Positions 1-64,000 of a stretch of 64,000 bases of DNA are shown piece after piece. Position 1 is the first letter of the stretch. Every line of letters begins with the position of its first letter. Origin of the DNA: Granulicella sp. dw_53 (GTDB lineage Bacteria; Acidobacteriota; Terriglobia; Terriglobales; Acidobacteriaceae); contig NZ_JAAVUR010000002.1 of assembly GCF_018449545.1 (NCBI RefSeq), positions 310,001 to 374,000 on the forward strand, in the 5' to 3' direction. Position numbers and translations under genes: made by a program. The notes below the pieces were generated by a model that made no database searches, was not told the DNA's origin, and saw only the letters and a program-made list of their open reading frames with translations.

Positions 1-310
1 ATGTCCCCCATGCGGATAGGCCGCGCTGCCGGAGTTTGCTTGCAGCACAATGCGCCGTCCGATGTCGGAAGCACAGTCAAAATGCAGGAAGCTTGGGGAC
101 TGATCCTCCCTCTATGCTACATGGACCAGAGCCACGAGAGAAGATTCGCCCCCGAAATGGATGTTTATGTGAGTCCGCTGTATGTTTATGCGGCAAGACA
201 GGCGCTCGAAAACCCTCATCGTCAATGACTTGCAGATTTAATCCGCATTTTGCCGGGAAAACCATTGTCAAGTCCCAAAGTTACCTAACTCCATGTCAAC
301 CAACGACTTC
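1..310. other. No recognisable gene at the left edge
   Basis: Short open frames exist on both strands (for example 1-228 and 36-434 forward) but none has a recognisable domain, a good ribosome binding site or a credible composition. They are most likely chance frames. From position 311 onward the DNA belongs to a dispersed repeat described separately. Confidence 0.4.
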
Positions 311-551
311 AAAGTGGCACTTTAGTTTCGGTCCATCTCGTAAAATAGAAACAGAGTCGAAACCAAAACAACGAGCTCCAGCCAATTGGCAGGAGCTCGT
401 TGAAGTTAACCGGGAGAGGGATTGCTGTAAGTGACGCTGGCAGACGGTTTTGGCCGTAAGCCTTTTGTTTAGAATATTTTGGCAAAGGGAGACGCCGTCA
501 TCTCGCTCAATCGAAACAGCTTACGCCCCGGCAAGGGGGGAGGGGTGGTGC
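311..551 (-). repeat. Dispersed intergenic element, copy A
   Basis: Read on the minus strand this segment starts with a C-rich run ending in TTGCC, continues through an AAAATATTCTAAACAAAAGG block (about 453-482) and a strong hairpin (stem 369-379 with 392-402, enclosing a second palindrome GCCAATTGGC at 381-390), then TTCTATTTTA (341-350), and ends in GTGCCACTTT (311-320). The same order of blocks recurs at 15245-15462 and 53963-54213. The copies share the end blocks, while the hairpin sequence differs in each. It lies just downstream of the O-antigen ligase gene. Confidence 0.7.
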
Positions 552-578
552 CTGGGGCTCCACATGGGCGACGATCCA

Positions 579-1913
579 TCACCGGTACGCCCCCTGCGGC
601 ATCATCCGGAGCGGTGTATCGACGTCGCCAGGCACGGTCTTGGCCTCTGCCTCGGTCAATTGTTTCGCACGGATAGCCGCTCCGACCAGAAGCCATAGAA
701 GCGCGGTGATCTCGATATACGTCCACCGGTCGCCAAAGAAGTTAGCGACCGCACACGAAACCACGGCCAGCAGCAGGCCCAGACCGAGTCCTTGGTAGAG
801 CGGATCAGTCGCTGTCTTGAAGAGCTTGTATCCAACCGAAAACATCTGTTGGATCAGCAAAGCGGCGAAGATGATTCCGATGACCCCGGTCTCGACCAGC
901 ACCTTGATGTACCAGTTGTGCGTGTCTTTCAGGTCGTCGGTGTGCTTGCCCATCTGAAACGTCGCGTATCCAGTTCCGAAGATCGGGCTGTGTATGATCG
1001 AGTCCTTCGCAGCCGTCCAGAGATCCACGCGTTCCTGGGCAGAAGCCTCCAGCCGGCCATTGGAGTTCGAAGTCATATTCACCCGCTGTTGCACGGCCGT
1101 CGGCACAATGAACTGCCATGTGAACAAGAACACCGCCAGGATCACCAAAAGCTTGCGGTCCTTCAAAATCGCAAGGACAAAGACGCTCGCCAGCAACGCC
1201 AGGTAAGAACCGCGGGAGAACGTGTACATCGTCGCCAGGATCGTCGCACCCACTAGCGCGTAGCACAGCAGCTTGACCTTGATACGCTTCATGAACTGCC
1301 CGAATCCCCAGAAGAACATGCCAAACTGGGCCAGAAACGCGGCGGTCTGGTTCGACCCGTAACCCAGCGGACCACCGCTTCGTTTGTTCTCGTCAAAGTT
1401 GGCCCAGCTATGCGACAAACTCTCCATCAGGCAACTTCGGTCGATGGCGAAGAGAGAAAATCCGGTCAGGAGAATGACGGTCCGCACCGCCTTCCGATCG
1501 TTCACCACCAACCCAGCCGCTAGAAATACCAGCGGAATCAGCATGTAATCTTTCCAGGTTACAAAATTGATGTCGGAAAGCCACAGTGGAGCTGGCGCAT
1601 TTCCCAGCGCGGTACCGAACCACATGGAGACGTATAAATACACGGCAAAAGCGAACCAGATCCCGTATAGCTTCGACTTGGGCCGCTCTGTGCAATGGAT
1701 AAAGCCGCCAATCACCACCGCGAGCACCAGGATCGAAAGCACATTGCTGCCCAGAGGATAGTCTAGAAAGTGATCCCGCATCGTGCGATATGGCAGAAAT
1801 GGGATCATGTAGTACAGACCGTACAAGGGCTTACCGCCCAGTGATACCAGGGACATAACCCAGAACCCCAGGTACGCTAAAAGCGGAATATAGTGCCCAA
1901 TTCCAATTCCCAA
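579..1913 (-). CDS. O-antigen ligase / polysaccharide polymerase family membrane protein
   Basis: This is a polytopic inner-membrane protein of 444 residues with about ten to twelve hydrophobic segments. The sequence DTHNWYIKVLVETGVIG, around residue 330, matches the large periplasmic loop of the Wzy_C (WaaL/Wzy) family, which joins or polymerises lipid-linked glycans. The start is taken as TTG at 1911-1913 because a good Shine-Dalgarno sequence, GAGAGGA on the minus strand (1921-1927), sits 7 bases upstream. The first ATG in frame is about 20 codons later. It is the last gene of a three-gene minus-strand run with the family-2 glycosyltransferase and the acetyltransferase, which supports a role in finishing an exported polysaccharide. 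Whether it acts as ligase or polymerase cannot be told from the sequence. Confidence 0.8.
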   Translation of the reverse strand: MGIGIGHYIPLLAYLGFWVMSLVSLGGKPLYGLYYMIPFLPYRTMRDHFLDYPLGSNVLSILVLAVVIGGFIHCTERPKSKLYGIWFAFAVYLYVSMWFGTALGNAPAPLWLSDINFVTWKDYMLIPLVFLAAGLVVNDRKAVRTVILLTGFSLFAIDRSCLMESLSHSWANFDENKRSGGPLGYGSNQTAAFLAQFGMFFWGFGQFMKRIKVKLLCYALVGATILATMYTFSRGSYLALLASVFVLAILKDRKLLVILAVFLFTWQFIVPTAVQQRVNMTSNSNGRLEASAQERVDLWTAAKDSIIHSPIFGTGYATFQMGKHTDDLKDTHNWYIKVLVETGVIGIIFAALLIQQMFSVGYKLFKTATDPLYQGLGLGLLLAVVSCAVANFFGDRWTYIEITALLWLLVGAAIRAKQLTEAEAKTVPGDVDTPLRMMPQGAYR

Positions 1914-1972
1914 GGGATGGTCCTCTCAGTTGCCCGTCGATGCCGGTCGCGTCGTCATCTCATCTCCGCTAC

Positions 1973-3079
1973 CTACACCCAAACCTTTTTACGGCCTGCA
2001 ACAAAATTGTAGAACGCGAACGCTGCGGCTGCATTCAGCATTACAAACGTATTGGCGATAGCGACAGGCTGAATGCGCTTAGCTCCGGGATTCAAGGCGC
2101 CCAGCAACGCCAGCAAATAGAATCCCATCTGGAGCCAGAAGATCACCAGGTAGAAAGTCCCCTGACAGGCTGCCGAACTCACAACCATGACGACCAGCAG
2201 AAGCGGCACCAATAGCCGCAGAAGCTTGTGACTTATCAGGCGAAACAGAAGCGGATTTGCAGGAGAGATCAACCACGGCTCCTGTTTCAACAACTGATAG
2301 TTTCCAGTGAGAGTACGAACTTTACGGGAAAATTCTTTGCCCTTTTCTGCAAAGATTCGGTCTCGAGCGATCGCAAGCGGTTCGAAGACCACTCGTTTCC
2401 CTTGCCGAGCGACCATCATCGGAACATGAACGTCATCTAAGATCGTTCCCGGTGGAATCTCTCGATAGAACTCTCGCCGGATCGCATAAATCGCTCCAGT
2501 TACTCCAACTACGGATCCAGTCGCGGACTCCAGCTTTCGTACGATCTTCTCGATCTTCCAGTACAGCCCAAGCGCATCCTCTGGCTTTCCCGCGGCATTC
2601 TCAAGGAGAAGCTCTCCGCTTGCCGCGCCTATCTCTGGATCCGCTAGACAACTAACTAATTCCGATAACGCATTCACATCCACGTTCTGACGAGTATCCA
2701 GGAAACATAAAATTTCTCCTGTCGTATGTCGCACCGCCTCGTTCAACGCGTTGGCTTTACCGTGAGAATCATCCAAGATGACCGCTACAATCTGCGGTTC
2801 GCAGCTTTGCAGAAATGCCGCAGTTCCGTCGGTAGAACCGTCCGATACAACGACGATCTGGATCAGTTCCTGTGGATACTGCAGTAAACGCAGATTCTGC
2901 AACTTTTGAGGTAGATTCTTCTCTTCGTTACGAGCTGCAATCACAATCGAGACGGTCGGCGTTATGTACGCTTTATGAACAGACCGCTGCCGCAACCGGA
3001 CCAACACTGACAGCAAAGCCGCATAACCCACATACGCATAACCAACCAGCAGAAAAGATATCCAGAAGATCAGTTTCAC
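1973..3079 (-). CDS. Membrane-anchored family 2 glycosyltransferase
   Basis: This 368-residue protein has an N-terminal membrane helix (residues 1-25), then a GT-A fold. It shows the opening VSIVIAARNEEKNLP (about 43-57), the nucleotide-binding VVVSDGSTDGT (about 76-86), and DDVHVP in the acceptor region. Two or three C-terminal hydrophobic segments follow (about 285-360). This layout resembles cellulose-synthase-like or hyaluronan-synthase-like transferases that build polysaccharide at the cytoplasmic face of the membrane. The conserved DxD position reads DTR (LCFLDTRQNVD), an uncommon variant that may affect metal binding. It begins 18 bases after the acetyltransferase stop and is 59 bases from the O-antigen ligase gene, so the three probably form one operon. 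Confidence 0.85.
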   Translation of the reverse strand: MKLIFWISFLLVGYAYVGYAALLSVLVRLRQRSVHKAYITPTVSIVIAARNEEKNLPQKLQNLRLLQYPQELIQIVVVSDGSTDGTAAFLQSCEPQIVAVILDDSHGKANALNEAVRHTTGEILCFLDTRQNVDVNALSELVSCLADPEIGAASGELLLENAAGKPEDALGLYWKIEKIVRKLESATGSVVGVTGAIYAIRREFYREIPPGTILDDVHVPMMVARQGKRVVFEPLAIARDRIFAEKGKEFSRKVRTLTGNYQLLKQEPWLISPANPLLFRLISHKLLRLLVPLLLVVMVVSSAACQGTFYLVIFWLQMGFYLLALLGALNPGAKRIQPVAIANTFVMLNAAAAFAFYNFVAGRKKVWV

Positions 3080-3097
3080 TCGGTCCCCCAGAACAGA

Positions 3098-3712
3098 CTA
3101 TTGAAGATTCCCTTTATCTTCTGAGCTTTCTGTAACCTCTTCGAGGACATTGTTGATGTAGCCTCCAGATCCCGAACTCGACACCACCTTGCCGGGGTTG
3201 CCGAGCACCACGGAACCACTAGGCACATCGAAATTGACATAAGCCCCAGGTGCGATCAGGGCTTCACGTCCGATTGTAATTCTGCCTACAATCACAGCGT
3301 TTGCCCCAACCCAGACTCGGTCCTCCAACGTCGGTGCACCGATATGAGATCCTCGACTCGTGGCTCCAATTGTAACCCCCTGAGAGAGGTTGACGTTCGA
3401 TCCTAGTACTGCGTATGGACTAACTACCACGCCACCGAAGTGTCCGATGAATAGTCCTGGACCAATCTTTGTCGTCGGTGAGATATCGAAACCATACTTG
3501 AATCGATAGTGGTGCAGATGAAACCGGTTGTATAAGTAGGCAACAGCACCGGTCGATTTTTTACTATCTGCATAGTGAGCCACCTTTCGCAGATAGTAAG
3601 TAAAGCGGAACCCCGGATGGTTGATATAAGCCGCAAACAAAGCGCGTCTGCTTGTCCCGCCACCGTAGCGGTACAGATCGGCCCGAAGCGTCTGCCATAG
3701 TTTGGAGTTCAT
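3098..3712 (-). CDS. Serine O-acetyltransferase-like hexapeptide-repeat protein
   Basis: This 204-residue protein has a short helical N-terminus (1-80) followed by a left-handed beta helix made of hexapeptide repeats (about 80-175). GLFIGHFGGVVV contains the catalytic-type histidine of the CysE/serine acetyltransferase family, and GNPGKVV closes the repeat domain as in that family. It is shorter than housekeeping CysE (about 270 residues). Short versions next to glycosyltransferases are usually annotated as acetyltransferases of sugar precursors in exopolysaccharide loci, which I think is likelier here than cysteine synthesis. It is the first gene of the minus-strand operon running down to 579. 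Confidence 0.8.
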   Translation of the reverse strand: MNSKLWQTLRADLYRYGGGTSRRALFAAYINHPGFRFTYYLRKVAHYADSKKSTGAVAYLYNRFHLHHYRFKYGFDISPTTKIGPGLFIGHFGGVVVSPYAVLGSNVNLSQGVTIGATSRGSHIGAPTLEDRVWVGANAVIVGRITIGREALIAPGAYVNFDVPSGSVVLGNPGKVVSSSGSGGYINNVLEEVTESSEDKGNLQ

Positions 3713-3911
3713 TTCATTCCTTACTGCTGGGAACTAGTCTCACGTTGTCGCTCAATTTGTCGTATGTCTTTTAGCGTGGGTCAAGTCATTTGAAATTCAC
3801 ACGTTGATCTCAGTCAAGATACATGATCGTTCAGGCTGTTCCTCTTTTTACAGAGAAATCAACAATGCGTTTTCTTCCCTCTGTGTATTATGAGTAACAG
3901 TGCTTGGCACT

Positions 3912-4162
3912 TCTTCTGAAGCGCCGAGCCGTATGAACACTGTGCTTCTGATCTTTCCCCTGCCTTAGACCCCCTTACAATTGACATGTTTTCCCGCCAA
4001 GTATTCGAGGTCCTGTGCCCATACAAAGCGGGGGCCAGCGCACCTGTGTCTCCTCTGAAGTACTTAGCCTTATGAACACTGTGTTTCTGATCTTTCCTCT
4101 GCCTTAGGCCCATCTCCCAATTGGCACGTCCCCTCAGCTCAATACTGCGGTTCTGTGCCTAT
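3912..4162 (+). repeat. Imperfect tandem duplication of about 140 bp
   Basis: Two copies, 3912 to about 4022 and 4051 to about 4162, share many blocks in the same order: CTTATGAACACTGTGTTTCTG, ATCTTTCC, CTGCCTTAG, CAATT and CTGTGCC. The offset is 139-140 bases. The repeats sit in the non-coding gap between the acetyltransferase gene (minus) and the Ig-repeat lipoprotein gene (plus). They could be a duplicated regulatory leader. No convincing promoter was recognised within them. Confidence 0.65.
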
Positions 4163-4295
4163 TGCAACGTAGTCTTTTCGGCAGTTCCAACGACATATTC
4201 CTACGACCTCCGTGGTACTCCCCAGACCCCTCTGTGTGAGTGCCCTAGGCCGTTCTTTGGCGTGTACTCAGGGAAGAAAGAAACGAAAGATTTTT

Positions 4296-4310
4296 CAGAG
4301 GTGCCTTTTG
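4296..4310 (+). promoter_or_regulatory. Ribosome binding site and TTG start that decide the lipoprotein start
   Basis: AGAGGTG at 4296-4302 is followed after 5 bases by TTG at 4308-4310. Starting there gives a short basic N-terminus and a hydrophobic signal sequence. The in-frame ATG at 4326 has no ribosome binding site, and the far upstream ATG at 4212 would add 32 residues of unlikely composition. Confidence 0.55.
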
Positions 4311-7300
4311 AATAGTCTCTTAAAGATGGTTTTAGCAGCAGTAGTGGTTAGTGGTGGATGCTTCGCTTCGATCGGCTGTGGAAGCAGTGTCACTGCGGCA
4401 GGTGCGACAATCGTGTCCGCTCCCCGCATCAGCCAAGTTCAGCCTGCGTTGATTCCAGTAGGTTCGCCCACCCAGACCATCCATGTCGCTGGAACCTCCT
4501 TCGGAGACGAAGCAGTCATTCTCTGGAACGGAAACGCCCTCAAAACCACTAAGGTAGATGCCAGCACGCTCGCGGGCAGTGTAGACAGCAGTGTTCTCGT
4601 AAATCCTTCTACGGCTCAACTGCAAGTCCAAAATACCAGCGATGGTCAGCAGTCGGTGCCTGTGGCAGTCACTGTAGCCGCAACCGACGTTGCATCTCCC
4701 GCTCCCCTCTCTATCGCGCCCGTCTCGCTTCCAGGCGGAATTCAGGGTGCTCCTTACCTGCAGCCACTGCAGGCCAATGGCGGAACCCCGGGCTATAGCT
4801 GGTCTGTATCGGCTGGCAGCCTTCCTGCGGGCCTTACCCTCTCACCGGCTGGAGTGATATCCGGTACGCCTACGACCACGGTGACCTTTAACAAGTTCAC
4901 TGCCACTTTGACTGACACCAGCAAGCCGGTGCAATCCAAGTCGATTACTACCTCGATTCTTGTAGCGCCTCCCGCTTCAGCGGGGCCCTCCGCCTTGACG
5001 ATCACATCTTCCAGTCTGGTTGCTGGAAACCAGGGCACACCTTATTCCCAGGCACTACAAGCCAATGGTGGAACCCCCGGCTATAGCTGGTCTGTATCGG
5101 CTGGCAGCCTTCCCGCAGGCCTTGCACTGGCACCAACCGGCATCATCTCCGGTACTCCTACGGCCGCAGCAAGCTTCAACAAGTTCACTGCCACTGTGAC
5201 GGACAGCAGCAGCCCGGCGCAGTCCAAGTCGATTACCACCTCGATCGTCGTGTCTGCCTCGGCCCTGACCATCACCTCCTCAAACCTGGCTGCCGGCACT
5301 CGCGGCACGGCATACTCGCAGTCTTTGCAAGCAGCAGGCGGCACTTCGGCCTATAGCTGGTCTGTATCGGCTGGTAGCCTTCCCGCTGGCCTTACGCTGG
5401 CATCGACTGGCGTAGTCTCCGGTACCCCGACTGCTTCCGGTACCTCCGCCTTCACCGCTACTGTGACGGACAGCAGCAAGCCGGCGCAGTCCAAGTCGAT
5501 CGCTACCTCGATCGTCGTGTCTGCCTCGGCCCTGACCATCACCTCCTCAAACCTGGCTGCCGGCACTCGCGGCACGGCATACTCGCAGTCTTTGCAAGCA
5601 GCAGGCGGCACTTCGGCCTATAGCTGGTCTGTATCGGCTGGTAGCCTTCCCGCTGGCCTTACGCTGGCATCGACTGGCGTAGTCTCCGGTACCCCGACTG
5701 CTTCCGGTACCTCCGCCTTCACCGCTACTGTGACGGACAGCAGCAAGCCGGCGCAGTCCAAGTCGATCGCTACCTCGATCGTCGTGTCTGCCTCGGCCCT
5801 GACCATCACCTCCTCAAACCTGGCTGCCGGCACTCGCGGCACGGCATACTCGCAGTCTTTGCAAGCAGCAGGCGGCACTTCGGCCTATAGCTGGTCTGTA
5901 TCGGCTGGTAGCCTTCCCGCTGGCCTTACGCTGGCATCGACTGGCGTAGTCTCCGGTACCCCGACTGCTTCCGGTACCTCCGCCTTCACCGCTACTGTGA
6001 CGGACAGCAGCAAGCCGGCGCAGTCCAAGTCCGCGACGAGCTCCATAACAATTGCGTCTACTGCACTCTCGATCACGTCGTCTAGCTTTGTCTCTGGAAC
6101 GGATGGAACCAACTTCGCCCAGTCCCTCTCCGCCTCTGGAGGTACTCCTGGCTACGTGTGGACCATCAGTGCCGGCTCCTTGCCACCAGGTCTCACTCTT
6201 GCTGCAACCACTGGGGTAGTCTCAGGCACCCCTAACGTCGCCGGTACTTTCAACTTCACCGCTTCCGTCGCCGACAGCAGTTCGCCCGCCCAGTCGAAGT
6301 CGGCAGCATCCTCCATCGTCATCGCAGCCGCGACCGCCAGCGGTCCGGGTACCACATGGTATATCCGTCCGGATGGCGGCACGCGCTACTCTGCCAGGCA
6401 GACCAACGGCCAATGTGACGGCAAAGCCGACGCACCTTACGGCGGAGTCGGCACCAACCAACACTGCGCATACAGCGACTATCGTTACCTGTGGGATGAC
6501 CAAAGCTACAACAACCGTGCCTGGGTTATCTCGGGCGGCGACACTGTCATCCTTCGCGGCGGCCCATGGCGTGTAGGGTGGGATGCCAACACTGGCCCGG
6601 GTGCAGGCGGCACATGGTGCTACGGCGCAGATAACATCGGCTGTGTCAATCCGGCTATTCCCGCCGGTACCGCCTCGCAGCACACGCGCATCCTTGGCGA
6701 GAACTATGCGTCTTGCGGTGAATCCAACAAAACCCAGATCTTTGGCGGCTTCGGAGTTATCACCGCGGTCAATCTTTCCGGAGCACAGTACGTCGATGTT
6801 CAATGCTTAGACATTACGCGCCACTCTAATTGCATGTCCTTCGGATCCCCAGTTTATCCTTCGTCTTGCAGCAGCAGCGCACCAGTGGACGACTTCGACT
6901 CCGACGGAATACATACTGACATTGCAACTCATGACCTCCTAATGCAGGATCTCTATATCCACGGCCACGTAGGCCGCGGTATCAAGGGGCCTATCGGCGG
7001 ACTCGTTACCTGTCTCCGATGTGTCATCTCATATAACGGCGCTGCTGGCTGGGACTTCGATGATGGCAGTGCAACCCCATTCCCAGCCGGAGCTATCTGG
7101 AAGTTCAACTATTCCACAATTGAGTGGAGTGGATGCAACCAGGAGTACCCGGTCGTCAGCACCTTCCCCGCCATGTCCTGCTACGGTCAGAGTACTGGTG
7201 GCTACGGAGACGGCGTGGGAACGGCTGCAGGCACCGGTCTGGATGTAAGTATCGATCACTCTACCTTCCGCTATAACACTCAGGACGGTTTGGACCTAGG

Positions 7301-7997
7301 CCACGTCGATAGCGGATCACACACCTTGAATATCACCAACTCGACCGCATATGGTAACTCGGGTGGTACGTTCAAGTGGGGCGCGAACTTCACCACTGCA
7401 ACCGTCCTCAATAACGAGGTGATTGGCAATTGCCTCCGGATGTCGGCTCCGATTCCCGGCGCTCCCAGCACCTATAACGCAAACTTGGCCGACTTCTGCC
7501 GAGCTCAAGATGCCGTGTCCTTCAATCTGCGCCAAGGCGGTACCGCTCTGCTAGCCAATAACACGATCGTCAGCTATGCTCCTACTACGTTTGACATTGC
7601 CTGCTGGGATACAAGCTGCTCTGCCAGTACGTTGACGTTCAAGAACAATATCGTCCTCGGATATAACAATCCCACCACTCTTGACATGGGTGGGCAGGCT
7701 GGAGGGCCTGGTAATTTCTACTTCCAAGCCGTCATCGGAAATATAGTTCGCAGTAACAACATTTTCTACGGGGTCCGGAACACCGACTGCCCAACAGGAA
7801 ACCCGGGAGAAATGTGCTTGAGCCCACTCCTCGAAAATCAACCCACATGGGTCGATGAAACCTCGCTCGATCACTTCAACTTCAACCTGACTTCAGGCAG
7901 CCCTGCTCGAGGAGCCGGAGTCACTCTACCCTCAGTCCCACTTGACTATAATGGTGTGCGGCGGGCAAGCCCGCCCTCTATTGGGGCAATTGAATAG
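4308..7997 (+). CDS. Secreted lipoprotein with six Ig-like repeats and a C-terminal parallel beta-helix domain
   Basis: With the TTG start the protein has 1229 residues. A signal peptide ends at a probable lipobox SIGC (Cys24), with SGGC at Cys18 as an alternative. An IPT/TIG-like domain (about 40-125) follows, then six putative Ig (He_PIG-type) repeats of about 88 residues. Each repeat carries the signature GTxGYSWSVSAGSLPAGLTL followed by SGTP. Repeats 3-5 are nearly identical at DNA level. The last 550 residues (from WYIRPDGG, encoded at 6355) form a Cys-rich right-handed beta-helix domain with many Asn-rich turns, as in pectate-lyase-like folds. This domain is closely similar to the whole next gene. 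The surrounding glycosyltransferases suggest that it binds or trims the exopolysaccharide at the cell surface. No catalytic residues could be assigned, so lyase activity is only a possibility. Confidence 0.75.
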   Translation: MNSLLKMVLAAVVVSGGCFASIGCGSSVTAAGATIVSAPRISQVQPALIPVGSPTQTIHVAGTSFGDEAVILWNGNALKTTKVDASTLAGSVDSSVLVNPSTAQLQVQNTSDGQQSVPVAVTVAATDVASPAPLSIAPVSLPGGIQGAPYLQPLQANGGTPGYSWSVSAGSLPAGLTLSPAGVISGTPTTTVTFNKFTATLTDTSKPVQSKSITTSILVAPPASAGPSALTITSSSLVAGNQGTPYSQALQANGGTPGYSWSVSAGSLPAGLALAPTGIISGTPTAAASFNKFTATVTDSSSPAQSKSITTSIVVSASALTITSSNLAAGTRGTAYSQSLQAAGGTSAYSWSVSAGSLPAGLTLASTGVVSGTPTASGTSAFTATVTDSSKPAQSKSIATSIVVSASALTITSSNLAAGTRGTAYSQSLQAAGGTSAYSWSVSAGSLPAGLTLASTGVVSGTPTASGTSAFTATVTDSSKPAQSKSIATSIVVSASALTITSSNLAAGTRGTAYSQSLQAAGGTSAYSWSVSAGSLPAGLTLASTGVVSGTPTASGTSAFTATVTDSSKPAQSKSATSSITIASTALSITSSSFVSGTDGTNFAQSLSASGGTPGYVWTISAGSLPPGLTLAATTGVVSGTPNVAGTFNFTASVADSSSPAQSKSAASSIVIAAATASGPGTTWYIRPDGGTRYSARQTNGQCDGKADAPYGGVGTNQHCAYSDYRYLWDDQSYNNRAWVISGGDTVILRGGPWRVGWDANTGPGAGGTWCYGADNIGCVNPAIPAGTASQHTRILGENYASCGESNKTQIFGGFGVITAVNLSGAQYVDVQCLDITRHSNCMSFGSPVYPSSCSSSAPVDDFDSDGIHTDIATHDLLMQDLYIHGHVGRGIKGPIGGLVTCLRCVISYNGAAGWDFDDGSATPFPAGAIWKFNYSTIEWSGCNQEYPVVSTFPAMSCYGQSTGGYGDGVGTAAGTGLDVSIDHSTFRYNTQDGLDLGHVDSGSHTLNITNSTAYGNSGGTFKWGANFTTATVLNNEVIGNCLRMSAPIPGAPSTYNANLADFCRAQDAVSFNLRQGGTALLANNTIVSYAPTTFDIACWDTSCSASTLTFKNNIVLGYNNPTTLDMGGQAGGPGNFYFQAVIGNIVRSNNIFYGVRNTDCPTGNPGEMCLSPLLENQPTWVDETSLDHFNFNLTSGSPARGAGVTLPSVPLDYNGVRRASPPSIGAIE
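5241..6031 (+). repeat. Three tandem 267-bp repeats inside the Ig-repeat gene
   Basis: The segment starting TCGATCGTCGTGTCTGCC at 5241 recurs at 5508 and 5775 with near-perfect identity. Identity ends at about 6031, giving 2.96 copies. The period of 267 bases is 89 codons, so each copy adds exactly one Ig-like domain in frame. The flanking Ig repeats are clearly diverged, so these three arose recently and can be expected to vary in copy number. Confidence 0.9.
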
Positions 7998-8030
7998 ACG
8001 TAGTTGGACAGAAATAGGAGCGTTCGCATA

Positions 8031-9779
8031 ATGAAATGGCTGCGAGACAATATACTCCGTGTTCTATTTGGGTCGTGTCTTGTACTCGCAGCTGTAGCTC
8101 CTTTACTGGCAGAAACGTGGTATGTACGTCCGGATGGTGGAACCCGATACTCTACTCGGGTCCGCACAGGACAATGCGATGGCAAGGCGGATGTTCCATA
8201 CCGTGGCAAAGGTTCCAATCAGCATTGCGCGTTCAAAGACTATCGTTACCTCTGGGATGACCAAAGCTATAACAATGATGCGTGGGTCATCTCAGGGGGA
8301 GACACAGTAATTATCCGTGGCGGACCGTGGCGCGTAGGTTGGGACGCTAACTCCGGTCCGGGTGCAGGTTACACATGGTGTCTGGGTGGAGGTACTACCG
8401 GCTGCAGCAATGCAACCATTCCCTCCGGAACCCCCGCACAGCATACCCGGATTTTGGGAGAGAACTACGCGAACTGCTCCAACGGGGATGTACCAGATCG
8501 GTCGAAGCTTACACAGATCTTCGGCGGCTTCGGCATCATCACTCCCGTAAATCTATCCGGAGCCCAGTATGTCGACGTTGAGTGCTTGGAGATTACCCGC
8601 CACTCTCAATGTGTGGTCTTCGGACTGCCACCTTATCCCTCTACATGCAACCGAAGTACACCGTTCGACGACTTCGATTCGGATGGAATCCATACCGATA
8701 CTAAAACCCACCATCTCTACATGCAGGACCTATGGATCCATGGCCATACCGGGCGCGGCATCAAAGGCCCTATTGGCGGTGAAGTAAGCTGTCTCCGTTG
8801 TAACATCGCGTACAACGGAGCTGCTGGCTGGGACTTTGATGATGGCAGTAACAGCGCCAGTGTTCATGGCCTTTGGAAGTTCAGCTACTCAAGTATTGAA
8901 TGGAGCGGCTGCAATCAGGCCTACCCTGGCAACAACGCAATCTCCTGTTCTGGCCAGAGCAATGGAGGCTATGGCGACGGCGTTGGAACGCCAAGCGGCA
9001 TGTGCCTGGCTGCTGTCATCGATCACTCCAGTTTTAGCTATAACACCCAGGACGGATTTGACCTCGGCCATTCAGATACTGGAACCGATTGCCCCCTTAC
9101 CATTACGAACTCCATCGCCACCGGCAACGGCGGCGCTACATTCAAGTGGGGAGGGAACGAGAATCCGGTGATATTCACCAATAATGTGGTCATCGCAAAT
9201 TGTCTCCGCATGTCCGCGCCTATTATGGGACAGCCAGTGACCTTTAATGCGCATTTAGGAGATTTTTGCCGTGCGCAGGATGCCCTGTCCTTCGACCTGC
9301 GTCAGGGAGGGACGGTATTTATGGCTAACAACACAATTGTTACCTACGCACCGACGACCTTCGACATCGATTGTTGGGAGGATCACGGTTGTTCTAACAG
9401 TACCCTGACTTATAAGAACAATATTATTCTTGCCTACGACAATCCTGCTACCTATAACCTGGGAGGAAAGGGAGGCGGTCCGGGAGGATTTTTCTTCCAA
9501 AAGCCGATCGGACACGTCGTTCGTTCCAACAACCTCTACTATGGAATTCGCGGATTCCGCTGCGGGGTAGGTCTTCAGAGCGAAAAATGTGAGAGTCCAA
9601 AATTTGTCTCTCAGCCCCAATTCTCCAAGGAACAAGACTTGGACAAGTTTGATTTTCATCTCTCCCCATCCAGTCCCGCCCGAGATTCAGGAGCTAACCT
9701 TCCTGAGGTCCGGATCGACTATACGGGAAAGCCCAGGCCATCTTCAGGAAACTACGACATGGGAGCGATCCAGCACTAA
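8031..9779 (+). CDS. Secreted parallel beta-helix protein, paralogue of the preceding domain
   Basis: This 582-residue protein has a signal peptide (cleavage probably after PLLA, before ETWYVRPDGG). The rest is one Cys-rich right-handed beta-helix domain. Nearly every block matches the C-terminal part of the previous gene, for example LWDDQSYNN, ISGGDTVIIRGGPWRVGWDAN and DSDGIHTD, so the two arose by tandem duplication. The start at 8031 is chosen over 8004 because it begins directly with MKW and a hydrophobic signal sequence and has AGGAG about 10 bases upstream. The gap from the previous stop is only 33 bases, so the two genes are probably co-transcribed. This version lacks the Ig repeats and lipid anchor and may be released or periplasmic. 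Function unknown; a polysaccharide-active enzyme or binding protein fits the locus. Confidence 0.75.
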   Translation: MKWLRDNILRVLFGSCLVLAAVAPLLAETWYVRPDGGTRYSTRVRTGQCDGKADVPYRGKGSNQHCAFKDYRYLWDDQSYNNDAWVISGGDTVIIRGGPWRVGWDANSGPGAGYTWCLGGGTTGCSNATIPSGTPAQHTRILGENYANCSNGDVPDRSKLTQIFGGFGIITPVNLSGAQYVDVECLEITRHSQCVVFGLPPYPSTCNRSTPFDDFDSDGIHTDTKTHHLYMQDLWIHGHTGRGIKGPIGGEVSCLRCNIAYNGAAGWDFDDGSNSASVHGLWKFSYSSIEWSGCNQAYPGNNAISCSGQSNGGYGDGVGTPSGMCLAAVIDHSSFSYNTQDGFDLGHSDTGTDCPLTITNSIATGNGGATFKWGGNENPVIFTNNVVIANCLRMSAPIMGQPVTFNAHLGDFCRAQDALSFDLRQGGTVFMANNTIVTYAPTTFDIDCWEDHGCSNSTLTYKNNIILAYDNPATYNLGGKGGGPGGFFFQKPIGHVVRSNNLYYGIRGFRCGVGLQSEKCESPKFVSQPQFSKEQDLDKFDFHLSPSSPARDSGANLPEVRIDYTGKPRPSSGNYDMGAIQH

Positions 9780-9863
9780 TCGCCGCCTGGAGCAATACCG
9801 GGCAACGACAGTAGTCCCATTCCTAAAACTCGTGATTCCCGGCCTAAGTTTGGTAAGTATCAC

Positions 9864-10769
9864 TCAGCGGTGCGGGCGTCGAAGACCAAGAAGACGCATC
9901 AGCAGGGAACCGGCGGTTCGGAGAGTATTTACTCCGAGCGGATAATACCAGAGCGCCCATAGTGAACTCTGGAAAGCAGTAGGAACCCGCCCCCGAAGCG
10001 CAAATGCTTCCGCCCGCTGCCGATAAATCCCGCTCATCGCCTGTCGTCGTGCGAACCACCCACAGCCCTTCGATCCATAATGCTTCTCGATAAATTGCAG
10101 TTGCGCCTGCAACATCCGCTCTGGATCAGTCGTCATGGAATCCGGAGAGGTACGGTACAGAGCGATTAAATGTGGCACCAATGCGACCTGATAGCGTTGC
10201 GAGATCCGCAGCCAAAGATCCCTATCTTCCGTCGCACGTAACGTCTCATCGAAGGTGCCCACCTCGTCCACGCATCGCCTGCGAAACGTAATCGTAGGAC
10301 AGGGAAGGTAGACCGCCCGTGTATAAATCGACGACGCAATCCACCCCTCGCCGTTCTTCTGCGGTTCGGCAAAGGTGTCGATCACTTTGCCATCCGGTCC
10401 CACGCGTGAGATGTATCCGTAACTCAGGCCAACCTGGGAACGTCCTTCAAAGCTCTTCAACGACTGCTCGAGCCGCGTCGGGAGCCAGATATCGTCGGCG
10501 TCCAGCAGAGCCAGAAACTCTGCCGACGAGTTTCGAATCGCTGTATTCCGCGCCGCCGGCAACCCACGGTTCGGCTGTTGAATATACGCTAACTTTGGTC
10601 CCAGTCGTTGCATATACGGCCTGACGACTTCAGTCGTATTATCTGTACTCCCATCGTCGATTAGGAGAATGCGCCAGTCCTCGAACGTCTGCGCCTCCAC
10701 ACTATCCAACGCGATGGGCAGATACTTAGCGGCGTTATAAGCCGGTATAATTACATCAACCGTCGGCAT
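9864..10769 (-). CDS. Family 2 glycosyltransferase
   Basis: This is a soluble 301-residue GT-A glycosyltransferase. It shows VDVIIPAYNAAKYLP at the N-terminus, ILLIDDGSTDNT (about 34-45), the DxD motif as LLDADDIWLP (about 92-101), and ATEDRDLWLRIS near residue 180. These are the usual nucleotide-sugar and metal-binding elements of family 2. A C-terminal basic stretch (about 240-301) may sit on the membrane. It is convergent with the beta-helix gene and divergent from the gene at 10961. It presumably adds one sugar to the lipid-linked repeat unit; donor and acceptor cannot be inferred. Confidence 0.88.
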   Translation of the reverse strand: MPTVDVIIPAYNAAKYLPIALDSVEAQTFEDWRILLIDDGSTDNTTEVVRPYMQRLGPKLAYIQQPNRGLPAARNTAIRNSSAEFLALLDADDIWLPTRLEQSLKSFEGRSQVGLSYGYISRVGPDGKVIDTFAEPQKNGEGWIASSIYTRAVYLPCPTITFRRRCVDEVGTFDETLRATEDRDLWLRISQRYQVALVPHLIALYRTSPDSMTTDPERMLQAQLQFIEKHYGSKGCGWFARRQAMSGIYRQRAEAFALRGRVPTAFQSSLWALWYYPLGVNTLRTAGSLLMRLLGLRRPHR

Positions 10770-10960
10770 TCTTGGTCCGCCTTTTGTACCCTTCTACAGT
10801 GATTGTCCCATCATAAATTGTGAACCGCTCAGCTTTGTATTTCTCTACCTGGTGGAAGGCCAAATTGACCACTTAGTATGATGATAAGTAACACGGTTAG
10901 CGTAGCAGCATGTGTTAAAAGCATCAGTAAAGTTACGAATAGAGGTTCACCGGAGCCCTC

Positions 10961-11875
10961 ATGTTCTTTCGCGCCAGACGAGCCCTGCAACGCGCTCGGT
11001 TCAACTTCCAATGCCGCGCTCTGCTCGATACTCCGCCGCTCCACGCCGACACTGGGGTTCCGCGAGTGGCCCTCGTCTCTATGATCTGTCACGGCGAGGT
11101 CATTATGTACCTCCTGGCGGTCAAAACTTTTTGCCGCAAGCTCGGACGTAACCCTAGCATTGTGCTCCTTGACGACGGTTCCCTTACCAAGGATGACTAC
11201 GCTGCAATCGCTCATCATCTTCCCGAAGCGACGATCGTCCACATCTCCAAGATCGCCAAAGCTGACTGTCCTACAGGAAGCTGCTGGGAGCGCCTTCTGC
11301 TCATCAGCGACTTAGTTCAGGATTCCTACGTCATCCAGATAGACTCCGACACCCTTACCCTCAACTCCATCCCCGAGATCAACGATTGCATCAGCTCCAA
11401 TCGCAGCTTTACCTTGATGGGAGACCGCTCTTTCCCGGAGATCGAGTCCATGACGAGTGCTTCCGCCCGTTCTAAGGGAAACACCAATCACATGGTCCAA
11501 GCCGTCTGCGAGCGCTCCTTCGATCAGCTCCCGGAGAGCGTCTCGCTCAACTACGTCCGAGGAAACGCCGGCTTCGCGGGTTTTGCGAGCGGTTCCTTCG
11601 ATCGCCAAAGAGTCGAATTCTTCTCAAATCTCATGCGCCGCATCGCAAAGGAAAAGTGGGACGAGTGGGGTAGCGAGCAGGTCACTTCCAGTCTTCTCAT
11701 CGCCAATACCAAAGGTGCATACGCACTCAGCTTCCCCAAGTACCTCTCCTACTGGGCTCATCCAGACGTCGACTACACCCAGGCCTCCTTCATCCACTTC
11801 ATCGGACCACATCGCTACGACAATGGCTTCTATCTCAAGAGCGCAAAGAAGATGATCGCGCTCTTGAAGGGCTGA
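10961..11875 (+). CDS. GT-A-fold glycosyltransferase-like protein
   Basis: This 304-residue protein has the features of a nucleotide-diphospho-sugar transferase rather than a named family. SIVLLDDGSLTKDDYAAI (about 66-83) resembles the donor-binding strand, and YVIQIDSDTLTL (about 124-135) contains a DxD motif. GNAGFAGFASGSF and FIHFIGPHRYDNGFY lie in the acceptor half. No membrane segment is evident. GGAG lies about 6 bases before the ATG. It lies among exopolysaccharide glycosyltransferases, transcribed opposite to both neighbours. The assignment rests on the fold-level motifs and context, so the exact activity is uncertain. Confidence 0.6.
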   Translation: MFFRARRALQRARFNFQCRALLDTPPLHADTGVPRVALVSMICHGEVIMYLLAVKTFCRKLGRNPSIVLLDDGSLTKDDYAAIAHHLPEATIVHISKIAKADCPTGSCWERLLLISDLVQDSYVIQIDSDTLTLNSIPEINDCISSNRSFTLMGDRSFPEIESMTSASARSKGNTNHMVQAVCERSFDQLPESVSLNYVRGNAGFAGFASGSFDRQRVEFFSNLMRRIAKEKWDEWGSEQVTSSLLIANTKGAYALSFPKYLSYWAHPDVDYTQASFIHFIGPHRYDNGFYLKSAKKMIALLKG

Positions 11876-11921
11876 TAGAAGAAAGAGGGAACGGGACAGT
11901 CACAAGCGCAATCGTTCTGTT

Positions 11922-13037
11922 CTACTGCTCTGCCAACACATCTTCATACACCGCCATATAGTCCGACGTCATCCGCTTCGCTGAGAACTCCCGTGCTATC
12001 AGATTATGTCCCGCGTTTCCGAGCTCGCGCCGGCGTGGGGCGTCTTGCAACAGAGAGACGATGGCACTCGACAGCGCCGCAACGTTCTCCGGCGGAACCA
12101 GCACCCCTGTAACCCTGTTCTCGATCACGCTGGGCACTGCTCCTACCGCAGTCGCGATCACCGCCCGTCCGCTGGCCAATCCTTCCAGCAAAGACATCGG
12201 CAGGCCCTCCTGCCGGGAAGACGACACCATCAGATCCAGCGACGCGTATACGGCGGGCATATCGGCACGCTCACCTGCCAACCAGACCTCGTTCTCCACC
12301 TCGAGCGAGACAATCAACGCTTCCAGACTTGCCCGGTCCGGTCCTTCGCCCACTACGACAAATCGTGCTTCGGGTACTTCCTTGAGCGCACTCGCTGCGG
12401 CTTGGAGAAAGAGATCGACTCCTTTCTCCCGTGCGAGCCGGCCCACCAAACCGACCAGCAGATTGCCAGCCGCCACGCGTTTACTTGCCTCGCGAAACGT
12501 CGGCGCTGCTCCCTCAAACGGCTCGAGGTTGATGCCGTTCCGAATCAGATGACTCTTCTTCGCATCGACCTTCGCCCGCAGTAGCTGGCTCTTTACCTCG
12601 TCTGAGACGGCTACCACGCCCGCAAACGCACGCAGTACGAGCCGATCGATCTTGCCATACAGCGTCACCATCCAGTCGTTGTCGTACCACGTATGGCAGG
12701 TGGAGACCATCGGAACGCCGCGGCCTCGTAGCGCCAGATAGACATAGATGTCCGCTTTATATCCATGCGCATGCACCACATCCGCCTGCGTCTCCGATAC
12801 TAACGCGCGAATCTTCTGCAGAACCGTTCGGTCGAACTGCCCGGAGCAGGGAATCAGATGCGATTCGATCCCATTTTGCACCGCTACATCGTGTAGCTGT
12901 ACGTTCACCTTTGCTGAGTTCTGAAATACGCCCAAGATGGAGCTATGTCCACTTCCGTTCAGTGTGTGTGAGAGGTTCAGAATGACCGCCTCCGCCCCAT
13001 ACATTCCACCGCTGCTGATGATGTGTAATACCTTCAT
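11922..13037 (-). CDS. Family 4 glycosyltransferase
   Basis: This 371-residue GT-B glycosyltransferase has an N-terminal Rossmann half with SSGGMYGAEAVILNLS (about 9-24) and a C-terminal GT4 domain. The latter shows GLVGRLAREKGVDLFLQA (about 197-214), VVVGEGPDR, and the donor-binding E-x7-E motif in SRQEGLPMSLLEGLASG. It retains configuration of the donor sugar by family rule. Its ATG overlaps the stop of the upstream deacetylase gene by 4 bases (13034-13037), so the two are translationally coupled and probably act on the same glycan. Confidence 0.88.
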   Translation of the reverse strand: MKVLHIISSGGMYGAEAVILNLSHTLNGSGHSSILGVFQNSAKVNVQLHDVAVQNGIESHLIPCSGQFDRTVLQKIRALVSETQADVVHAHGYKADIYVYLALRGRGVPMVSTCHTWYDNDWMVTLYGKIDRLVLRAFAGVVAVSDEVKSQLLRAKVDAKKSHLIRNGINLEPFEGAAPTFREASKRVAAGNLLVGLVGRLAREKGVDLFLQAAASALKEVPEARFVVVGEGPDRASLEALIVSLEVENEVWLAGERADMPAVYASLDLMVSSSRQEGLPMSLLEGLASGRAVIATAVGAVPSVIENRVTGVLVPPENVAALSSAIVSLLQDAPRRRELGNAGHNLIAREFSAKRMTSDYMAVYEDVLAEQ

Positions 13038-13780
13038 GCGGGTTCGTCACTCTGAGGCTCGCTCCGGTTTACCAGAGCCCACAGCCGCGCGTACAGCACA
13101 TCTCCCAGCACGCTCTTCGCCACGCCCTTCACTTTGTCCTTGCGCGCCAATCCATTCAACAATCCGCTCGCCGGATCGAGCACCCTCTCCATCCACTCCA
13201 GGCTCATCCCACCTACTACATTCAGTCGTCCGACCAACTCTTCATCCGAGCTTCTCTGCAGTTGCGGAATAGAGGTAAAGATCTGCTTGTATCCAGCCTC
13301 CCGGCAGGCTTCCAGCACACGCTTGTTATACCGTCCACCCGGCAGCGACATGGTAGGCACTGGCGCTCCCAACTCATCTTCCAACTTGAGTCTTGCGTCT
13401 TTTAGTTCCGTCTGAAGCTGTGTCGCGTTGCAGTGTGTCAGCAGAGTATGCGTCCAGCCATGCGCTCCGATCTCTTGTTGCGCGGCCTGTAACTCGCGCA
13501 GATCTGTCCATCCCATGTAACCGTCTCGTCTGCCCGTCCATCCGACGGTGATAAAAAAGCGTGCCCGCACGGCTTGCTCCTGCAAGATTGGTAGAGCGAG
13601 GTGGAGGTTCGAGATATGTCCATCGTCGAAGGTCACCTCCGGCACTACTTCCGACTGGGTGGCTCGCTGCATCTCTCCAAACAACTTCATCTGGCGGCTA
13701 AACTCGGAGCTCTTCACGACGTACGAGTACGAACTGTCCTCCGTGCGCAGCTCGTGGTAGAGAAAATGAAGTCGCTGCAT
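13034..13780 (-). CDS. Polysaccharide deacetylase (NodB homology domain)
   Basis: With the start at 13780 the protein has 248 residues and begins MQRLHFLYHELR, a form common in this family. The frame is open a further 94 codons upstream, but that part has poor composition and overlaps the divergent gene. The NodB fold is indicated by VTFDDGH (Asp52-Asp53, catalytic base and metal ligand) and by H107-x3-H111 in GAHGWTH, which completes the Asp-His-His metal site. MSLPGGRYNK matches the third family motif. Such enzymes remove N- or O-acetyl groups from polysaccharides. No signal peptide is visible, so it may act on the lipid-linked precursor in the cytoplasm. It is coupled to the downstream family-4 glycosyltransferase. 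Confidence 0.82.
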   Translation of the reverse strand: MQRLHFLYHELRTEDSSYSYVVKSSEFSRQMKLFGEMQRATQSEVVPEVTFDDGHISNLHLALPILQEQAVRARFFITVGWTGRRDGYMGWTDLRELQAAQQEIGAHGWTHTLLTHCNATQLQTELKDARLKLEDELGAPVPTMSLPGGRYNKRVLEACREAGYKQIFTSIPQLQRSSDEELVGRLNVVGGMSLEWMERVLDPASGLLNGLARKDKVKGVAKSVLGDVLYARLWALVNRSEPQSDEPA

Positions 13781-14061
13781 GTGCTTATTCTGCTCCCGCC
13801 AAATCATAATCGTAGCTACGTTCCATCGTATCGCCAATGACACGAACGTCTGACGACGCACTAACAGGTTATTCGCCATCTGCATGCTATCCTGAGTCGC
13901 GCATTGCTCGTAGTTACAATTCGCCGTTGCTTCTGTGCTTCGGGCGAGTTTTATCGCACTTACAACCTGGCCCATCCAATTCGCGTAACTATTTTCTTTA
14001 TGCCTTCCAACTGCACAACTAAGCCATTCCAAGCCAGCCGGTCCACCCCACAGGTCTGCCA

Positions 14062-15243
14062 ATGAGCGCCGTTGTCCTCCTGCGTTCGGGGCCGAGCGAT
14101 CTCACCGTGGATCTCTCGATCCCTCATGTTCTGCTCGTTGTCGACCAGTTTCCCAAGGCTCTTGGGGGTGGGGAGCGCATTGTGCTCAAGCTTGCGGCGC
14201 TTCTGCCTCGGTATGGGTTTCGGGTCTCGATCCTTACCTTTGCGGCGCATCCGGAGAGCTCGGCGCTGGTTGCGCCTCCTTGTCCTATCTATGTGCTGCC
14301 GCTTACGCGGACCTATGACCTTACTGCCTTCAAGGCTGCTTTTGCGTTGCGACGGTTTATCCGGGAGCAGAGGATTGTCATTGTTCAGACCTTCTTTGAG
14401 AGCTCCGATATCTGGGCGGGATTCGTCACACGCAGCCTTACCAGCGCTAAGCTCATCTGGAGCCGCAGGGATATGGGCATCCTGAGGACCGGAAAGCACC
14501 ACCGGGCTTACAGGCTCATGGCAGGGTTGCCTCATGCGGTCTTCGCTGTCTCCAATTTGGTGCGGCAGCATGGCATCGAGGTGGATGGCATCGAGGCCAG
14601 CCGGGTCCAGACCATCTACAACGGACTCGACCTGGCCGACTGGATGGCTGGCAGCGGGACGCGTCTCCCGGGTGAGTGCCTCATCACGACTGCCGGTAAT
14701 ATTCGTCATGTCAAAGGGCATGACGTCTTCGTTCGGGCCGCGGCGCTGGTGGTGCAGCAGTTTCCTGACGCTACCTTCAGCATCGCTGGAGAGGTGCTGG
14801 AGCCTGCCTACTACGAGGAGCTGCAGGCGCTGGTCCAGAAGCTTGGGCTTTCTGGGCGCTTTCGCTTTGCCGGCGGAGTCTCCGATCTTCGCGGGCATCT
14901 TTCGCGTGCCGATGTGTTCGTGCTCCCGTCGAGGAGCGAAGGGTTCTCCAACGCCATCGTCGAGGCTATGGCCGCCGGGCTTCCCGTCGTCGCCACCGAT
15001 GTGGGTGGAAACGCGGAGGCGGTGTCGGATGGGGTGACGGGGTTCATCGTCCCATCCGAGGATCCGGCGGCGCTGGCGGCGGCGATCCTCTCGTTGACGG
15101 TCGATCCGGAGCGGGCCAAGGCCATGGGGGCGGCGGGGCGGGAGCTGGCTGCTCTGCAGTTCACCACGGAGGCGATGATGTCCCGGACTACCCAGGCTTA
15201 CCGGAATCTCCTGGAGGGGCGGCCCCCTTTCCCTGCCGGGTGA
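14062..15243 (+). CDS. Family 4 glycosyltransferase
   Basis: This is a 393-residue GT-B transferase with an N-terminal glycosyltransferase-4-like domain, LLVVDQFPKALGGGERIVLKLA (about 24-45). The C-terminal GT4 domain shows TTAGNIRHVKGHDVFVRAA (about 209-227) and the E-x7-E motif in SRSEGFSNAIVEAMAAGLP, followed by VVATDVGGNAE. It is the only plus-strand gene in this stretch, divergent from the deacetylase. Its stop codon directly abuts the C-rich start of dispersed element B. A long antisense frame (13960-14898) over it has no domain and is a shadow. Sugar specificity cannot be predicted. Confidence 0.88.
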   Translation: MSAVVLLRSGPSDLTVDLSIPHVLLVVDQFPKALGGGERIVLKLAALLPRYGFRVSILTFAAHPESSALVAPPCPIYVLPLTRTYDLTAFKAAFALRRFIREQRIVIVQTFFESSDIWAGFVTRSLTSAKLIWSRRDMGILRTGKHHRAYRLMAGLPHAVFAVSNLVRQHGIEVDGIEASRVQTIYNGLDLADWMAGSGTRLPGECLITTAGNIRHVKGHDVFVRAAALVVQQFPDATFSIAGEVLEPAYYEELQALVQKLGLSGRFRFAGGVSDLRGHLSRADVFVLPSRSEGFSNAIVEAMAAGLPVVATDVGGNAEAVSDGVTGFIVPSEDPAALAAAILSLTVDPERAKAMGAAGRELAALQFTTEAMMSRTTQAYRNLLEGRPPFPAG

Positions 15244-15244
15244 C

Positions 15245-15462
15245 CCCCACCCCCCTTGCCCGGGTGTAACCTGATTTATTGCAACGAGATACGGGCTAGT
15301 GCCTGTTGCAAATTATTCTAAATACAAGGCTTATGGCCAAATAGGTGCAGTGGCTTGGGTTACGGCTTCTTCTGCTACAAGCGAAACCCTCGCGTGGGCG
15401 AGGGTTTTGCTTTTTTTCTCTATTTCTATTTTATCAAGTGGTCATAACTAACGTGCCACTTT
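15245..15462 (+). repeat. Dispersed intergenic element, copy B
   Basis: The blocks run on the plus strand: C-rich run and TTGCC (15245-15260), TTGCAAATTATTCTAAATAC with CAAGGCTTATGGCC (15307-15340), a 13-bp hairpin (15381-15410), TTCTATTTTA (15424-15433) and GTGCCACTTT (15453-15462). It aligns to copy A over almost its whole length, and the hairpin sequence is unrelated between the two. It fills the gap after the glycosyltransferase gene, and its hairpin may serve as that gene's terminator. Confidence 0.75.
15381..15418 (+). terminator. Rho-independent terminator-like hairpin within element B
   Basis: Thirteen bases (15381-15393, containing AAACCCTCGC) pair with 15398-15410 around a GTGG loop, with one G-T pair, and a run of seven T follows directly. 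This is a strong intrinsic terminator on the plus strand, about 140 bases after the glycosyltransferase stop at 15243. Confidence 0.75.
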
Positions 15463-15609
15463 GCTTTATTTATTATCTATTTTAGTTTGTGTGGGTTAGC
15501 GATTTTTTTGGGTTTGGTGAGGGTTGACAGATTTGGCGAAGAAAAGCAAAAGTGAGGGCGATCGATCTGTCATTTCGGCTTCGTCTGTACTCCGGCGTTA
15601 CACCCTAGG

Positions 15610-17184
15610 CTATGACTGCAACTCCCAGAGCTGATCGCCGTTCGGAAAGCGCTGCGCGAGCTTATAGTGCGACTCTATCCAGGCGTAGAAGGAATCCAGG
15701 ATATGGCTCTGCGCGGTATCGAAGGTGATGTCGGAGGCGGGCCGAAGGACGACGTAGCGGACGCGATTATCACTTAGTGCATTAATGGCGTTGGTGAGGA
15801 ACTCGGGCCTCGTTACGTTGGATTGGCGGAGATAGTCCATGTAGACGGGACTGCGGAGGCCGAGGGGAAGGTAGAGATCGACGCTGAAGGCCTGAAAGAA
15901 TAGATCGCCGGGGCGCGTGAGCTGGGCGAGGGTGCGGAACTCCTCTTCCTCCTGGAGGCTGAGCGCTATCCGCCCGGTCGGCAATGACGCGATGCTGCTA
16001 TGTGTTGCGTGGTTGAATATGGTCTGCCGTATCCCCGAGACCACCGCCACGGACCAGAGCGCTGCGATGACGAGGCGGGAGAGATGTGGCCGACTCTGCA
16101 GAAAGTATGCCAATGCCGCGAAGAAGAGGATCATGGCAGGCAGGAAGTCTGCGTAGAGCCGTATCCAGGTAGGCCGGGTGACGACCTCTGCCATGAGCAA
16201 CAGACCGGAGGATGCGAGCAGAACGGCAGGCATTCGCTGGTCCCAAGGACTCGTCTTTTTTCGCAGGCGCGACGCCCACAGAAAGCAGACTGCGGCCGGT
16301 GGGACGCACACCAGAATCAGATAGAAGATGACATTCTCCAACTGGATAAGGGAGAGGCCGTGGGGGATGACATGCTTCAAGGCTACGAGGGGATTGGTGT
16401 CAACCCGGCGCTCGTAGAGCTGGGGAAATACGATCTGAAAGTACCAGAGGGTGCGCCAGCCGACGCGCATAAGAGTGGATGCGCTAAGAAGAAGCCAGAT
16501 GAGAATAGCGGACCCTAGCAGGCTTGCTTGTTTGCGAAGCATGGCCGCCTGCGAGGACAGTGATGTGCGCTCGTAAGAGAGCGAGACCGCGAAGGCGAGC
16601 CATGCCGCAGCTCCCGCGGTCTGCGTAAAGAAAGTGGCTATGCCGATCAAGCCGCCTGCGATGGCTGCACGCGAGGTCGAACGCTCCGGGATAACGACAA
16701 CGATGGCCAGAAGAATGGCCAGAAGGCTGAACCAGTGATGGGTGGCGTCGAGCCATCGGCCGTAGATGAAGACGACGAAGAGGACGGCGGTCAGATTGGC
16801 CCATTGCCGGGGCATGATGCGACGGCAGAGGTGAAGGGCCAAGTACGACAGCGAGGTGCCGAGCAGCAGGTTCACCAGTGCGGGAACCCAAGTGTGTACG
16901 CCGAACAGGCGGAAGGCGAGAAAGAAGATGTAGTCGATGCCTGGGGCGTTGAACTGGAAGAAGTCGCGGTAGATGCTCAGCCCTTCGCCCATGCGTAAGC
17001 CATCGAGAACGAAGAGCCCGTCGTCGCTGACGATCAGGTGTGGGACGCCGTGTAAGGTGAAGAGATTGAGGAACAGATAGGCTGGGATCGCGAGTAGTAG
17101 AAAGGCGTCAAGCAACTGCTGCGCCTTGGAACGATCGCGGAGGGTAACGCTGTATTCCGAATTAGCTGACGTAGTACTGGGCAT
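15610..17184 (-). CDS. GT-C-type polytopic membrane protein (dolichyl-phosphate-mannose transferase-like)
   Basis: This 524-residue protein has about ten hydrophobic segments and a soluble C-terminal tail (about 425-524). The first extracytoplasmic loop contains SDDGLFVLDGLRMGEGLSIY (about 52-71). This has the acidic residues and the GxxxY-type layout typical of ArnT/PMT-family GT-C glycosyltransferases, which use lipid-phosphate sugars on the outer face of the inner membrane. No specific family could be named. It is separated from the rest of the polysaccharide genes by element B and by the mobile-element remnant region, but fits the same pathway. Confidence 0.6.
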   Translation of the reverse strand: MPSTTSANSEYSVTLRDRSKAQQLLDAFLLLAIPAYLFLNLFTLHGVPHLIVSDDGLFVLDGLRMGEGLSIYRDFFQFNAPGIDYIFFLAFRLFGVHTWVPALVNLLLGTSLSYLALHLCRRIMPRQWANLTAVLFVVFIYGRWLDATHHWFSLLAILLAIVVVIPERSTSRAAIAGGLIGIATFFTQTAGAAAWLAFAVSLSYERTSLSSQAAMLRKQASLLGSAILIWLLLSASTLMRVGWRTLWYFQIVFPQLYERRVDTNPLVALKHVIPHGLSLIQLENVIFYLILVCVPPAAVCFLWASRLRKKTSPWDQRMPAVLLASSGLLLMAEVVTRPTWIRLYADFLPAMILFFAALAYFLQSRPHLSRLVIAALWSVAVVSGIRQTIFNHATHSSIASLPTGRIALSLQEEEEFRTLAQLTRPGDLFFQAFSVDLYLPLGLRSPVYMDYLRQSNVTRPEFLTNAINALSDNRVRYVVLRPASDITFDTAQSHILDSFYAWIESHYKLAQRFPNGDQLWELQS

Positions 17185-17227
17185 AGGACATCGCGTTTTT
17201 TATGGATGAAGAGAGCATGTTAGAGCC

Positions 17228-17524
17228 ATGAAACGGAGGCGCTTCGCCTCTCCTTTTATACCTGATACGAAGGCTTGGCTCGGTTACATTAGCCTGATTG
17301 GCGTTGGCTGCTATCGCACGTATGGGATCTCATGCCGGGAGCTGGCGGAGATGATGAAGGAATGCGGGTGTAAGTCGACTCGTCCACAGGGAGTCCGTTT
17401 TTGGGAACCGGCTCTTCCAGCTTGCGGCATCATGTCAGATCGATATGGGACGAGCATTTCATTCTCGGTTAATGCGACAGAGCTGATGCGTATCGTTGCT
17501 TATCTATGGGATAAAGGACGTTAA
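17228..17524 (+). pseudogene. Small frame, possible remnant of an IS6-type transposase
   Basis: This 98-codon frame begins with basic residues and contains CYRTYGISCRELAEMMKECGC (about 28-48). That resembles the start of IS6/IS26-like transposases, where a WY-x-R-Y-x-LSYR-x-LEE-M-x-ERG helix-turn-helix is conserved. The remainder does not continue into the DDE core. Similarity is partial and I judged it by eye only. The decayed integrase 400 bases downstream makes a mobile-element remnant more plausible. It could equally be a chance frame. Confidence 0.3.
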
Positions 17525-17553
17525 CATATGTAAATTACGGAGGAGGAGGAGCC

Positions 17554-17928
17554 ATGCACCTGGTCTGCCGGCAGTGCGCCACGCGATTCACCCCAGAACT
17601 GCAGTTGGTGCCGTTCGAGACGCGAAACGAGACCATAGAGGAGGACTTCCTCCCCCCTGGAGGCCTGATGCAGTCGGAGAGTTCCTTTTATTTCGACGAC
17701 AACGTCGGAAACTTCATCGCTAATATAGCCGACACGCAAAACATGAAGCTGACCTCAGACATCACCCGCCTATATGGTTGCTGCGGCCCCGGCGGCGGCC
17801 ACGGACCCAACCTGCAATGTGAGATCTGCGGCACCTATGTGGCGACCAAGGTGGAAGATTGCTGCACGCCACACTACATCTTCTTCGATCCGAGCACGAC
17901 CCAAGCAGCCATGAGCGAGGGCGAATGA
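17554..17928 (+). CDS. Small hypothetical protein with two Cys-x2-Cys knuckles
   Basis: This 124-residue protein has no recognised family. It starts MHLVCRQCATRF and later has CCGPGGGHGPNLQCEICGTYVATKVEDCC. The pairs CRQC (5-8) and CEIC (about 90-93) could bind one zinc ion as a split zinc ribbon. A very strong ribosome binding site, GGAGGAGGAG (17539-17548), precedes the ATG, which supports expression. Its stop overlaps the ATG of the truncated integrase (ATGA at 17925-17928), so the two were translationally coupled. It may therefore have been a partner of the integrase or part of the same mobile element. Confidence 0.65.
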   Translation: MHLVCRQCATRFTPELQLVPFETRNETIEEDFLPPGGLMQSESSFYFDDNVGNFIANIADTQNMKLTSDITRLYGCCGPGGGHGPNLQCEICGTYVATKVEDCCTPHYIFFDPSTTQAAMSEGE

Positions 17929-18222
17929 GCACTTTTCTTGTTGGCAGAGAGAATTCGCTCCTAGTGCTCTTTCAGAGCCTGCCCGAGGGTAGCCGACGTT
18001 TCTGGGAGTTCTTCACCGTCAATATCCGCAACCCGAACACCCGTCGCGCCTACTTCAAAGCCGTCTAGAAGTTTTCCTCCTGGTGTGAAGAGAAAAATGC
18101 ATAGCGGATTTCTCCGGGGTGACACCGATGTACGTTGCGGCGCGCGTCGAAGAGTTCGGCGGCACGCCTCGAAGCCTAACCGTCAAACAGCACCTGGCGG
18201 GCTGTGTTGCATCGACATCTAG
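17925..18222 (+). pseudogene. Truncated tyrosine recombinase (phage-type integrase) fragment
   Basis: Translation from 17925 gives an N-terminal SAM-like core-binding domain: FWEFFTVNIRNPNTRRAY is the typical phage-integrase pattern. The frame hits TAG at 18066-18068 in the middle of this domain. Reading through it gives KFSSWCEEK, as expected. A second stop follows, and the homology then continues at about 18105 with VTPMYVAARVEEF and SLTVKQHLAG in a shifted frame, before ending abruptly near 18222. The catalytic domain (R-H-R-Y) is absent. So this is a decayed remnant with at least one nonsense mutation, one frameshift and a 3-prime truncation. The break falls at one arm of a 15-bp inverted repeat. 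Confidence 0.8.
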
Positions 18223-18260
18223 CGGTGGTGGCAGGTGTAGCTTTTGCTAGATGTCGATGC
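18209..18260. repeat. Perfect 15-bp inverted repeat
   Basis: GCATCGACATCTAGC at 18209-18223 is the exact reverse complement of GCTAGATGTCGATGC at 18246-18260, with a 22-base spacer. It lies right after the stop of the nucleotide-sugar dehydrogenase (minus strand) and at the point where the integrase homology breaks off. It may be a terminator for the dehydrogenase (no T run is present) or a scar of a rearrangement. Confidence 0.7.
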
Positions 18261-18277
18261 CTGGTCCTTATGACGAC

Positions 18278-19648
18278 TTAGCAGCGAACTACCTTTGGAG
18301 ACTTGATTCCTTTGGTTGCGTTGCGGGTGTCTACGACCAGTTGCGACTCGTCTACGATTCGCTGGTAGTCGTAGTCGGTGTGGTCGGTGAGGATCATGAC
18401 GCAGTCGTACTGGCCCAGGTTCTCGAGGGGGGTAGAGGTCATGTTGAGGTTGTAATGGCGTCCGCGGCCTACGGTGGGGAAGTAGGGGTCGTTGTAGAGG
18501 ACTTCGGCACCCTCTGCACGCAGGAGCTCAATGACGGTCAAGGAAGGGGATTCGCGGAGGTCGTCGATGTCCTTCTTGTACGCCATGCCGAGCATGAGGA
18601 TTTTGGAGCCGTTCATCGCCTTCTTGTGCTGGTTGAGGGCTCGTACGACGGCCTGGACGGCGTGCTCCGGCATGGACTCGTTGACCTCGCCGGCGAGCTC
18701 GATGAAGCGGGTGTTGAAGTCGTACTCTTTCGCCTTCCAACTGAGGTAGAAGGGGTCGATGGGAATGCAGTGACCGCCTAGTCCGGGGCCGGGGTAGAAG
18801 GCGTGGAAGCCGAAGGGCTTGGTGGAGGCCGCGTCGATGACTTCCCAGATGTCTACGCCCATGCGGAGGGAGAGGAGCTTCAGCTCGTTGACCAGTGCGA
18901 TGTTGACGCAGCGGTAGATGTTTTCGAGCAGCTTGGTCATTTCGGCTACGCGGGTGGAGGAGACTCGTACGGAGCGGGTGAAGATGCCCTCGTAGAGGAC
19001 GGCGGCGAGCTCGGTGGCGATCTCTTCGTGTCCGCCGACCACTTTGGGAATGTTGTGCCGCGCGACGGTGGTGTTGCCGGGGTCTTCGCGCTCGGGGGAG
19101 AAGGCCACGTAGAAGACGCCCTTCTCGGCGGCTTCGCCCTTGGACTGGACCTTCAGGCCCTGGGTGTTTCCGGCTTCGAGGACGGGGATCAGCAGCTCCT
19201 CGGTGGTTCCGGGATAGGTGGTGCTCTCGAGGATGACGAGCTGGCCTTCGCGGATCCAGGGGGCGGCGGCCTTGGCGGTGTTCTCGACGTAGCTCAGGTC
19301 GGGTTCGCGGTGCTCAGTCAAGGGAGTTGGAACGCAGAGGATGATGGCGTCCATCTCGGTGAGGCGCGAGAAGTCGGTGGTCGCTTGCAGACCCTTCTTG
19401 CGTGCCTCTTCGATCTCGGTGTGTTCGATGCGGAAGATGTAGGAGCGACCTGCTTCGAGGTCGGTTACCTTCTTCTCATCGATGTCGAAGCCGGTGACCT
19501 TGAAGCCGGCTCCGGAGAGGAGAAGCGACAACGGCAATCCAACGTATCCGAGGCCGATGACACCAATTTTTGCGGTGCGGCTTTCCAGGCGCTGCATGCG
19601 TTCCTGGGCTATAAGCGGAAGGACAACTTCACTGGTCAACATATCCAC
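18278..19648 (-). CDS. Nucleotide-sugar dehydrogenase (UDP-N-acetylglucosamine 6-dehydrogenase / WbpA type)
   Basis: This 456-residue enzyme of the UDP-glucose/GDP-mannose dehydrogenase family oxidises C6 of a UDP-sugar to the carboxylate using NAD. It shows the dinucleotide-binding GLGYVG (32-37), the ESTTYPGTTEE strand (141-151), FSPEREDPG (183-191), and the catalytic cysteine in GLGGHCIPIDPFYLSW (Cys294). The FSPER-DPG and HCIPIDP forms are closer to WbpA/WecC-like UDP-HexNAc dehydrogenases than to UDP-glucose dehydrogenases. The divergent epimerase at 20018 would supply or use the related sugar, so the pair likely makes an acidic HexNAc for the polysaccharide. The actual start may be the Met at codon 18, nearer the Rossmann fold. 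Confidence 0.85.
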   Translation of the reverse strand: MDMLTSEVVLPLIAQERMQRLESRTAKIGVIGLGYVGLPLSLLLSGAGFKVTGFDIDEKKVTDLEAGRSYIFRIEHTEIEEARKKGLQATTDFSRLTEMDAIILCVPTPLTEHREPDLSYVENTAKAAAPWIREGQLVILESTTYPGTTEELLIPVLEAGNTQGLKVQSKGEAAEKGVFYVAFSPEREDPGNTTVARHNIPKVVGGHEEIATELAAVLYEGIFTRSVRVSSTRVAEMTKLLENIYRCVNIALVNELKLLSLRMGVDIWEVIDAASTKPFGFHAFYPGPGLGGHCIPIDPFYLSWKAKEYDFNTRFIELAGEVNESMPEHAVQAVVRALNQHKKAMNGSKILMLGMAYKKDIDDLRESPSLTVIELLRAEGAEVLYNDPYFPTVGRGRHYNLNMTSTPLENLGQYDCVMILTDHTDYDYQRIVDESQLVVDTRNATKGIKSPKVVRC

Positions 19649-20017
19649 GATTATCGCATTCCTCTTTCGTAACTTGGATTTTTATGCAGAAGATAACTCA
19701 GCTTTCGCGATCCTCGCTCCATTCGGGGCTTTGATGCGGTTCTTCGGGATAGCTATAAATATTTCGATCTACAAGAATTCATGAATTGAAGTTGCCGGAG
19801 TCAGATATAGTGTTGTGCAGTGCTGACTTACAGCCGACTATTGAATCGCGTTCTGATTTGGTGTCTCCCAACTGCACCAAAGTTGCATGGACGCAAACGA
19901 ATGTCCTTGCCAGACTAAGTTCTTGCTGTGCACCGGCTCCCCGATCTCTACGCCGCCACAGGAAGACTCGGCTTGCTTCACCAGAACCCAGGAACTATAC
20001 CGCTGGGCGGAGGATTC
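19649..20017. other. Divergent intergenic region between dehydrogenase and epimerase
   Basis: These 369 bases separate two divergently transcribed sugar-nucleotide genes and should carry both promoters. A perfect 12-bp palindrome AATTCATGAATT is at 19777-19788 and could be an operator. I could not pick out convincing -35/-10 pairs. Small frames here lack domain similarity. Confidence 0.4.
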
Positions 20018-20989
20018 ATGGCACGTTACCTCATCACCGGAATTGCCGGTTTTATCGGCTCGTCTCTTGCCCATGCTCTTGTCGAGCAGGGACACACCGT
20101 CCAAGGCGTCGATAACCTGTCGACGGGAAACCTGGATAACCTGGCCGACATTCGCGATCAGATCTCTTTCCAGAAGATGGACATTCAGGATGTCCAGGGC
20201 ATGAAGGAGGCTTGTCAGGGAGTCGAGGTTATCCTTCACCAGGCTGCGCTTGCCTCGGTGCCGCGATCGGTCAAAGATCCAGTTACCTCGCACGAATCGA
20301 ACATCAACGGCACACTGAACACGCTTGTGGCTGCCCGCGACGCTGGCGTTCGCCGTATCGTGTATGCGGCGTCTTCGTCGGCGTATGGAGATCAGCCGAC
20401 CCAGCCTAAGCACGAAGAGATGTTGCCCATGCCGCTCTCGCCCTATGCGGTGCAGAAGCTGACCTGTGAGTACTACATTCAGTCCTTCCATCGGGCGTAT
20501 GGGCTGGAGGGTGTTTGTCTGCGCTACTTCAACATCTTTGGGCCTCGTCAGGCAGCGGACTCGCCTTATTCGGGCGTTATCGCGCAGTTCACCTACAAGA
20601 TGATGGAAGGTGTTACTCCTACGATCTTTGGCGATGGCCTTACGAGCCGCGACTTCACCTACATCGATAATGCCGTCAGCGCGAATCTGCTGGCCGCGGT
20701 TGCGCCGCGTGAGGTGGCTACGGGACGCGTCTTCAATATCGGAACGGGCAATAGCCATACCTTGAACGAGGTCTATGAGGTGATTGCGGAGCAGGTGGGC
20801 TTCAAGGAGAAGCCGCACTACGGTCCTCCGCGGGCCGGCGATATTCAGCACTCGCTTGCGAGCATCGAGCGGGCGAAGCGGGATCTTGGATATGAGCCCA
20901 AGGCTCACTTCCACGAGGGTCTGCGCAAGACTGTTGCGTGGTATCTCGAAGGGAAAGAGAAGAAGGACAGGGAGCTTGCGACTCTGTAG
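20018..20989 (+). CDS. NAD-dependent UDP-sugar 4-epimerase (extended SDR, WbpP/GalE-like)
   Basis: This 323-residue extended short-chain dehydrogenase has the NAD-binding GIAGFIG (8-14), the D-N-L-STG sugar-nucleotide loop (32-37), and the catalytic triad Ser121 or nearby in YAASSSAYG, Tyr143 and Lys147 in SPYAVQK. LRYFNIFGPRQ and the C-terminal DIQHS are typical of UDP-GlcNAc/UDP-GlcNAcA 4-epimerases such as WbpP. The start at 20018 is set by GGGCGGAGG a few bases upstream; the longer open frame from 19928 is not needed. It is divergent from the UDP-HexNAc dehydrogenase, and together they would feed a HexNAc or HexNAcA donor to the glycosyltransferases at 2-15 kb. A bidirectional terminator follows. 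Confidence 0.88.
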   Translation: MARYLITGIAGFIGSSLAHALVEQGHTVQGVDNLSTGNLDNLADIRDQISFQKMDIQDVQGMKEACQGVEVILHQAALASVPRSVKDPVTSHESNINGTLNTLVAARDAGVRRIVYAASSSAYGDQPTQPKHEEMLPMPLSPYAVQKLTCEYYIQSFHRAYGLEGVCLRYFNIFGPRQAADSPYSGVIAQFTYKMMEGVTPTIFGDGLTSRDFTYIDNAVSANLLAAVAPREVATGRVFNIGTGNSHTLNEVYEVIAEQVGFKEKPHYGPPRAGDIQHSLASIERAKRDLGYEPKAHFHEGLRKTVAWYLEGKEKKDRELATL

Positions 20990-21015
20990 TTCAGAGTGCG
21001 CGTAGTAAGAGAGAG

Positions 21016-21045
21016 AGGCCGGACCTTTGTGGTCCGGCCTTTTTG
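21016..21045 (+). terminator. Rho-independent terminator after the epimerase
   Basis: AGGCCGGACC (21016-21025) pairs perfectly with GGTCCGGCCT (21031-21040) around a 5-base loop, followed by a T run. It sits between the convergent epimerase and S10 peptidase genes and may serve both. Confidence 0.85.
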
Positions 21046-21051
21046 TGGGCT

Positions 21052-22734
21052 TTACTTGCCGGCTTCCGTTCCCTGGATGAATGCTGCGACGTCGGCGTGG
21101 AACTGCTTCAGGACTTCATCGTTTACGTAGACCATGTGTCCGCTGGGGTAGTACTTGTAGCTAATGTTCTTCTGCAGCGCCAAGGGAATGGGGAGATGAT
21201 GCATCTCGAACTTGCCCTCGAAGTAAGGCGTGGCCAGATCGTAGTATCCACCTGCGAGTAGGACCTTCATCTTCGGGTTCGACTTCATGGTGAGGGCGAG
21301 GTCCGGCATTACATTGACGCCGCCTTCTCCCTGGCCGACGGGAGGTCCGCCGGGAACCTGATGGCGCAGGTCCCAGGTGAAGCCGGCGTCCATGTATGCT
21401 CCCGGCTTGTAGGTCTGATCGGAGCCGTACTTCAGCTCGGTGCGCATGTACTGGTTGATGGCGGTGGTGTATGCGGAGCTGATGGCGTTGCTTTGCGGAT
21501 CGTACTCGGCCTCTTCGCTGGTGGGGTTGAAGTCGGGTCCCTTGTAGCGGGTGTCGAGACGTCCGGTGGTGAGGCCGTCGGCGTCCTGCAGGTTCTTGCT
21601 GAAGGCTCCGCCGCTTACACGGAGGTTGGCCTTCAGCAGATAGGCAACGGGTAGGCCGGTGTAGTTGTGGAGCTTCTCGGCGATGGCTTGTCTGCGTGCG
21701 TCGGGGAGGTCACTGCCCTGGAGGAGCGCGGCCATGTAGTCGCCCAAGGCGAACTGCTCTACCTCGGCGAGGAAGGGCTCGAGCGCGGCGGGAGGATTGG
21801 AGAGCTTCTTGTGGTAGAAGGCGCTAGCGGCGTAGGTCGGGAGAGCGAGGGCGTAGGCCTGGTCGACTCCGGGGTTCCATTTTGGGCCGTCGGCGCTGTT
21901 GTCGAAGCTGAGGATCGCCGAGAGGAGCACGATTCCGTTGAGGTCGACGTTCTGCAGGTCAGCGGATAGGACCGCGGAGCGCGGGGTTCCGTAGCTCTCG
22001 CCGAAGAGGTATTTGGGGGAGTTCCAACGCTCGTACTTGGTGAGGAAGCGGCGGATGAAGCGCTCGAAGGCGTGGGCGTCGGGGTCGGTGCCCCAGAAGG
22101 CTTTCTCTTTGTCCTTGCCCATGATGCGGCTGAAGCCGGTTCCGGGAGCGTCGATGAAGACGACGTCGCTGACGTCGAGGAGGCTGTAGTCGTTGTTCAC
22201 GATCTTGTAGGGAGCGGCCTCATCGTGCTGGGTGTCGGTGGTGAGGACGCGTCTGGGGCCGAAGCTGCCCATGTGCAGCCACATCGTCGCGGAGCCGGGG
22301 CCGCCGTTGTAGAGGAAGGTGACGGGGCGGGTCTCTGATGGGGCGCCTTTTTTGAAGTAGGCGGCGTAGAACATGCGGGCCGTGGGTGGAGCGTCCTCGG
22401 GCTTGGCGGCGTCGGGGACGTTGACGCCGGTGTCGGGGAGCATCTTTCCGTCGAGGCCGATGAGGGCGTCCTGCGCGTCGGTGGCGCCTACGGTGATGGT
22501 TCCGGCTACGGCTTTGTAGGCGATCGTCTGGCCGCCGACGGTTACGGAGCCTTCGGTTGTGGAGTCTGCCGGGGCAGCGGTTGGAGGGGTTACGGGGGTT
22601 CCGCTTACGACCAGCTTGTCCTGTTTCTTCGCGGATTCCTGTTTGGCGGCATCACTTTTTTGTGCTGTTGCGATGCTGGTTATCCCCAACGTCAGAGTTA
22701 AACTGACGACTCCACAGACCTGACCAATCTTCAT
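21052..22734 (-). CDS. Secreted S10 family serine carboxypeptidase-like protein
   Basis: This 560-residue protein has an N-terminal signal peptide (about 1-24, cleaving after TAQ or nearby) and an Ala/Lys-rich linker, then an S10 alpha/beta-hydrolase fold. The oxyanion region is FLYNGGPGSATMWLH (140-154). The nucleophile is Ser247 in the GESYG motif. The acid is probably the Asp in GGYYDLATPYF, and the histidine lies in YYPSGHMVYVN near the C-terminus. Bacterial S10 proteins are acid-active exopeptidases, probably periplasmic or secreted here. It is the last minus-strand gene before the epimerase terminator. It probably stands alone, because a hairpin separates it from the PEP-CTERM gene upstream. 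Confidence 0.87.
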   Translation of the reverse strand: MKIGQVCGVVSLTLTLGITSIATAQKSDAAKQESAKKQDKLVVSGTPVTPPTAAPADSTTEGSVTVGGQTIAYKAVAGTITVGATDAQDALIGLDGKMLPDTGVNVPDAAKPEDAPPTARMFYAAYFKKGAPSETRPVTFLYNGGPGSATMWLHMGSFGPRRVLTTDTQHDEAAPYKIVNNDYSLLDVSDVVFIDAPGTGFSRIMGKDKEKAFWGTDPDAHAFERFIRRFLTKYERWNSPKYLFGESYGTPRSAVLSADLQNVDLNGIVLLSAILSFDNSADGPKWNPGVDQAYALALPTYAASAFYHKKLSNPPAALEPFLAEVEQFALGDYMAALLQGSDLPDARRQAIAEKLHNYTGLPVAYLLKANLRVSGGAFSKNLQDADGLTTGRLDTRYKGPDFNPTSEEAEYDPQSNAISSAYTTAINQYMRTELKYGSDQTYKPGAYMDAGFTWDLRHQVPGGPPVGQGEGGVNVMPDLALTMKSNPKMKVLLAGGYYDLATPYFEGKFEMHHLPIPLALQKNISYKYYPSGHMVYVNDEVLKQFHADVAAFIQGTEAGK

Positions 22735-22797
22735 ATTGCGATCTCACTTTCAAATTCTCGACTGGCCTTAAAAATACAATGAGATTTCGATAACAGT

Positions 22798-22823
22798 AAA
22801 GCCCCGGCTATCGCCGGGGCTTT
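22798..22823 (-). terminator. Terminator hairpin after the PEP-CTERM gene
   Basis: AAAGCCCCGGC (22798-22808) pairs perfectly with GCCGGGGCTTT (22813-22823) around TATC. On the minus strand this follows the PEP-CTERM stop by about 20 bases. The downstream T run is short. Confidence 0.75.
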
Positions 22824-22845
22824 GGGTTTAGGAGGGCTGTGAGTT

Positions 22846-23400
22846 TTAGAGGATCGCCCGTTTGTACGCTACTGCGATGCCGAGGCTCATCAGGCCGGTG
22901 GCTAAGAGCAGCACACTGGAGGGTTCGGGGACCTGGCTCGCTTCGGGGACGTTGACGTTGAAGTTTACCGTCGCCAGGATGTCCTGCGCCGATGCGTCCG
23001 CGCCTCCGAGGATGACGAAAGAGCCGGTGTAGAGGCCGGCAGCGGTCTCAGGGGGAAGGGAGATGGTGAAGAGCAGTCCGCTGAAGAAATCGCCTGCATC
23101 CAGGCTCAGAGGAAAGTTTGTGAGGAAGCCGGTGTCGTCCAGGGTGAGCGGCGAGTCGAGCGTGAGGCTATCGCCGTTCAGGAAGACGGTTCCGAGATTG
23201 GCGTTGCTGGCGTTTACGGTGGCGTCGAACGACAGGGTCGAACCAGCGCTCGCCGTCTGCACTGCGTTGCTCAGGTTCAGGGTGATGGTGTCGGCGAACG
23301 CGGATGTGGAGAGCAGGGAGGCTACTGCCAGCACCAGCATTGAGAGCGAGAGTGCCATTTTCTTGTTCTGCTTGTTGAACTTCGTCATTATCTTCATCAT
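22846..23400 (-). CDS. PEP-CTERM sorting-domain protein
   Basis: This 184-residue protein has an N-terminal signal peptide ending near TSAFA, a beta-rich middle region with no named domain, and a C-terminal sorting tail. The tail reads VPEPSS at residues 157-162, a hydrophobic stretch, and the basic end YKRAIL. By the known family, such tails are cut by an exosortase (EpsH/XrtA type), and the mature protein goes to the exopolysaccharide or outer surface. No exosortase is encoded in this window. It is 61 bases downstream of the secreted nuclease gene on the same strand. No sigma54-type site was seen upstream, unlike the second PEP-CTERM gene at 50577. Confidence 0.82.
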   Translation of the reverse strand: MMKIMTKFNKQNKKMALSLSMLVLAVASLLSTSAFADTITLNLSNAVQTASAGSTLSFDATVNASNANLGTVFLNGDSLTLDSPLTLDDTGFLTNFPLSLDAGDFFSGLLFTISLPPETAAGLYTGSFVILGGADASAQDILATVNFNVNVPEASQVPEPSSVLLLATGLMSLGIAVAYKRAIL

Positions 23401-23461
23401 CGTTTCTTGTCCTAGGTCCCTAGATTTTTTGCTTCTTTGGTTTTGCGGATTCGGCGAATCT

Positions 23462-26400
23462 TTACTGCGGCAGTGTTGCCCGGATGCTGCCCGAGAAGGT
23501 GCCGCCTGTATAGGTGCCCGAATACTTCTCTACTGAGGTGGCTCCGGCTGCGGGGAAGGTTACGGTTCCCGTTGCCGATGCGCCTGGTGCGATGTTGCCG
23601 AGTGGTTGAGGAATAGGCATGCCTGATGCGCTGCCCAGGGTTGCGCTGGTTAGCTGTACGTTTTGCGCTGTGCCGGTGCCGCTGTTCTTGACTGTGAAGA
23701 CTGCCTGATAGCCGCCGGAGACCTTGGTCAGCGAGGCGGTCGTGGATAGGGAGACGCTTCCTGCGACTGCTGCGGGAGGGATCGAGAGGTAGACGACAGC
23801 GGGGTCATGATCGCTGACGCGCTCGGGGCGGGTTGCATCGTTGAGGTAGACGAGCGGGAAGTCCGAGTCCATGTGGGCGTAGACCAGGCGCGTCTCGGAT
23901 GGGACGAGGTCGCTGGTTACAACTACGTGGTCCAGGACTTGCGCGCTTCCGACTTCGACGTAGCTTTGGCGCTGCTCGGCGGGGAGCAGGGTTACGAGGT
24001 CCACAAGCACAGGGTTCGCCAAGCCGGAGACCGGCGGGGTGATGACCTGCGATGCCGGAACCGGGTTGCCCTTGATGACGCCGAGGGCGTCTACGAAGCC
24101 GTCGGAGAACTCGAAGGCGTTGTAGTCGCCGACTGTGACGACGTGCTCTCCTGAGGATTGATAGCCCTGTATGAGATTAGCTACAAACTCTGCCTGGGCC
24201 TCGCGCTTCAGGCGTACGGTCGCGCCGGTGTTGGTTGGGTCGTCCACGTTGATCAAGGAGCGCTGGTGGATTGCGATTACGGTGACGGGGTAGTCCGTGC
24301 CGCCGACGCGCTTGACGCCTGCGTGCAGGACCAGTGGAGGACGATCGTTGAGGATTGCCTGCGCTCCGCCAGCGTTGGTGAAGGTGGTGTCCTTGCCGAA
24401 CTGCTCGCAGCGCAGCGTGTTGACTCGCGTGCTCTTGACCAGGAAGGCGACGTTGATGCCGCCGATGTCGTTGCCCTGGATGAGACAAGGAACGTAGGCG
24501 GGATCGGGCTGCGACGCGGCCGAAGCATCGGAGCTGATCCTCGCTGTCAGGTCGTTGAGTACGGCGAGGTTCTCGATCTCCTCCGCTCCGATGATGTCGG
24601 GGGAGTTGAGGATGTTGCGTACTGCGAGGGAGGCCTTCGCCAGGCGACGCTGATAGGCTGCCGTTGTCACGACGACTGCGGAGGAGGCTGAGGTTCCTGC
24701 CGAGTCTGCCTTGTCGTTGTAGAAGCGCTCCATGTTGAAGCTGGCGATGGTGAGCTCAGCGGGTGTCTGTGCGGGAACCGGCTGCGCGGTCATCAGTGGG
24801 GAGACGGACGGGTGGGAGGTCTTGTCCAAGAGGATCTCGGGGGTTCCGAAGGAGAAGTCCATCACGCCGACCAGACCGGTGAGCGTTGTGTTGCTGGTCA
24901 GGTCGATTGCGCCACCGCCAAAGGCGAAGCTGTCGATGTAGAGGATCTCGGGGTTGGAGTCCCAGACCGGAACGGTGGCTGGGATCGGCCCGAAGAGCGT
25001 ATCCATGACGGAGACGCCGGGCTCGCGGAAGGGGCGTGGAATACCGGTTACGACACCGTAGAAGCGCCCGTTCGAGGTGTTGGTCTCGGTGGTCTCGGTC
25101 AGGTTGGCGTCGGTTCCGCTGGTGGTCGTAAAGGAGTCGATCGCGACGCGCATGCCCTCATACTTCGAGAACTGCTTTACGCCGCCCGAGGGTGAGTCCA
25201 TCGCGGCTGTGATCTTGATGGGGGTGGGCAGCGGGTTTCCGGAGGTCAGCAGGGTGAAGGTCTGCGGTCCATCGATCTCTGTACCGGGGGTGAGGCCGGT
25301 GGTTGGGTAGGTGGCAACGAGGCCTGTTACTTGTACCTCTGCGCCTACCTGGATGAAGGAGGGTAGCGCGGTCGATCCTGTATAGACGAGGATTCCTTCC
25401 GGCGTTACAGGATTGGTGTCCGCGTCCTTTGCTTCCAGGTAGAAGCCGTTCGACTTCACGCCGATGACCAAGCCGCTTGTGGTTACGGTCTGGGTTGCGT
25501 AGGTGGAGGGCTTGTTGGCTTGAATCGTGCGAATGGATACGAATGAGGGGGCCGCCGTCGTCGTCAATGCGATGGATGCGGAGGCGGATCGCAGTTGCGT
25601 GTCCGATACCGTTATTGGGAGGCTGAAGGTGCCTGCCGTGGTCGGGATGAAGCTGTACGAGAAGACGTTGTCTCCTGAGGTCGCATCTCCGTGGGTGCCG
25701 TCGTCGTAGAAGGGCTGCGAAGCGGAGCCGCCTGCGGCGCTGAGATCTGCCGATACCTGGATTCCGGTGCTTGCGGGGGAGGTTGCTGGAGTTACAGAGG
25801 CTGTGAGAAGCGTAGCCGCGCCGGTCAGTGTGGAGGACGGGGTGGCCAGGGCTGTGGCTGCCAGCGTGCCGTTGCCGGGATTGCCTCCACACGGAGCCAA
25901 TGTCGACGCTGAGTTATGCGGTACTGGCGCGCCTGTCGCGAAGTCGGATGCGTTGTTGTTCGTGGGCGTGCAGACGTTGGTCCGGATCGCCGCCGTCGAA
26001 TTCGTCAGCGCCGGCGCGGGCGAACCCAGCGAGCAGTTCGCTGCGGTTGCCGTTCCTCCGTAGCCGATGTAGTCCAGTACGGTTGCGGCACTCGTCGGGC
26101 AGCCGCTTGTCCCGCTCAGCGCTGTCGTACTGCTGACGAGTGCCACCTTGCCCGCCGTCGCACTCATGGCGATGGACGCTGATGCGTCTGGGGTCGGCAG
26201 ATTGGTGGTGCCGTTGGCACCGACTGCTTCCTGGATGAGGAAGTACTGTCCAGGCTGCAAGGTGAAGGACGGTAGCGCCGTCACCTGGTACGAGGTCCCT
26301 GTCCCGCTGGCGTATTGCACGCTGTATCCGGCCAGCGATACAGGCGCGGCGGTGGGATTGAAGAGCTCGATGAAGTCGTTCTTATACGTCGCTCCCGAGT

Positions 26401-26539
26401 TTCCTCCACCGCCATAGACCTGGGAGATCACTACGGATGTCTCTGTTGCGGCGCTGGCTGTTCCACTTAGGAGACCAAGAGCAGAGAAGAGCGCGAGAAG
26501 GAATGCGTAGGGACGAAACGAAAGACGATGGGGAGTCAT
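23462..26539 (-). CDS. Secreted ExeM/NucH-type endonuclease with lamin-tail domain
   Basis: This protein has about 1025 residues with the start at 26539 (MTPHRLSF), which gives a clean signal peptide ending TASA. The open frame continues 56 codons further upstream without a signal. Order of domains: lamin-tail domain (VVISQVYGGGGNSG and NDFIELFNP, about 32-150), repeat-rich linker, an OB-like region typical of ExeM/NucH, and an endonuclease/exonuclease/phosphatase domain from about 597 to 917. The EEP domain shows ASFNMERF, GAEEIENLAVL, VTVGDYNAF and SDHDPAVVYL, the metal and catalytic motifs. A C-terminal Ig/CARDB-like domain follows. Family members are extracellular DNases that release phosphate or nucleosides from DNA. 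No C-terminal sorting signal is visible. Confidence 0.85.
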   Translation of the reverse strand: MTPHRLSFRPYAFLLALFSALGLLSGTASAATETSVVISQVYGGGGNSGATYKNDFIELFNPTAAPVSLAGYSVQYASGTGTSYQVTALPSFTLQPGQYFLIQEAVGANGTTNLPTPDASASIAMSATAGKVALVSSTTALSGTSGCPTSAATVLDYIGYGGTATAANCSLGSPAPALTNSTAAIRTNVCTPTNNNASDFATGAPVPHNSASTLAPCGGNPGNGTLAATALATPSSTLTGAATLLTASVTPATSPASTGIQVSADLSAAGGSASQPFYDDGTHGDATSGDNVFSYSFIPTTAGTFSLPITVSDTQLRSASASIALTTTAAPSFVSIRTIQANKPSTYATQTVTTSGLVIGVKSNGFYLEAKDADTNPVTPEGILVYTGSTALPSFIQVGAEVQVTGLVATYPTTGLTPGTEIDGPQTFTLLTSGNPLPTPIKITAAMDSPSGGVKQFSKYEGMRVAIDSFTTTSGTDANLTETTETNTSNGRFYGVVTGIPRPFREPGVSVMDTLFGPIPATVPVWDSNPEILYIDSFAFGGGAIDLTSNTTLTGLVGVMDFSFGTPEILLDKTSHPSVSPLMTAQPVPAQTPAELTIASFNMERFYNDKADSAGTSASSAVVVTTAAYQRRLAKASLAVRNILNSPDIIGAEEIENLAVLNDLTARISSDASAASQPDPAYVPCLIQGNDIGGINVAFLVKSTRVNTLRCEQFGKDTTFTNAGGAQAILNDRPPLVLHAGVKRVGGTDYPVTVIAIHQRSLINVDDPTNTGATVRLKREAQAEFVANLIQGYQSSGEHVVTVGDYNAFEFSDGFVDALGVIKGNPVPASQVITPPVSGLANPVLVDLVTLLPAEQRQSYVEVGSAQVLDHVVVTSDLVPSETRLVYAHMDSDFPLVYLNDATRPERVSDHDPAVVYLSIPPAAVAGSVSLSTTASLTKVSGGYQAVFTVKNSGTGTAQNVQLTSATLGSASGMPIPQPLGNIAPGASATGTVTFPAAGATSVEKYSGTYTGGTFSGSIRATLPQ

Positions 26540-26775
26540 GGCGGGATAGTACCCCACGAAATCATCAAAACCTTTGACAGTTGCATGAATCTTTTTCGTT
26601 GATCTATCAAGACTTACGGCGCACTTAATTGCAGAGATGAAGGAAGCGAATTCGACTTGGCGCAAGCTGCGAACTGGTTGGAGTTCCTGTTCTTTCCGGG
26701 CTTGCATACCGCTGTGGAGGGAAAAAGTCTTCCTTCCGTGTGCTCGGGAATTAATGTGGCCCTGAAAAAGAAGAA

Positions 26776-26796
26776 GCCCTGCTTTTGGGGCAGGGC
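26776..26796 (-). terminator. Terminator downstream of the sortase substrate gene
   Basis: GCCCTGC (26776-26782) pairs with GCAGGGC (26790-26796). On the minus strand the hairpin is followed by a pyrimidine-rich TTCTTCTTTTTC run. It ends the sortase/substrate transcript. Confidence 0.75.
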
Positions 26797-26818
26797 CTCT
26801 GGTTATGCGTGGTGATGC

Positions 26819-27481
26819 TTAGGCGTTGGAGCGGCTGAAGCGGTTGGAGCGCAGGGCGAGGCCTGCGGCCAAAATGATGAAGCCCAGGATGCCGAAGAGA
26901 GGCAGGTGGGTTCCGGCGACGGGGAGGCTGGACTCGCCTGCGGTGGCGGAGATGAGGAGTGCTCCGGACTGGGGCGGTGTCTGGGGCGGAGTGGTGCCGG
27001 AGGCGTCCTCGGTGTCCAGGGTGGTCACCATGGTGGCTTCGACGAGAGTGCCCTTCTGGAGCTGGGCGATGGTGACGCTCTTTCCGTCCTGGGTGAAGGT
27101 GGTTCCGGCGGGGACGGTCAGTTCTTTAATGCCCTCGGTGAGTGAGAGGGTGACCTTATCGGGTGGGGAGACGAGGTAGACCTTGCCCTTGACGACGGAG
27201 ACGTCTGAGACGACCTTGGGGGACGGCGCTGTGATGGGCTCGGTGAGTTGAGTGCCGGGCTTGAGGCCGTCGAGGCCGAGCTGCTTGCCCGCTACGGTGA
27301 AGCGGTAGGAGGCGGGGATGGTGTAGTTGAAGATCTTGCTGTCGGCGCGTTTGACGACGAGAGCGTCGCCGGAGACGTAGACGACGGTGGAGGCAGCGGT
27401 CTGTGCGGCTGCGGGGAGCACGGAGGCGAGGCCCAGGGTGGCCATGAGAAGCGGGGTGTTGGTGAAGCGGAGGATCGGCAT
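26819..27481 (-). CDS. Secreted protein with LPVAG C-terminal anchor, candidate sortase substrate
   Basis: This 220-residue protein has a signal peptide (about 1-26, ending AAAQ) and a small beta-rich middle region without a named domain. The tail has all parts of a sortase sorting signal: LPVAG at 186-190, a hydrophobic span LFGILGFIILAAGLAL (about 195-210), and the basic end RSNRFSR. The gene lies 24 bases downstream of the sortase gene on the same strand, so substrate and enzyme are co-transcribed. The motif differs from LPxTG by Ala for Thr. It could instead be a simple membrane anchor. Function of the mature part unknown. Confidence 0.65.
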   Translation of the reverse strand: MPILRFTNTPLLMATLGLASVLPAAAQTAASTVVYVSGDALVVKRADSKIFNYTIPASYRFTVAGKQLGLDGLKPGTQLTEPITAPSPKVVSDVSVVKGKVYLVSPPDKVTLSLTEGIKELTVPAGTTFTQDGKSVTIAQLQKGTLVEATMVTTLDTEDASGTTPPQTPPQSGALLISATAGESSLPVAGTHLPLFGILGFIILAAGLALRSNRFSRSNA

Positions 27482-27505
27482 GGTGTCGTCTCTTTCGTTT
27501 CGGGG

Positions 27506-28132
27506 TCAGGGGGTTGGTGGGGTCGGAAGGAGCGAGGCCTGCACGATGTAGCGCTGCGGGGCCGCTCCGACGAAGTAGAAGGGGTAACAGGTGACCAGGG
27601 TCAAGGTTGAGTCTGTTGTTTTGTTAAGGACGGATGTATCCGAAGGAAAGACTATTTTTATCTGGCGGACGAGATAACGGTCGGTCTGGCCGTGGCGGAC
27701 GATCTCGATGGTGTCCCCGGGAACGATGTCCTTAAGGGGGCGGAAGAAGCCGTCGCGGTGGCCGGTGACGCCGATGTTGCCGGATTCGCCGAGACGTGCG
27801 GTGCCGGGGATGTGGCCGGCTCCGCGGTTGAGGGTGATGTCGTCGTCGCCGTCGAGGATGGGGACCTCGAGGCCGAGCCGGTGAACGCGGAGGATGGCTT
27901 CGGCTGGATGGAAGGAGAGGCCGAGCGTGTGCTGATAGGCGCGGATGCGGGCGCTGTCCCAGAGGCTATTGGAGGCGCTTTGGGCGCGAAACTGAGAGAT
28001 GGCGAGACGGGAGAGGACGGTTCCGGTGACGGTCGGGACGAGGTACAAGAGCAGCAGCAGGGTGCCTGCTCCAATCAACATGGAGCCCATGGACGCTCGG
28101 GATACGGTCCGAAGATGGCGGGGCCAGTTCAT
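27506..28132 (-). CDS. Class D-like sortase
   Basis: This 208-residue membrane-anchored cysteine transpeptidase has one N-terminal hydrophobic segment (about 17-38) and a sortase beta-barrel. The catalytic residues are all present: His125 in VTGHRDGFF, Cys182 in LTLVTCYPF, and Arg194 in APQRYIV. The pattern TLVTCYPF and the overall length fit class D. Sortases are best known from Gram-positive cell walls; in Gram-negative hosts their attachment target is less clear. The single downstream neighbour with an LPVAG tail is the obvious substrate. The start ATG at 28132 is the first in frame. Confidence 0.85.
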   Translation of the reverse strand: MNWPRHLRTVSRASMGSMLIGAGTLLLLLYLVPTVTGTVLSRLAISQFRAQSASNSLWDSARIRAYQHTLGLSFHPAEAILRVHRLGLEVPILDGDDDITLNRGAGHIPGTARLGESGNIGVTGHRDGFFRPLKDIVPGDTIEIVRHGQTDRYLVRQIKIVFPSDTSVLNKTTDSTLTLVTCYPFYFVGAAPQRYIVQASLLPTPPTP

Positions 28133-28204
28133 GCTGTCCTTGTCGATACGGGTGTGTCTCTGAGTTTACCTTTGAGGGGTGCGGTTTATGGAGTTATTAA
28201 AACG

Positions 28205-28234
28205 GAGATGGCTGCCTGGAGAGGCAGCCATCTC
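28205..28234 (-). terminator. Terminator after the TonB-dependent receptor
   Basis: GAGATGGCTGCCT (28205-28217) pairs perfectly with AGGCAGCCATCTC (28222-28234) in a 13-bp stem. On the minus strand it is 20 bases after the receptor stop and is followed by CGTTTTAA. Confidence 0.85.
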
Positions 28235-28254
28235 GTTTTGGGCTGGTTTGAGGG

Positions 28255-31200
28255 TTAGAAGGTGAATTTTCCGGCGAGCTGGAAGATGCGTGGGTCGGCT
28301 GCGGCGGTAGCGTTACCGAAGGTGCCAGAGTTCAGGGCGGTTGTGAAGGTCGTCAGGTTGGGGTGGTTGAGGACGTTGAAGGCCTCGAGGCGAAGGTTGA
28401 AGGCGAGGCGCTCACGCAGCGGGAAGGCACGACTGAGGGCTGCGTCCAGGTTGTAGTAGTTAGGCCCACGGAAGGCGTTGCGACCGAGATTTCCGTAGGT
28501 GCCAGGAGCGTTCTGGGTGAAGGCTGCCTTATTGATATAAGCGAGGTTTCCAGCGGCCTTCTGGGTAATCTTGGTGCCGCTGTAGACGGCGTTGGGACTG
28601 GCCAGATTCGGACGGTCTAGGCCGATGCCAGTGAGAGAGTTGTCGATGCCTGATGTGACGTTTAGCGGGGTGCCGCTGAGGATGCGGATGATGGGTGCGA
28701 TCTGCCAGTTGTTGGCCAGTGCTCCGGCGACGCCGTGCAGGCTGCTGAAGTGGGTGGACGCCACGAAGGTGGTGTTGAAGATATGACGGACGTCGTAGCC
28801 GCAGTTGGCGCGGTCGAGACGGGGGTTGGCGGAGTTCTCGTAGGTCGGAGCAGCTACGTCGCCGGGTGAGTCGCCGGTGCTGATGCAATGCGACCAGGTG
28901 TAGTTGGCGAGGAAGCTGAAGTTGTTCGACATGCGGTGCTGGATGAGTGCGAGCAGACCGTTGTAGCTGGAGTTGGCTCCGTCGTCGATCTGAGTCATGG
29001 TCGGGCTGTAGCCAATGCCTTGGGCATGATTGATGAGCGAGAGGACGGTGCGGTCGTTGGAGTTGGCGACAGAGGAGCAGGGGTTTCCGACTCCCGTTAG
29101 GTTGGTTGCGGTGGTTGGAGCGACGGCCAACGCGCCGCAAGTGCCAGGGCCGCGCCAGGTTCCGGGGATATAGACCGCGGGGTTGATGGCTTTACCCAGC
29201 CAGAGATGGCTGTTCTTGTTGCCGAGGTAGGTGATGGACATGTTCCAGCCGCGGCCTAGATCCTGCTGGACGCTCGCGGTCCATTGGTTGACCGTGGGAG
29301 TCTGGATGTGACGCGGGATGAGGACGTAAAGGGTGTTGGTTGGGAATGGAGAGGTCGACTGAGGAGGATTGGCGATGGGGAAGGGGTTTCCGCCGGTGTA
29401 GGTCGACCATGGATTCGCCAGCGAGGTTACGCCTGTGACATCGATCTCGTTGGTGTAAGGCGGATTGGAGCTGGTTCGCTGGGATGTGTAGAGCGCAGGA
29501 TTGTCGTACATCATCGCGCCGCCGAGACGGAAGACGGTCTTGCCGTTGCCGAAGGGATCAATGGTAACTGCGCCACGGGGCGATAGGTTCGCGAGCCGAT
29601 TGTCTGTAAAGGACTTCGGCACACCGGGGTCACCGAAGTAGGTGGAGCCCGCAGGAGCGTTGAGATAGACGCTGCTGCGCTGGCCAGCGATGAAGGCGGC
29701 TTGGCTGAAGGAACTGCCGCGATGGAAGTTGTCGACAGGGTAGAGCTCCGGCTCCCAGCGAAGACCGAGGTTGATGGTGACCTTCTGGCTCAGGTGATAG
29801 GTGTCCTGTGCGTAGAGGCCGAAGGAGGTCTGGCGATAGGCGGTCTGCTGCGCCTTGCTTTGGCTGAAGCCAGTCGAGGTTCCGATGGTGCTCATTCTGC
29901 CCGCGATGAAGTCGACCATGGGTTCACCGGCGGCACCATTGACGCCGCTAGCGAGGCCACCGAAGTTGAAGCTGCCGTTCTGAAGATAGCCAGCCTGGGT
30001 GTTGTCGCCAGTGCGGAGGATTTCGCCTCCGAAGGCGATCTGGTGCTTGCCGCGGATGTAGTCGATGTCGTCGGCGAAGTGCTCGGTGTTGGTGTTGAAG
30101 AAGCCGGGAGAGCAGGTTCCGCAGCCTACGGAGAAGCCGTTGGTGATGGTGAGACGGAGGTCATTCGGCACGTAGGTGAACATATTGACGCCGATGGTGT
30201 TGGCGTTGATGCCGCCGGCGGTTGGGCCACGGTTGTTGCGGCGGCGGGCATAAGTTCCGTGGAAGGTGTTCACGAGCTTGGGGGTAATGAGGTAGGTGTC
30301 GCCCAAGGTGAAGGTCTGAACACGCTCGTCGTTTCCGGCGACGGTGGTGAGAAGAAGATTGGTCGGCGAGAAGTATGCGGGCGCGTTGTAGTTGGTAAGG
30401 AAGTAGCGGCCGAAGATGGTGTGCTTCTGGCTGACGGTGTAGTCGATACGGCCGATGTACTGGTCTTCCTTGTTGTTGGCGGGCAAGGCGACGTTGACGC
30501 GGCCGAACTGATCGGCCTGGGAGAGGGGGAGCATCTTGGCGAGTGCAATGGCCTGGGGGCTGATGCTGCTGGCGGGGAGTTTGCGGGTGGCAGAGATGTC
30601 TGCTCCGGTTACGGGATCGACGATGTTGGTCGCGTTGGGAGCGCAGTTGCTGGTTGCCTTGGTGCCCATCTGGCTGAAGTCTCCGTTGAGCTCCGCCGCG
30701 GTGGGGATGCAATAGCCGGTAGCGCTGCTGGTCTTGTGCTCACGCGTGCCCTGATAGCCGCCGAAGAAGAAGAGTTTGTCGGTGATGAGCTTGCCACCGA
30801 ATGTGCCGCCGAACTGGTTGCGCTTGACGGTGTCCTTGGAGGTGGAGAAGAAGTTGGTGGCGTTTACGACGTTGTTGCGGACGAAGTCAAAGACGGTGCC
30901 GTGCCACTGGTTGGTGCCGGAGTTGGTGACGACGTTGACGAGAGAGCCGGGGTGCAGGCCGTTGCGGGCTGGCAGGGAGTTCGATTCGACGGAGAACTCA
31001 CGGAGGGCATCGGGGAAGGGGTAGGGAAGGTTGACGTTGGTGAAGGTGTCGGTGTGGCTGGCGCCATCGAGGACGTAGTTGTTGTAGATGCCCTGGCTGC
31101 CGGCGACGGCGATGACGGGAGTGTTGGCGTAGGTCTTGCTGCCGATGATGTCGTTGGCCGGTGCGTTGACGGAGCCGCCTGAGACGAGGATGAGCTGTGT

Positions 31201-31698
31201 AGCCTGGCGTCCGTTGAGGGGAAGCTCGGTGATGCGTCGCTGGTCAATGACCTGTTTGAAGGTGCTGTTTTCGGTATCGAGAGCGGTTCCGGTGGCCTGG
31301 ACCTCGATCTGCTGGTCGGTCGCGCTGCCCACGGTGAGGCTGGCGTTGATCTCGATGCTGTTACCGACCTCGAGTTGACCGCGCTGGGTGTAACCTCTGA
31401 ATCCCGCAGCGGTGACGGTAAGGGAGTAGGGACCGACGGAGACGTTTGGAAGGCTATACAGGCCCGATCCATCGGTGACGATGATACGGGTGGCGCCGGT
31501 GGCGGTATTGGTGAACGTGACCGTGGCATTGGGCAGAAGCGCACCGGTGGCGTCGGTGACAGAGCCTTGGACGCTGGCGGTTCCGGCGGACTGGGCGAAG
31601 GCCTGGGTCAGCGTGCTGGGGAACAGAGAGAGAGTAAGAAGCGCCAGGGTTGAAAGCGTCTTGCGGAACAGGCCACCTGAAAGTTTATGCATCAACAT
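28255..31698 (-). CDS. TonB-dependent receptor with N-terminal carboxypeptidase-regulatory-like domain (Oar-like)
   Basis: This 1147-residue outer-membrane protein has a signal peptide ending AFAQ (about 36). A CarboxypepD_reg-like beta sandwich follows (about 40-125; VQGSVTDATGALLPNATVTF and GSGLYSLPNVSVGPY), then a plug domain (about 130-240; ITELPLNGR), and a long beta barrel. The last residue is Phe, in LAGKFTF, as expected for a barrel substrate of the BAM machinery. This architecture is massively expanded in Acidobacteriota and is thought to import large ligands, often carbohydrate breakdown products. No classical TonB box was identified. A sigma70-like promoter and a LacI-type palindrome lie upstream. 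It stands alone. Confidence 0.88.
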   Translation of the reverse strand: MLMHKLSGGLFRKTLSTLALLTLSLFPSTLTQAFAQSAGTASVQGSVTDATGALLPNATVTFTNTATGATRIIVTDGSGLYSLPNVSVGPYSLTVTAAGFRGYTQRGQLEVGNSIEINASLTVGSATDQQIEVQATGTALDTENSTFKQVIDQRRITELPLNGRQATQLILVSGGSVNAPANDIIGSKTYANTPVIAVAGSQGIYNNYVLDGASHTDTFTNVNLPYPFPDALREFSVESNSLPARNGLHPGSLVNVVTNSGTNQWHGTVFDFVRNNVVNATNFFSTSKDTVKRNQFGGTFGGKLITDKLFFFGGYQGTREHKTSSATGYCIPTAAELNGDFSQMGTKATSNCAPNATNIVDPVTGADISATRKLPASSISPQAIALAKMLPLSQADQFGRVNVALPANNKEDQYIGRIDYTVSQKHTIFGRYFLTNYNAPAYFSPTNLLLTTVAGNDERVQTFTLGDTYLITPKLVNTFHGTYARRRNNRGPTAGGINANTIGVNMFTYVPNDLRLTITNGFSVGCGTCSPGFFNTNTEHFADDIDYIRGKHQIAFGGEILRTGDNTQAGYLQNGSFNFGGLASGVNGAAGEPMVDFIAGRMSTIGTSTGFSQSKAQQTAYRQTSFGLYAQDTYHLSQKVTINLGLRWEPELYPVDNFHRGSSFSQAAFIAGQRSSVYLNAPAGSTYFGDPGVPKSFTDNRLANLSPRGAVTIDPFGNGKTVFRLGGAMMYDNPALYTSQRTSSNPPYTNEIDVTGVTSLANPWSTYTGGNPFPIANPPQSTSPFPTNTLYVLIPRHIQTPTVNQWTASVQQDLGRGWNMSITYLGNKNSHLWLGKAINPAVYIPGTWRGPGTCGALAVAPTTATNLTGVGNPCSSVANSNDRTVLSLINHAQGIGYSPTMTQIDDGANSSYNGLLALIQHRMSNNFSFLANYTWSHCISTGDSPGDVAAPTYENSANPRLDRANCGYDVRHIFNTTFVASTHFSSLHGVAGALANNWQIAPIIRILSGTPLNVTSGIDNSLTGIGLDRPNLASPNAVYSGTKITQKAAGNLAYINKAAFTQNAPGTYGNLGRNAFRGPNYYNLDAALSRAFPLRERLAFNLRLEAFNVLNHPNLTTFTTALNSGTFGNATAAADPRIFQLAGKFTF

Positions 31699-31778
31699 AA
31701 GTCATTCCTCGATATCGTTTGGGGTGCATCGGCTAGTACTTTCCCGACGGAGAAAGTGGCATGACCAATGCGGCGAGG

Positions 31779-31808
31779 ACTATATGGATGCGGTGTTTGA
31801 AATGTCAA
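31779..31808 (-). promoter_or_regulatory. Sigma70-like promoter for the TonB-dependent receptor
   Basis: On the minus strand TTGACA (31803-31808) and TATAGT (31779-31784) are separated by 18 bases. The start codon is at 31698, giving a leader of about 75 bases. This is among the best -35/-10 pairs in the window. Confidence 0.7.
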
Positions 31809-31845
31809 ACGAAAAATCGGTTCTCTTAAGGAATGAATAGGCTAA

Positions 31846-31857
31846 GTAACCGGTTAC
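31846..31857. promoter_or_regulatory. LacI-family-type operator candidate
   Basis: GTAACCGGTTAC is a perfect 12-bp palindrome with a central CG, the general shape of LacI/GalR-family operators. It lies about 38 bases upstream of the -35 box of the receptor promoter. No LacI gene is in the window. Confidence 0.45.
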
Positions 31858-31905
31858 GTATGTATTTTTCGGAGATATTTCTGAAGCAACGATTCAAAGC
31901 GCTTG

Positions 31906-32760
31906 TCAGCTCATTGATTTGCGAGCGAGCACGGTGCGCGGAATCTGCTGGAGATCGTTGTAGATCAAGAGGTCCTTCCATTGCGCCAGAAGCTGACGGA
32001 TGGATTCGGCCTGGCCGTGGCCGATTTCCAAGGCCAGGAGACCGCCCGGTCTCAGGGAACGATGAGCTTGAGGGATGAGGCGGGTGTAGATGTCGAGGCC
32101 GCCGGAGCCGGCGAAGAGGGCGGTGTGGGGCTCGTGTTCGCGGACCTGCGGATGGAGGGAGGCGAGATCGGTGGTGGGGATGTAGGGCGGGTTGGAGAGG
32201 ATGGCGTCGAAGGGGGCTTCGCCGGCTACTTCTTGAAGTAGGTCGGATTGGACGAAGCGGATGCGGTCGGTCAGGTGGTGGGTCTCGGCGTTTTGGCGAG
32301 CGATGGCCAGGGCCTGGGGAGAGAGATCGAGAGCCGTGATGTGGGACTGGGGAAGGTGGTGGGCGATGGCTATCGCGATCGCTCCGGAGCCGGTGCCTAC
32401 GTCCGCTATACGGAGGTACTGGCCGGAGGGGAGGTGCTGGAGCACGGTTTCGACGAGGAGTTCGGTCTCGGGGCGGGGGATGAGGACGTCGGGGGTGACG
32501 TGGAGGGCGAGGCCGTAGAACTCTTGCGTACCGGTGATGTACTGGATGGGCTCGAGGGCTAGACGGCGAGCGATGGCTGCTTCGTAGGCTGCGAGTTGAG
32601 TGGGTGCGACTTCGCGGGCAGGGTAGGCGAGGAGGATGGTGCGGGGAAGTTGCAAGGTGTGGAGGAGGAGGAGTTCGGCGTCGCGCGAGGCTGTGTCGCG
32701 GAGGTGCTCGTTTTGGGAGAGATGTGTGGTGGCGGCGGTGAGGGCTTCGCGGAGGGTCAT
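31906..32760 (-). CDS. prmC: Peptide chain release factor N5-glutamine methyltransferase
   Basis: This 284-residue methyltransferase modifies the Gln of the GGQ motif in release factors RF1 and RF2 using S-adenosylmethionine. The N-terminal helical domain (1-95) ends in LIPRPETE. The Rossmann fold has DVGTGSGAIAIAIA (120-133). The NPPY motif (190-193, in ILSNPPYIP) positions the glutamine side chain and defines this family. It is 212 bases downstream of prfA on the same strand, the usual prfA-prmC order. A dispersed repeat copy lies between them. Confidence 0.93.
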   Translation of the reverse strand: MTLREALTAATTHLSQNEHLRDTASRDAELLLLHTLQLPRTILLAYPAREVAPTQLAAYEAAIARRLALEPIQYITGTQEFYGLALHVTPDVLIPRPETELLVETVLQHLPSGQYLRIADVGTGSGAIAIAIAHHLPQSHITALDLSPQALAIARQNAETHHLTDRIRFVQSDLLQEVAGEAPFDAILSNPPYIPTTDLASLHPQVREHEPHTALFAGSGGLDIYTRLIPQAHRSLRPGGLLALEIGHGQAESIRQLLAQWKDLLIYNDLQQIPRTVLARKSMS

Positions 32761-32817
32761 GGTGTGTGGGTCTCCGAAGCTCCTTCCCGCTGGATGGTGA
32801 GGTGCTGGCCGGGGGCA

Positions 32818-32883
32818 AACCGCAGGTCCTTCGACTGCGCCACTCGCGGTGAGACTGCGAGTGGCTTCGCTCAGGATGACAAA
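32818..32883. repeat. Dispersed short repeat (GTCCTTCGACTGCG type), copy 1
   Basis: About 66 bases start with CCGCAGGTCCTTCGACTGCG, contain an internal hairpin (GCCACTCGC with GCGAGTGGC), and end TTCGCTCAGGATGACAA. An identical copy is at 60679-60744, and related copies are at 63359-63423 and 63151-63181. Translations of it give CHPERS or FDCATRGE strings that appear as spurious proteins. Confidence 0.9.
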
Positions 32884-32972
32884 ATTGTGTCACTGCTTCG
32901 GCTTCTCTGCCATGTCGATGCTGAGGGAGCCACTACGTTTCTGCCTTGGGCATTGTCGAAGCAGAGGGTAGC

Positions 32973-34049
32973 TTAGGCCGCTACCGTCTCTGCTTTGAGC
33001 TTCTCCGCGGTGTAGTGGGCGACCAGGGCGTCGATGGTGGGTTGGAGCTGACCTTCCATGACCATGGCGAGCTGGTGGTTGGTCAGGCCGATGCGGTGAT
33101 CGGTGAGGCGGTTCTGGGGGAAGTTGTAGGTACGGATCTTTTCGCTGCGGTCGCCGGAGCCTACCTGCTGTTTGCGCTCCTTCGCCTGAATCTGGTGGAC
33201 GCGCTCGGCTTCTACTTCGTAGAGGCGGGAGCGGAGGACGCGCATGGCCTTCTCGCGGTTCTTGATTTGAGATTTTTCGTCCTGGCAAGAGACTACGGTC
33301 TGCGTGGGTAGATGGGTGATGCGGATAGCCGAGTAGGTTGTATTGACTGACTGGCCGCCGGGTCCAGAGGAGCAGAAGGTATCGATGCGGAGGTCCTTGG
33401 CTTCGATCTTGATGTCGACCTCTTCGACCTCTGGAAGGACGGCGACCGTAATGGCGGAGGTGTGGACCCGGCCCTGGGTCTCGGTGGCGGGGACGCGCTG
33501 GACGCGATGGACGCCGGACTCGTACTTGAGTTGGGAGTAGACGTGGTCGCCTTCGATGATGGCGGTGACGTCCTTGAGGCCGTGGCCGATGCCGGACTCG
33601 GTCTGGGAGAGGATTTCGACCTTCCACTTATGCTGCTCGGCGAAGCGGAGGTACATGCGGAAGACCTCGGCTACGAAGAGAGCGGCCTCGTCGCCGCCGG
33701 TGCCGGCGCGGAGCTCGAGGATGACGTTCTTCTCGTCGTTGGGGTCCTTGGGGAGGAGCAGGACCTTGAGAGCCTCTTCGACGGGCTCGAGGCGAGGCTC
33801 GAGTGTAGCGAGCTCTTCCTGCGCCATGGCTTTGATGTCGGGATCGGTCTCGGCGAGCATGGCTTTGGCTTCGGCGATGCCTTCCTTGATCTTGCGGTAT
33901 TCGCGGAACTTCTCCACGGTAGGTTCCATGTCGCGATGCTGCTTGGCGATCGATTGGAACTTCTTCTGGTCGTTGACCAGGGTTGGGTCGGACATCTGCT
34001 GGCCGAGGTCTTCGTAGCGAGCTTCGAGTTGATCGAGGCGGTCAAACAT
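32973..34049 (-). CDS. prfA: Peptide chain release factor 1
   Basis: This 358-residue protein reads the stop codons UAG and UAA and triggers peptide release. The RF1-specific anticodon tripeptide P-x-T appears as PAT (187-189, in [18 protein letters not shown]). The universal GGQ is at 231-233 ([12 protein letters not shown]). RAGTGGDEA (115-123) is also typical. Length is normal. The start ATG at 34049 has GGAGGAGACACCCC just upstream on the minus strand, giving a clear GGAG. It is followed by prmC, which modifies the GGQ glutamine of this protein. Confidence 0.95.
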
Positions 34050-34275
34050 GGGGTGTCTCCTCCTGCGGGTGCAGGCTTTGAATCAGAAATTTTGAGAGGG
34101 GCGAAGCGGGTGAGACGCAGCTAGGCAAAGTCGTGACGGTGTGGCTTCACGAAGCGCTGGACGGTCGAGGCGGGAGGGTTCACCGGGTTTTGGGCCGCGT
34201 TCATCACTCTTTAGATGTTACTCCCAGTGGGGAAGATGCGGGAGGTATTGTTGTGATTCCTGGGGATTAGGGGGT

Positions 34276-34304
34276 TTGACGCAGACTTTGTAGTTCACGA
34301 TAGT
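34276..34304 (+). promoter_or_regulatory. Sigma70-like promoter for the DJ-1/PfpI gene
   Basis: TTGACG (34276-34281) and GATAGT (34299-34304) are separated by 17 bases, about 75 bases upstream of the ATG at 34380. Confidence 0.5.
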
Positions 34305-34379
34305 GTGATCTTCCTGTTTCATGATTTCCAAAGAATCTAAATGTCAAAAGGTCGAATCTGATCCTGAAAGAGGGAAATT

Positions 34380-35066
34380 ATGAGCAAGATATTGATGGTT
34401 CTTACGTCGCACAGCGAATTGGGAGATACAGGGAAGAAGACTGGAGTCTGGCTTGAGGAGTTCGCCGCACCCTACTATGTCTTCCGCGATGCTGGAGCGG
34501 ATATTGTGATGGCGTCTCCTGCAGGCGGACAGCCTCCGGTCGATCCTAAGAGCAACGAGCCTGAATGGCAGACTCCGGCTACGGAGCGTTTCAATCAGGA
34601 TGTTGAGGCTAAGAGAGCTTTTGCGAGCACGGTGAAGTTATCGACGGTGACGCCCGGCGACTTCGATGCCGTGTTCTATCCAGGTGGTCATGGGCCTATG
34701 TGGGATCTGCCAGAGGATAAAGAGTCTATTGCTTTAATCGAGTCCACCTTCGCTGCCGGAAAGCCAATTGCCCTGATGTGCCATGCGCCAGCGGCACTGC
34801 GTCGTACCAAGACAGAAGACAGAGCTCCTCTGGTAAAGGGAAGGCGAGTTACGGGTTTCAGCAACACCGAGGAAGAGGCCATGCACTTGACGAAGGCCGT
34901 TCCGTTTTTGCTGGAGGACGAGTTGGTTCGCCTGGGCGGACGATATGCGAAGGGACTCGATTGGGCTTCCTTTACGCAGGTCGAGGGAAACTTGATTACC
35001 GGGCAGAATCCGGCGTCGTCTGTTGAAGGTGCAAAGGAAGTGCTGAAGCTATTGTCTGTTGCTTAG
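34380..35066 (+). CDS. DJ-1/PfpI family protein (type 1 glutamine amidotransferase-like)
   Basis: This 228-residue protein of the HchA/YDR533C branch of the DJ-1 superfamily has the nucleophile Cys134 in ALMCHAPAAL, a Glu near residue 26 in VWLEEF, and the FYPGGHGPMWDL strand (99-110). It resembles glutathione-independent glyoxalase III or protein/nucleotide deglycase enzymes that detoxify methylglyoxal and related carbonyls in the cytoplasm. Ribosome binding site AGAGGGAAA precedes the ATG. It stands alone between its own promoter and a terminator-like inverted repeat. Physiological substrate is inferred from the family only. Confidence 0.85.
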   Translation: MSKILMVLTSHSELGDTGKKTGVWLEEFAAPYYVFRDAGADIVMASPAGGQPPVDPKSNEPEWQTPATERFNQDVEAKRAFASTVKLSTVTPGDFDAVFYPGGHGPMWDLPEDKESIALIESTFAAGKPIALMCHAPAALRRTKTEDRAPLVKGRRVTGFSNTEEEAMHLTKAVPFLLEDELVRLGGRYAKGLDWASFTQVEGNLITGQNPASSVEGAKEVLKLLSVA

Positions 35067-35071
35067 AGGTG

Positions 35072-35115
35072 AGCGATAGACGAGGCGCGATTTGCATGCT
35101 GCGTCGTCTATCGCT
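35072..35115 (+). terminator. Inverted repeat just after the DJ-1/PfpI stop
   Basis: AGCGATAGACGA (35072-35083) is exactly complementary to TCGTCTATCGCT (35104-35115), spacer 20 bases. No T run follows, so this is a possible Rho-independent or processing hairpin rather than a certain terminator. Confidence 0.5.
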
Positions 35116-35688
35116 GATTCATCCCGCTAGCAGGATTGCTGTGCGGCGTACCTCAGGGTGTGCCACTGATAGCTGTTCTGAATAAGCGATAAGCGAGGCA
35201 GAGCCGGTGTGCTGATGCCTTCTATGCGATATGTAGGGCTGGCTCTCTCGCGATAAAGAATGGCTGTCATACGCGGTTTCTTAACTCTTCCATCCCGCAG
35301 TGCCTCAATGCCATTTGAACAGAAGATCAATCAGAGATCCGTAAGGATGCACTTGGCGTCTGTGGTCTTTCGGCGACGCACGGTTCGCGCATTTGCATGG
35401 AATCCAAAGTGTTTTCCATTGACGGAATGTTGAGTACACGAACTCTTTTTTTGTCGTTCAACGCCCTTTGAAGAAAGGGAATGAAGATAGTGGTGCGGTG
35501 TTTAACTTGACGAGTGAATGAGCAGGCAAAAAGCTCTTCGCTACGGAAGGCAGAGGGAGATTCGACCTTTTCGCTTCAACGGCCAATAGGAGCCCATGGC
35601 AGATATAGCGCACAGCCTGCCTCGAATGTGTCACCCCATCTTAGCGAGGGTCGATTGCCGATCGAACTCACGACCAGGAGAGCCGTAC
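35116..35688. other. Long gap without a recognised gene
   Basis: Nearly 600 bases hold only short frames on both strands with no domain similarity. I see no structured repeat. The gap ends at a doubtful small gene at 35689. Confidence 0.4.
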
Positions 35689-35985
35689 ATGTTTGAGATG
35701 TCCAGTGGTGTCGATGAAGAGGTGGTATCCCCTTCTCGTCGATTTGAGGTTTGCGTTCGTGGGGAACCGATCAGCAGTACGAACGCGCTTCATGGTTTTG
35801 CTCTCATGAAGATAAAAGCGGTTCCGTCCATAACCGAGACAGAACGCTTTGCATTGGGGCCTGCAGAGTGGCTGTGGAGTTCTCTGACCTATTGGAAGAG
35901 AAGACCGATCCACGTTCCGAGCGAGGTCATGATTGACACAGAGGCTATTCTGACCTCGTGGAAGAGATCGAATCTACTGCGATGA
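35689..35985 (+). CDS. Small hypothetical protein
   Basis: This 98-residue frame has AGGAG about 9 bases before the ATG. It has no signal peptide, membrane segment or named domain. Its composition is ordinary for a soluble protein (MFEMSSGVDEEVVSPSRR at the start). The open frame extends further upstream to 35596, but that part looks less protein-like. It could be a chance frame in an otherwise empty region. Confidence 0.3.
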   Translation: MFEMSSGVDEEVVSPSRRFEVCVRGEPISSTNALHGFALMKIKAVPSITETERFALGPAEWLWSSLTYWKRRPIHVPSEVMIDTEAILTSWKRSNLLR

Positions 35986-36051
35986 GTTGATCCCGTTTGC
36001 GAGCATCGTCCCTGTTAGCTCTATCATCCAATTTCTTTGGGCGGCGAAATT

Positions 36052-36095
36052 GTTGCAGCGCATCTGCAACGTAACCGCAATGTAGCTGCAACGTA
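36052..36095. promoter_or_regulatory. Inverted and direct repeats upstream of the secreted Ala-rich gene
   Basis: GTTGCAG (36052-36058) and CTGCAAC (36064-36070) form a perfect inverted repeat with a 5-base spacer. CTGCAACGTA occurs at 36064-36073 and again at 36086-36095, 22 bases (two helical turns) apart. This resembles a pair of operator sites right before the gene at 36113. Confidence 0.4.
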
Positions 36096-36112
36096 TCCGG
36101 GGAGAGAACGCT

Positions 36113-36463
36113 ATGAATCGTATCCGAGCTATTGCCATCCAGGCGGCCGTCTTATCGCTTTTTACGGTCAGGGCAGTTGTCGCACAAGATCAGGCGACAC
36201 CGCCTGCGCCTCCAGCCCAGAGTGCGCCTTCGGCTCCGATGACGAAAGATCAGATCAAAGAGCAGCGGAAGCAGCAGAAGCGTGAAGAACAGGCCGCCAA
36301 TGCTCAGGCAAAGGCCGCCAAGAGCAATGCGAAGGCCGCGAAGGCTCAGAACAAAGCAGTCCAGGACCAGGAGAAAGCAGCCCAGGCTGCGCATACCGCT
36401 AAGCCGGATGCGGCTCCCGCAGAGACTCCGGCCCCGGCCGCAGGGAATTCTTCACACATCTAG
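36113..36463 (+). CDS. Secreted Ala/Lys/Gln-rich small protein
   Basis: This 116-residue protein has a signal peptide (about 1-24, ending VVAQ). The mature part is low complexity: a Pro-rich start, a highly charged helical middle rich in Lys, Gln and Ala (KDQIKEQRKQQKREEQ), and a Pro/Ala tail. It is likely a periplasmic extended or coiled helix with no catalytic residues. GGGGAGAGAA is the ribosome binding site. Function unknown. A hairpin terminator follows the stop, so the gene is monocistronic. Confidence 0.6.
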   Translation: MNRIRAIAIQAAVLSLFTVRAVVAQDQATPPAPPAQSAPSAPMTKDQIKEQRKQQKREEQAANAQAKAAKSNAKAAKAQNKAVQDQEKAAQAAHTAKPDAAPAETPAPAAGNSSHI

Positions 36464-36470
36464 AGATTTC

Positions 36471-36515
36471 AGAGCGGGCGGCTCTTAGAGCCAGTTGAGC
36501 CGCCCTGCTCTATTT
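36471..36515 (+). terminator. Terminator between the convergent Ala-rich and M28 genes
   Basis: AGAGCGGGCGGCTC (36471-36484) pairs with GAGCCGCCCTGCTCT (36497-36511) with one bulged T, followed by ATTTTC. It probably works for both convergent genes. Confidence 0.75.
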
Positions 36516-36520
36516 TCATT

Positions 36521-38275
36521 TCAGTGAGAGGTGTTCTTTCGTGCTGCTTCGAACTCGTCTCCTGTCTTCCACGCAATGGCTTTCTTCGTTGTTATAACCC
36601 TCCAGCCTAACTCCATTCCGAAGCGGTCCAGTTTTGCGTTTCCAGCGAAGTCCCAGTCGGGGTGATAGTTGTCGCTGAAGTTGTGATAGTCGTGGTCTTC
36701 ATAGTCATTGATCTTCGCTCTTCCCCAGGCCTCATCGTGGCCTTCGTACATGACTCCCGTCTCGACGGAGAAGGCGGGTATTCCCACACGCGACAAGCTA
36801 AAGTGATCGGACCGATAGTAGCTTCCCGCTTCGGGTCTGGGGTCCGGTACGATCGCGAATTGAAATTGATGCGCAGTGGCCTCGACGATGGGGAAGAAGT
36901 TCGTCCGTTGCGCTCCGTTCACGTTGATCTGCCTGGGTACTCCGATCGGAAGGATCATGTCGTAGTTGATATCCAATGCGATCTCGCTTGCTGGCAATGG
37001 AGGATGCTGGCCTAGATATTCGCTGCCAAGCAGTCCCTGCTCCTCTGCCGTGACTGCCGCAAAGATCACGGAGTGCGGAACCTTCAGGCCAGATGCTGCC
37101 CAGGCGCGGGCCATCTCGAGCAGCATTCCGCAGCCGGTCGCGTTGTCTACGGCTCCGTTGTAGATGTTGTCTCCGGCCATTCCGGGAACAAATCCGAGGT
37201 GGTCGTAGTGCGCTGTGTAGAGGATGGCCTGATCTTTGACCGCGATGGCAGGGACCGCTGGCTTGCCCTGCGACGACTTCGTGGGCGGAGCCAGGATGCC
37301 AACCACGTTGGCGCTTTGGAAGGGGCGCACTACGCTCTCTACGTGCGCACGGAGTCGTACTGGAAGCTCGACCGCCTTGAAGCCCTTGCGCCCCGCGGCT
37401 GTCATCTGCTCGTCCAGATTCATTCCGCCTGCTGCGAACAACTTTCGAGCGATCTCCAGTTGAATCCAACTGGCGGCTTGTACGCGGGGATTTTCATCGT
37501 CGCGCAGATAGGTCTTCTCGCTGGTATTCGAGTTTTTCACCACGTCCCAGCCGTAGCTCGCGAGGTCGGTACGGTGGATGATCAGTGCGCCGACCGCACC
37601 CATTCGCGCGGCCTGCTCAAACTTGTAGGTCCATCTTCCGTAGTAGGTCATTGCGCGTCCGCCAAAGAAGGACGGGTCGTCCGAGGGTGGATCTCCGACG
37701 ATGCACAGGATTACTTTGCCTTTTACATCTACTCCCGCGTAGTCGTTCCAGGCGAACTCCGGCGCTGTTACTCCGTAGCCTACAAAGACGATCGGTGCAT
37801 TGACATCGACGCTGGCTGTTAGCGTCGGATTGCTTACGGTGTAGTCGTCCGCGTAGCTCAGATCGATGGCCTTGCCTTTGCCGGGCACCAACGTAAACTT
37901 CGTCTTCGAGGGAATTGCGTTCATTCCCACAAAGTTGATCTGTTGCAGATAGGTGCCGTTGTCTCCGCCTGGCTTCAAGCCGTAGAGCGCGAACTGTGTC
38001 GCGATGTATTGAGCGGCGATCTCCGCGCCTCGCAGCCCGGGGCCGCGGCCCTCCAGGAGGTCGTCCGAGAGAAACTTTACGTGGGCGCGGATCTTCTCCG
38101 GATCGATCGACGCCTCTGCCGTGGCTAGAAGATGCTTCGTCGATGTTGCGGCGGCGCTGCTGCTTGCTGCCGTGGGTGCCGCGGTTGTTGGAGCGGCCGC
38201 AGCGGGATCCTGAGCTTTTAGACTTCCTGCTCCACCTGCCAGAGTCAAGCCTAAGACGAGCGCCAGTTTCTTCAT
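36521..38275 (-). CDS. Secreted M28 family zinc peptidase with PA domain
   Basis: This 584-residue protein has a signal peptide (1-21, ending LKA) and an Ala-rich linker, then an M28 aminopeptidase-like domain interrupted by a protease-associated domain (about 150-290; GYGVTAPEFAWNDYAGVDVKGK). Zinc ligands are in YTAHYDHLG (His and following Asp), VDNATGCGMLLEMARA (Asp), and TAEEQGLLGSEYLG (catalytic Glu pair). The last ligand is probably the His in the SDHFSLSRVGIPAF region near the C-terminus. Such enzymes trim peptides in the periplasm or outside. It is convergent with the Ala-rich protein gene and 66 bases downstream of mutY. Confidence 0.87.
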   Translation of the reverse strand: MKKLALVLGLTLAGGAGSLKAQDPAAAAPTTAAPTAASSSAAATSTKHLLATAEASIDPEKIRAHVKFLSDDLLEGRGPGLRGAEIAAQYIATQFALYGLKPGGDNGTYLQQINFVGMNAIPSKTKFTLVPGKGKAIDLSYADDYTVSNPTLTASVDVNAPIVFVGYGVTAPEFAWNDYAGVDVKGKVILCIVGDPPSDDPSFFGGRAMTYYGRWTYKFEQAARMGAVGALIIHRTDLASYGWDVVKNSNTSEKTYLRDDENPRVQAASWIQLEIARKLFAAGGMNLDEQMTAAGRKGFKAVELPVRLRAHVESVVRPFQSANVVGILAPPTKSSQGKPAVPAIAVKDQAILYTAHYDHLGFVPGMAGDNIYNGAVDNATGCGMLLEMARAWAASGLKVPHSVIFAAVTAEEQGLLGSEYLGQHPPLPASEIALDINYDMILPIGVPRQINVNGAQRTNFFPIVEATAHQFQFAIVPDPRPEAGSYYRSDHFSLSRVGIPAFSVETGVMYEGHDEAWGRAKINDYEDHDYHNFSDNYHPDWDFAGNAKLDRFGMELGWRVITTKKAIAWKTGDEFEAARKNTSH

Positions 38276-38341
38276 ATTCCGAGCCTCTTTCGAATGTAGC
38301 CAAGAATAAGAAAGATATCCTACTAGGACACTGCCTCAGAA

Positions 38342-39541
38342 TTAAAAACTATCGAAGCCGACAACATCGGTCTCTTCAACCGCAGACGGGATCGCAGCGT
38401 TCGGCTGGTCCAGCCCTTCCAGCCGCACCTTTCGCATCTCCATTACATCGAGCCGTTGGAGCGCCTTGCGCGTGAGGCCCGTCAAGGGATACTCCGCCAG
38501 CCGATTCGTCTTGACCCACTCCAATGCTTCTTCGCGCACTGGTACGGCCTCGAGCAGGGGTTTGTCCTTCGCGCTACGGATAGCGTAGATCTGAACATAG
38601 TAGTTTGTATTGGTGATGGAGTGACGCAACCGCAACAGCGGTTCGCGGGCGGTTACGGCGTCCTGCGAGAGCGGCGGCAGCTCCAGCATGCCGGGCATCA
38701 GGCTCTCCTCGTTCGCTCTTCGATGGAGCAAAACCTCGGTGAGCGCACCACTCTTACGAAGGTGCAGAAGAAAGGCGACCGGCAGGCTGCGTTGCGCGGT
38801 ACGCGGAGTCGTCAGGTGTTCGCCGCGCGTCACGCACAGCCCGTAGACCGGGCACTCCAAGCATAGCGGATTCTTGGGGAGACAGATCGTCGCTCCCAGT
38901 TCCATCATGGCCTGGTTGTGATCGCCTGCTGCGTTCACGCCCTCTTCCATCTTCTTCTTTGGAACCAAGACTGCTGCCTGCTCCTGCACGAACGCCCGCC
39001 CTGCAGCGGTCGCAACCTGGGGGCGTCCGGTCACGCGCAGGAGTACCCGCTCGACGTTTCCATCCACCACGGCGACGCTCTCGCCGAAGGCGATACTCGC
39101 GATCGCCGCACAGGTGTACTCCCCGATGCCGGGCAGCGTGCGGAGCCCCACGGAATCGGTGGGCAGAGCGCCGCCAAGCTCCTGCACGATAAACTGCGCG
39201 GCCTTATGCAGCATTCTCGCCCGCCGGTAGTAGCCCAGCCCCGACCATGCCGCGAGTACCTCGGCCTCAGGAGCCAGGGACAACGCTACGATGGTCGGAA
39301 ACTTCCGCAGGAAGTCGTTGTAGTGCTCGATCACCGCTGCCACTCGCGTCTGCTGCAGCATGATCTCGGAGACCCATGTGCGGTAGGGATCGGTTACTCC
39401 GCGCCAAGGCAGTTTCCGTGCATGGTTGCGATACCACTGCATCAGCTTGCGCCGAAAGAGTGGTATCTCCGCGGGCCGCAGAGCTTCGCCTTCGGGCCGC
39501 ACCAGGGGCCTCTCGGCCTTCTTTGTAATCGAAGAAGTCAC
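38342..39541 (-). CDS. mutY: A/G-specific adenine glycosylase
   Basis: This 399-residue base-excision repair enzyme removes adenine mispaired with 8-oxoguanine. It shows LPWRGVTDPYRTWVSEIMLQQT near the N-terminus with the catalytic Glu, the helix-hairpin-helix LPGIGEYTCAAIASIAFGE, and the catalytic Asp in VVDGNVERVLLRV. The iron-sulfur cluster motif is a perfect C-x6-C-x2-C-x5-C (CLPKNPLCLECPVYGLC). A C-terminal NUDIX-like MutT domain (about 250-370) reads the opposite 8-oxoG. About 30 extra residues precede the usual start. Confidence 0.94.
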   Translation of the reverse strand: MTSSITKKAERPLVRPEGEALRPAEIPLFRRKLMQWYRNHARKLPWRGVTDPYRTWVSEIMLQQTRVAAVIEHYNDFLRKFPTIVALSLAPEAEVLAAWSGLGYYRRARMLHKAAQFIVQELGGALPTDSVGLRTLPGIGEYTCAAIASIAFGESVAVVDGNVERVLLRVTGRPQVATAAGRAFVQEQAAVLVPKKKMEEGVNAAGDHNQAMMELGATICLPKNPLCLECPVYGLCVTRGEHLTTPRTAQRSLPVAFLLHLRKSGALTEVLLHRRANEESLMPGMLELPPLSQDAVTAREPLLRLRHSITNTNYYVQIYAIRSAKDKPLLEAVPVREEALEWVKTNRLAEYPLTGLTRKALQRLDVMEMRKVRLEGLDQPNAAIPSAVEETDVVGFDSF

Positions 39542-39593
39542 TCACAGCAGTCTACCGCCAACGGCATCCTCTCCGCCGGAACTTGATGCGTCC

Positions 39594-41018
39594 TTATCGC
39601 TCCTTTCCGGAAAAGGGCCTAAATCGCAGAAACACATTGAAGCCTACAGGCCGCGACCCGTAGATGGGTTGCAGTATCTGGGGGACTCCGTAGGTGGTGA
39701 CCTGCGCCCCCACCGCGGATCGCACATGGGGCAGCAGATCTATATCGCGGTCGTACCCGAAGGTGTAAGCCTGCACATGGCCGATAGGTTCTTCGTGGAA
39801 TCCGGGGGGCAACGGATTCTCTCCATTCAACAACTCATTCGTCCGCCCCGCATTTTCGAGCCGTGTCGAGATATAGTTCCGCGTCTTGAATCGTAATGTC
39901 GACTCCAGCAGATAGCTGTTGAGCTTTGATTGATCCGTCTGCGAAAGTGTCCGCCCCCACAGTACCGTGCTTGCCCAGTTGCCGTCCTTGAAGGGACGGT
40001 TGTACATCGCCGAGGCCGTCATGCGCGTTTGGTTCTCGGTCGGATATAAGCTCTCCGGGCTCACGATATGTCCATACGAATATTGCCCGCTCCAGTTTTT
40101 GCCCGGCTGCAACGTGATCCGCGTGGACCATGAGTCGATCTTCCCGTAGTTCACATCCCAGCGGAACTCATCCGGCTCTCTGCCGTGGAAGCCGCTCGCC
40201 TCTACCCGCACGATTCCATGGGTCAGGCCCATGGTTAATACATCGGCGGCGATGTGGGTCGAGTCCTCCTGGTGATGGCCCAGCGTTCCTACCGGGTTCT
40301 CCGCAGCCGATTGCCGGTGGGGATAGGCGGTTGGCCCCAGCGCCGGATCGCCCATCGCCGCGGCATAGAAGGACAGCAACGTCTTCTCGCCCAGCTTCAA
40401 GTCGTATAGGGCCGCGATCTCCATAAGGAAGTCATGGGGATGCTGGCCATCTACGATCGGAACTCCAAACGCCGTCTCGCCCTGTTGAAACAACAACGGA
40501 TACCGTCTTCCGGTTATCGTCGCGGGCTCCAAGCTGAACATCGTCCGCAAGGTTAGCTGCCCCGGCCCCCACATCCGTTCTCCCATGAACATCAGCCAGT
40601 TGGTGGAGAACAGCTTGTCGCCTCCGCGCGGACTGGTCTGCTGCTCCTCCGTTAGAAATACGTTTCCATGGGCCATCAGCATCCACGGCCCTTTCATCGT
40701 CATCAACATCGGCGCGGGCGTGGAGTCGGGCTCTGCGCTGGTTCCTGACGATACGTGATGCCTTATCTGTTGCAGGAAGGTCTGGGGACTCATGTTGTCC
40801 ATCAGCTCCTTCATTCCTGAATTCATCTGCATCCCGGAATCTGTCTTTGCGGATGATTCCTTGGGGCACATCACCATTCCCGGCATCGTCTCCACGCAAG
40901 GTTGCGGAGCTGTTTGCTGCTCTTTCTTCTCCATCTGCATTCCAGGCATGGAGTCCTGCGCCGACAGAGCCGACGGCATGATTAAAGCAATGAACGCTAC
41001 AGCACGAAAGATCTTCAT
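39594..41018 (-). CDS. Outer-membrane beta-rich protein with Met/His-rich N-terminus
   Basis: This 474-residue protein has a signal peptide (1-20, ending SALSA). Its mature N-terminus carries clustered methionines: MPGMQM, MPGMVMCPKE, GMQMNSGMKELMDNM, and later MLMTMKGPWMLMAHG. Such Met motifs are typical of periplasmic copper-binding proteins. The remainder is beta-rich and resembles an outer-membrane barrel, with alternating aromatic strands and an end near FNVFLRFRPF. No named domain could be assigned. The upstream gene on the same strand is a Cys/His-rich secreted protein, so a metal-handling pair is plausible. This is an inference from composition only. Confidence 0.6.
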   Translation of the reverse strand: MKIFRAVAFIALIMPSALSAQDSMPGMQMEKKEQQTAPQPCVETMPGMVMCPKESSAKTDSGMQMNSGMKELMDNMSPQTFLQQIRHHVSSGTSAEPDSTPAPMLMTMKGPWMLMAHGNVFLTEEQQTSPRGGDKLFSTNWLMFMGERMWGPGQLTLRTMFSLEPATITGRRYPLLFQQGETAFGVPIVDGQHPHDFLMEIAALYDLKLGEKTLLSFYAAAMGDPALGPTAYPHRQSAAENPVGTLGHHQEDSTHIAADVLTMGLTHGIVRVEASGFHGREPDEFRWDVNYGKIDSWSTRITLQPGKNWSGQYSYGHIVSPESLYPTENQTRMTASAMYNRPFKDGNWASTVLWGRTLSQTDQSKLNSYLLESTLRFKTRNYISTRLENAGRTNELLNGENPLPPGFHEEPIGHVQAYTFGYDRDIDLLPHVRSAVGAQVTTYGVPQILQPIYGSRPVGFNVFLRFRPFSGKER

Positions 41019-41160
41019 CTACGGTCCCCAGCCTTCGCCGCGTCAACGGACGAAGGCCCTCTACTCAACTTTTTCTGGATCGCCTCGAAGGTGTGTGTCG
41101 GCTGCAATCAATGCAGCAGACACAGCTTGGATGAGGCAGATTAAAAGAGAGGGGATGGAT

Positions 41161-41610
41161 CTAGACGCGCAGGCTTACAACCAGAGGATCGACCAGCCTG
41201 CCAGGAAGGAGGGATCGTTTCGCTGTGCCCAGATAGCTCACGGATAGATTCGGATCGACAGGGACTACTGAGACCGCCACCCATTGGACAGCAGCGAACG
41301 AAGTTGCAGACGGTCCTGCTTTATCGAAGGCTGCAACGGACGTATGACTGCAACTTCCATCAGCGCACTCGCCAGCGCCGTGTACGATTGCCTGTGCCGG
41401 TGCGGTCTTCTTTGTGTGCAGGCAATGAGAGTGATCCATCTCCATCCCTGCAATAGGGGCAGATCCGGACATAGCATCCTGCATCGCATGGCACTGCGCA
41501 GTCTGTATTTGCAGCCCACAGGCCAGTTCGCAGACCGCTGCCTCGGAAGACACTCCCAACAGGAAGAGCGCTACGACCATCGCCAGCACGTTTTTGATCC
41601 GAGTAGACAT
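41161..41610 (-). CDS. Small secreted Cys/His/Met-rich protein
   Basis: This 149-residue protein has a hydrophobic signal sequence (about 8-24), then a mature region dense in potential metal ligands. These include CELACGLQIQTAQCHAM, GMEMDHSHCLH and CADGSCSHTS. The C-terminal third lacks Cys. No family recognised. It is 142 bases upstream of the Met-rich outer-membrane protein gene, same strand and probably same transcript, which suggests a joint role in copper or other soft-metal binding. Disulfide-rich folding without metal is the alternative. Confidence 0.55.
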   Translation of the reverse strand: MSTRIKNVLAMVVALFLLGVSSEAAVCELACGLQIQTAQCHAMQDAMSGSAPIAGMEMDHSHCLHTKKTAPAQAIVHGAGECADGSCSHTSVAAFDKAGPSATSFAAVQWVAVSVVPVDPNLSVSYLGTAKRSLLPGRLVDPLVVSLRV

Positions 41611-41666
41611 GAAGCCTGTAGCTATTCTAACGGACGTCTCGGCTCACAAAGGGTAAGCGAGCCGAA

Positions 41667-42293
41667 TCAGCAGTTCTGGTACTTCCAGTTTCGCTGCCTT
41701 CCCTCCGCCATCCACTCCACCGCCTGCGCCACCCTCTTGTCTTTGGTTTCCGCGCGCTTCGCCTCGACGATCCACTCTGTGTACTCCCGCTGACAGCTCG
41801 GACTGAACGCTGCAAATACCTTCGCCGCGGCTTTGTTCTTCTTCAAGGCGGCAGCCAGCTCCTCCGGAACCTCGGGAGCGGGCTTAACCTTCTTGCTGGC
41901 TGGCCTTGTGATCGACGTGGTTCGCTCTCCGGTCAATACGAATCCCGCCGCCTGTTGGAGGTATCCGAGCAAGACCTTGTCGGCTGGCAGATCCTTCAAG
42001 CCTGTGATCCTGCCAAAGGCGCCCATCCCACTGTCAGCCTTCGATCCATCATTCTTCAGAACCGCACTTATCTGCGGTCCCCACAGTCCCAGGCTGCAGT
42101 GTTGCTTGAATCCAGCCATATTCCCCAGGATCACGCCGTGCAGCATGAAAAACGGCATTCCCCACTTCATCGTCTCTCCCACCTCCGGGGATGCCTTGTG
42201 CATCAACTCTCGTATGTGGGTCAGGATCTCCTGGGCGAAGGGCTGCGCTTTGGCGATATAGGCATCGACTCTCGTGTCGTGATTCTGTCGCAT
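41667..42293 (-). CDS. YdeI/OmdA-family protein with DUF1801-like domain
   Basis: With the start at 42293 the protein has 208 residues. The N-terminal half (WGMPFFMLHGVILGNMAGFKQHCSLGLW, about 45-72) has the DUF1801 (YdhG-like) fold. The C-terminal part (VPEELAAALKKNKAAAKVFAAFSPSCQREYTEWIVEAKRAETKDKRV) is the bacteriocin-protection, OmdA-type helical domain. It is cytosolic and its molecular role is not established. The long upstream extension of the frame (to 42377) lacks similarity and was left out. It is downstream of the GNAT gene on the same strand but 108 bases away. Confidence 0.8.
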   Translation of the reverse strand: MRQNHDTRVDAYIAKAQPFAQEILTHIRELMHKASPEVGETMKWGMPFFMLHGVILGNMAGFKQHCSLGLWGPQISAVLKNDGSKADSGMGAFGRITGLKDLPADKVLLGYLQQAAGFVLTGERTTSITRPASKKVKPAPEVPEELAAALKKNKAAAKVFAAFSPSCQREYTEWIVEAKRAETKDKRVAQAVEWMAEGRQRNWKYQNC

Positions 42294-42400
42294 AGGGGCT
42301 CTCAGATATATTTTGATTTCGGCGGAACTCGGGCCGACGATCTGAGTAGGATTCCGCCTTGGGCGAAAGCATAACAAATATTCTGTTCAGAGAGCGGTCC

Positions 42401-42901
42401 TTATAACGGCATTTCCATAAAGACATCTGCTCGCGTGTATGGCGATACCCCCGGCGGCAGATGCCGAAATCCAACCGACTCATAGAGATGAATCGCATTC
42501 CGCAGCGTGCTGTTTGTCTCCAGCGTTAGCAGCGTCGCTCCCATCGCCCGCGCCTGTGCCACCGTGGCTTTCAGCACCTTGCGTCCGATGCCTCGTCCGC
42601 GGGACTCTTCCGACACTGCCATCTTCGCCACCTCATACACGCCGGGCCGCATGGGAATCAAAGCGCAGCATCCCACTGCGCGCTCCTCGATAAACGCCAT
42701 GACGATGTGGCCGCCGGGCCGCAGAATATATGTCTCCGGATCTCCCAGCATCTCGCGGTCGTGCTCTTCCAACCCGAAGTACGTCTCGATCCAGGCTTCG
42801 TTCAAGCTGCGGAAGGCGGCTGCGTCCTCTGCCCTGAACGCTCGAATCTCTACCTGCTTTTCCGCCATCTCCATCTCCATCGTCTTTTCCAAAGTCGGCA
42901 T
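42401..42901 (-). CDS. GNAT family N-acetyltransferase
   Basis: This 166-residue acetyl-CoA-dependent transferase has the GNAT core: VYEVAKMAVSEESRGRGIGRKVLKATVAQARAMG (about 98-131), where RGRGIG is the acetyl-CoA pyrophosphate loop, then LTLETNSTLRNAIHLYESVGF, the family's motif B. The substrate is unknown. The true start may be at the Met before AEKQVEIRAFRAED (codon 13), since the first 12 residues are Met-rich and unusual. It is divergent from the LysR gene across 83 bases, the classic arrangement for LysR control of its neighbour. Confidence 0.85.
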   Translation of the reverse strand: MPTLEKTMEMEMAEKQVEIRAFRAEDAAAFRSLNEAWIETYFGLEEHDREMLGDPETYILRPGGHIVMAFIEERAVGCCALIPMRPGVYEVAKMAVSEESRGRGIGRKVLKATVAQARAMGATLLTLETNSTLRNAIHLYESVGFRHLPPGVSPYTRADVFMEMPL

Positions 42902-42984
42902 TTGCTTGTCCTCTGGGCTTTAAACTATGAGGGCGCCGGCGAGATGTCCAATATCTTGTTCGTTCTTATTATGATGTTCTGAGT

Positions 42985-43890
42985 ATGGATCGAGAGATTG
43001 AACTTCGCCACCTTCGCTACTTCGTCGCTGTCGCTGAAGAGCTACACTTCGGCCGTGCAGCCCTGCGGCTTCACCTCGCTCAGCCGCCTCTCTCCCAGCA
43101 GATTCGCAAGCTGGAAGAGATCCTGGGCTACGCGCTCTTTGTCCGCACCTCCCGCGCCGTTCGTCTTACCAGCGCTGGAGAGGTCTTCCTCGAACGCGCC
43201 CACCGTACGCTCCGCAATGTGCAGGAGGATCTTGAGGAGGCCCGCAGTATTGGCCGGGGAGAGGTCGGCTTCCTGCGCGTGGGCTTCATCGGCTCCGCCA
43301 TGCTCACGCCGCTTCCGGCTATGTTCGGTGAGTATCGCCGCCGCTACCCAAAGGTTCATCTCCAGTTGCACGAGTCCTTCACCTCCAAGCTCTTGCTGCT
43401 CATCGGGGACGAGACGATCGACGCCGGCTTTCTACGTGACGGGGGTCCGACTCCCGGCTTTGAAGTAGAAGTTCTCTTCTCCGAGCCCTTCATCGCGGTC
43501 GTCCCCAGAAGCCATCCGCTCGCGACCCGCAAGACCATCTCTGCCGACAAGCTCCGCGACCAGCCCTTCGTCTTCTTTTCCCCAGCCGCCGGCGCCCATG
43601 CCTACGAGAAGGCCATCGCTCCCTGCGTGGAACGCGGCTTCCGTCCCCAGGTCGTGCAGGAGGCCCCGCAGTGGCTCACTCTGCTCCGCCTCGTTGGAGC
43701 GGGCCTGGGAGTCACGATCGCTCCCGCCTGCGTTCGCCAGATCGCCTCGGATGACGTCGTCTGCATCCATTTGAGCGGCACGCAGGCTCGCAGCGACATT
43801 GAACTCGCCTACAGGTCCGGCGAAGACCGCGCCATCGTTGGCAGCTTTGCCTCTATTGCCCGGGAGCACTTTCAGCGCACCCGCCGCTAG
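42985..43890 (+). CDS. LysR family transcriptional regulator
   Basis: This 301-residue regulator has an N-terminal winged helix-turn-helix: ELRHLRYFVAVAEELHFGRAALRLHLAQPPLSQQIRKLEEILG, residues 5-47. The C-terminal LysR substrate domain (about 92-295) begins VGFLRVGFIGSAMLTPLP. The N-terminus is of the BenM/CatM/AlsR type. It binds DNA as a tetramer and is activated by a small molecule. Divergent orientation to the GNAT gene suggests control of it and of itself. The inducer cannot be predicted. Confidence 0.92.
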   Translation: MDREIELRHLRYFVAVAEELHFGRAALRLHLAQPPLSQQIRKLEEILGYALFVRTSRAVRLTSAGEVFLERAHRTLRNVQEDLEEARSIGRGEVGFLRVGFIGSAMLTPLPAMFGEYRRRYPKVHLQLHESFTSKLLLLIGDETIDAGFLRDGGPTPGFEVEVLFSEPFIAVVPRSHPLATRKTISADKLRDQPFVFFSPAAGAHAYEKAIAPCVERGFRPQVVQEAPQWLTLLRLVGAGLGVTIAPACVRQIASDDVVCIHLSGTQARSDIELAYRSGEDRAIVGSFASIAREHFQRTRR

Positions 43891-43909
43891 CCGGACGCGC
43901 GATAGCCAA

Positions 43910-44437
43910 CTACGACAGAAACAGTTGCTCGACTTCGGGCCAGTCCTTTACGCGCCGGAAGCCGGTCACGTTCACGTTATGCGGCGAGCTGAACAGAATC
44001 CCTTCGCCCTCAAACCGTCGCAACTGGCGTGGGTTGTCGTCGATCAGATAGTCCGCCCGCAGAATCCCCTTATCTCCGCAGTACACGATGTGGGAGGCCG
44101 GAATGAAGGGAAAGTGCTTCTCCAGCCAGCGGTATTTTTGCTCAAATGAGGTGGGGACCTCCATCGCCGCCGTCGCGATAAATACCTCGTAGCGGCTCTG
44201 CAGAGCTCGCAGCACTCGCTGGGACTCGGGCATTACCTGCAACACGGAGAAGAAGTCCTCCGACCGCAGGTAACTTTCCAGCATGGGATGGCGGTCCAGC
44301 GCGACCACTTCCCATAACCACTTGCCATGCAGGTCGGCCAGAGTGATCTTTTCCTCGTGATCGCGGTTGTAACGGAGGAGATGCTCCGACACTGCATCCG
44401 CGATCACCTCGTCCATGTCTACACAAATTCTCTTCAC
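43910..44437 (-). CDS. 5'(3')-deoxyribonucleotidase family phosphatase
   Basis: This 175-residue haloacid-dehalogenase-fold phosphatase of the NT5C type has the nucleophile motif CVDMDEVIAD (Asp7 and Asp9), motif II Thr/Ser near FIATAAMEVP, and the metal-binding DYLIDDNPRQL (about 128-138). Enzymes of this type dephosphorylate deoxyribonucleoside monophosphates. It is 27 bases downstream of the zinc-ribbon coiled-coil gene on the same strand, so the two are probably co-transcribed. Confidence 0.85.
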   Translation of the reverse strand: MKRICVDMDEVIADAVSEHLLRYNRDHEEKITLADLHGKWLWEVVALDRHPMLESYLRSEDFFSVLQVMPESQRVLRALQSRYEVFIATAAMEVPTSFEQKYRWLEKHFPFIPASHIVYCGDKGILRADYLIDDNPRQLRRFEGEGILFSSPHNVNVTGFRRVKDWPEVEQLFLS

Positions 44438-44464
44438 GGCAGGCCAGCCTCTAGTCCGACAATC

Positions 44465-45250
44465 CTAATTTCTGAGGGAACGAATGATGGAAACAGCGAT
44501 ACTCTCCACAGGAACTGCCTTCTTCTGGGGAGCATCCCGGGCCGGATCGTAGTACAGCAAACGTCCGCAGCTCTCGCATGTCATCATCTCACCGTCGTTA
44601 TCGCGGTTCCGAAGGTCGTTCCAGCGCTGTGGCCGCACCATCATCTGGCAGGCCGAACACTTCTGGTTAATCCCCTCGGAGACGGCCGTTCCCTTCGACT
44701 TTGCGATACGGTCGTAGGTCGAGAGGGCCGCCTCGCCGATCTGGGGCCGAAGCTCCTCGCGCAGCTTCTCTACCGCCGCCAAAGCGATCTTGTCCCTGGC
44801 GATGGTCTCCGCAGCCCGCAGCCGCTCCCGCTCCAGAGTTCCAGCCGCATCTGCTACTGCATCGTTCGCCAGCCCGCGTTGCTGCTCCAAGCCCTCGCTT
44901 CGCTCCATGCTCTCCAGTTCGAGGTCTTCGAGCTTGCTGATCTCTCCCTGCGCGAACGCCATCTCATGCTCGAATGCCGTGACTTGGACCGTTGTTGTGG
45001 CCAGTTCGACCTTCTTTTTGGTTCGCTCGATCTTTGCCTGCAGGTCCTTCACATCGGACTCCTGCCTGCGGCGCAGCGCCTCTTCCTTGGCGATCAGATC
45101 CAGCACGACCGAACGCTGTCCCTCGACGGCCTTCAGCTTCGCTTCGAGTCCCGCGACCAGCTTTGGAAGCGCCACCAGCTCGTCGTGCAGCCGTTTTGCC
45201 TCCACGTCGTGGGTCTGCAGCACAATCAATTTTTCCAGGTCCGGATGCAT
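44465..45250 (-). CDS. Coiled-coil protein with C-terminal C4 zinc ribbon (CT398/YbgI-type zf-RING_7)
   Basis: This 261-residue protein is a long antiparallel coiled coil (about 10-185, rich in Glu, Lys, Leu and Ala). A C-terminal zinc ribbon has ligands Cys198, Cys201, Cys225 and Cys228 (CSAC and CESC). The ribbon and the LYYDP that follows match the CT398-like DUF164 family. The family is widely conserved; roles in nucleic-acid handling or secretion have been suggested but not settled. It probably shares a transcript with the nucleotidase gene downstream. Confidence 0.82.
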   Translation of the reverse strand: MHPDLEKLIVLQTHDVEAKRLHDELVALPKLVAGLEAKLKAVEGQRSVVLDLIAKEEALRRRQESDVKDLQAKIERTKKKVELATTTVQVTAFEHEMAFAQGEISKLEDLELESMERSEGLEQQRGLANDAVADAAGTLERERLRAAETIARDKIALAAVEKLREELRPQIGEAALSTYDRIAKSKGTAVSEGINQKCSACQMMVRPQRWNDLRNRDNDGEMMTCESCGRLLYYDPARDAPQKKAVPVESIAVSIIRSLRN

Positions 45251-45504
45251 CTCTTTTCACCTCGCTACGCCGCTGTCACGTCAAATATCACACAACAGCG
45301 GAAAACTCGAATCTACCACTCTCGCCCCTCTGACCGAAGCCTCGGCTGGCATCCTTGCATTGAGCGCATGCGTCCGGTGCGTCATAATGGACTCTATTCT
45401 CGAGACGCTCGCCCGCGATGCTGCGGTGACAGAGTACTCCTGCTTCACTCGCCTTCCTTTGGCATCCGACCTTGAAAAACTTCCTCCCGGACTGGATAAC
45501 AACT

Positions 45505-46809
45505 ATGCAACTTTGGAACGAGTACGAAGGTAGAACGATCGCAGAAGCCTATCCTCTCGAAAAGCTTCTCTCTCCTGAAGGCCGGAGCGCCTTCTTCTCC
45601 ACCTCGAACGGCACCGGCACTCCCGCCGTCATTCGACTGATCGAGTCGCACTTCGACGAGGCAGAGATTCTGGAGCGCTGGCGTCAGGTGACGGAGATTA
45701 AGGAACCGCATCTTATAACCCTCCGCCGTTGCGGTCAGACTGAGCTTGATGGAACCTCCCTCGTCTACGCCGTCATGGAGCCCTCCGACGACAATCTCGC
45801 CGAGATTCTCAAGCAACGACCTCTTACGCCCCAAGAGACGCGGGAGATCGCAACCAGCCTCGTCCCCGCCCTGGCGGCTCTGCATGCCCATAACCTCGTC
45901 CATGAGCATGTAGAAGCAGCGAACGTCCTCGCCACCGGAACGGTCGTCAAGCTGCGAAGCGACTGCATCCGCGAAGCTCCCGAAGGGGAGGAGGGAGCTG
46001 CAGTTCGGGCCCGCGACGTGCACGATCTGGCCGTGGTGCTTCTGCAAGCGCTCACGCTTCGGGATACGCTTCCCGGCACCCCGCTGCCGGCTCCATTCGA
46101 CGCTGTAATCCGGAACGGCATCAGCGGAGCCTGGGGGCTGGCGGAGATCTCCGCGGCTCTCCCTCCACCAGCGCCTATTGCACCGCTGGCCCGGCCTGTT
46201 ACGCCTGCCCCCACGACGGCTGCGGCTGCCCAGCCGGCCCAGGCGAGCGCTTCAAGACCCTCACCCGAGCCTCCCGTCGCGCCCAAGCTCGCCCCCAGGG
46301 TAACGGACCGCCTGATCAAGCCGGTGGAGACGATGCCTTCCCGCCCTCGCGGTCTCTGGATCGCCGGCGGAGTGGCCGCCCTGCTTGTGCTGATCCTGGT
46401 CTGGAGGCACTTTAACGCCACGCCTGTTGCGGCTCCTGTCACCCTTGCCCCAGAGACCACCGCGACCGCTCCGGCTCCGGCTCCGTCGCCGGCGCCCAAG
46501 CCTTCGGCTTCCGTGCCCGCAGCCGGGCCGGTATCTGCGGCTCCCGCTGCGTCTTCCGCAGCTCAGCGCAGTCAATGGCGAGTCGTTGCCTACACCTTCA
46601 ACCATCAGGAGCAGGCGCAGAAGAGGGCCGCAGAGCTCGCCACTAAATACGGATCTCTTCATCCTGAGGTCTTTACCCCTACGGGAAAAGCTCCTTATCT
46701 GGTTACTTTAGGAGGCCCTATGGACCGGAATCAGGCCACCGCCGTCAGGAACCAGGCCCGCTCTGCCGGTCTGCCTCGAGATACTTACACGCAGAATTAC
46801 TCCCGCTAA
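45505..46809 (+). CDS. Membrane-anchored pseudokinase with C-terminal SPOR domain
   Basis: With the ATG start the protein has 434 residues; a TTG at 45472 would add 11. Residues 10-215 read as a small protein-kinase-like domain. The catalytic loop is HAHNLVHEHVEAANVL, where the HRD aspartate is replaced (H133-E134-H135), while Asn140 remains. The DFG position reads SDC (152-154) and the VAIK lysine reads Arg44, so phosphotransfer is unlikely. A Pro/Ala-rich linker, one transmembrane helix (283-300), another Pro/Ala linker, and a SPOR domain (about 357-430) follow. SPOR domains bind denuded septal peptidoglycan. The kinase-like part is cytoplasmic and the SPOR domain periplasmic. It could link a cytoplasmic signal or partner to cell division. 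Confidence 0.7.
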   Translation: MQLWNEYEGRTIAEAYPLEKLLSPEGRSAFFSTSNGTGTPAVIRLIESHFDEAEILERWRQVTEIKEPHLITLRRCGQTELDGTSLVYAVMEPSDDNLAEILKQRPLTPQETREIATSLVPALAALHAHNLVHEHVEAANVLATGTVVKLRSDCIREAPEGEEGAAVRARDVHDLAVVLLQALTLRDTLPGTPLPAPFDAVIRNGISGAWGLAEISAALPPPAPIAPLARPVTPAPTTAAAAQPAQASASRPSPEPPVAPKLAPRVTDRLIKPVETMPSRPRGLWIAGGVAALLVLILVWRHFNATPVAAPVTLAPETTATAPAPAPSPAPKPSASVPAAGPVSAAPAASSAAQRSQWRVVAYTFNHQEQAQKRAAELATKYGSLHPEVFTPTGKAPYLVTLGGPMDRNQATAVRNQARSAGLPRDTYTQNYSR

Positions 46810-46913
46810 CTGGCGTAAGACCTTCTCAGTCCGAGGGTTCCTAGTTTGGAATTCTCGGCTGAGAGAAGTAATTCAGTGAATCCGACCCTCTCCCCATAGA
46901 ATCAAACAAGCTC

Positions 46914-48566
46914 ATGGCTACAGCTTCCCTCCAACTGGACGACGCTCGCTCTCTTGGTGCGCCTGTGGTTGAGCGTCCCTGGCGTCCTCGCGTCAACCCG
47001 TGGATCGTCGCCATGACGGTCACGCTCGCGACCTTCATGGAGGTGCTGGACTCCTCCATCGCCAACGTCGCCTTGCCACACATCGCCGGAGGACTCGGCG
47101 CTACCCAGGATGAAGCCACCTGGGTCCTCACCTCATACCTTGTAGCCAACGCCGTCATCCTTCCTGCCGGCGCGTATATGACCACCTTCATCGGGCGCAA
47201 GAAGTTCTACATGATCTGCGTTGCGCTCTTCGGCATCAGTTCCGCCCTCTGCGGGCTTGCGCCCTCGCTGCCGATCCTGGTCTTCTGCCGCATCCTGCAA
47301 GGTATCGGAGGCGGCGGACTTGCTCCTTCCGAGCAGGCGATTCTCGCCGACACCTTTCCGCCGGAGAAGCGCGGTCAGGCCTTCGCCATGTATGGCCTTG
47401 CAGTCGTCGTTGCGCCTGCCATCGGTCCAACCCTCGGCGGCTATATTACGGACAACTTCGATTGGCGATGGATCTTCTTCCTGAACGTCCCGATCTGTCT
47501 CGTCTCGCTCTTTCTCACCAGCCGCATCGTCGAGGATCCGCCTTACGTCAAGAAGCAGGTGGAGCTATCGAAGAAGGGCGGTATCAAGCTCGACTTCCTT
47601 GGCTTTGGTCTGCTCGGACTCACCTTCGGCTCCCTGGAGTTCATTCTCGACAAGGGCCAGGAGGATGACTGGCTCGCCTCCAAGCTGATCACCTTCTTTG
47701 TCGTCACCATGGTGCTCGCGTTTATTGCCATGATCTGGTGGGAGCTCAAGCAACTTCGCGTCGGCAACCGTCCCATCGTCAACCTCACCCTCTTCAAGCG
47801 CCGCAACTTCGCCATCAGCTTCGTCCTGATGTTCGTCCTTGGCTTTACCCTCTACGGTTCGACCATCCTGATTCCACAGTTCGTCCAGACGCTGCTGGGC
47901 TATACCGCCGAGCTTGCCGGAATGGTGCTCTCTCCTGCCGGACTCATGATGATGGCCATGATGCCTGTGGTGGGCTTTCTGGTCGGCAAGGTCGATCCTC
48001 GCAAGCTCATCGCCTTCGGGTTTCTTCTGCTCACGACGTCGCTGCTCAAGATGCACTCCCTGAATCTTGGCGTCAGTTATGGCTACCTCGTCTTGCTGCG
48101 TATCTTCCAGGCCTCGGGGCTGGCGTTCCTCTTCATTCCGATCAATACGATCGCTTATATCGGGGTGAAGCAGTCCGAGAACAACGACGTCTCCGGCCTC
48201 ACCAACCTGGCGCGTAATATCGGCGGTTCTTGCGGGACTGCGTTCGTCGCTACCATGCTTACTCGTCGGACCGCAGCTCACGAGACCAACATGATCCGAA
48301 ATCTGACCAGCGGAAATCAGAGTTTTATCGATCAGGTCTCGAGGCTCAAGGGCTCGTTCGGCGGTCACAGCGGAGGCAATATCATGGACGGTCCCGGAGT
48401 CCACACCGCACAGGCCTACATCTACAACCAGATGCATCGTCAGGCGGGAATGCTTGCCTATCTCGACATCATTCTCTCCCTCGCCATCTTCTGCGCCTGC
48501 ATGTTGCCTCTGCTCTTCTTTATTCCACGGCCACCGAAGCATGCCAGCCCTTCCGCTGGACACTAG
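46914..48566 (+). CDS. DHA2 family drug exporter (EmrB/QacA type MFS)
   Basis: This 550-residue inner-membrane transporter is predicted to have 14 transmembrane helices. Motif A-like and motif C signatures are present: LDSSIANVALPHIAGGLGATQDEATWVLTSYLVANAVILPAGAYMTTFIGRKK (about 43-95) and GLAVVVAPAIGPTLGGYITDNFDWRWIFFLNVPI (about 161-194), typical of proton-driven multidrug efflux. In Gram-negative bacteria such proteins often work with an EmrA adaptor and an outer-membrane channel, but none is adjacent. The start ATG at 46914 is preceded by a weak ribosome binding site. Confidence 0.9.
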   Translation: MATASLQLDDARSLGAPVVERPWRPRVNPWIVAMTVTLATFMEVLDSSIANVALPHIAGGLGATQDEATWVLTSYLVANAVILPAGAYMTTFIGRKKFYMICVALFGISSALCGLAPSLPILVFCRILQGIGGGGLAPSEQAILADTFPPEKRGQAFAMYGLAVVVAPAIGPTLGGYITDNFDWRWIFFLNVPICLVSLFLTSRIVEDPPYVKKQVELSKKGGIKLDFLGFGLLGLTFGSLEFILDKGQEDDWLASKLITFFVVTMVLAFIAMIWWELKQLRVGNRPIVNLTLFKRRNFAISFVLMFVLGFTLYGSTILIPQFVQTLLGYTAELAGMVLSPAGLMMMAMMPVVGFLVGKVDPRKLIAFGFLLLTTSLLKMHSLNLGVSYGYLVLLRIFQASGLAFLFIPINTIAYIGVKQSENNDVSGLTNLARNIGGSCGTAFVATMLTRRTAAHETNMIRNLTSGNQSFIDQVSRLKGSFGGHSGGNIMDGPGVHTAQAYIYNQMHRQAGMLAYLDIILSLAIFCACMLPLLFFIPRPPKHASPSAGH

Positions 48567-48605
48567 TCGCTAAGCCCTCGCCATAGCCCCTTGTTATGAT
48601 CGACT

Positions 48606-49244
48606 ATGGAATTCCTGTGGTCTCTTTTTACGCTTGCTGGTGTCCATCTCATTGCAGTTGCTAGTCCCGGGCCCGCCTTCCTCTCCGTCGTTCAGACCTC
48701 CGTTCGCAACCCACGCCGCATTACTTTCCTCCACGTTCTCGGACTTGGATCGGCGGTAGCTCTCTGGGCGGCAGCCACGCTCTTCGGGCTCTCAGCCATC
48801 CTCACTGCTGTCGGCGGACTCTATCGTTTTCTCCAACTCGCTGGCGGACTCTACTTCGTGTGGATCGGCGTTCAGTCCTTCCGTCATGCCGCCGATCCTC
48901 TTCCACCCTCTACCGAAGTTGCCGCGCACATTCCGCCTCTCCGCGCCTTTAAACGTGGTTTCAGCACGAATATCGCAAACCCTAAGGTGATGGTCTTCTT
49001 CGCGAGTATCTTCACCGCGATCCTCAAGCCCGGAACCCCGCTGTGGGTTCGATTCACTGCCATCGCCATCGTCTTTGCCAACGAGACCCTTTGGAACGGC
49101 AGCCTCGGGCTGTTGCTGTCCACGCCGCGTGCTCAGAGGACCTACGCCCGCGCCAAGTCGTCCATCGACCGCACCGTTGGGACGGTTATGTTCCTCTTCG
49201 GGCTCAAGCTGCTCTGGGGAGCCGCTTACCCCAGCACCCACTAA
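48606..49244 (+). CDS. LysE/RhtB family amino-acid exporter
   Basis: This 212-residue membrane protein has about six helices. The family start is clear: LAGVHLIAVASPGPAFLSVVQTSVRNPRR (about 9-37), with SPGPAF the family signature, and FSTNIANPKVMVFFASIF in the middle. Family members export Lys, Thr, homoserine or related metabolites. It follows the DHA2 exporter by 39 bases on the same strand and is closed by a terminator at 49261, so the two exporters may share a transcript. Confidence 0.88.
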   Translation: MEFLWSLFTLAGVHLIAVASPGPAFLSVVQTSVRNPRRITFLHVLGLGSAVALWAAATLFGLSAILTAVGGLYRFLQLAGGLYFVWIGVQSFRHAADPLPPSTEVAAHIPPLRAFKRGFSTNIANPKVMVFFASIFTAILKPGTPLWVRFTAIAIVFANETLWNGSLGLLLSTPRAQRTYARAKSSIDRTVGTVMFLFGLKLLWGAAYPSTH

Positions 49245-49260
49245 CCCTGCAGTTCAAGAC

Positions 49261-49293
49261 AAAGGCCACGGAGGTCGTTCCCCGTGGCCTTTT
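49261..49293 (+). terminator. Bidirectional terminator after the LysE gene
   Basis: AAAGGCCACGG (49261-49271) pairs with CCGTGGCCTTT (49282-49292), followed by T. It lies between the convergent exporter and aldo/keto reductase genes. Confidence 0.85.
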
Positions 49294-49322
49294 ATCGTGG
49301 TTTCGTTACGTCGGCGTCTCGG

Positions 49323-50357
49323 TTAGATCGGCCTTGGGTTCCGTTCTTCGAATTGCCGCTGGTGCCAGTAGGGGTAAGACAATGCCGTCTCGCTCGCTGC
49401 GTCCAGCTTCGCGATCTGTTCTGCCGTGAGCTTCCAGCCCACTGCGGCCAGATTCGCCTTCAACTGCTCCTCGTTCCGAGCTCCTATGATCACGGTAGAG
49501 ACGGTCGGCCTTCCCAGGACCCAGTTCAGTGCGATCTGGGGAACGGTCTTGCCGGTCTCCTTCGCGACCTCGTCGATTGCATCGATCACCCGGTACATAT
49601 ACTCTTCGTCCGGTCTCGGTCCGTCGTTCACCACGACCTTGGTCTGGAGGCGGCTGCCTGCTGGGAGCGGTTGGCCGTGACGAATCTTTCCGGTCAGTCT
49701 TCCCCAGCCGAGCGGAGACCATACCAGCGCTCCTACTCCCTGATCCAGCGCCAGAGGCATCAACTCCCACTCGTAGTCCCGGCCGATCAGGGAGTAGTAG
49801 ACCTGATGTCCGACGTAGCGAGACCATCCGTAGCGCTCACTCACGCTCAGCGACTTCATCAGGTGCCAACCCGAGAAGTTCGAGCAGGCGATATAACGTA
49901 CCTTGCCGTCGCTCACCATCTTGTTCAGTGAGTTCAGGGTCTCTTCCACCGGTGTCGTCGCGTCGAATCCGTGGAGGTGATAGACGTCCACATAGTCCAT
50001 TCCGAGCCGCTTCAGGCTGTCTTCCAAGGACTGGATGAGGTGATACCGGCTCGATCCCACATCATTCGGTCCTTTTCCAAAGCGGAAGGTGGCTTTGGTC
50101 GAGATAAGGACATCTTCGCGCTTCAGGTGGGCGAGCGCCTTGCCCAGGGCTGTCTCGCTTCCGCCCTTCGAGTAGACATCTGCCGTATCGAAGAAGTTCA
50201 CCCCTGCTTCCATGCAGATATCGACGATCTTCCTTGCTTCGTCGTCGGAGGTTACTCCCCATGCCTGGAAGAACTCGCCGGAGGTCCCAAACGTTCCTGC
50301 TCCGAAGCAAAGCTCCGGCACCTTTAACCCTGACCTACCGAGCTGCCTGTATTCCAT
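49323..50357 (-). CDS. Aldo/keto reductase
   Basis: This 344-residue NADPH-dependent oxidoreductase has a TIM-barrel fold. The catalytic tetrad is visible: Asp57 in NFFDTADVYS, Tyr62, Lys88 in ISTKATF, and His127 in DVYHLHGFD. The C-terminal cofactor loop is IIGARNEEQLKANLAAVG. It belongs to the YajO/general-stress-like group. The start at 50357 is fixed by CAGGAGAAAGAC just upstream. The frame stays open for 63 more codons upstream, but those are not protein-like. The substrate is unknown. Confidence 0.9.
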   Translation of the reverse strand: MEYRQLGRSGLKVPELCFGAGTFGTSGEFFQAWGVTSDDEARKIVDICMEAGVNFFDTADVYSKGGSETALGKALAHLKREDVLISTKATFRFGKGPNDVGSSRYHLIQSLEDSLKRLGMDYVDVYHLHGFDATTPVEETLNSLNKMVSDGKVRYIACSNFSGWHLMKSLSVSERYGWSRYVGHQVYYSLIGRDYEWELMPLALDQGVGALVWSPLGWGRLTGKIRHGQPLPAGSRLQTKVVVNDGPRPDEEYMYRVIDAIDEVAKETGKTVPQIALNWVLGRPTVSTVIIGARNEEQLKANLAAVGWKLTAEQIAKLDAASETALSYPYWHQRQFEERNPRPI

Positions 50358-50515
50358 GTCTTTCTCCTGTTTGTTGCATATCAGATATATCGAATTGTCT
50401 ATCAATCTGGTTGGGACATCATAAATCTCCTTCGCTATACCTAGACAACATGCAAAAAATTGCGCACCTTGGTTTGGGCGTGCCGCTAAGTCATTGATAG
50501 AACATGAAATGCAAG

Positions 50516-50531
50516 TGGCGCACAAATTGCT
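50516..50531 (+). promoter_or_regulatory. Sigma54 (-24/-12) promoter of the PEP-CTERM gene
   Basis: TGGCGCACAAATTGCT matches the consensus TGGCAC-N5-TTGCW, with GG and GC exactly 10 bases apart. Transcription would start near 50542, 35 bases before the ATG at 50577. PEP-CTERM genes are often controlled by RpoN with the PrsK/PrsR two-component system, which makes this assignment fit. Confidence 0.75.
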
Positions 50532-50576
50532 TTGGAAGCAGGGCAAGCAGTCATTTCCAATCTCCTGGAGTTACAA

Positions 50577-51083
50577 ATGAGAAAGCTTTATGCTCTCTTC
50601 GCACTTGCCCTTGCCCTGGTTCTTACTCCACTCGCCAAAGCCGACTCCATCTCGCTTGAGTCCTACAACGCTGCCAATCACAGCTACAGCTACGCGATTA
50701 CGTTCGATGAACACAGCGCTACCTTCTTTTTCAGTGGATTTCTTCTGTCCAACCTCACCGATGTAACGAACGCCGTCCTGAGCGGTCCCCTCGACAAGGA
50801 CTTCAGCGTGATCTTCGACTCCGACTCGGTCGCCGTCGGATCGATCTTCTCGACCGAGTACAGCAGGAAGGTTCCTTTCTCGGTTGGCACGCTGACCGTC
50901 TTCTCGCTGGCTACTCCTGGCCTGGTCAGTTACACGCTTCTGGACAGCAACGGTCTCTTCTGCGGACCAGTTGGTGGACCTGTGGGCGATCCGAGCACCG
51001 TTCCCGAGCCATCCACGCTGCTCATGATGGGAACTGGTTTGATCGGAGCCGCTGGAGCTGCACGCCGCAAGTTTTTCAGCTAA
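50577..51083 (+). CDS. PEP-CTERM sorting-domain protein
   Basis: This 168-residue protein has a signal peptide (about 1-22, ending AKA), a beta-rich middle without a named domain, and a C-terminal tail of PEP-CTERM type: VPEPSTLL from 142, a hydrophobic stretch, and the basic end ARRKFFS. Such proteins are processed by an exosortase, which is not in this window. CTGGAG lies 6 bases before the ATG. The gene is monocistronic, with its own sigma54 promoter and a terminator directly after it. Confidence 0.85.
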   Translation: MRKLYALFALALALVLTPLAKADSISLESYNAANHSYSYAITFDEHSATFFFSGFLLSNLTDVTNAVLSGPLDKDFSVIFDSDSVAVGSIFSTEYSRKVPFSVGTLTVFSLATPGLVSYTLLDSNGLFCGPVGGPVGDPSTVPEPSTLLMMGTGLIGAAGAARRKFFS

Positions 51084-51102
51084 CTGAAATGCTGCAACTA
51101 AG

Positions 51103-51130
51103 AGAGCCGCCTAACCGGGCGGCTCTTTTT
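51103..51130 (+). terminator. Terminator after the PEP-CTERM gene
   Basis: AGAGCCGCC (51103-51111) pairs with GGCGGCTCT (51118-51126), followed by TTTTT. It overlaps the end of the convergent DNA ligase gene by two bases. Confidence 0.88.
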
Positions 51131-53228
51131 ATTGCGTGACTGCTTCCACTGGTTTATCCACCTGGGACTGGTAGACCTCTTCCACCCGCTCGACCGTATC
51201 GATCTCCTCTACCGGTTTGTCCGTGCGGATCCGCATGATTCGTGGAAACCGCAGTGCAAAGCCGCTGGCGTGACGTTCGCTCCGCATGATGTTGTTGAAG
51301 GCGACTTCCAGCACCATAAGCGGCTCTACGGTTCGGAAGTACCCTTGATCTTCGAGGGTGTGTTCCATCATCCAGGCGCTCATCTCTGCGATCTCCGCAT
51401 CTGTCAGACCGGAGTATGCCTTTCCTACGTTCAGCAGCTTGCCCTCGGCTGCGCGGACCGCGAAGGTGTAGTCGCTTAGGATTCCTGCTCTTCGGCCATG
51501 GCCGAACTCCGCTCCTGTCACCACCACATCCAGCGTTGCGAGCTCGCGCTTCAGCTTCACCCATGCCAGGCCGCGCCTTCCGGGCTGATAGATCGATCCT
51601 GCTGCCTTCAGCATGACGCCTTCGTTCGCCCTGGCTCTGGCGTCTGCATAGGCTCGGTCGATATCCTCTGCGCTCTCTACCAGGCGCGAGGGCGAGATCA
51701 TGAGGCGGTCTACTCCGGCGTCTTCCGCCTCTGCAAACATCAGCCCTTGTGCTCCTCTCTTGCGCTCATCGACTGCCAGGGGCGAGCGCGTGATCTCGAC
51801 CAGTCTCTCGACCACCGTTTCGAGCTTGTTTCGCCTGTCGCGTAGCGGCCAGTCCAGTGCGAGGGCGCCATCGACGTACATCAGGTCGAAGGCCATGAAG
51901 ACTACGGGAATGGTCTGTCGCCACTCGTTCGAGACTCGTTTCCGGCCGATCCTCTGGCCCAGAACGGCAAAGGGAAGCGCGCGCGCCTCCTTCAGATCCC
52001 ATCCGAGGATCTCTCCGTCGAGAATGAGCGGACCGGTTCCTGCGGTGTCTACCTTGGCGAACGCTTCTTCCAGCTCGGGGAAGCTTTCGGTGATGTCCTC
52101 GCGGTTGCGAGAGTAGATCGCTACTCGTCCTGGCTGTTCCGGATCTCCACAGTGGACCTGCGCTCGCATTCCGTCGTACTTATCCTCCAGGAACGCTTCG
52201 ATCTCGTGCTTACTTTCTTGATCTGCGGGCAGAGCTTCTTGGCTTTCGCTGTCGCTGAGGTCCGTTGTGCTTAGGACATCCATCGGCGGAGCATCTACGA
52301 ACTCCTCTGCTTCGGCGTCTATCTCTTCCTCATCTCCTGAGCGGTTCTCCTGCTTCTCTGCTGCGGCCTCTACTGCCACGCTCATCTCCGCCTCTCGTTC
52401 GGGGTCGGTCTTCAGAGCTTCTATGAGCTGAGTCTCTGCTTCTGTCGCTGCCTTCCGCTTCTTCGTCTTCTTCTTCGCGGGCGTTGCTGCGGGTTTCTCG
52501 GTGAATCGCTCGACTGCTTCCTCTGGGCTATCGACTGGGGAGGCGAGCATGAAACCAAGCGGGTGGAAGAGCCGCATTCGCGCCTCTGCGAGGGTTCCTC
52601 CGAAGGCGCGTTGGACGGCGCTTGCCAGATCTGCCTCCAGCATTACGGCGTTTCTTACCTCGGCTACCGAGACCGGAGAGGAGGCTTGGGAGGCTGCTAC
52701 GGCGATGGCCTCTTCCACCAGGCTCTGCTTCACGCCGATGCGCATATCTCCCAACATCAGCTTGAGGAGGTACTTCGCCTCCAGTGGGGTGGCGAGCCGC
52801 AGCATTCGTTCTACATGGCCTGCGCGCGAGGCTGTGGTCTTCGCGACTGCCATGGCAGCGAATGCCTCTGTGACCTCCGAGAGGGTCAGGGAAGGCTGCG
52901 GCGCGGCGATGGATTGCAGGAGGTCGAAGGCTGCTGCTCCGAGGTCTCCGTGTCGCCTGTAGGCTGCGGTCAACTCTGCGTCGGTGGCTTGGGAGACCGC
53001 GATGAGAGCCTTGGTCAGGAGCGCTCCTCCGGCGTTGAGCTTCCGGGAATCGGCTTCGGCGAAGGGGGTTCCTGCGAGATACAGGGCGAACCATCCGGCG
53101 TCTTCGCTGTGTGGAGCGTCGTTGTGCGCCTGCAGGATGGCAGTGGCGATCGCTTCGCGCTTCCTGAGGCGGCTCGCTTCGGCTGCCAATCGTTGCGCCA
53201 ACTCCGCTAGATCCAGAAACGCAGCCAT
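51129..53228 (-). CDS. ATP-dependent DNA ligase with a charged insertion
   Basis: This 699-residue ligase seals nicks using ATP. The N-terminal DNA-binding domain (1-235) ends FHPLGFMLASPVDSPEEAV. The adenylation domain starts at the KxDG motif Lys350 (EDKYDGMRAQVH). LILDGEILGWD, KLKRE and the OB-fold end are also visible. Between residues 240 and 345 lies an insertion of about 100 residues: a Lys-rich segment (AKKKTKKRKA) and then very acidic stretches (NRSGDEEEIDAEAEEF). This is unusual for the family, where the DNA-binding and adenylation domains are normally joined directly. No Ku or polymerase domain is fused or adjacent, so it is not a LigD-type end-joining gene. It would act in addition to the essential NAD ligase. 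Confidence 0.88.
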   Translation of the reverse strand: MAAFLDLAELAQRLAAEASRLRKREAIATAILQAHNDAPHSEDAGWFALYLAGTPFAEADSRKLNAGGALLTKALIAVSQATDAELTAAYRRHGDLGAAAFDLLQSIAAPQPSLTLSEVTEAFAAMAVAKTTASRAGHVERMLRLATPLEAKYLLKLMLGDMRIGVKQSLVEEAIAVAASQASSPVSVAEVRNAVMLEADLASAVQRAFGGTLAEARMRLFHPLGFMLASPVDSPEEAVERFTEKPAATPAKKKTKKRKAATEAETQLIEALKTDPEREAEMSVAVEAAAEKQENRSGDEEEIDAEAEEFVDAPPMDVLSTTDLSDSESQEALPADQESKHEIEAFLEDKYDGMRAQVHCGDPEQPGRVAIYSRNREDITESFPELEEAFAKVDTAGTGPLILDGEILGWDLKEARALPFAVLGQRIGRKRVSNEWRQTIPVVFMAFDLMYVDGALALDWPLRDRRNKLETVVERLVEITRSPLAVDERKRGAQGLMFAEAEDAGVDRLMISPSRLVESAEDIDRAYADARARANEGVMLKAAGSIYQPGRRGLAWVKLKRELATLDVVVTGAEFGHGRRAGILSDYTFAVRAAEGKLLNVGKAYSGLTDAEIAEMSAWMMEHTLEDQGYFRTVEPLMVLEVAFNNIMRSERHASGFALRFPRIMRIRTDKPVEEIDTVERVEEVYQSQVDKPVEAVTQ

Positions 53229-53410
53229 CGGGAGAGCCTTTCCTGGGAGTATGAGTGGTCCAGAATATGTGGATGCTTCATTTGCAGTTTCCGGTAGTAG
53301 ACGTGAGGGAAGCTTTGCGAGACCAGCCTTTTTTCAACCTCTTTTGGTTATGAGGAGGCATCGAATGAGGTACGTTGGAAGGGCAACAGTTAACACAAGG
53401 AGATTTAACG

Positions 53411-53836
53411 ATGGATCGTAATGCGACCGCAGTCTGGCACGGCAGCATAAAAGAGGGTAAAGGCACCATCACGACGCAGAGCGGGACGTTGAAGGAGACG
53501 CAGTACAGCTTTGCTGCGCGTTTTGCCGAAGGCGTGGGGACCAATCCTGAGGAGTTGATCGCAGCGGCGCATGCGGGCTGCTTCACGATGGCGTTCAGCG
53601 GGCAGCTGACCGAGGCAGGCTTCACGGCGGACACGATCGAGACGAAGGCAGTGTTGACGCTCGACCTGCACGGGGAAGCTCCGACGATCACGAAGATTCA
53701 TCTGACGATGACCGCGAAGGTTCCAAACATCGATAAGGCGAAGTTCGATGAGCTGGCGCATAAGGCCGAGGTCGGTTGCCCAGTGTCTCGGGTGCTGAAG
53801 GCGGCGGAGATTACGCTGGACGCTTCGCTGGTCTAG
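53411..53836 (+). CDS. OsmC family peroxiredoxin
   Basis: This 141-residue thiol peroxidase has the two catalytic cysteines Cys57 in AAAHAGCFTMAFS and Cys123 in EVGCPVSRVLK. It starts DRNATAVWHGSIKEGKGTI, as in OsmC proteins that reduce organic hydroperoxides. AAGGAG at 53398-53403 fixes the ATG at 53411. It is divergent from the ligase gene and is followed by element C. A stress-induced promoter is expected but was not identified. Confidence 0.92.
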   Translation: MDRNATAVWHGSIKEGKGTITTQSGTLKETQYSFAARFAEGVGTNPEELIAAAHAGCFTMAFSGQLTEAGFTADTIETKAVLTLDLHGEAPTITKIHLTMTAKVPNIDKAKFDELAHKAEVGCPVSRVLKAAEITLDASLV

Positions 53837-53962
53837 TCTGTCAGCCCTGGTTGGGCCCTGCTAGTACGGTCCTGAGCCAGTGTCATGCTTGATGAGCGCC
53901 CGCCCCTCCCGGCGGGCGCTATCTTATGGGCAGGGTGCCCCGGTGTGTTTCCCCGGAGATGG

Positions 53963-54213
53963 GACCCCTCCCCCGCCTTTTTGCGCAAAATCTTCATTTC
54001 GCTAGGCTTCGTCCCGGACTTCGCTGGGCTCTTTTGCAGGCCATTTTGACTAAAAGCAACTCGACCTATCGTCGGTCTGGCTGCCTTCGGTCTGCGGAGG
54101 GCAAAGTTGTAAAGAGCTTCTGACTCTCCGCGCTGAGCGGTCAGAATGACACCTTCTGTTTCTTTATTCTCTACTTCTATTTTAGCGAGGGGAGCATAAC
54201 TAAAGTGCCACTT
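53963..54213 (+). repeat. Dispersed intergenic element, copy C
   Basis: Order of blocks as in copies A and B: C-rich run then CCTTTTTGC (53963-53983), a TTTTGCAGGCCATTTTGAC block in the middle, a hairpin (TTCTGAC 54118-54124 with GTCAGAA 54140-54146), TTCTATTTTA (54175-54184), and GTGCCACTT (54205-54213). The ends match A and B well; the centre is diverged. It fills the gap between osmC and the cation-efflux gene, where no other gene is seen. Confidence 0.65.
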
Positions 54214-54316
54214 GGATCTCGCTGATGGGAAGCGAGTTACGTGGATTTGGGGCTTGACATGGCTTTTGCTGGGGTATTGCTGAGGAGGTGGGTGTAAAGC
54301 TCTGTTTCTACTGTTG

Positions 54317-55264
54317 TTAGTGCGCGTGGCTGTGGCCGTGGTGATGGTGGGCGCCGACGGCTTCCAGCTCGGGCGGGGCGGAGCAGCCGTGGGTGGTCTC
54401 GCAGCCCTTGGTCTCGAACTGGATGGTGGTGTGGGTGATATGGAAGCTGTTGCGAAGGGTCTTGTTGATGCCTTCGAGGATGCATCCGCAGTCGGACATG
54501 GGCATGTCGGCGATGGTGACGTGGCTGGCCAGGGCGTGGGAGCGTGAGTCGAGGGACCAGACGTGGAGGTCGTGGACGTTGAGGACTCCGTCGACGGATT
54601 GCATGGCTTCGCGGATGTTGGCGAGCTGAAGGTTGCGCGGGGTGCCTTCGAGGAGGATGTTGAGGGTCTCGCGGACGATGCCGAAGGAGCTATAGAGGAT
54701 CATGCCGGCGATGAGGATGGAGAGCGCGGGGTCGATCCAGGTGAGGCCGGTGAAGAGGATGCCTGCGCCGCCGGCGATGACGGCGGCGGTGGAGAGGGTG
54801 TCGCCGAGCATGTGCAGGAAGACGCTGCGGATATTGACGTCTCCGGAGAACTTCCAGAGGAGGGCGGCGACGGTTCCGTTCATCAGAACTCCGGCGAGCG
54901 CGACCATCATCATGAGGCCGGGCTGGACGGCGACCGGGTGGCTGAGGCGCTCGATGGCGGTAATGGCGATCCAGACGGAGAGGACGATGAGGGTGACGGC
55001 GTTGACGAAGGCAGCAAGGACTCCGGCGCGCTGGTAGCCGAAGGTTTTTTCGGCGGTGGCGGGGCGCGTCTGGAAGTAGACGGCGACGAAGGAGAGCAGG
55101 ATGGCCAGAAGATCGGAGACGTTGTGGCCGGCCTCGGAGATGAGCGCGAGGGAGTGGGCGCGGAAGCCGAAGTAGAAGGTCGCGACGACGTAGGTCGCGG
55201 TGAGCGCCATGGAGATCTGGAGGACGCGTTGCATCTTCCGGTTCGGAGTGGCGACCATGTGCAT
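54317..55264 (-). CDS. Cation diffusion facilitator (CzcD/ZitB-like metal exporter)
   Basis: This 315-residue inner-membrane protein has six predicted helices. The two metal-site pairs are His47/Asp51 in EAGHNVSD and His151/Asp155 in HMLGDTLS, the H-x3-D form typical of zinc-transporting members. A cytoplasmic C-terminal domain (about 215-300) follows, and the protein ends in a His-rich tail, HHHHGHSHAH. It exports zinc or a related divalent ion by proton antiport. A possible earlier start gives Met-His-Met at the N-terminus. No regulator is adjacent. Confidence 0.9.
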   Translation of the reverse strand: MHMVATPNRKMQRVLQISMALTATYVVATFYFGFRAHSLALISEAGHNVSDLLAILLSFVAVYFQTRPATAEKTFGYQRAGVLAAFVNAVTLIVLSVWIAITAIERLSHPVAVQPGLMMMVALAGVLMNGTVAALLWKFSGDVNIRSVFLHMLGDTLSTAAVIAGGAGILFTGLTWIDPALSILIAGMILYSSFGIVRETLNILLEGTPRNLQLANIREAMQSVDGVLNVHDLHVWSLDSRSHALASHVTIADMPMSDCGCILEGINKTLRNSFHITHTTIQFETKGCETTHGCSAPPELEAVGAHHHHGHSHAH

Positions 55265-55320
55265 AAGACTATTTTAGACCTTATGGAGCTAAACCCTGAT
55301 TTGGAGGATAGTTTTGGCGA

Positions 55321-55857
55321 TTATGCGTGGGAGTGTGGGGTAGATTGCCGGTTGGGCTGAGAGGCGGGGGGCAGATGCGGGGCGAGGGGGTCGGGATGAG
55401 CCGCGCCCGGCGGGTAGGAGGCTCCGAGGCGCAGGCCGCTCCAACTTTCGGCGACGACGATGCTGTTGGCGGGGTTGCGGGGGTCGAAGCGGACCTGGAT
55501 GGGAAGGTCCACGCGGACGTGACGGACGTGCTCTTCGAGGGCGCTGACGTCCTGGGCGCACTCGTAGGTGACGCCGGCGATGACGTAGCTATAGACGAGG
55601 ACTGCGGGTACGTCCGACGGCGTGGAGTCGCCGGAGGCGATGAGCCACTGGGTCTCGGTGATGCTGCCGTCGGTGATGCGGCCGGTGAGGGCGAGGAGGT
55701 CGCGGCGGGCGCGTTCGATCTCGTCGGGGGTGGGCTGTCGGCGGGTGAGGACGTAGCTGGTGACGCCGGCGGCGACCGCGATTCCGAAGCCCACGGCCAG
55801 GATGTTCCGGGGGGACCGGAGGAAGAGCGGCAGATGGGTTGGAATGTCCGGAAACAC
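55321..55857 (-). CDS. Small membrane protein with DUF3592-like domain
   Basis: This 178-residue protein has one transmembrane helix (about 18-38) and an extracytoplasmic domain. It contains VYSYVIAGVTYECAQDV (about 86-102) and VRFDPRNPANSIVVAESW, the usual pattern of DUF3592 proteins (Y-x-Y-V-x-G-x-x-Y and D-P-x-N-P-x-x-S). The C-terminus is Pro-rich. Function unknown. It is 56 bases upstream of the metal exporter on the same strand; nothing links their functions. Confidence 0.7.
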   Translation of the reverse strand: MFPDIPTHLPLFLRSPRNILAVGFGIAVAAGVTSYVLTRRQPTPDEIERARRDLLALTGRITDGSITETQWLIASGDSTPSDVPAVLVYSYVIAGVTYECAQDVSALEEHVRHVRVDLPIQVRFDPRNPANSIVVAESWSGLRLGASYPPGAAHPDPLAPHLPPASQPNRQSTPHSHA

Positions 55858-55969
55858 GGTTCGATGAAGGTCTCTGGCGAGAAGAATAGCGTATCGCAGG
55901 CGGGTGCGGGAGGCAGAGGGCTGCGAAGAGTTCCATGAGATGCATGGCGCGCCATGGAGACGGGTGGAG

Positions 55970-56431
55970 TCAACGCACCAGCTTCAGGTTTCCGGTGAGC
56001 TGATTGATGAGATGAGCCGGGCCGTAGAGAGCGAGGGCGACGTACTCCAATGCGTCGGCGGTGGTGGCGGCCATGCGGTCGAGGTAGTCGTCGTAGGTGC
56101 GGCAGTACTGCGCAAGCCGGGAGAATGCAAAGAGGGAGAGCTCCTGGACGTTGCTGGCCCGGAGGTGCAGCCGCGAGAGCTCTGTCGAGGAGGCAGCCAG
56201 GATGGGCATGGGAATCGATACGAGGCTGGAGTGCTGCTGTCCGGAGGCATCGACCGGCGTGGGGCCGAGGATGGCTGACTCATGGCCGCCGATGGAGACG
56301 CCGAGCACGGCTACGGCGTTGGCCATGAGGCCTGTCGGCAGGCTCTGATCCACGATGATGACGCACTTCGCGGATATGGGTCTTGGAGGGGCGATCAAGG
56401 ATGTTTGGGCTTCTGCGTTCATGCTGGGCAT
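55970..56431 (-). CDS. DUF2000 family protein
   Basis: This 153-residue cytosolic protein starts after a short leader with AKCVIIVDQSLPTGLMANAVAVLGVSIGG (about 21-49), the family signature of DUF2000. Its biochemical role is not known. It follows the MFS transporter by 24 bases and is divergent from an Lrp-family regulator. Transporter plus DUF2000 plus Lrp is a recurring type of neighbourhood, which suggests amino-acid-related metabolism or export. Confidence 0.8.
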   Translation of the reverse strand: MPSMNAEAQTSLIAPPRPISAKCVIIVDQSLPTGLMANAVAVLGVSIGGHESAILGPTPVDASGQQHSSLVSIPMPILAASSTELSRLHLRASNVQELSLFAFSRLAQYCRTYDDYLDRMAATTADALEYVALALYGPAHLINQLTGNLKLVR

Positions 56432-56455
56432 GTCGTCTCCTTTCGGGTGTCGAGC

Positions 56456-57637
56456 CTAATTGGGTAGCGGGGTCGGCTGCGGCGGGACGAGCTTCAGAAG
56501 CGCCGCGGCCAGGATTTGTAGACCGGCGGCGACGAGGGAGAGGGTCTTGAAGCCTGCCCTGGTGTAGATGGCTCCGGCCAGGGCTGTGCCGAACATGGCT
56601 CCGAGGTAGGTTGTCGCGCTGTTGAGTCCGAGGATCGCTCCCCGTTCCGTGGGCCTGGCGCGGGAGAGCAAGAGGACGATCATGTTGAGGCAGAGATGAG
56701 CAGCGATTCCCCAGAGGACCGCTACGGTGAGGATTGCGGTGAAGTTGTGGGTGGAGAAGGCCATCAGGACGTAGACGACGGCGCTGCCCAGGAAGGCGAG
56801 CGGAAAGAGGACACGGGTTCCGATGCGGTCTACGAAGCGGTTGGCGATGGCTCCGAGCCCAAAGCCTATGCCATAGGTCAGCACGATGATGCCGGCCTTG
56901 CCAGCGGAGATCCCCAAGGTGTGGCGTACCTGATCGCCTAGAAACGCGTAGACGCCGTAGAAGGCTCCGGTGCAGGCGAGACAGAGAGCCAATCCTACCG
57001 CGACGCCTGGATAGCGGAGCGGGGCGAGGATGTTGGTTCGACGGCGTGTTGGTTCAGTCGCAGGTGCTTGGTTGGGTAGTTGCCAGATTCCCACGGCTGC
57101 GAGGGCGGCGCATGCGGCCAGGGCGAGGTAGGAGAAGCGCCATCCGAACCTCTGGGCGATGAGTGCCGAGATGGGGATGCCGGCCACGAGGGACAAGGAC
57201 CAGCCTATGAGCACGCGTCCGAGCGACCGAGCCTCTTCGCCGGGTTTGGCGATTACGGTTGCCATGGCGTAGCAGGAGGGCAGGATCAAACCTGCGCCGA
57301 GGCCCGCTAGAAGCTGCGCGGCGGCGAGCAGATACGGATGAGTGGCGAAGGCGCTGGCCAGCGTCGCCACGAAGAGAGCGGCGGCGCCGAGGAGGAGGGA
57401 TCGCTTTGCGCCGATCCGGTCGATGAGCGGAGCAAGGAAGAGAGCGGATGCGGCTGTGCCGCCTCCGTAGGAGGAGATGACCCGGGCAATGGAGAGGGTG
57501 TTGGCATGGAGCGAGTGCGCCACGTCGGAGAGGATGGGGCTGAGCATCAAGCCGTTCGAACCGACGACCCCGACGGTGAGCATCAAAATTGATGTTTCGA
57601 TGATAATCGACGAGTTTGATTGATGGTGTTCACTCAT
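56456..57637 (-). CDS. MFS transporter, 12-helix AraJ/drug-efflux type
   Basis: This 393-residue inner-membrane transporter is predicted to have 12 helices. MLTVGVVGSNGLMLSPILSDVAHSL (about 19-43) and the motif A region DRIGAKRSLLLG (about 73-84) are typical of the major facilitator superfamily. GLGAGLILPSCYAMATVIAKPGEEARSLGRVLIGWSLSLVAGIP contains the antiporter-type motif C. It probably exports a small metabolite. Together with the DUF2000 gene it forms an operon divergent from the Lrp regulator, which likely controls it. Confidence 0.85.
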   Translation of the reverse strand: MSEHHQSNSSIIIETSILMLTVGVVGSNGLMLSPILSDVAHSLHANTLSIARVISSYGGGTAASALFLAPLIDRIGAKRSLLLGAAALFVATLASAFATHPYLLAAAQLLAGLGAGLILPSCYAMATVIAKPGEEARSLGRVLIGWSLSLVAGIPISALIAQRFGWRFSYLALAACAALAAVGIWQLPNQAPATEPTRRRTNILAPLRYPGVAVGLALCLACTGAFYGVYAFLGDQVRHTLGISAGKAGIIVLTYGIGFGLGAIANRFVDRIGTRVLFPLAFLGSAVVYVLMAFSTHNFTAILTVAVLWGIAAHLCLNMIVLLLSRARPTERGAILGLNSATTYLGAMFGTALAGAIYTRAGFKTLSLVAAGLQILAAALLKLVPPQPTPLPN

Positions 57638-57650
57638 TTAGCGAGTATGT

Positions 57651-57671
57651 CTTATAAAATTAGAAAATAAG
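57651..57671. promoter_or_regulatory. Inverted repeat in the Lrp/MFS divergent promoter region
   Basis: CTTAT (57651-57655) and ATAAG (57667-57671) flank an AT-rich 11-base spacer. The site lies in the 49-base gap between the divergent MFS and Lrp start codons and looks like an Lrp/AsnC operator. The ribosome binding site GGAGGA of the Lrp gene begins immediately after it. Confidence 0.4.
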
Positions 57672-57686
57672 GAGGAATATCTGAAG

Positions 57687-58181
57687 ATGAATGAAACTTC
57701 GAATGGGGTTCAACGCAGGCCAATTGGTGCGGCCAAGTTGGACGATACGGATCGAAAGTTATTAGCCTTGCTGGCGGAGGATTCCACCCGCAGCTACTCC
57801 GAACTGGGCAAGATTCTTCATCTTTCTGCGCCTGCCGTTCATGAACGTGCGAAGCGGCTGAAGCAGGAGGGCGTGATCAAGGCGACGATCGCTTTGCTGG
57901 ATGGGGGCAAGATTGGCCGTCCGCTGCTGGCGTTCGTTCATGTCGATACGAAGAGCTGGGCTGTGACTCGTCAACTTATCCAACTCGCCGATCTGCCGGA
58001 CATTGAGGAGATTCATACGGTTACGGGGGATAGCGCCATGTTGCTGAAGGTGCGGACGCGCGATACGCAGTCGCTTGAGGATTTGCTGGGCCGCATTTAC
58101 CAGATTGAGGGTTTCGAGGGGACTCGGAGTTATATCGCTCTTTCTACTTATCTGGAGAGGGGCCCTAGCCCGATCCTTTGA
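57687..58181 (+). CDS. Lrp/AsnC family transcriptional regulator
   Basis: This 164-residue regulator has an N-terminal AsnC-type helix-turn-helix: LDDTDRKLLALLAEDSTRSYSELGKILHLSAPAVHERAKRLKQEGVI, about 19-65. A RAM ligand-binding domain (about 85-160) contains IEEIHTVTGDSAMLLKVRTRD. It binds an amino acid or similar effector. Its divergent position to the MFS-DUF2000 pair indicates that it regulates them and itself. Confidence 0.92.
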   Translation: MNETSNGVQRRPIGAAKLDDTDRKLLALLAEDSTRSYSELGKILHLSAPAVHERAKRLKQEGVIKATIALLDGGKIGRPLLAFVHVDTKSWAVTRQLIQLADLPDIEEIHTVTGDSAMLLKVRTRDTQSLEDLLGRIYQIEGFEGTRSYIALSTYLERGPSPIL

Positions 58182-58252
58182 TTCGCATCTCTGCGGGAAG
58201 GGCGCGCCGAGGGCTGGGCTGGGCGCGATAGGCGATATACTGATAGGTGCCC

Positions 58253-58924
58253 ATGAAGCCGTCCTTTTCTTCTTCTCTGCTTGCAAATTCGTCTACGACA
58301 TTCTCTGACCGTTCTGACCGTAAGGTGGCTGCGATTCCTTTGGCCCATCCCCTGGATCTGGGGGAGGGAAGGCGGATTCGGTCGACCACTGTGATCTGCG
58401 TGCGCCGGGGGGACTCGGTGGTGATGGCCGCGGATGGCCAGGTGTCTCTGGGTGCGACGGTGATGAAGGGTACGGCGAAGAAGATTCGCAAGCTGTACAA
58501 CGACAAGGTGCTGGCGGGGTTTGCCGGGTCGACGGCGGATGCGTTCAGCTTGTTTGCGCGGTTCGAGACGAAGCTGGAGCAGTATGCGGGGAATCTCGGA
58601 CGGGCGGCGGTGGAGTTGGCCAAGGACTGGCGGACGGACAAGATGCTGCGGCAGCTTGAGGCTCTGCTGATTGTGACGGATGCGAAGCAGACGTTTTTGT
58701 TGAGCGGGACCGGCGATGTGATCGATCCGGATGAGGGGATCGCGACGATTGGAAGCGGCGGAAGCTATGCGCTGGCGAGTGCCCGGGCTCTGATGGAAAA
58801 CACGGATTTGAGCGCGCGAGAGATCGCGGAGAAGAGTCTTAGGATTGCGGGACAGATCTGCATTTATACGAATGACCAGATCATGATTGAAGAGTTGAAG
58901 GCGGAGCCGATGACGAGCTTGTAG
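58253..58924 (+). CDS. hslV: ATP-dependent protease subunit HslV with N-terminal extension
   Basis: With the ATG at 58253 the protein has 223 residues. The proteasome-like threonine peptidase core begins [20 protein letters not shown], so the catalytic threonine is Thr45. [31 protein letters not shown] and ICIYTNDQ are standard HslV motifs. In most bacteria only Met precedes the catalytic Thr. Here about 44 residues precede it and would need to be removed for activity. A GTG at 58325, with TAAGG upstream, would shorten this to about 20 residues but not abolish it. HslV forms a double hexamer capped by HslU, encoded 66 bases downstream. Confidence 0.9.
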
Positions 58925-58990
58925 GCGTGAGTGCAGGTTGCTCACTGCAACGGGTTCGGAGTGAAGAGTTCGCAAGAAAGAGTAGGAATT

Positions 58991-60595
58991 ATGGCAATTT
59001 TTTTACCGGGAACTGCGGACGATCAGGCGCTGGCGCTGGATGAGATGACTCCGCGAGAGATCGTGATGGAGCTGGATAAGTACGTCGTAGGGCAGCATGC
59101 GGCGAAGCGAGCCGTGGCGATTGCGCTGCGGAACCGGATGCGGCGGCAGAAGCTCTCGCCGGAGCTGGCGGACGAGATCATGCCGAAGAACATCATCATG
59201 ATTGGGCCGACGGGCGTTGGCAAGACGGAGATTGCGCGGCGGTTGGCGAAGCTGACGAACTCGCCGTTCCTGAAGGTGGAGGCCTCGAAGTTTACCGAGG
59301 TTGGGTATGTCGGGCGGGATGTGGAGTCGATTGTGCGGGATCTGGTGGAGATCGCGATCGACATGGTTCGGGAAGAGAAGATGGAAGAGGTGGAGGATAA
59401 GGCGGAGCTGGCGGCGGAGGATCGTCTGCTGGATCTGCTGCTGCCGCCTACTCCGGGGGTGACGCCGCCTGCGCCGGGAGTGACGCCGATCTCGCAGGAG
59501 ACGAGCAACCTGATCGAGCTGCCGGTTGCGGTGTCGGATGAGAGCTCGCCGGAGAGCAAGAGTGCGGATCAGAGCAGCCATGACCGTACGCGGGAGAAGC
59601 TGAGACAGCAGTTTCGTGAGGGCAAGCTGGATGAGCGGACTGTAGAGCTGGATGTGCGCGACCGGAATCAGCCGAGCTTCGAGGTGATCACGAACCAGGG
59701 CTCGGAGGAGATGGACATCAACCTGAAGGACATGCTTCCGGGGCTGTTCGGGCAGCGGACGAAGAAGCGGAAGATGAAGGTTGCGGAGGCGTTCGAGTAT
59801 CTGGTGCAGGAGGAAGAGAGTCGGTTGATCGATATGGATCAGGTGACTCGGCTGGCGGTGGAGCGGGTTGAGGACTCGGGAATGGTGTTCCTGGATGAGA
59901 TCGACAAGATCGCCGGACGCGAGGGCGGTCATGGACCGGATGTGAGCCGCGAGGGTGTTCAGCGGGATATTCTGCCGATCGTGGAAGGGACGACGGTCAG
60001 TACGAAATATGGGATGGTTTCTACGGATCACATCCTGTTTATCGCGGCTGGAGCGTTCCATGTGTCGAAGCCGAGCGACCTGATTCCGGAGCTGCAAGGG
60101 CGGTTTCCGATTCGGGTGGAGTTGCAGTCGCTGACGGTGAATGACTTTGTACGGATTCTGACGGAGCCGAAGTCTTCGCTGGTGAAGCAGTCGACTGCGC
60201 TGCTGGAGACGGAAGGGCTGAAGCTGGAGTTCACCAAGGAAGCGATTCAGGAGATGGCGCAGTTTGCCTTTCGCGTGAACGAGACGACGGAGAATATTGG
60301 GGCGCGGAGGCTGCATACCATTCTGGAGCGGGTGCTGGATGAGATTAGCTTCCAGGCTCCGGACCTGTTCAAGAGTCCGAGGGCGGAGATGACCGAGGAG
60401 GGTGTGGTCGGCGAGATTGGGGTTTCGGCTTCGCTGACTTCAGAGCCACAAGTGCCTTCGCCTCCGCTTCCGGTGATCGAGCGGAAGAAGGAAGATGGGA
60501 CGACGGAGAAGGTGATCGTGGTCGATCCGGAGTATGTGCGGCAGCAGGTGGCTTCGATTGTGAAGGACCAGGATTTGAGTCGTTATATTTTGTAA
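58991..60595 (+). CDS. hslU: ATP-dependent protease ATPase subunit HslU
   Basis: This 534-residue AAA+ unfoldase has Walker A GPTGVGKT (72-79) and Walker B in [17 protein letters not shown]. The start [12 protein letters not shown] at 58991 is chosen because the conserved [16 protein letters not shown] follows at once; the frame stays open from 58931 without similarity. E. coli HslU has 443 residues. Much of the excess lies in the I-domain, with a Pro-rich stretch ([17 protein letters not shown], about 148-165) and an acidic one, and near the C-terminus (about 470-515). The extreme C-terminus, DQDLSRYIL, matches the tail that docks into HslV. It makes the HslVU protease with the preceding gene. 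Confidence 0.94.
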
Positions 60596-60608
60596 CTTGT
60601 GTTGAAGC

Positions 60609-60645
60609 AATAAGCAGGGCGGCCTATTTGGCCGCCCTGCTTATT
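60609..60645 (+). terminator. Strong terminator after hslU
   Basis: AATAAGCAGGGCGGCC (60609-60624) pairs perfectly with GGCCGCCCTGCTTATT (60630-60645), a 16-bp stem with a 5-base loop. Confidence 0.88.
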
Positions 60646-60678
60646 TGTTGCGATGTTTGTGCGAGGGTGGAAGAAGAC

Positions 60679-60744
60679 AACCGCAGGTCCTTCGACTGCG
60701 CCACTCGCGGTGAGACTGCGAGTGGCTTCGCTCAGGATGACAAT
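60679..60744. repeat. Dispersed short repeat (GTCCTTCGACTGCG type), copy 2
   Basis: Identical over about 65 bases to the copy at 32818-32883 and in the same orientation. It sits between hslU and the transaldolase gene. Confidence 0.9.
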
Positions 60745-60813
60745 TTCTGGGTTGTTCTTTCTGTGCTGCTTTTCTCTGCTGGCTTTTCTGTGCTGACTTT
60801 TAGGCGTTGGTTT

Positions 60814-61806
60814 TTATGCGTTGACGGTTTGGCTTAGCTCGCTGAGGCGCTTGGCGAGGAGCTTTTCGAGGTCTTCTAGGGCCTTGGAGAAGCCTTCGAT
60901 GCCTTCCTTGAGCTTGTCGTGGGCCATGCGGTCTTCGGCGTGCAGCTTCTCGAAGGTCTCCTTGTCCATGGGGATCTTCTTGATGTCCAGGGAGGCTGCG
61001 TGGGCGGGGTCGAGCTTGCGGGGCAGTTCGCCCTGGGTGGACTCGAGCTCGGCGAGGAGCTTGGGGGCGATGGTGAGGAGGTCACAGCCAGCGAGCTCGG
61101 TGATCTCACCGATGTTGCGGAAGCTGGCTCCCATGACGACGGTCTTGTAGCCGAACTTCTTGTAGTAGTTGTAGATGGTGGTGACGGACTGGACGCCGGG
61201 GTCTTCGGCTCCTACGTAGTCTTTGCCGGTGTCCTTCTTGTACCAGTCAAGGATGCGCCCGACGAAGGGGGAGATGAGGGTGACCTTGGCTTCGGCGCAG
61301 GCGACGGCCTGGTGGAGGCCGAAGAGGAGGGTCATGTTGCAGTGGATGCCTTCCTTCTCAAGCTGCTCGGCGGCCTTGATGCCTTCCCAGGTGGAGGCGA
61401 GCTTGATGAGGACGCGCTCGCGAGAGATGCCGGCCTTCTCGTACTGCGAGATGATGTCGCGGGCGGTCTCGATGGACTTCTCAGAGTCGTAGGAGATGCG
61501 GGCGTCGACCTCGGTGGAGACGCGGCCGGGGATGATTTCGAGGATCTTGCGGCCGAAGGCTACGGCGAGGGTCTTGAAGGCGTAGGCTGCGACCTCTTTG
61601 TCGGTCGCCTTGTCTCCTGCGCTGTCGCGGGCCTGCTTGAGGACGTCGTCGACGATGGACTGATACTCGGGCATTCCAGCGGCGGTGGCGATGAGCGAAG
61701 GATTGGTGGTGGAGTCCTGCGGCTTGTACTGCTTGATCGCGTTGATGTCTCCGGTGTCGGAGACGACGGTGGTCATGCTACGAAGCTGTTCGAGTAACGA
61801 TGCCAT
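60814..61806 (-). CDS. tal: Transaldolase
   Basis: This 330-residue enzyme of the non-oxidative pentose phosphate pathway transfers a dihydroxyacetone unit between sugar phosphates. The Schiff-base lysine is Lys135 in [21 protein letters not shown] (31-39), [14 protein letters not shown] (92-105) and [18 protein letters not shown] are the family signatures of the long TalB type. Length is normal (TalB has 317). It is monocistronic, transcribed towards hslU, and is 133 bases downstream of the FAH-family gene. Confidence 0.95.
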
Positions 61807-61939
61807 GGTGTTGTTGCTCCTTGTGGTGAATCGTGCCGATTCACGGAATGTCTCGTTTGGAGAGATGGTGGCTCTCGTGAAATCTCTTCAAGTTTAGGAT
61901 AGTCCGCTGCGGCCTGGGAATACAAACGGGTGAAACTCT

Positions 61940-62761
61940 TTATAGTGCGGCTGGGTTTTCCTCGGCTGCTGCGGTGTTTTCGAGGATGCTGAGGCCAGCG
62001 ATCTCTACTTGGATGCGGTCTCCGGGGCTGAGGGAGCCTACGCCGGCGGGAGTTCCGGTGGGAATGAGGTCGCCGGGTTCGAGGGTGATGGCGGCAGTGA
62101 TGTAGCGGAGGAGATGGGGGATAGAGAAGATGAGGTCGGCGGTGGAAGCTTGCTGGACGATCTTTCCGTTGAGGCGGGTGGTGAGGGTGACGGGAGCTTC
62201 GATGGGGTCGATCTCGTTGGATACAAGGGGGCCGGTGGGGCAGAAGGTGTCGAAGCCTTTGCCGCGGGTCCACTGGCCGTCGGACTTCTGGAGGTCGCGG
62301 GCGGTGACGTCGTTGACCAGGGTGTAGCCGCGGATGTAGGGGCGGACGTCCTCGTTGGGGCCGAGATGGCGGCAGCGGCGGCCGATGACGATGGCGAGCT
62401 CGCCCTCGTAGTCGACGCGGCTGGAGAGGCTGGGGAGGAGGATGGTTCCGCCGGGGGCGAGGAGGGAAGAGGGTGGCTTTAGGAAGAGGAGCGGCTCTTT
62501 GGGGAGCTCGTTGCCTAGTTCGGCGGCGTGATCTTTATAGTTGCGGCCGATGCAGAGGATTTTGGAGGGAGTGACCGGGGGTAGGAGGGGAAGAGCCGAC
62601 AAAGGCTGGGGCTGGAAGGGGCCGGGGAGGCGGGTGGCGGCGAGGTCTTCGGCGGGGACCTCGTTGGGAGTGAGGAGGCGGGTCGCCCAGAGGGTGCCTG
62701 CGCGGTCTTCGATGGCGGCGTAGGCGGTGGTGGAGTCGGATTGGAATCGGCAGTAGCGCAT
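61940..62761 (-). CDS. Fumarylacetoacetate hydrolase family protein
   Basis: This 273-residue metal-dependent hydrolase or decarboxylase has the core KILCIGRNYKDHAAELG (67-83). Metal ligands are in VDYEGELAIVIGR (two Glu around 118-120) and NDVTARDLQ (Asp). The nearby KGFDTFCPTGP segment is also characteristic. Family members cleave acylpyruvates or hydrate 2-oxo acids, for instance acylpyruvase FAHD1-type or 2-hydroxyhepta-2,4-diene-1,7-dioate isomerase. The exact substrate cannot be predicted. Confidence 0.88.
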   Translation of the reverse strand: MRYCRFQSDSTTAYAAIEDRAGTLWATRLLTPNEVPAEDLAATRLPGPFQPQPLSALPLLPPVTPSKILCIGRNYKDHAAELGNELPKEPLLFLKPPSSLLAPGGTILLPSLSSRVDYEGELAIVIGRRCRHLGPNEDVRPYIRGYTLVNDVTARDLQKSDGQWTRGKGFDTFCPTGPLVSNEIDPIEAPVTLTTRLNGKIVQQASTADLIFSIPHLLRYITAAITLEPGDLIPTGTPAGVGSLSPGDRIQVEIAGLSILENTAAAEENPAAL

Positions 62762-63017
62762 GGTCTTCTTTGTCTTGGCCTCCTGTTTTTAGGGGGTTAG
62801 GTGGTTTTGGGGATTGACATGTGATTTTGGTGGGAAGATGTCGCAATGAAGTTGACGGTGATTATGGCCAAGAATACACTTGCCGTCCGGAAACGCCTTG
62901 AAAAGGGGAATGGGCGTAAAAATCGGTGTGACGAATGTATCAAACTTGGCTGACTGAAGAGGGCTCTTGGTAAGAGGGCCCCTTCGCTCGGGCACTTTGG
63001 CGGGTTGGGGAGAGCCC

Positions 63018-63071
63018 GGGGCTGAAGCCCCTTTTCTTGCGAGTTCTTTTTCGTAGGGCTAAAGCCCTACG
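63018..63071. repeat. Two related palindromes (GGGCTxAAGCCC type)
   Basis: GGGGCTGAAGCCCC at 63018-63031 and CGTAGGGCTAAAGCCCTACG at 63052-63071 share the core GGGCT-NA-AGCCC. Both form tight hairpins. They look like members of a dispersed palindrome family rather than gene terminators. Confidence 0.6.
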
Positions 63072-63080
63072 CTTAATCCG

Positions 63081-63152
63081 AACTGCAACTGCAACTGCAA
63101 TTGCAATTGCAAATACAAAAGCAAGAACAAAAGCAAGAACAAAAGCAAATAC
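63081..63152 (+). repeat. Degenerate hexanucleotide repeat (AACTGC/AAAAGC)n
   Basis: Twelve consecutive hexamers in phase: AACTGC three times, AATTGC twice, then AAATAC, AAAAGC, AAGAAC, AAAAGC, AAGAAC, AAAAGC and AAATAC. Each can be written as RA-x-x-x-C, so the array has drifted while keeping its period. Confidence 0.85.
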
Positions 63153-63181
63153 AGGGGTCCTTCACTGCGTTCAGGATGACG
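63151..63181. repeat. Short partial copy of the dispersed GTCCTTC...CAGGATGAC repeat
   Basis: GGGTCCTTCACTGCGTTCAGGATGAC is the two ends of the longer repeat without its internal hairpin. It lies directly after the hexamer array. Confidence 0.6.
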
Positions 63182-63358
63182 GCGTAAAACAAGCGACTGC
63201 AAGTGCAAGGACAGCAGCAAGGGCGTGACAACTGCAGTAATAAAAACAACTGCAGCAGCAAAAGCCACGACAACAGCCACTACAACTACAACAGCGACAG
63301 GCGACAGGCGACAGGCGACAGCAACACCAACAGCAACTACAACTGCAACGGCAAGTGC

Positions 63359-63423
63359 AACCGCGGGTCCTTCGACTACGTAACTCGCGATGAAGCTGCG
63401 AGTTACTTCGCTCAGGATGACAA
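63359..63423. repeat. Dispersed short repeat, diverged copy 3
   Basis: This copy has the same length and layout as the copies at 32818 and 60679, with changes that keep the hairpin (TAACTCGC with GCGAGTTA in place of CCACTCGC with GCGAGTGG). The paired changes indicate selection or mechanism acting on the stem. Confidence 0.8.
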
Positions 63424-63446
63424 TTTTGGGGGGACAACATTTTTTT

Positions 63447-63542
63447 GGCAGTGGCAGTGGCAGTGGCAGTGGCAGTGGCAGTGGCAGTGGCAGTGGCAGT
63501 GGCAGTGGCAGTGGTGATGGTGTTGGTGATGGTGATGGTGAT
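63447..63542 (+). repeat. Hexanucleotide microsatellite (GGCAGT)11 plus (GGTGAT)n
   Basis: Eleven perfect GGCAGT copies (63447-63512) are followed by five GGTGAT-type hexamers, one of them GGTGTT (63513-63542). The perfect part should be highly slippage-prone. On the plus strand it would encode Gly-Ser or Val-Ala repeats, but no gene structure surrounds it. Confidence 0.92.
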
Positions 63543-63961
63543 GGAATGGCGGTGGGGATGGCAGCGGCGGCGGGGGAGATTTGGAGAGGCTTCCTTAGTG
63601 TTGCGGGGCGGATTTTGCTTGTCGTGGACGGATTTTTGCTGTCGATTATTTTTGTAAAGACACGCGGTGATGGGAAATATTCCTTTTTGATTGTGAATAT
63701 TTGTAACGTGGAGTGTTCTTTTGGTGGGTGGTGGAATTGGGTTTTGGTAAGGGGTTGTCCGTGTCACAATCGATTTAAGCAGTGTTCCGGTTTGCTTGCC
63801 GCTGATGCGCACAGTTGAGTGGGTCTTAATGTATGGCCCGCTGGTGCGTCCTTTGGAGTCATTCAGGATTTGCCTGCATCCGTTTGGTGGAATCGCTTCC
63901 GTCTGCGGGTGTTGACATCGGCGTATGAGTCGAGTCAATCGGTAGTGCTTGGAGGAGTTCG

Positions 63962-64000
63962 ATGAACCAGGAAGTTATGCTGATGCCGAAGCCGCTTCTT
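63962..64000 (+). CDS. Start of a gene cut by the window edge
   Basis: ATG at 63962 is preceded by GGAGGAG (63951-63957). Thirteen codons are visible (MNQEVMLMPKPLL), too few to identify the product. It is probably a real gene because of the ribosome binding site. Confidence 0.5.
   Translation, partial: MNQEVMLMPKPLL

Follow-up and report, generated by a model that had tools for sequence, protein, structure and literature searches.

What are the three similar sequences that lie in intergenic gaps of a 64,000-nucleotide stretch of the Granulicella sp. dw_53 genome (hereafter, the window)? The first-pass annotation had described them as copies of one element at 311–551, 15245–15462 and 53963–54213 (copies 1, 2 and 3), with conserved ends around a hairpin of changing sequence, and had proposed a mobile element, a structured RNA, a terminator or insulator or, read in reverse, a promoter. 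All three copies are present in the window with their parts in the claimed order (C-run, A/T-rich block, hairpin, TTCTATTTTA, GTGCCACTT), and the promoter-like appearance in reverse is the best-supported part of the earlier interpretation. The repeats are a high-copy intergenic module of soil bacteria related to Edaphobacter. We judge it probable that every copy forms a complete unit for starting transcription, on the opposite strand from that first read, with an activator, a leader RNA and copies that have spread.

Copy number and setting of the element

A degenerate core pattern, CTATTTTA-N13-ANCTAANGTGCCACTT with up to three mismatches, occurs in at least 127 places of the 6.15-Mb genome (76 forward and 51 reverse), against none for a reversed control pattern; the element thus has further copies, and its shared blocks exceed chance. 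The spacing had been called nearly constant; from CTATTTTA to AACTAA it is 13 bases in copies 1 and 3 and 12 in copy 2, which is why copy 2 is absent from the 127 places. The extent needed correction as well: GTGCCACTT is present but is not the end of the element, since a TTGACA box lies beyond it.

We sampled 92 copies of this genome, taken from 100 of the 127 places with the last eight of these left out. CTATTTTA, AACTAA and GTGCCACTT are near-invariant in them, partly because the copies were picked by the core, and the 13 bases between vary. To the left of the core the sequence is first T-rich, then forms a hairpin and passes into a left part, which opens with a C-run and belongs to at least two classes; by the rule used, 17 of the 92 copies have no C-run, and among the other 75 it is misplaced in at least L002, L011 and L016. 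The second class of left part (CAAAATCTTCATTTGATTTGGCTTGGG..TTGGACTTTT, with inverted AAAGTC/GACTTT) is joined to the same core. It occurs in copy 3, where it begins with the G/C run at 53964–53975 (minus strand) and continues at 53980–54030 (minus; CAAAATCTTC ... GGACTT), and in some of the 32 sampled copies without a match to the leader model R2 described below, such as L009 and L032.

According to calls by a gene finder trained on the window, 36 sampled copies lie between convergent genes, 25 between two reverse genes, 11 between divergent genes and 10 between two forward genes; of the remainder, seven have no right gene and three overlap a predicted frame. Across 336 kb of sampled loci of this genome, every match to the module patterns tried lay within 400 bp of a core. 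In the window, a solitary right module (GGTTAGGTGGTTTTGGGGATTGACATGTGATTTTG, match at 62806) was observed without a core at 62786–62835, about 50 bp upstream of the start of a fumarylacetoacetate-hydrolase-like gene (61940–62761).

A promoter-like core and a helically phased upstream box

Read on the opposite strand, each copy presents a -10-like box (TANNNT), two conserved blocks (TAGTT and TGGC) and a TGTCAAGCCCC box. Other species have CTATTATA, CTATTGTA or CCATTATA in place of CTATTTTA; on the other strand this is TATAAT or TACAAT, and it thereby suggested a promoter reading leftwards. The -10-like hexamer TAAAAT lies at 341–346 (plus strand) in copy 1, where it is assigned from hexamer variation as well as sequence, and at 15428–15433 and 54179–54184 (both minus) in copies 2 and 3; transcription of copy 1 would run towards higher coordinates. 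Upstream of it stands the AAGTGGCACTTTAGTT block in copies 1 (312–327, plus) and 3 (54198–54213, minus), and in copy 2 the AAGTGGCACGTTAGTT block (15446–15461, minus), 12 instead of 13 bases from the -10-like region. The TGTCAA of the upstream box, which in copy 1 reads TTGACA on the minus strand, was located by sequence, and in copy 1 also by phasing, at 266–271 (plus), 15524–15529 (minus) and 54254–54259 (minus), at 40, 62 and 40 bp from the respective cores.

Fixed T1, A2 and T6 with the other positions variable is the usual pattern of a sigma70 -10 hexamer. This pattern was found in gene-linked leaders with a core score above 12, where T1, A2 and T6 are kept in 22 of 22 and position 3 is A in 8, T in 7, C in 6 and G in 1; the 22 comprise 18 of the 30 loci found through the protein described below and four of six paralogues chosen for having the layout, and the score matrix used to find them favours T-A-n-n-n-T hexamers. 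The -35 position holds genome-specific bases and not the consensus TTGACA. A sigma54 promoter was considered and rejected: although TGGCAC agrees with that consensus, the core lacks the GC of its -12 part.

The positions of neighbouring genes are consistent with this direction. Left genes on the strand of the RNA start at a median of 76 bp from the G/C run (24 genes) and right genes of the opposite direction at a median of 419 bp from the box (22 genes; p 6e-7), both medians being based on crude predictions of gene starts; such a difference would be expected if the module drives leftwards. The left side lies near genes of either strand; in 45 forward genes, the stop codon precedes the C-run by a median of 26 bp.

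The distance between TTGACA and the core changes in steps of about 11 bp in this and in other genomes. Among the 92 sampled copies it is 40 bp in 49, 62 bp in 12, 84 bp in 7, 50 bp in 3 and other values in a few. When the box is placed at its best match to GGGGCTTGACA, its spacing from the core has a period of 11.0 bp, with R 0.944 in 91 of the 92 copies and R 0.936 in other genomes (61 of 64 copies); one copy of dw_53 and three foreign copies were left out for a weak box, and the copies of each set are related by descent and hence not independent. Two distances in other genomes, 58 and 59, are off the period. Two protein sites facing the same side of the double helix would produce such 11-bp phasing, and an upstream site at helically phased distances, found here in both sets, is a trait of class I activator-dependent promoters. 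Together with the hexamer pattern and the gene linkage described below, it supports, at the level of sequence, a promoter with an upstream activator. The promoter would be of the sigma70 type, with a -10-like box (TANNNT) and no consensus -35, and a regulator bound at TGTCAAGCCCC, on the same helix face as the core, would aid RNA polymerase.

Four bases between AACTA and GCCA vary by genome. They are AAGT or ACGT in dw_53 and CTAT, CTCT, AACC, AAAT, ATGC or ATAC in other genomes. The four bases of dw_53 were part of the core search pattern; among 29 cores of this genome that were reached through the leader model instead, 22 have AAGT or ACGT. In the groups compared beside one and the same left gene, each species has its own four bases (e.g. 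L031, L120, L123 and L165; L008 and L055).

A Cys/His-rich gene family linked to the module

Several left genes on the leader strand belong to a single Cys/His-rich family. A ribosome-binding site and a start codon come immediately after the C-run in L120 and L123, and copies in the genomes G017 and G409 have the core and its hairpin immediately upstream of the Cys/His gene. The product is 146–197 amino acids long in the intact cases seen. Its matches are found in 52 of the 60 genomes of the genus; the two in dw_53 each lie next to a sampled copy. Searches of curated families, nuclease families included, gave nothing at cut-off, the weak matches being DUF5763 and a primase zinc finger; the predicted structure has a mean pLDDT of 55.9, too low for a fold search. 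The family motif was noted as CRHIKTNGxRCQ...CYFH followed by LEDxESVQ...LLYxLQ, and the family is multi-copy, with 11 matches each in G009 and G011; members were seen at L031:863-1300 (minus strand), L242, L247, L248, L250, L127, L139, L218 and L044.

The linkage was examined at 30 orthologue loci, from 30 of the 52 genomes with a protein match, and is independent of the core pattern because these loci were found by protein search. Within 700 bp upstream, the best core score is higher than in any of 120 control flanks (maximum -12.0) at 26 of the 30 loci and exceeds 12 at 18 of them, with the elements of three loci (L120, L123 and L165) having been in the score matrix. Among the 26 cores above background, 21 lie 177–214 bp from the gene start. 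TTGACA occurs at 39–62 bp in 28 of the 30 loci, in four of these beside a core that is not above background. At 19 further paralogue loci (a twentieth repeats L278 and was not counted) the core score is above the background maximum in seven and above 12 in five, L283–L285 have the layout with a poor core, and nine others have no core. As a separate observation, five similar upstream regions of the Cys/His gene family in G011 (L286–L290) have no core and share a AGCCCGGCTGGGTAGCCGAGCT hairpin. The protein match is absent from 5 of the 14 genomes without a match to R1, a sequence profile of the core, and from 3 of the 46 with one (Fisher p 0.013); with one query, this association of the Cys/His protein with the presence of the element is suggestive only.

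We take the best-kept form of the module to be the 5' region of the Cys/His genes.

The proposed leader RNA

From the putative promoter onwards, the gene-linked leaders run through a hairpin, the series GTAAC...GGTTGCA...TTAGCG...CGCTAA...TGCAACC...TTAC, a G/C palindrome and the ribosome-binding site. RNAalifold predicted no pairs on a first leader alignment of 23 sequences. The stems that we tested were named by reading the leader sequences; 76.7% of their cells are paired, and 42 cells show changes on both sides, compared with 18.2 ± 3.6 after shuffling. With the outer GTAA/TTAC pairs included, 21 gene-linked leaders have 76.2% of cells paired (shuffled, 69.2 ± 1.1), 47 double-change cells (shuffled, 21.1 ± 3.8; slid versions reach 24) and a covariation score of 0.238 (shuffled, 0.131 ± 0.015; slid, at most 0.110), where shuffling ignores relatedness and sliding does not, yet favours a structure read from the sequences. 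Covarying stems, the mark of a structured RNA family, were thus found in the gene-linked leaders and are weaker in gene-less copies. The outer helix 3–9/92–98, with 58.5% of its cells paired, is less well supported than 31–37/93–99.

The model R2 was built from 21 leaders, one of them from dw_53, with the promoter excluded, and carries helix 3–9/92–98. On the leader strand of the 92 sampled elements it gave 52 matches at E ≤ 0.01 and 60 at E ≤ 1, which leaves 32 copies unmatched. Wrong-strand matches numbered 8 of 70, and for L015 the wrong-strand match scores higher. In the whole genome R2 has at least 71 matches at E ≤ 0.01, two places being counted on both strands, and across the order it matches in at least 54 of 150 genomes and at least 13 of 42 genera; these are lower bounds, with at most 150 candidates scored in dw_53 and at most 27 per genome in the order. 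R2 itself contains neither the promoter core nor the TTGACA box, and among its best 30 matches in the genome 29 have the core and 29 the box; eight of the 30 lie outside the 92 sampled copies, and seven of these eight have the core.

In the window, R2 matches copy 1 at 426–526 (plus strand; E 1.6e-4 in the window) and copy 2 at 15264–15364 (minus; E 9.8e-8 in the window), and both matches barely out-fold shuffled sequences (z -0.04 and -1.4). At the far end of the leader, the G/C run of copy 1 (535–550, plus) lies about 30 bp from the 3' end of an O-antigen-ligase-like gene (579–1913), and that of copy 2 (15244–15255, minus) directly past the stop codon of a glycosyltransferase gene (14062–15243). 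The structured RNA considered by the first-pass annotation is supported, although it lies on the other strand and chiefly in a part for which no structure had been noted. Its AAAATATTCTAAA-like block lies inside the opposite-strand match in copies 1 and 2, but copy 3 has the other left part and no such match. No Rfam family matched the window at gathering thresholds, and none matched the gene-linked leader L120 up to E 1; window positions 15230–15560 gave eight matches below gathering thresholds, the best being rnk_pseudo with 33.2 of 55 bits.

Gene-less copies of dw_53 retain the stem in part: 64.7% of cells are paired compared with 59.6 ± 1.0 after shuffling (41 rows, two of them antisense), while in the same rows pair changes on both sides number 17 against 16.8 and the pair types are not above the shuffles. 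R2 was present in 34 of 53 copies whose left gene points away and in 18 of 39 whose left gene could be driven. Being as common beside genes that point away, it suggests that most copies are not leaders of a neighbour; gene-less copies may be sources of a short RNA of their own, decoys or parasites.

In attenuator-type 5' leaders, a promoter is followed by an early terminator-like hairpin, a structured leader, a ribosome-binding site and the gene. The module has the same layout and differs in that its structured stem follows the terminator-like hairpin and that most copies do not have that gene family behind them. Its transcript would begin with the terminator-like hairpin, continue in most copies with a long imperfect stem-loop and then a G/C palindrome, and form, before Cys/His genes, a 5' leader ending at the ribosome-binding site. 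We infer that the copies are transcribed and that transcription is attenuated at the first hairpin.

Distribution, probable gain and persistence

A pattern search across the family with the four bases left open matched 20 of 398 genomes, 19 of them in the genus of dw_53. An exact-match scan of named genomes gave 21 stretches, 14 from Acidobacteriaceae-type records (Edaphobacter lichenicola, Acidobacteriaceae KBS 89, and MAGs called Edaphobacter or Acidobacteriaceae); the other seven, from five Bacillaceae records, a Methylobacter MAG and a Bacteroidetes MAG, are taken for chance matches. R1 matched at least 46 of the 60 genus genomes, and at least 40 of 150 genomes and 6 of 42 genera in the order, the counts being lower bounds with at most 83 (genus) and 33 (order) candidates scored per genome. 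Copy numbers differ widely between species.

Copy 3 occupies a gap between an OsmC gene and a cation-efflux gene, the latter being found in all 60 genus genomes. Among 30 efflux loci fetched, only that of dw_53 has core and box; in the other 29, neither lies within 620 bp of the end of the efflux gene. OsmC was matched in 25 of these 29 loci, in 21 cases at 57–265 bp from the efflux gene. This comparison of filled and empty sites among relatives, which had been proposed as a check, is most simply read as a gain of copy 3 in this lineage. Some places are shared: by matching core sequence, G014 and G308 have 12 core places in common and G188 and G255 have eight, and ten groups of loci have a common left gene across genomes, with conserved cores over-represented in these groups because the loci were found by the core pattern. 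Gene-less copies would have dispersed among the gaps between genes on Acidobacteriaceae chromosomes, and some copies appear to persist beside the same gene across species.

These observations also bear on a non-autonomous transposon family of the MITE type, in which core and box would be transposase-binding sites in helical register and the resemblance to a promoter incidental or a relic of a transposase promoter. Dispersed non-coding repeats with promoter signals are known from the neisserial Correia elements and other MITEs, and the module shares these features. Presence in dw_53 against 29 empty loci at the OsmC/cation-efflux gap, the uneven copy numbers and an exchange of left and right halves among copies of G017 (L036, L042, L047 and L050) all speak for mobility. 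Among the MITE traits, this presence/absence at one site is the one that was found, whereas terminal inverted repeats and target-site duplication were not detected. In the 73 copies of dw_53 that entered each test, cognate flanks showed no excess of matches of six or more bases, a test weak for duplications of up to five bases or for misplaced ends, and cognate ends were no more alike than non-cognate ones, where misplaced ends could hide inverted repeats because the ends were set by the C-run and TTGACA. When frames lying up to about 2 kb from copies were compared at 166 loci, duplicates among them, no transposase was found among the 14 largest recurrent clusters listed, the largest being frames over repeats. 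Moreover, in two pairs of close species every place that one search found in either member has its counterpart by core sequence in the other (12 and 12; 8 and 8), and transposition leaves unexplained both the position upstream of one gene family, with its leader RNA, and the -10-type variation of the hexamer. We consider a MITE family unlikely, and the mobile element of the first-pass annotation thus stands as regards presence/absence at one site and uneven copy number, but not as regards target duplication and inverted ends.

The hairpin and termination

The hairpin had been described as strong in all three copies with unrelated sequences. When folded alone, the terminator-like hairpins of copy 1 (369–402, plus strand) and copy 2 (15380–15411, minus) have z values of -7.4 and -6.0. 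In a uniform folding test on the 92 sampled copies, a set that does not include copy 2, copy 1 reached z -4.1, but copy 3 (L002), with its weaker hairpin at 54118–54146 (minus), only z -1.7 (-1.66). Values below -2 were obtained for 44 of the 92 copies and for 11 of as many control stretches. No two of the 92 copies have the same longest stem, as the description implied, but the hairpins of L005 and L006, and of L009 and L032, are visibly related. The T-richness of the hairpin hardly differs between the strands (3.5 vs 3.3 T in 12 bases), which counts against the transcription-start module.

A conserved bidirectional terminator or insulator, whose blocks would bind a termination or roadblock protein, accords with several of these data. 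In the plus direction, 52 of the 92 copies but only 5 of 92 controls have a terminator-like hairpin with a score of at least 15; in the minus direction 33 of 92 copies have one, and convergent pairs are the commonest setting (36 of 92). Against this, plus-direction hairpins are independent of the strand of the left gene (30 of 53 vs 22 of 39, p 0.71), OsmC has another G/C-rich hairpin before the element, and the gene linkage is left unexplained. The plus-strand terminator or insulator proposed earlier was therefore set aside, in spite of the excess of hairpins over controls, and we regard the bidirectional form as quite improbable.

Least probable of all is an architectural DNA element, in which nucleoid-protein sites bend or wrap DNA that has no transcript of its own: it would account for the 11-bp phasing and for the density of IHF-consensus matches (1.61 per kb in the left parts of dw_53 vs 0.10 per kb in left flanks; one mismatch allowed, one strand), but there are only six exact IHF matches in 21 kb of left parts, A/T periodicity within elements is weak, and the covariation of paired arms is unexplained. 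Two specific candidates were rejected on the same data, IHF sites with enrichment that is partial and not general and A-tract curvature with weak autocorrelation; integron attC and Xer sites were set aside by eye.

Relation to known systems and possible regulation

HEARO RNAs, later recognized as the omega RNAs of IscB, lie beside an ORF in some copies and are orphan in many. The module likewise has a gene beside some copies and many orphans; unlike HEARO, its linked gene encodes a Cys/His protein without a nuclease family match, and its gene-less copies stop before the ribosome-binding site. REPs are described as palindromes of 20–40 bp with GTAG or CGTC tags (PMC3733652). Like REP/BIME and REPINs as characterized there, the module is high-copy and intergenic and often lies between convergent and unidirectional genes, whereas it is about 250–350 bp long, has a non-palindromic core and contains promoter-like and leader-RNA parts. 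The short palindromic repeat of a REP was not found: the core has one block of 8 and one of 16 bases, separated by 13 variable ones, and by eye is non-palindromic, least of all palindromic in other species. Acido-1 and Acido-Lenti-1 (RF01686 and RF01687) are also structured RNA candidates of Acidobacteria (PMC2864571); unlike them, the module gives no Rfam match at gathering threshold in the window and none up to E 1 in the gene-linked leader. Our literature searches found no paper on this element. With no Rfam match at threshold, no paper in our searches, and none of the REP and MITE traits looked for being found, save for presence/absence at one site, we therefore call the element a dispersed intergenic repeat that is probably at once a promoter with a structured leader.

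If the copies of this transcription-start module are transcribed, dozens to more than 100 similar start sites and structured RNAs per genome would lie in gaps annotated as empty in a major soil phylum, and an uncharacterised zinc-finger-like gene family would gain its first regulatory context. The module would also provide a concrete promoter logic, a -10 box with a phased upstream box, for the phylum. That four bases are common to most copies of one genome and differ between genomes raises a question of co-evolution between a regulator and its sites. One can go further and suppose that the more than 100 mostly gene-less promoter-plus-RNA units of a genome constitute one regulatory system, in which the module-derived Cys/His protein binds the DNA or RNA of the module and the four bases at the -35 position change with the protein. 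We find this doubtful; gene-less copies would then be dispersed small-RNA genes or decoys, and literature searches turned up no such network.

A second repeat of about 90 bp (CCCACCCTTCGC ... GCGAAGGATGGGGCACCC) was often observed downstream of the element, at L036, L042, L047 and L050 and at many loci of dw_53.
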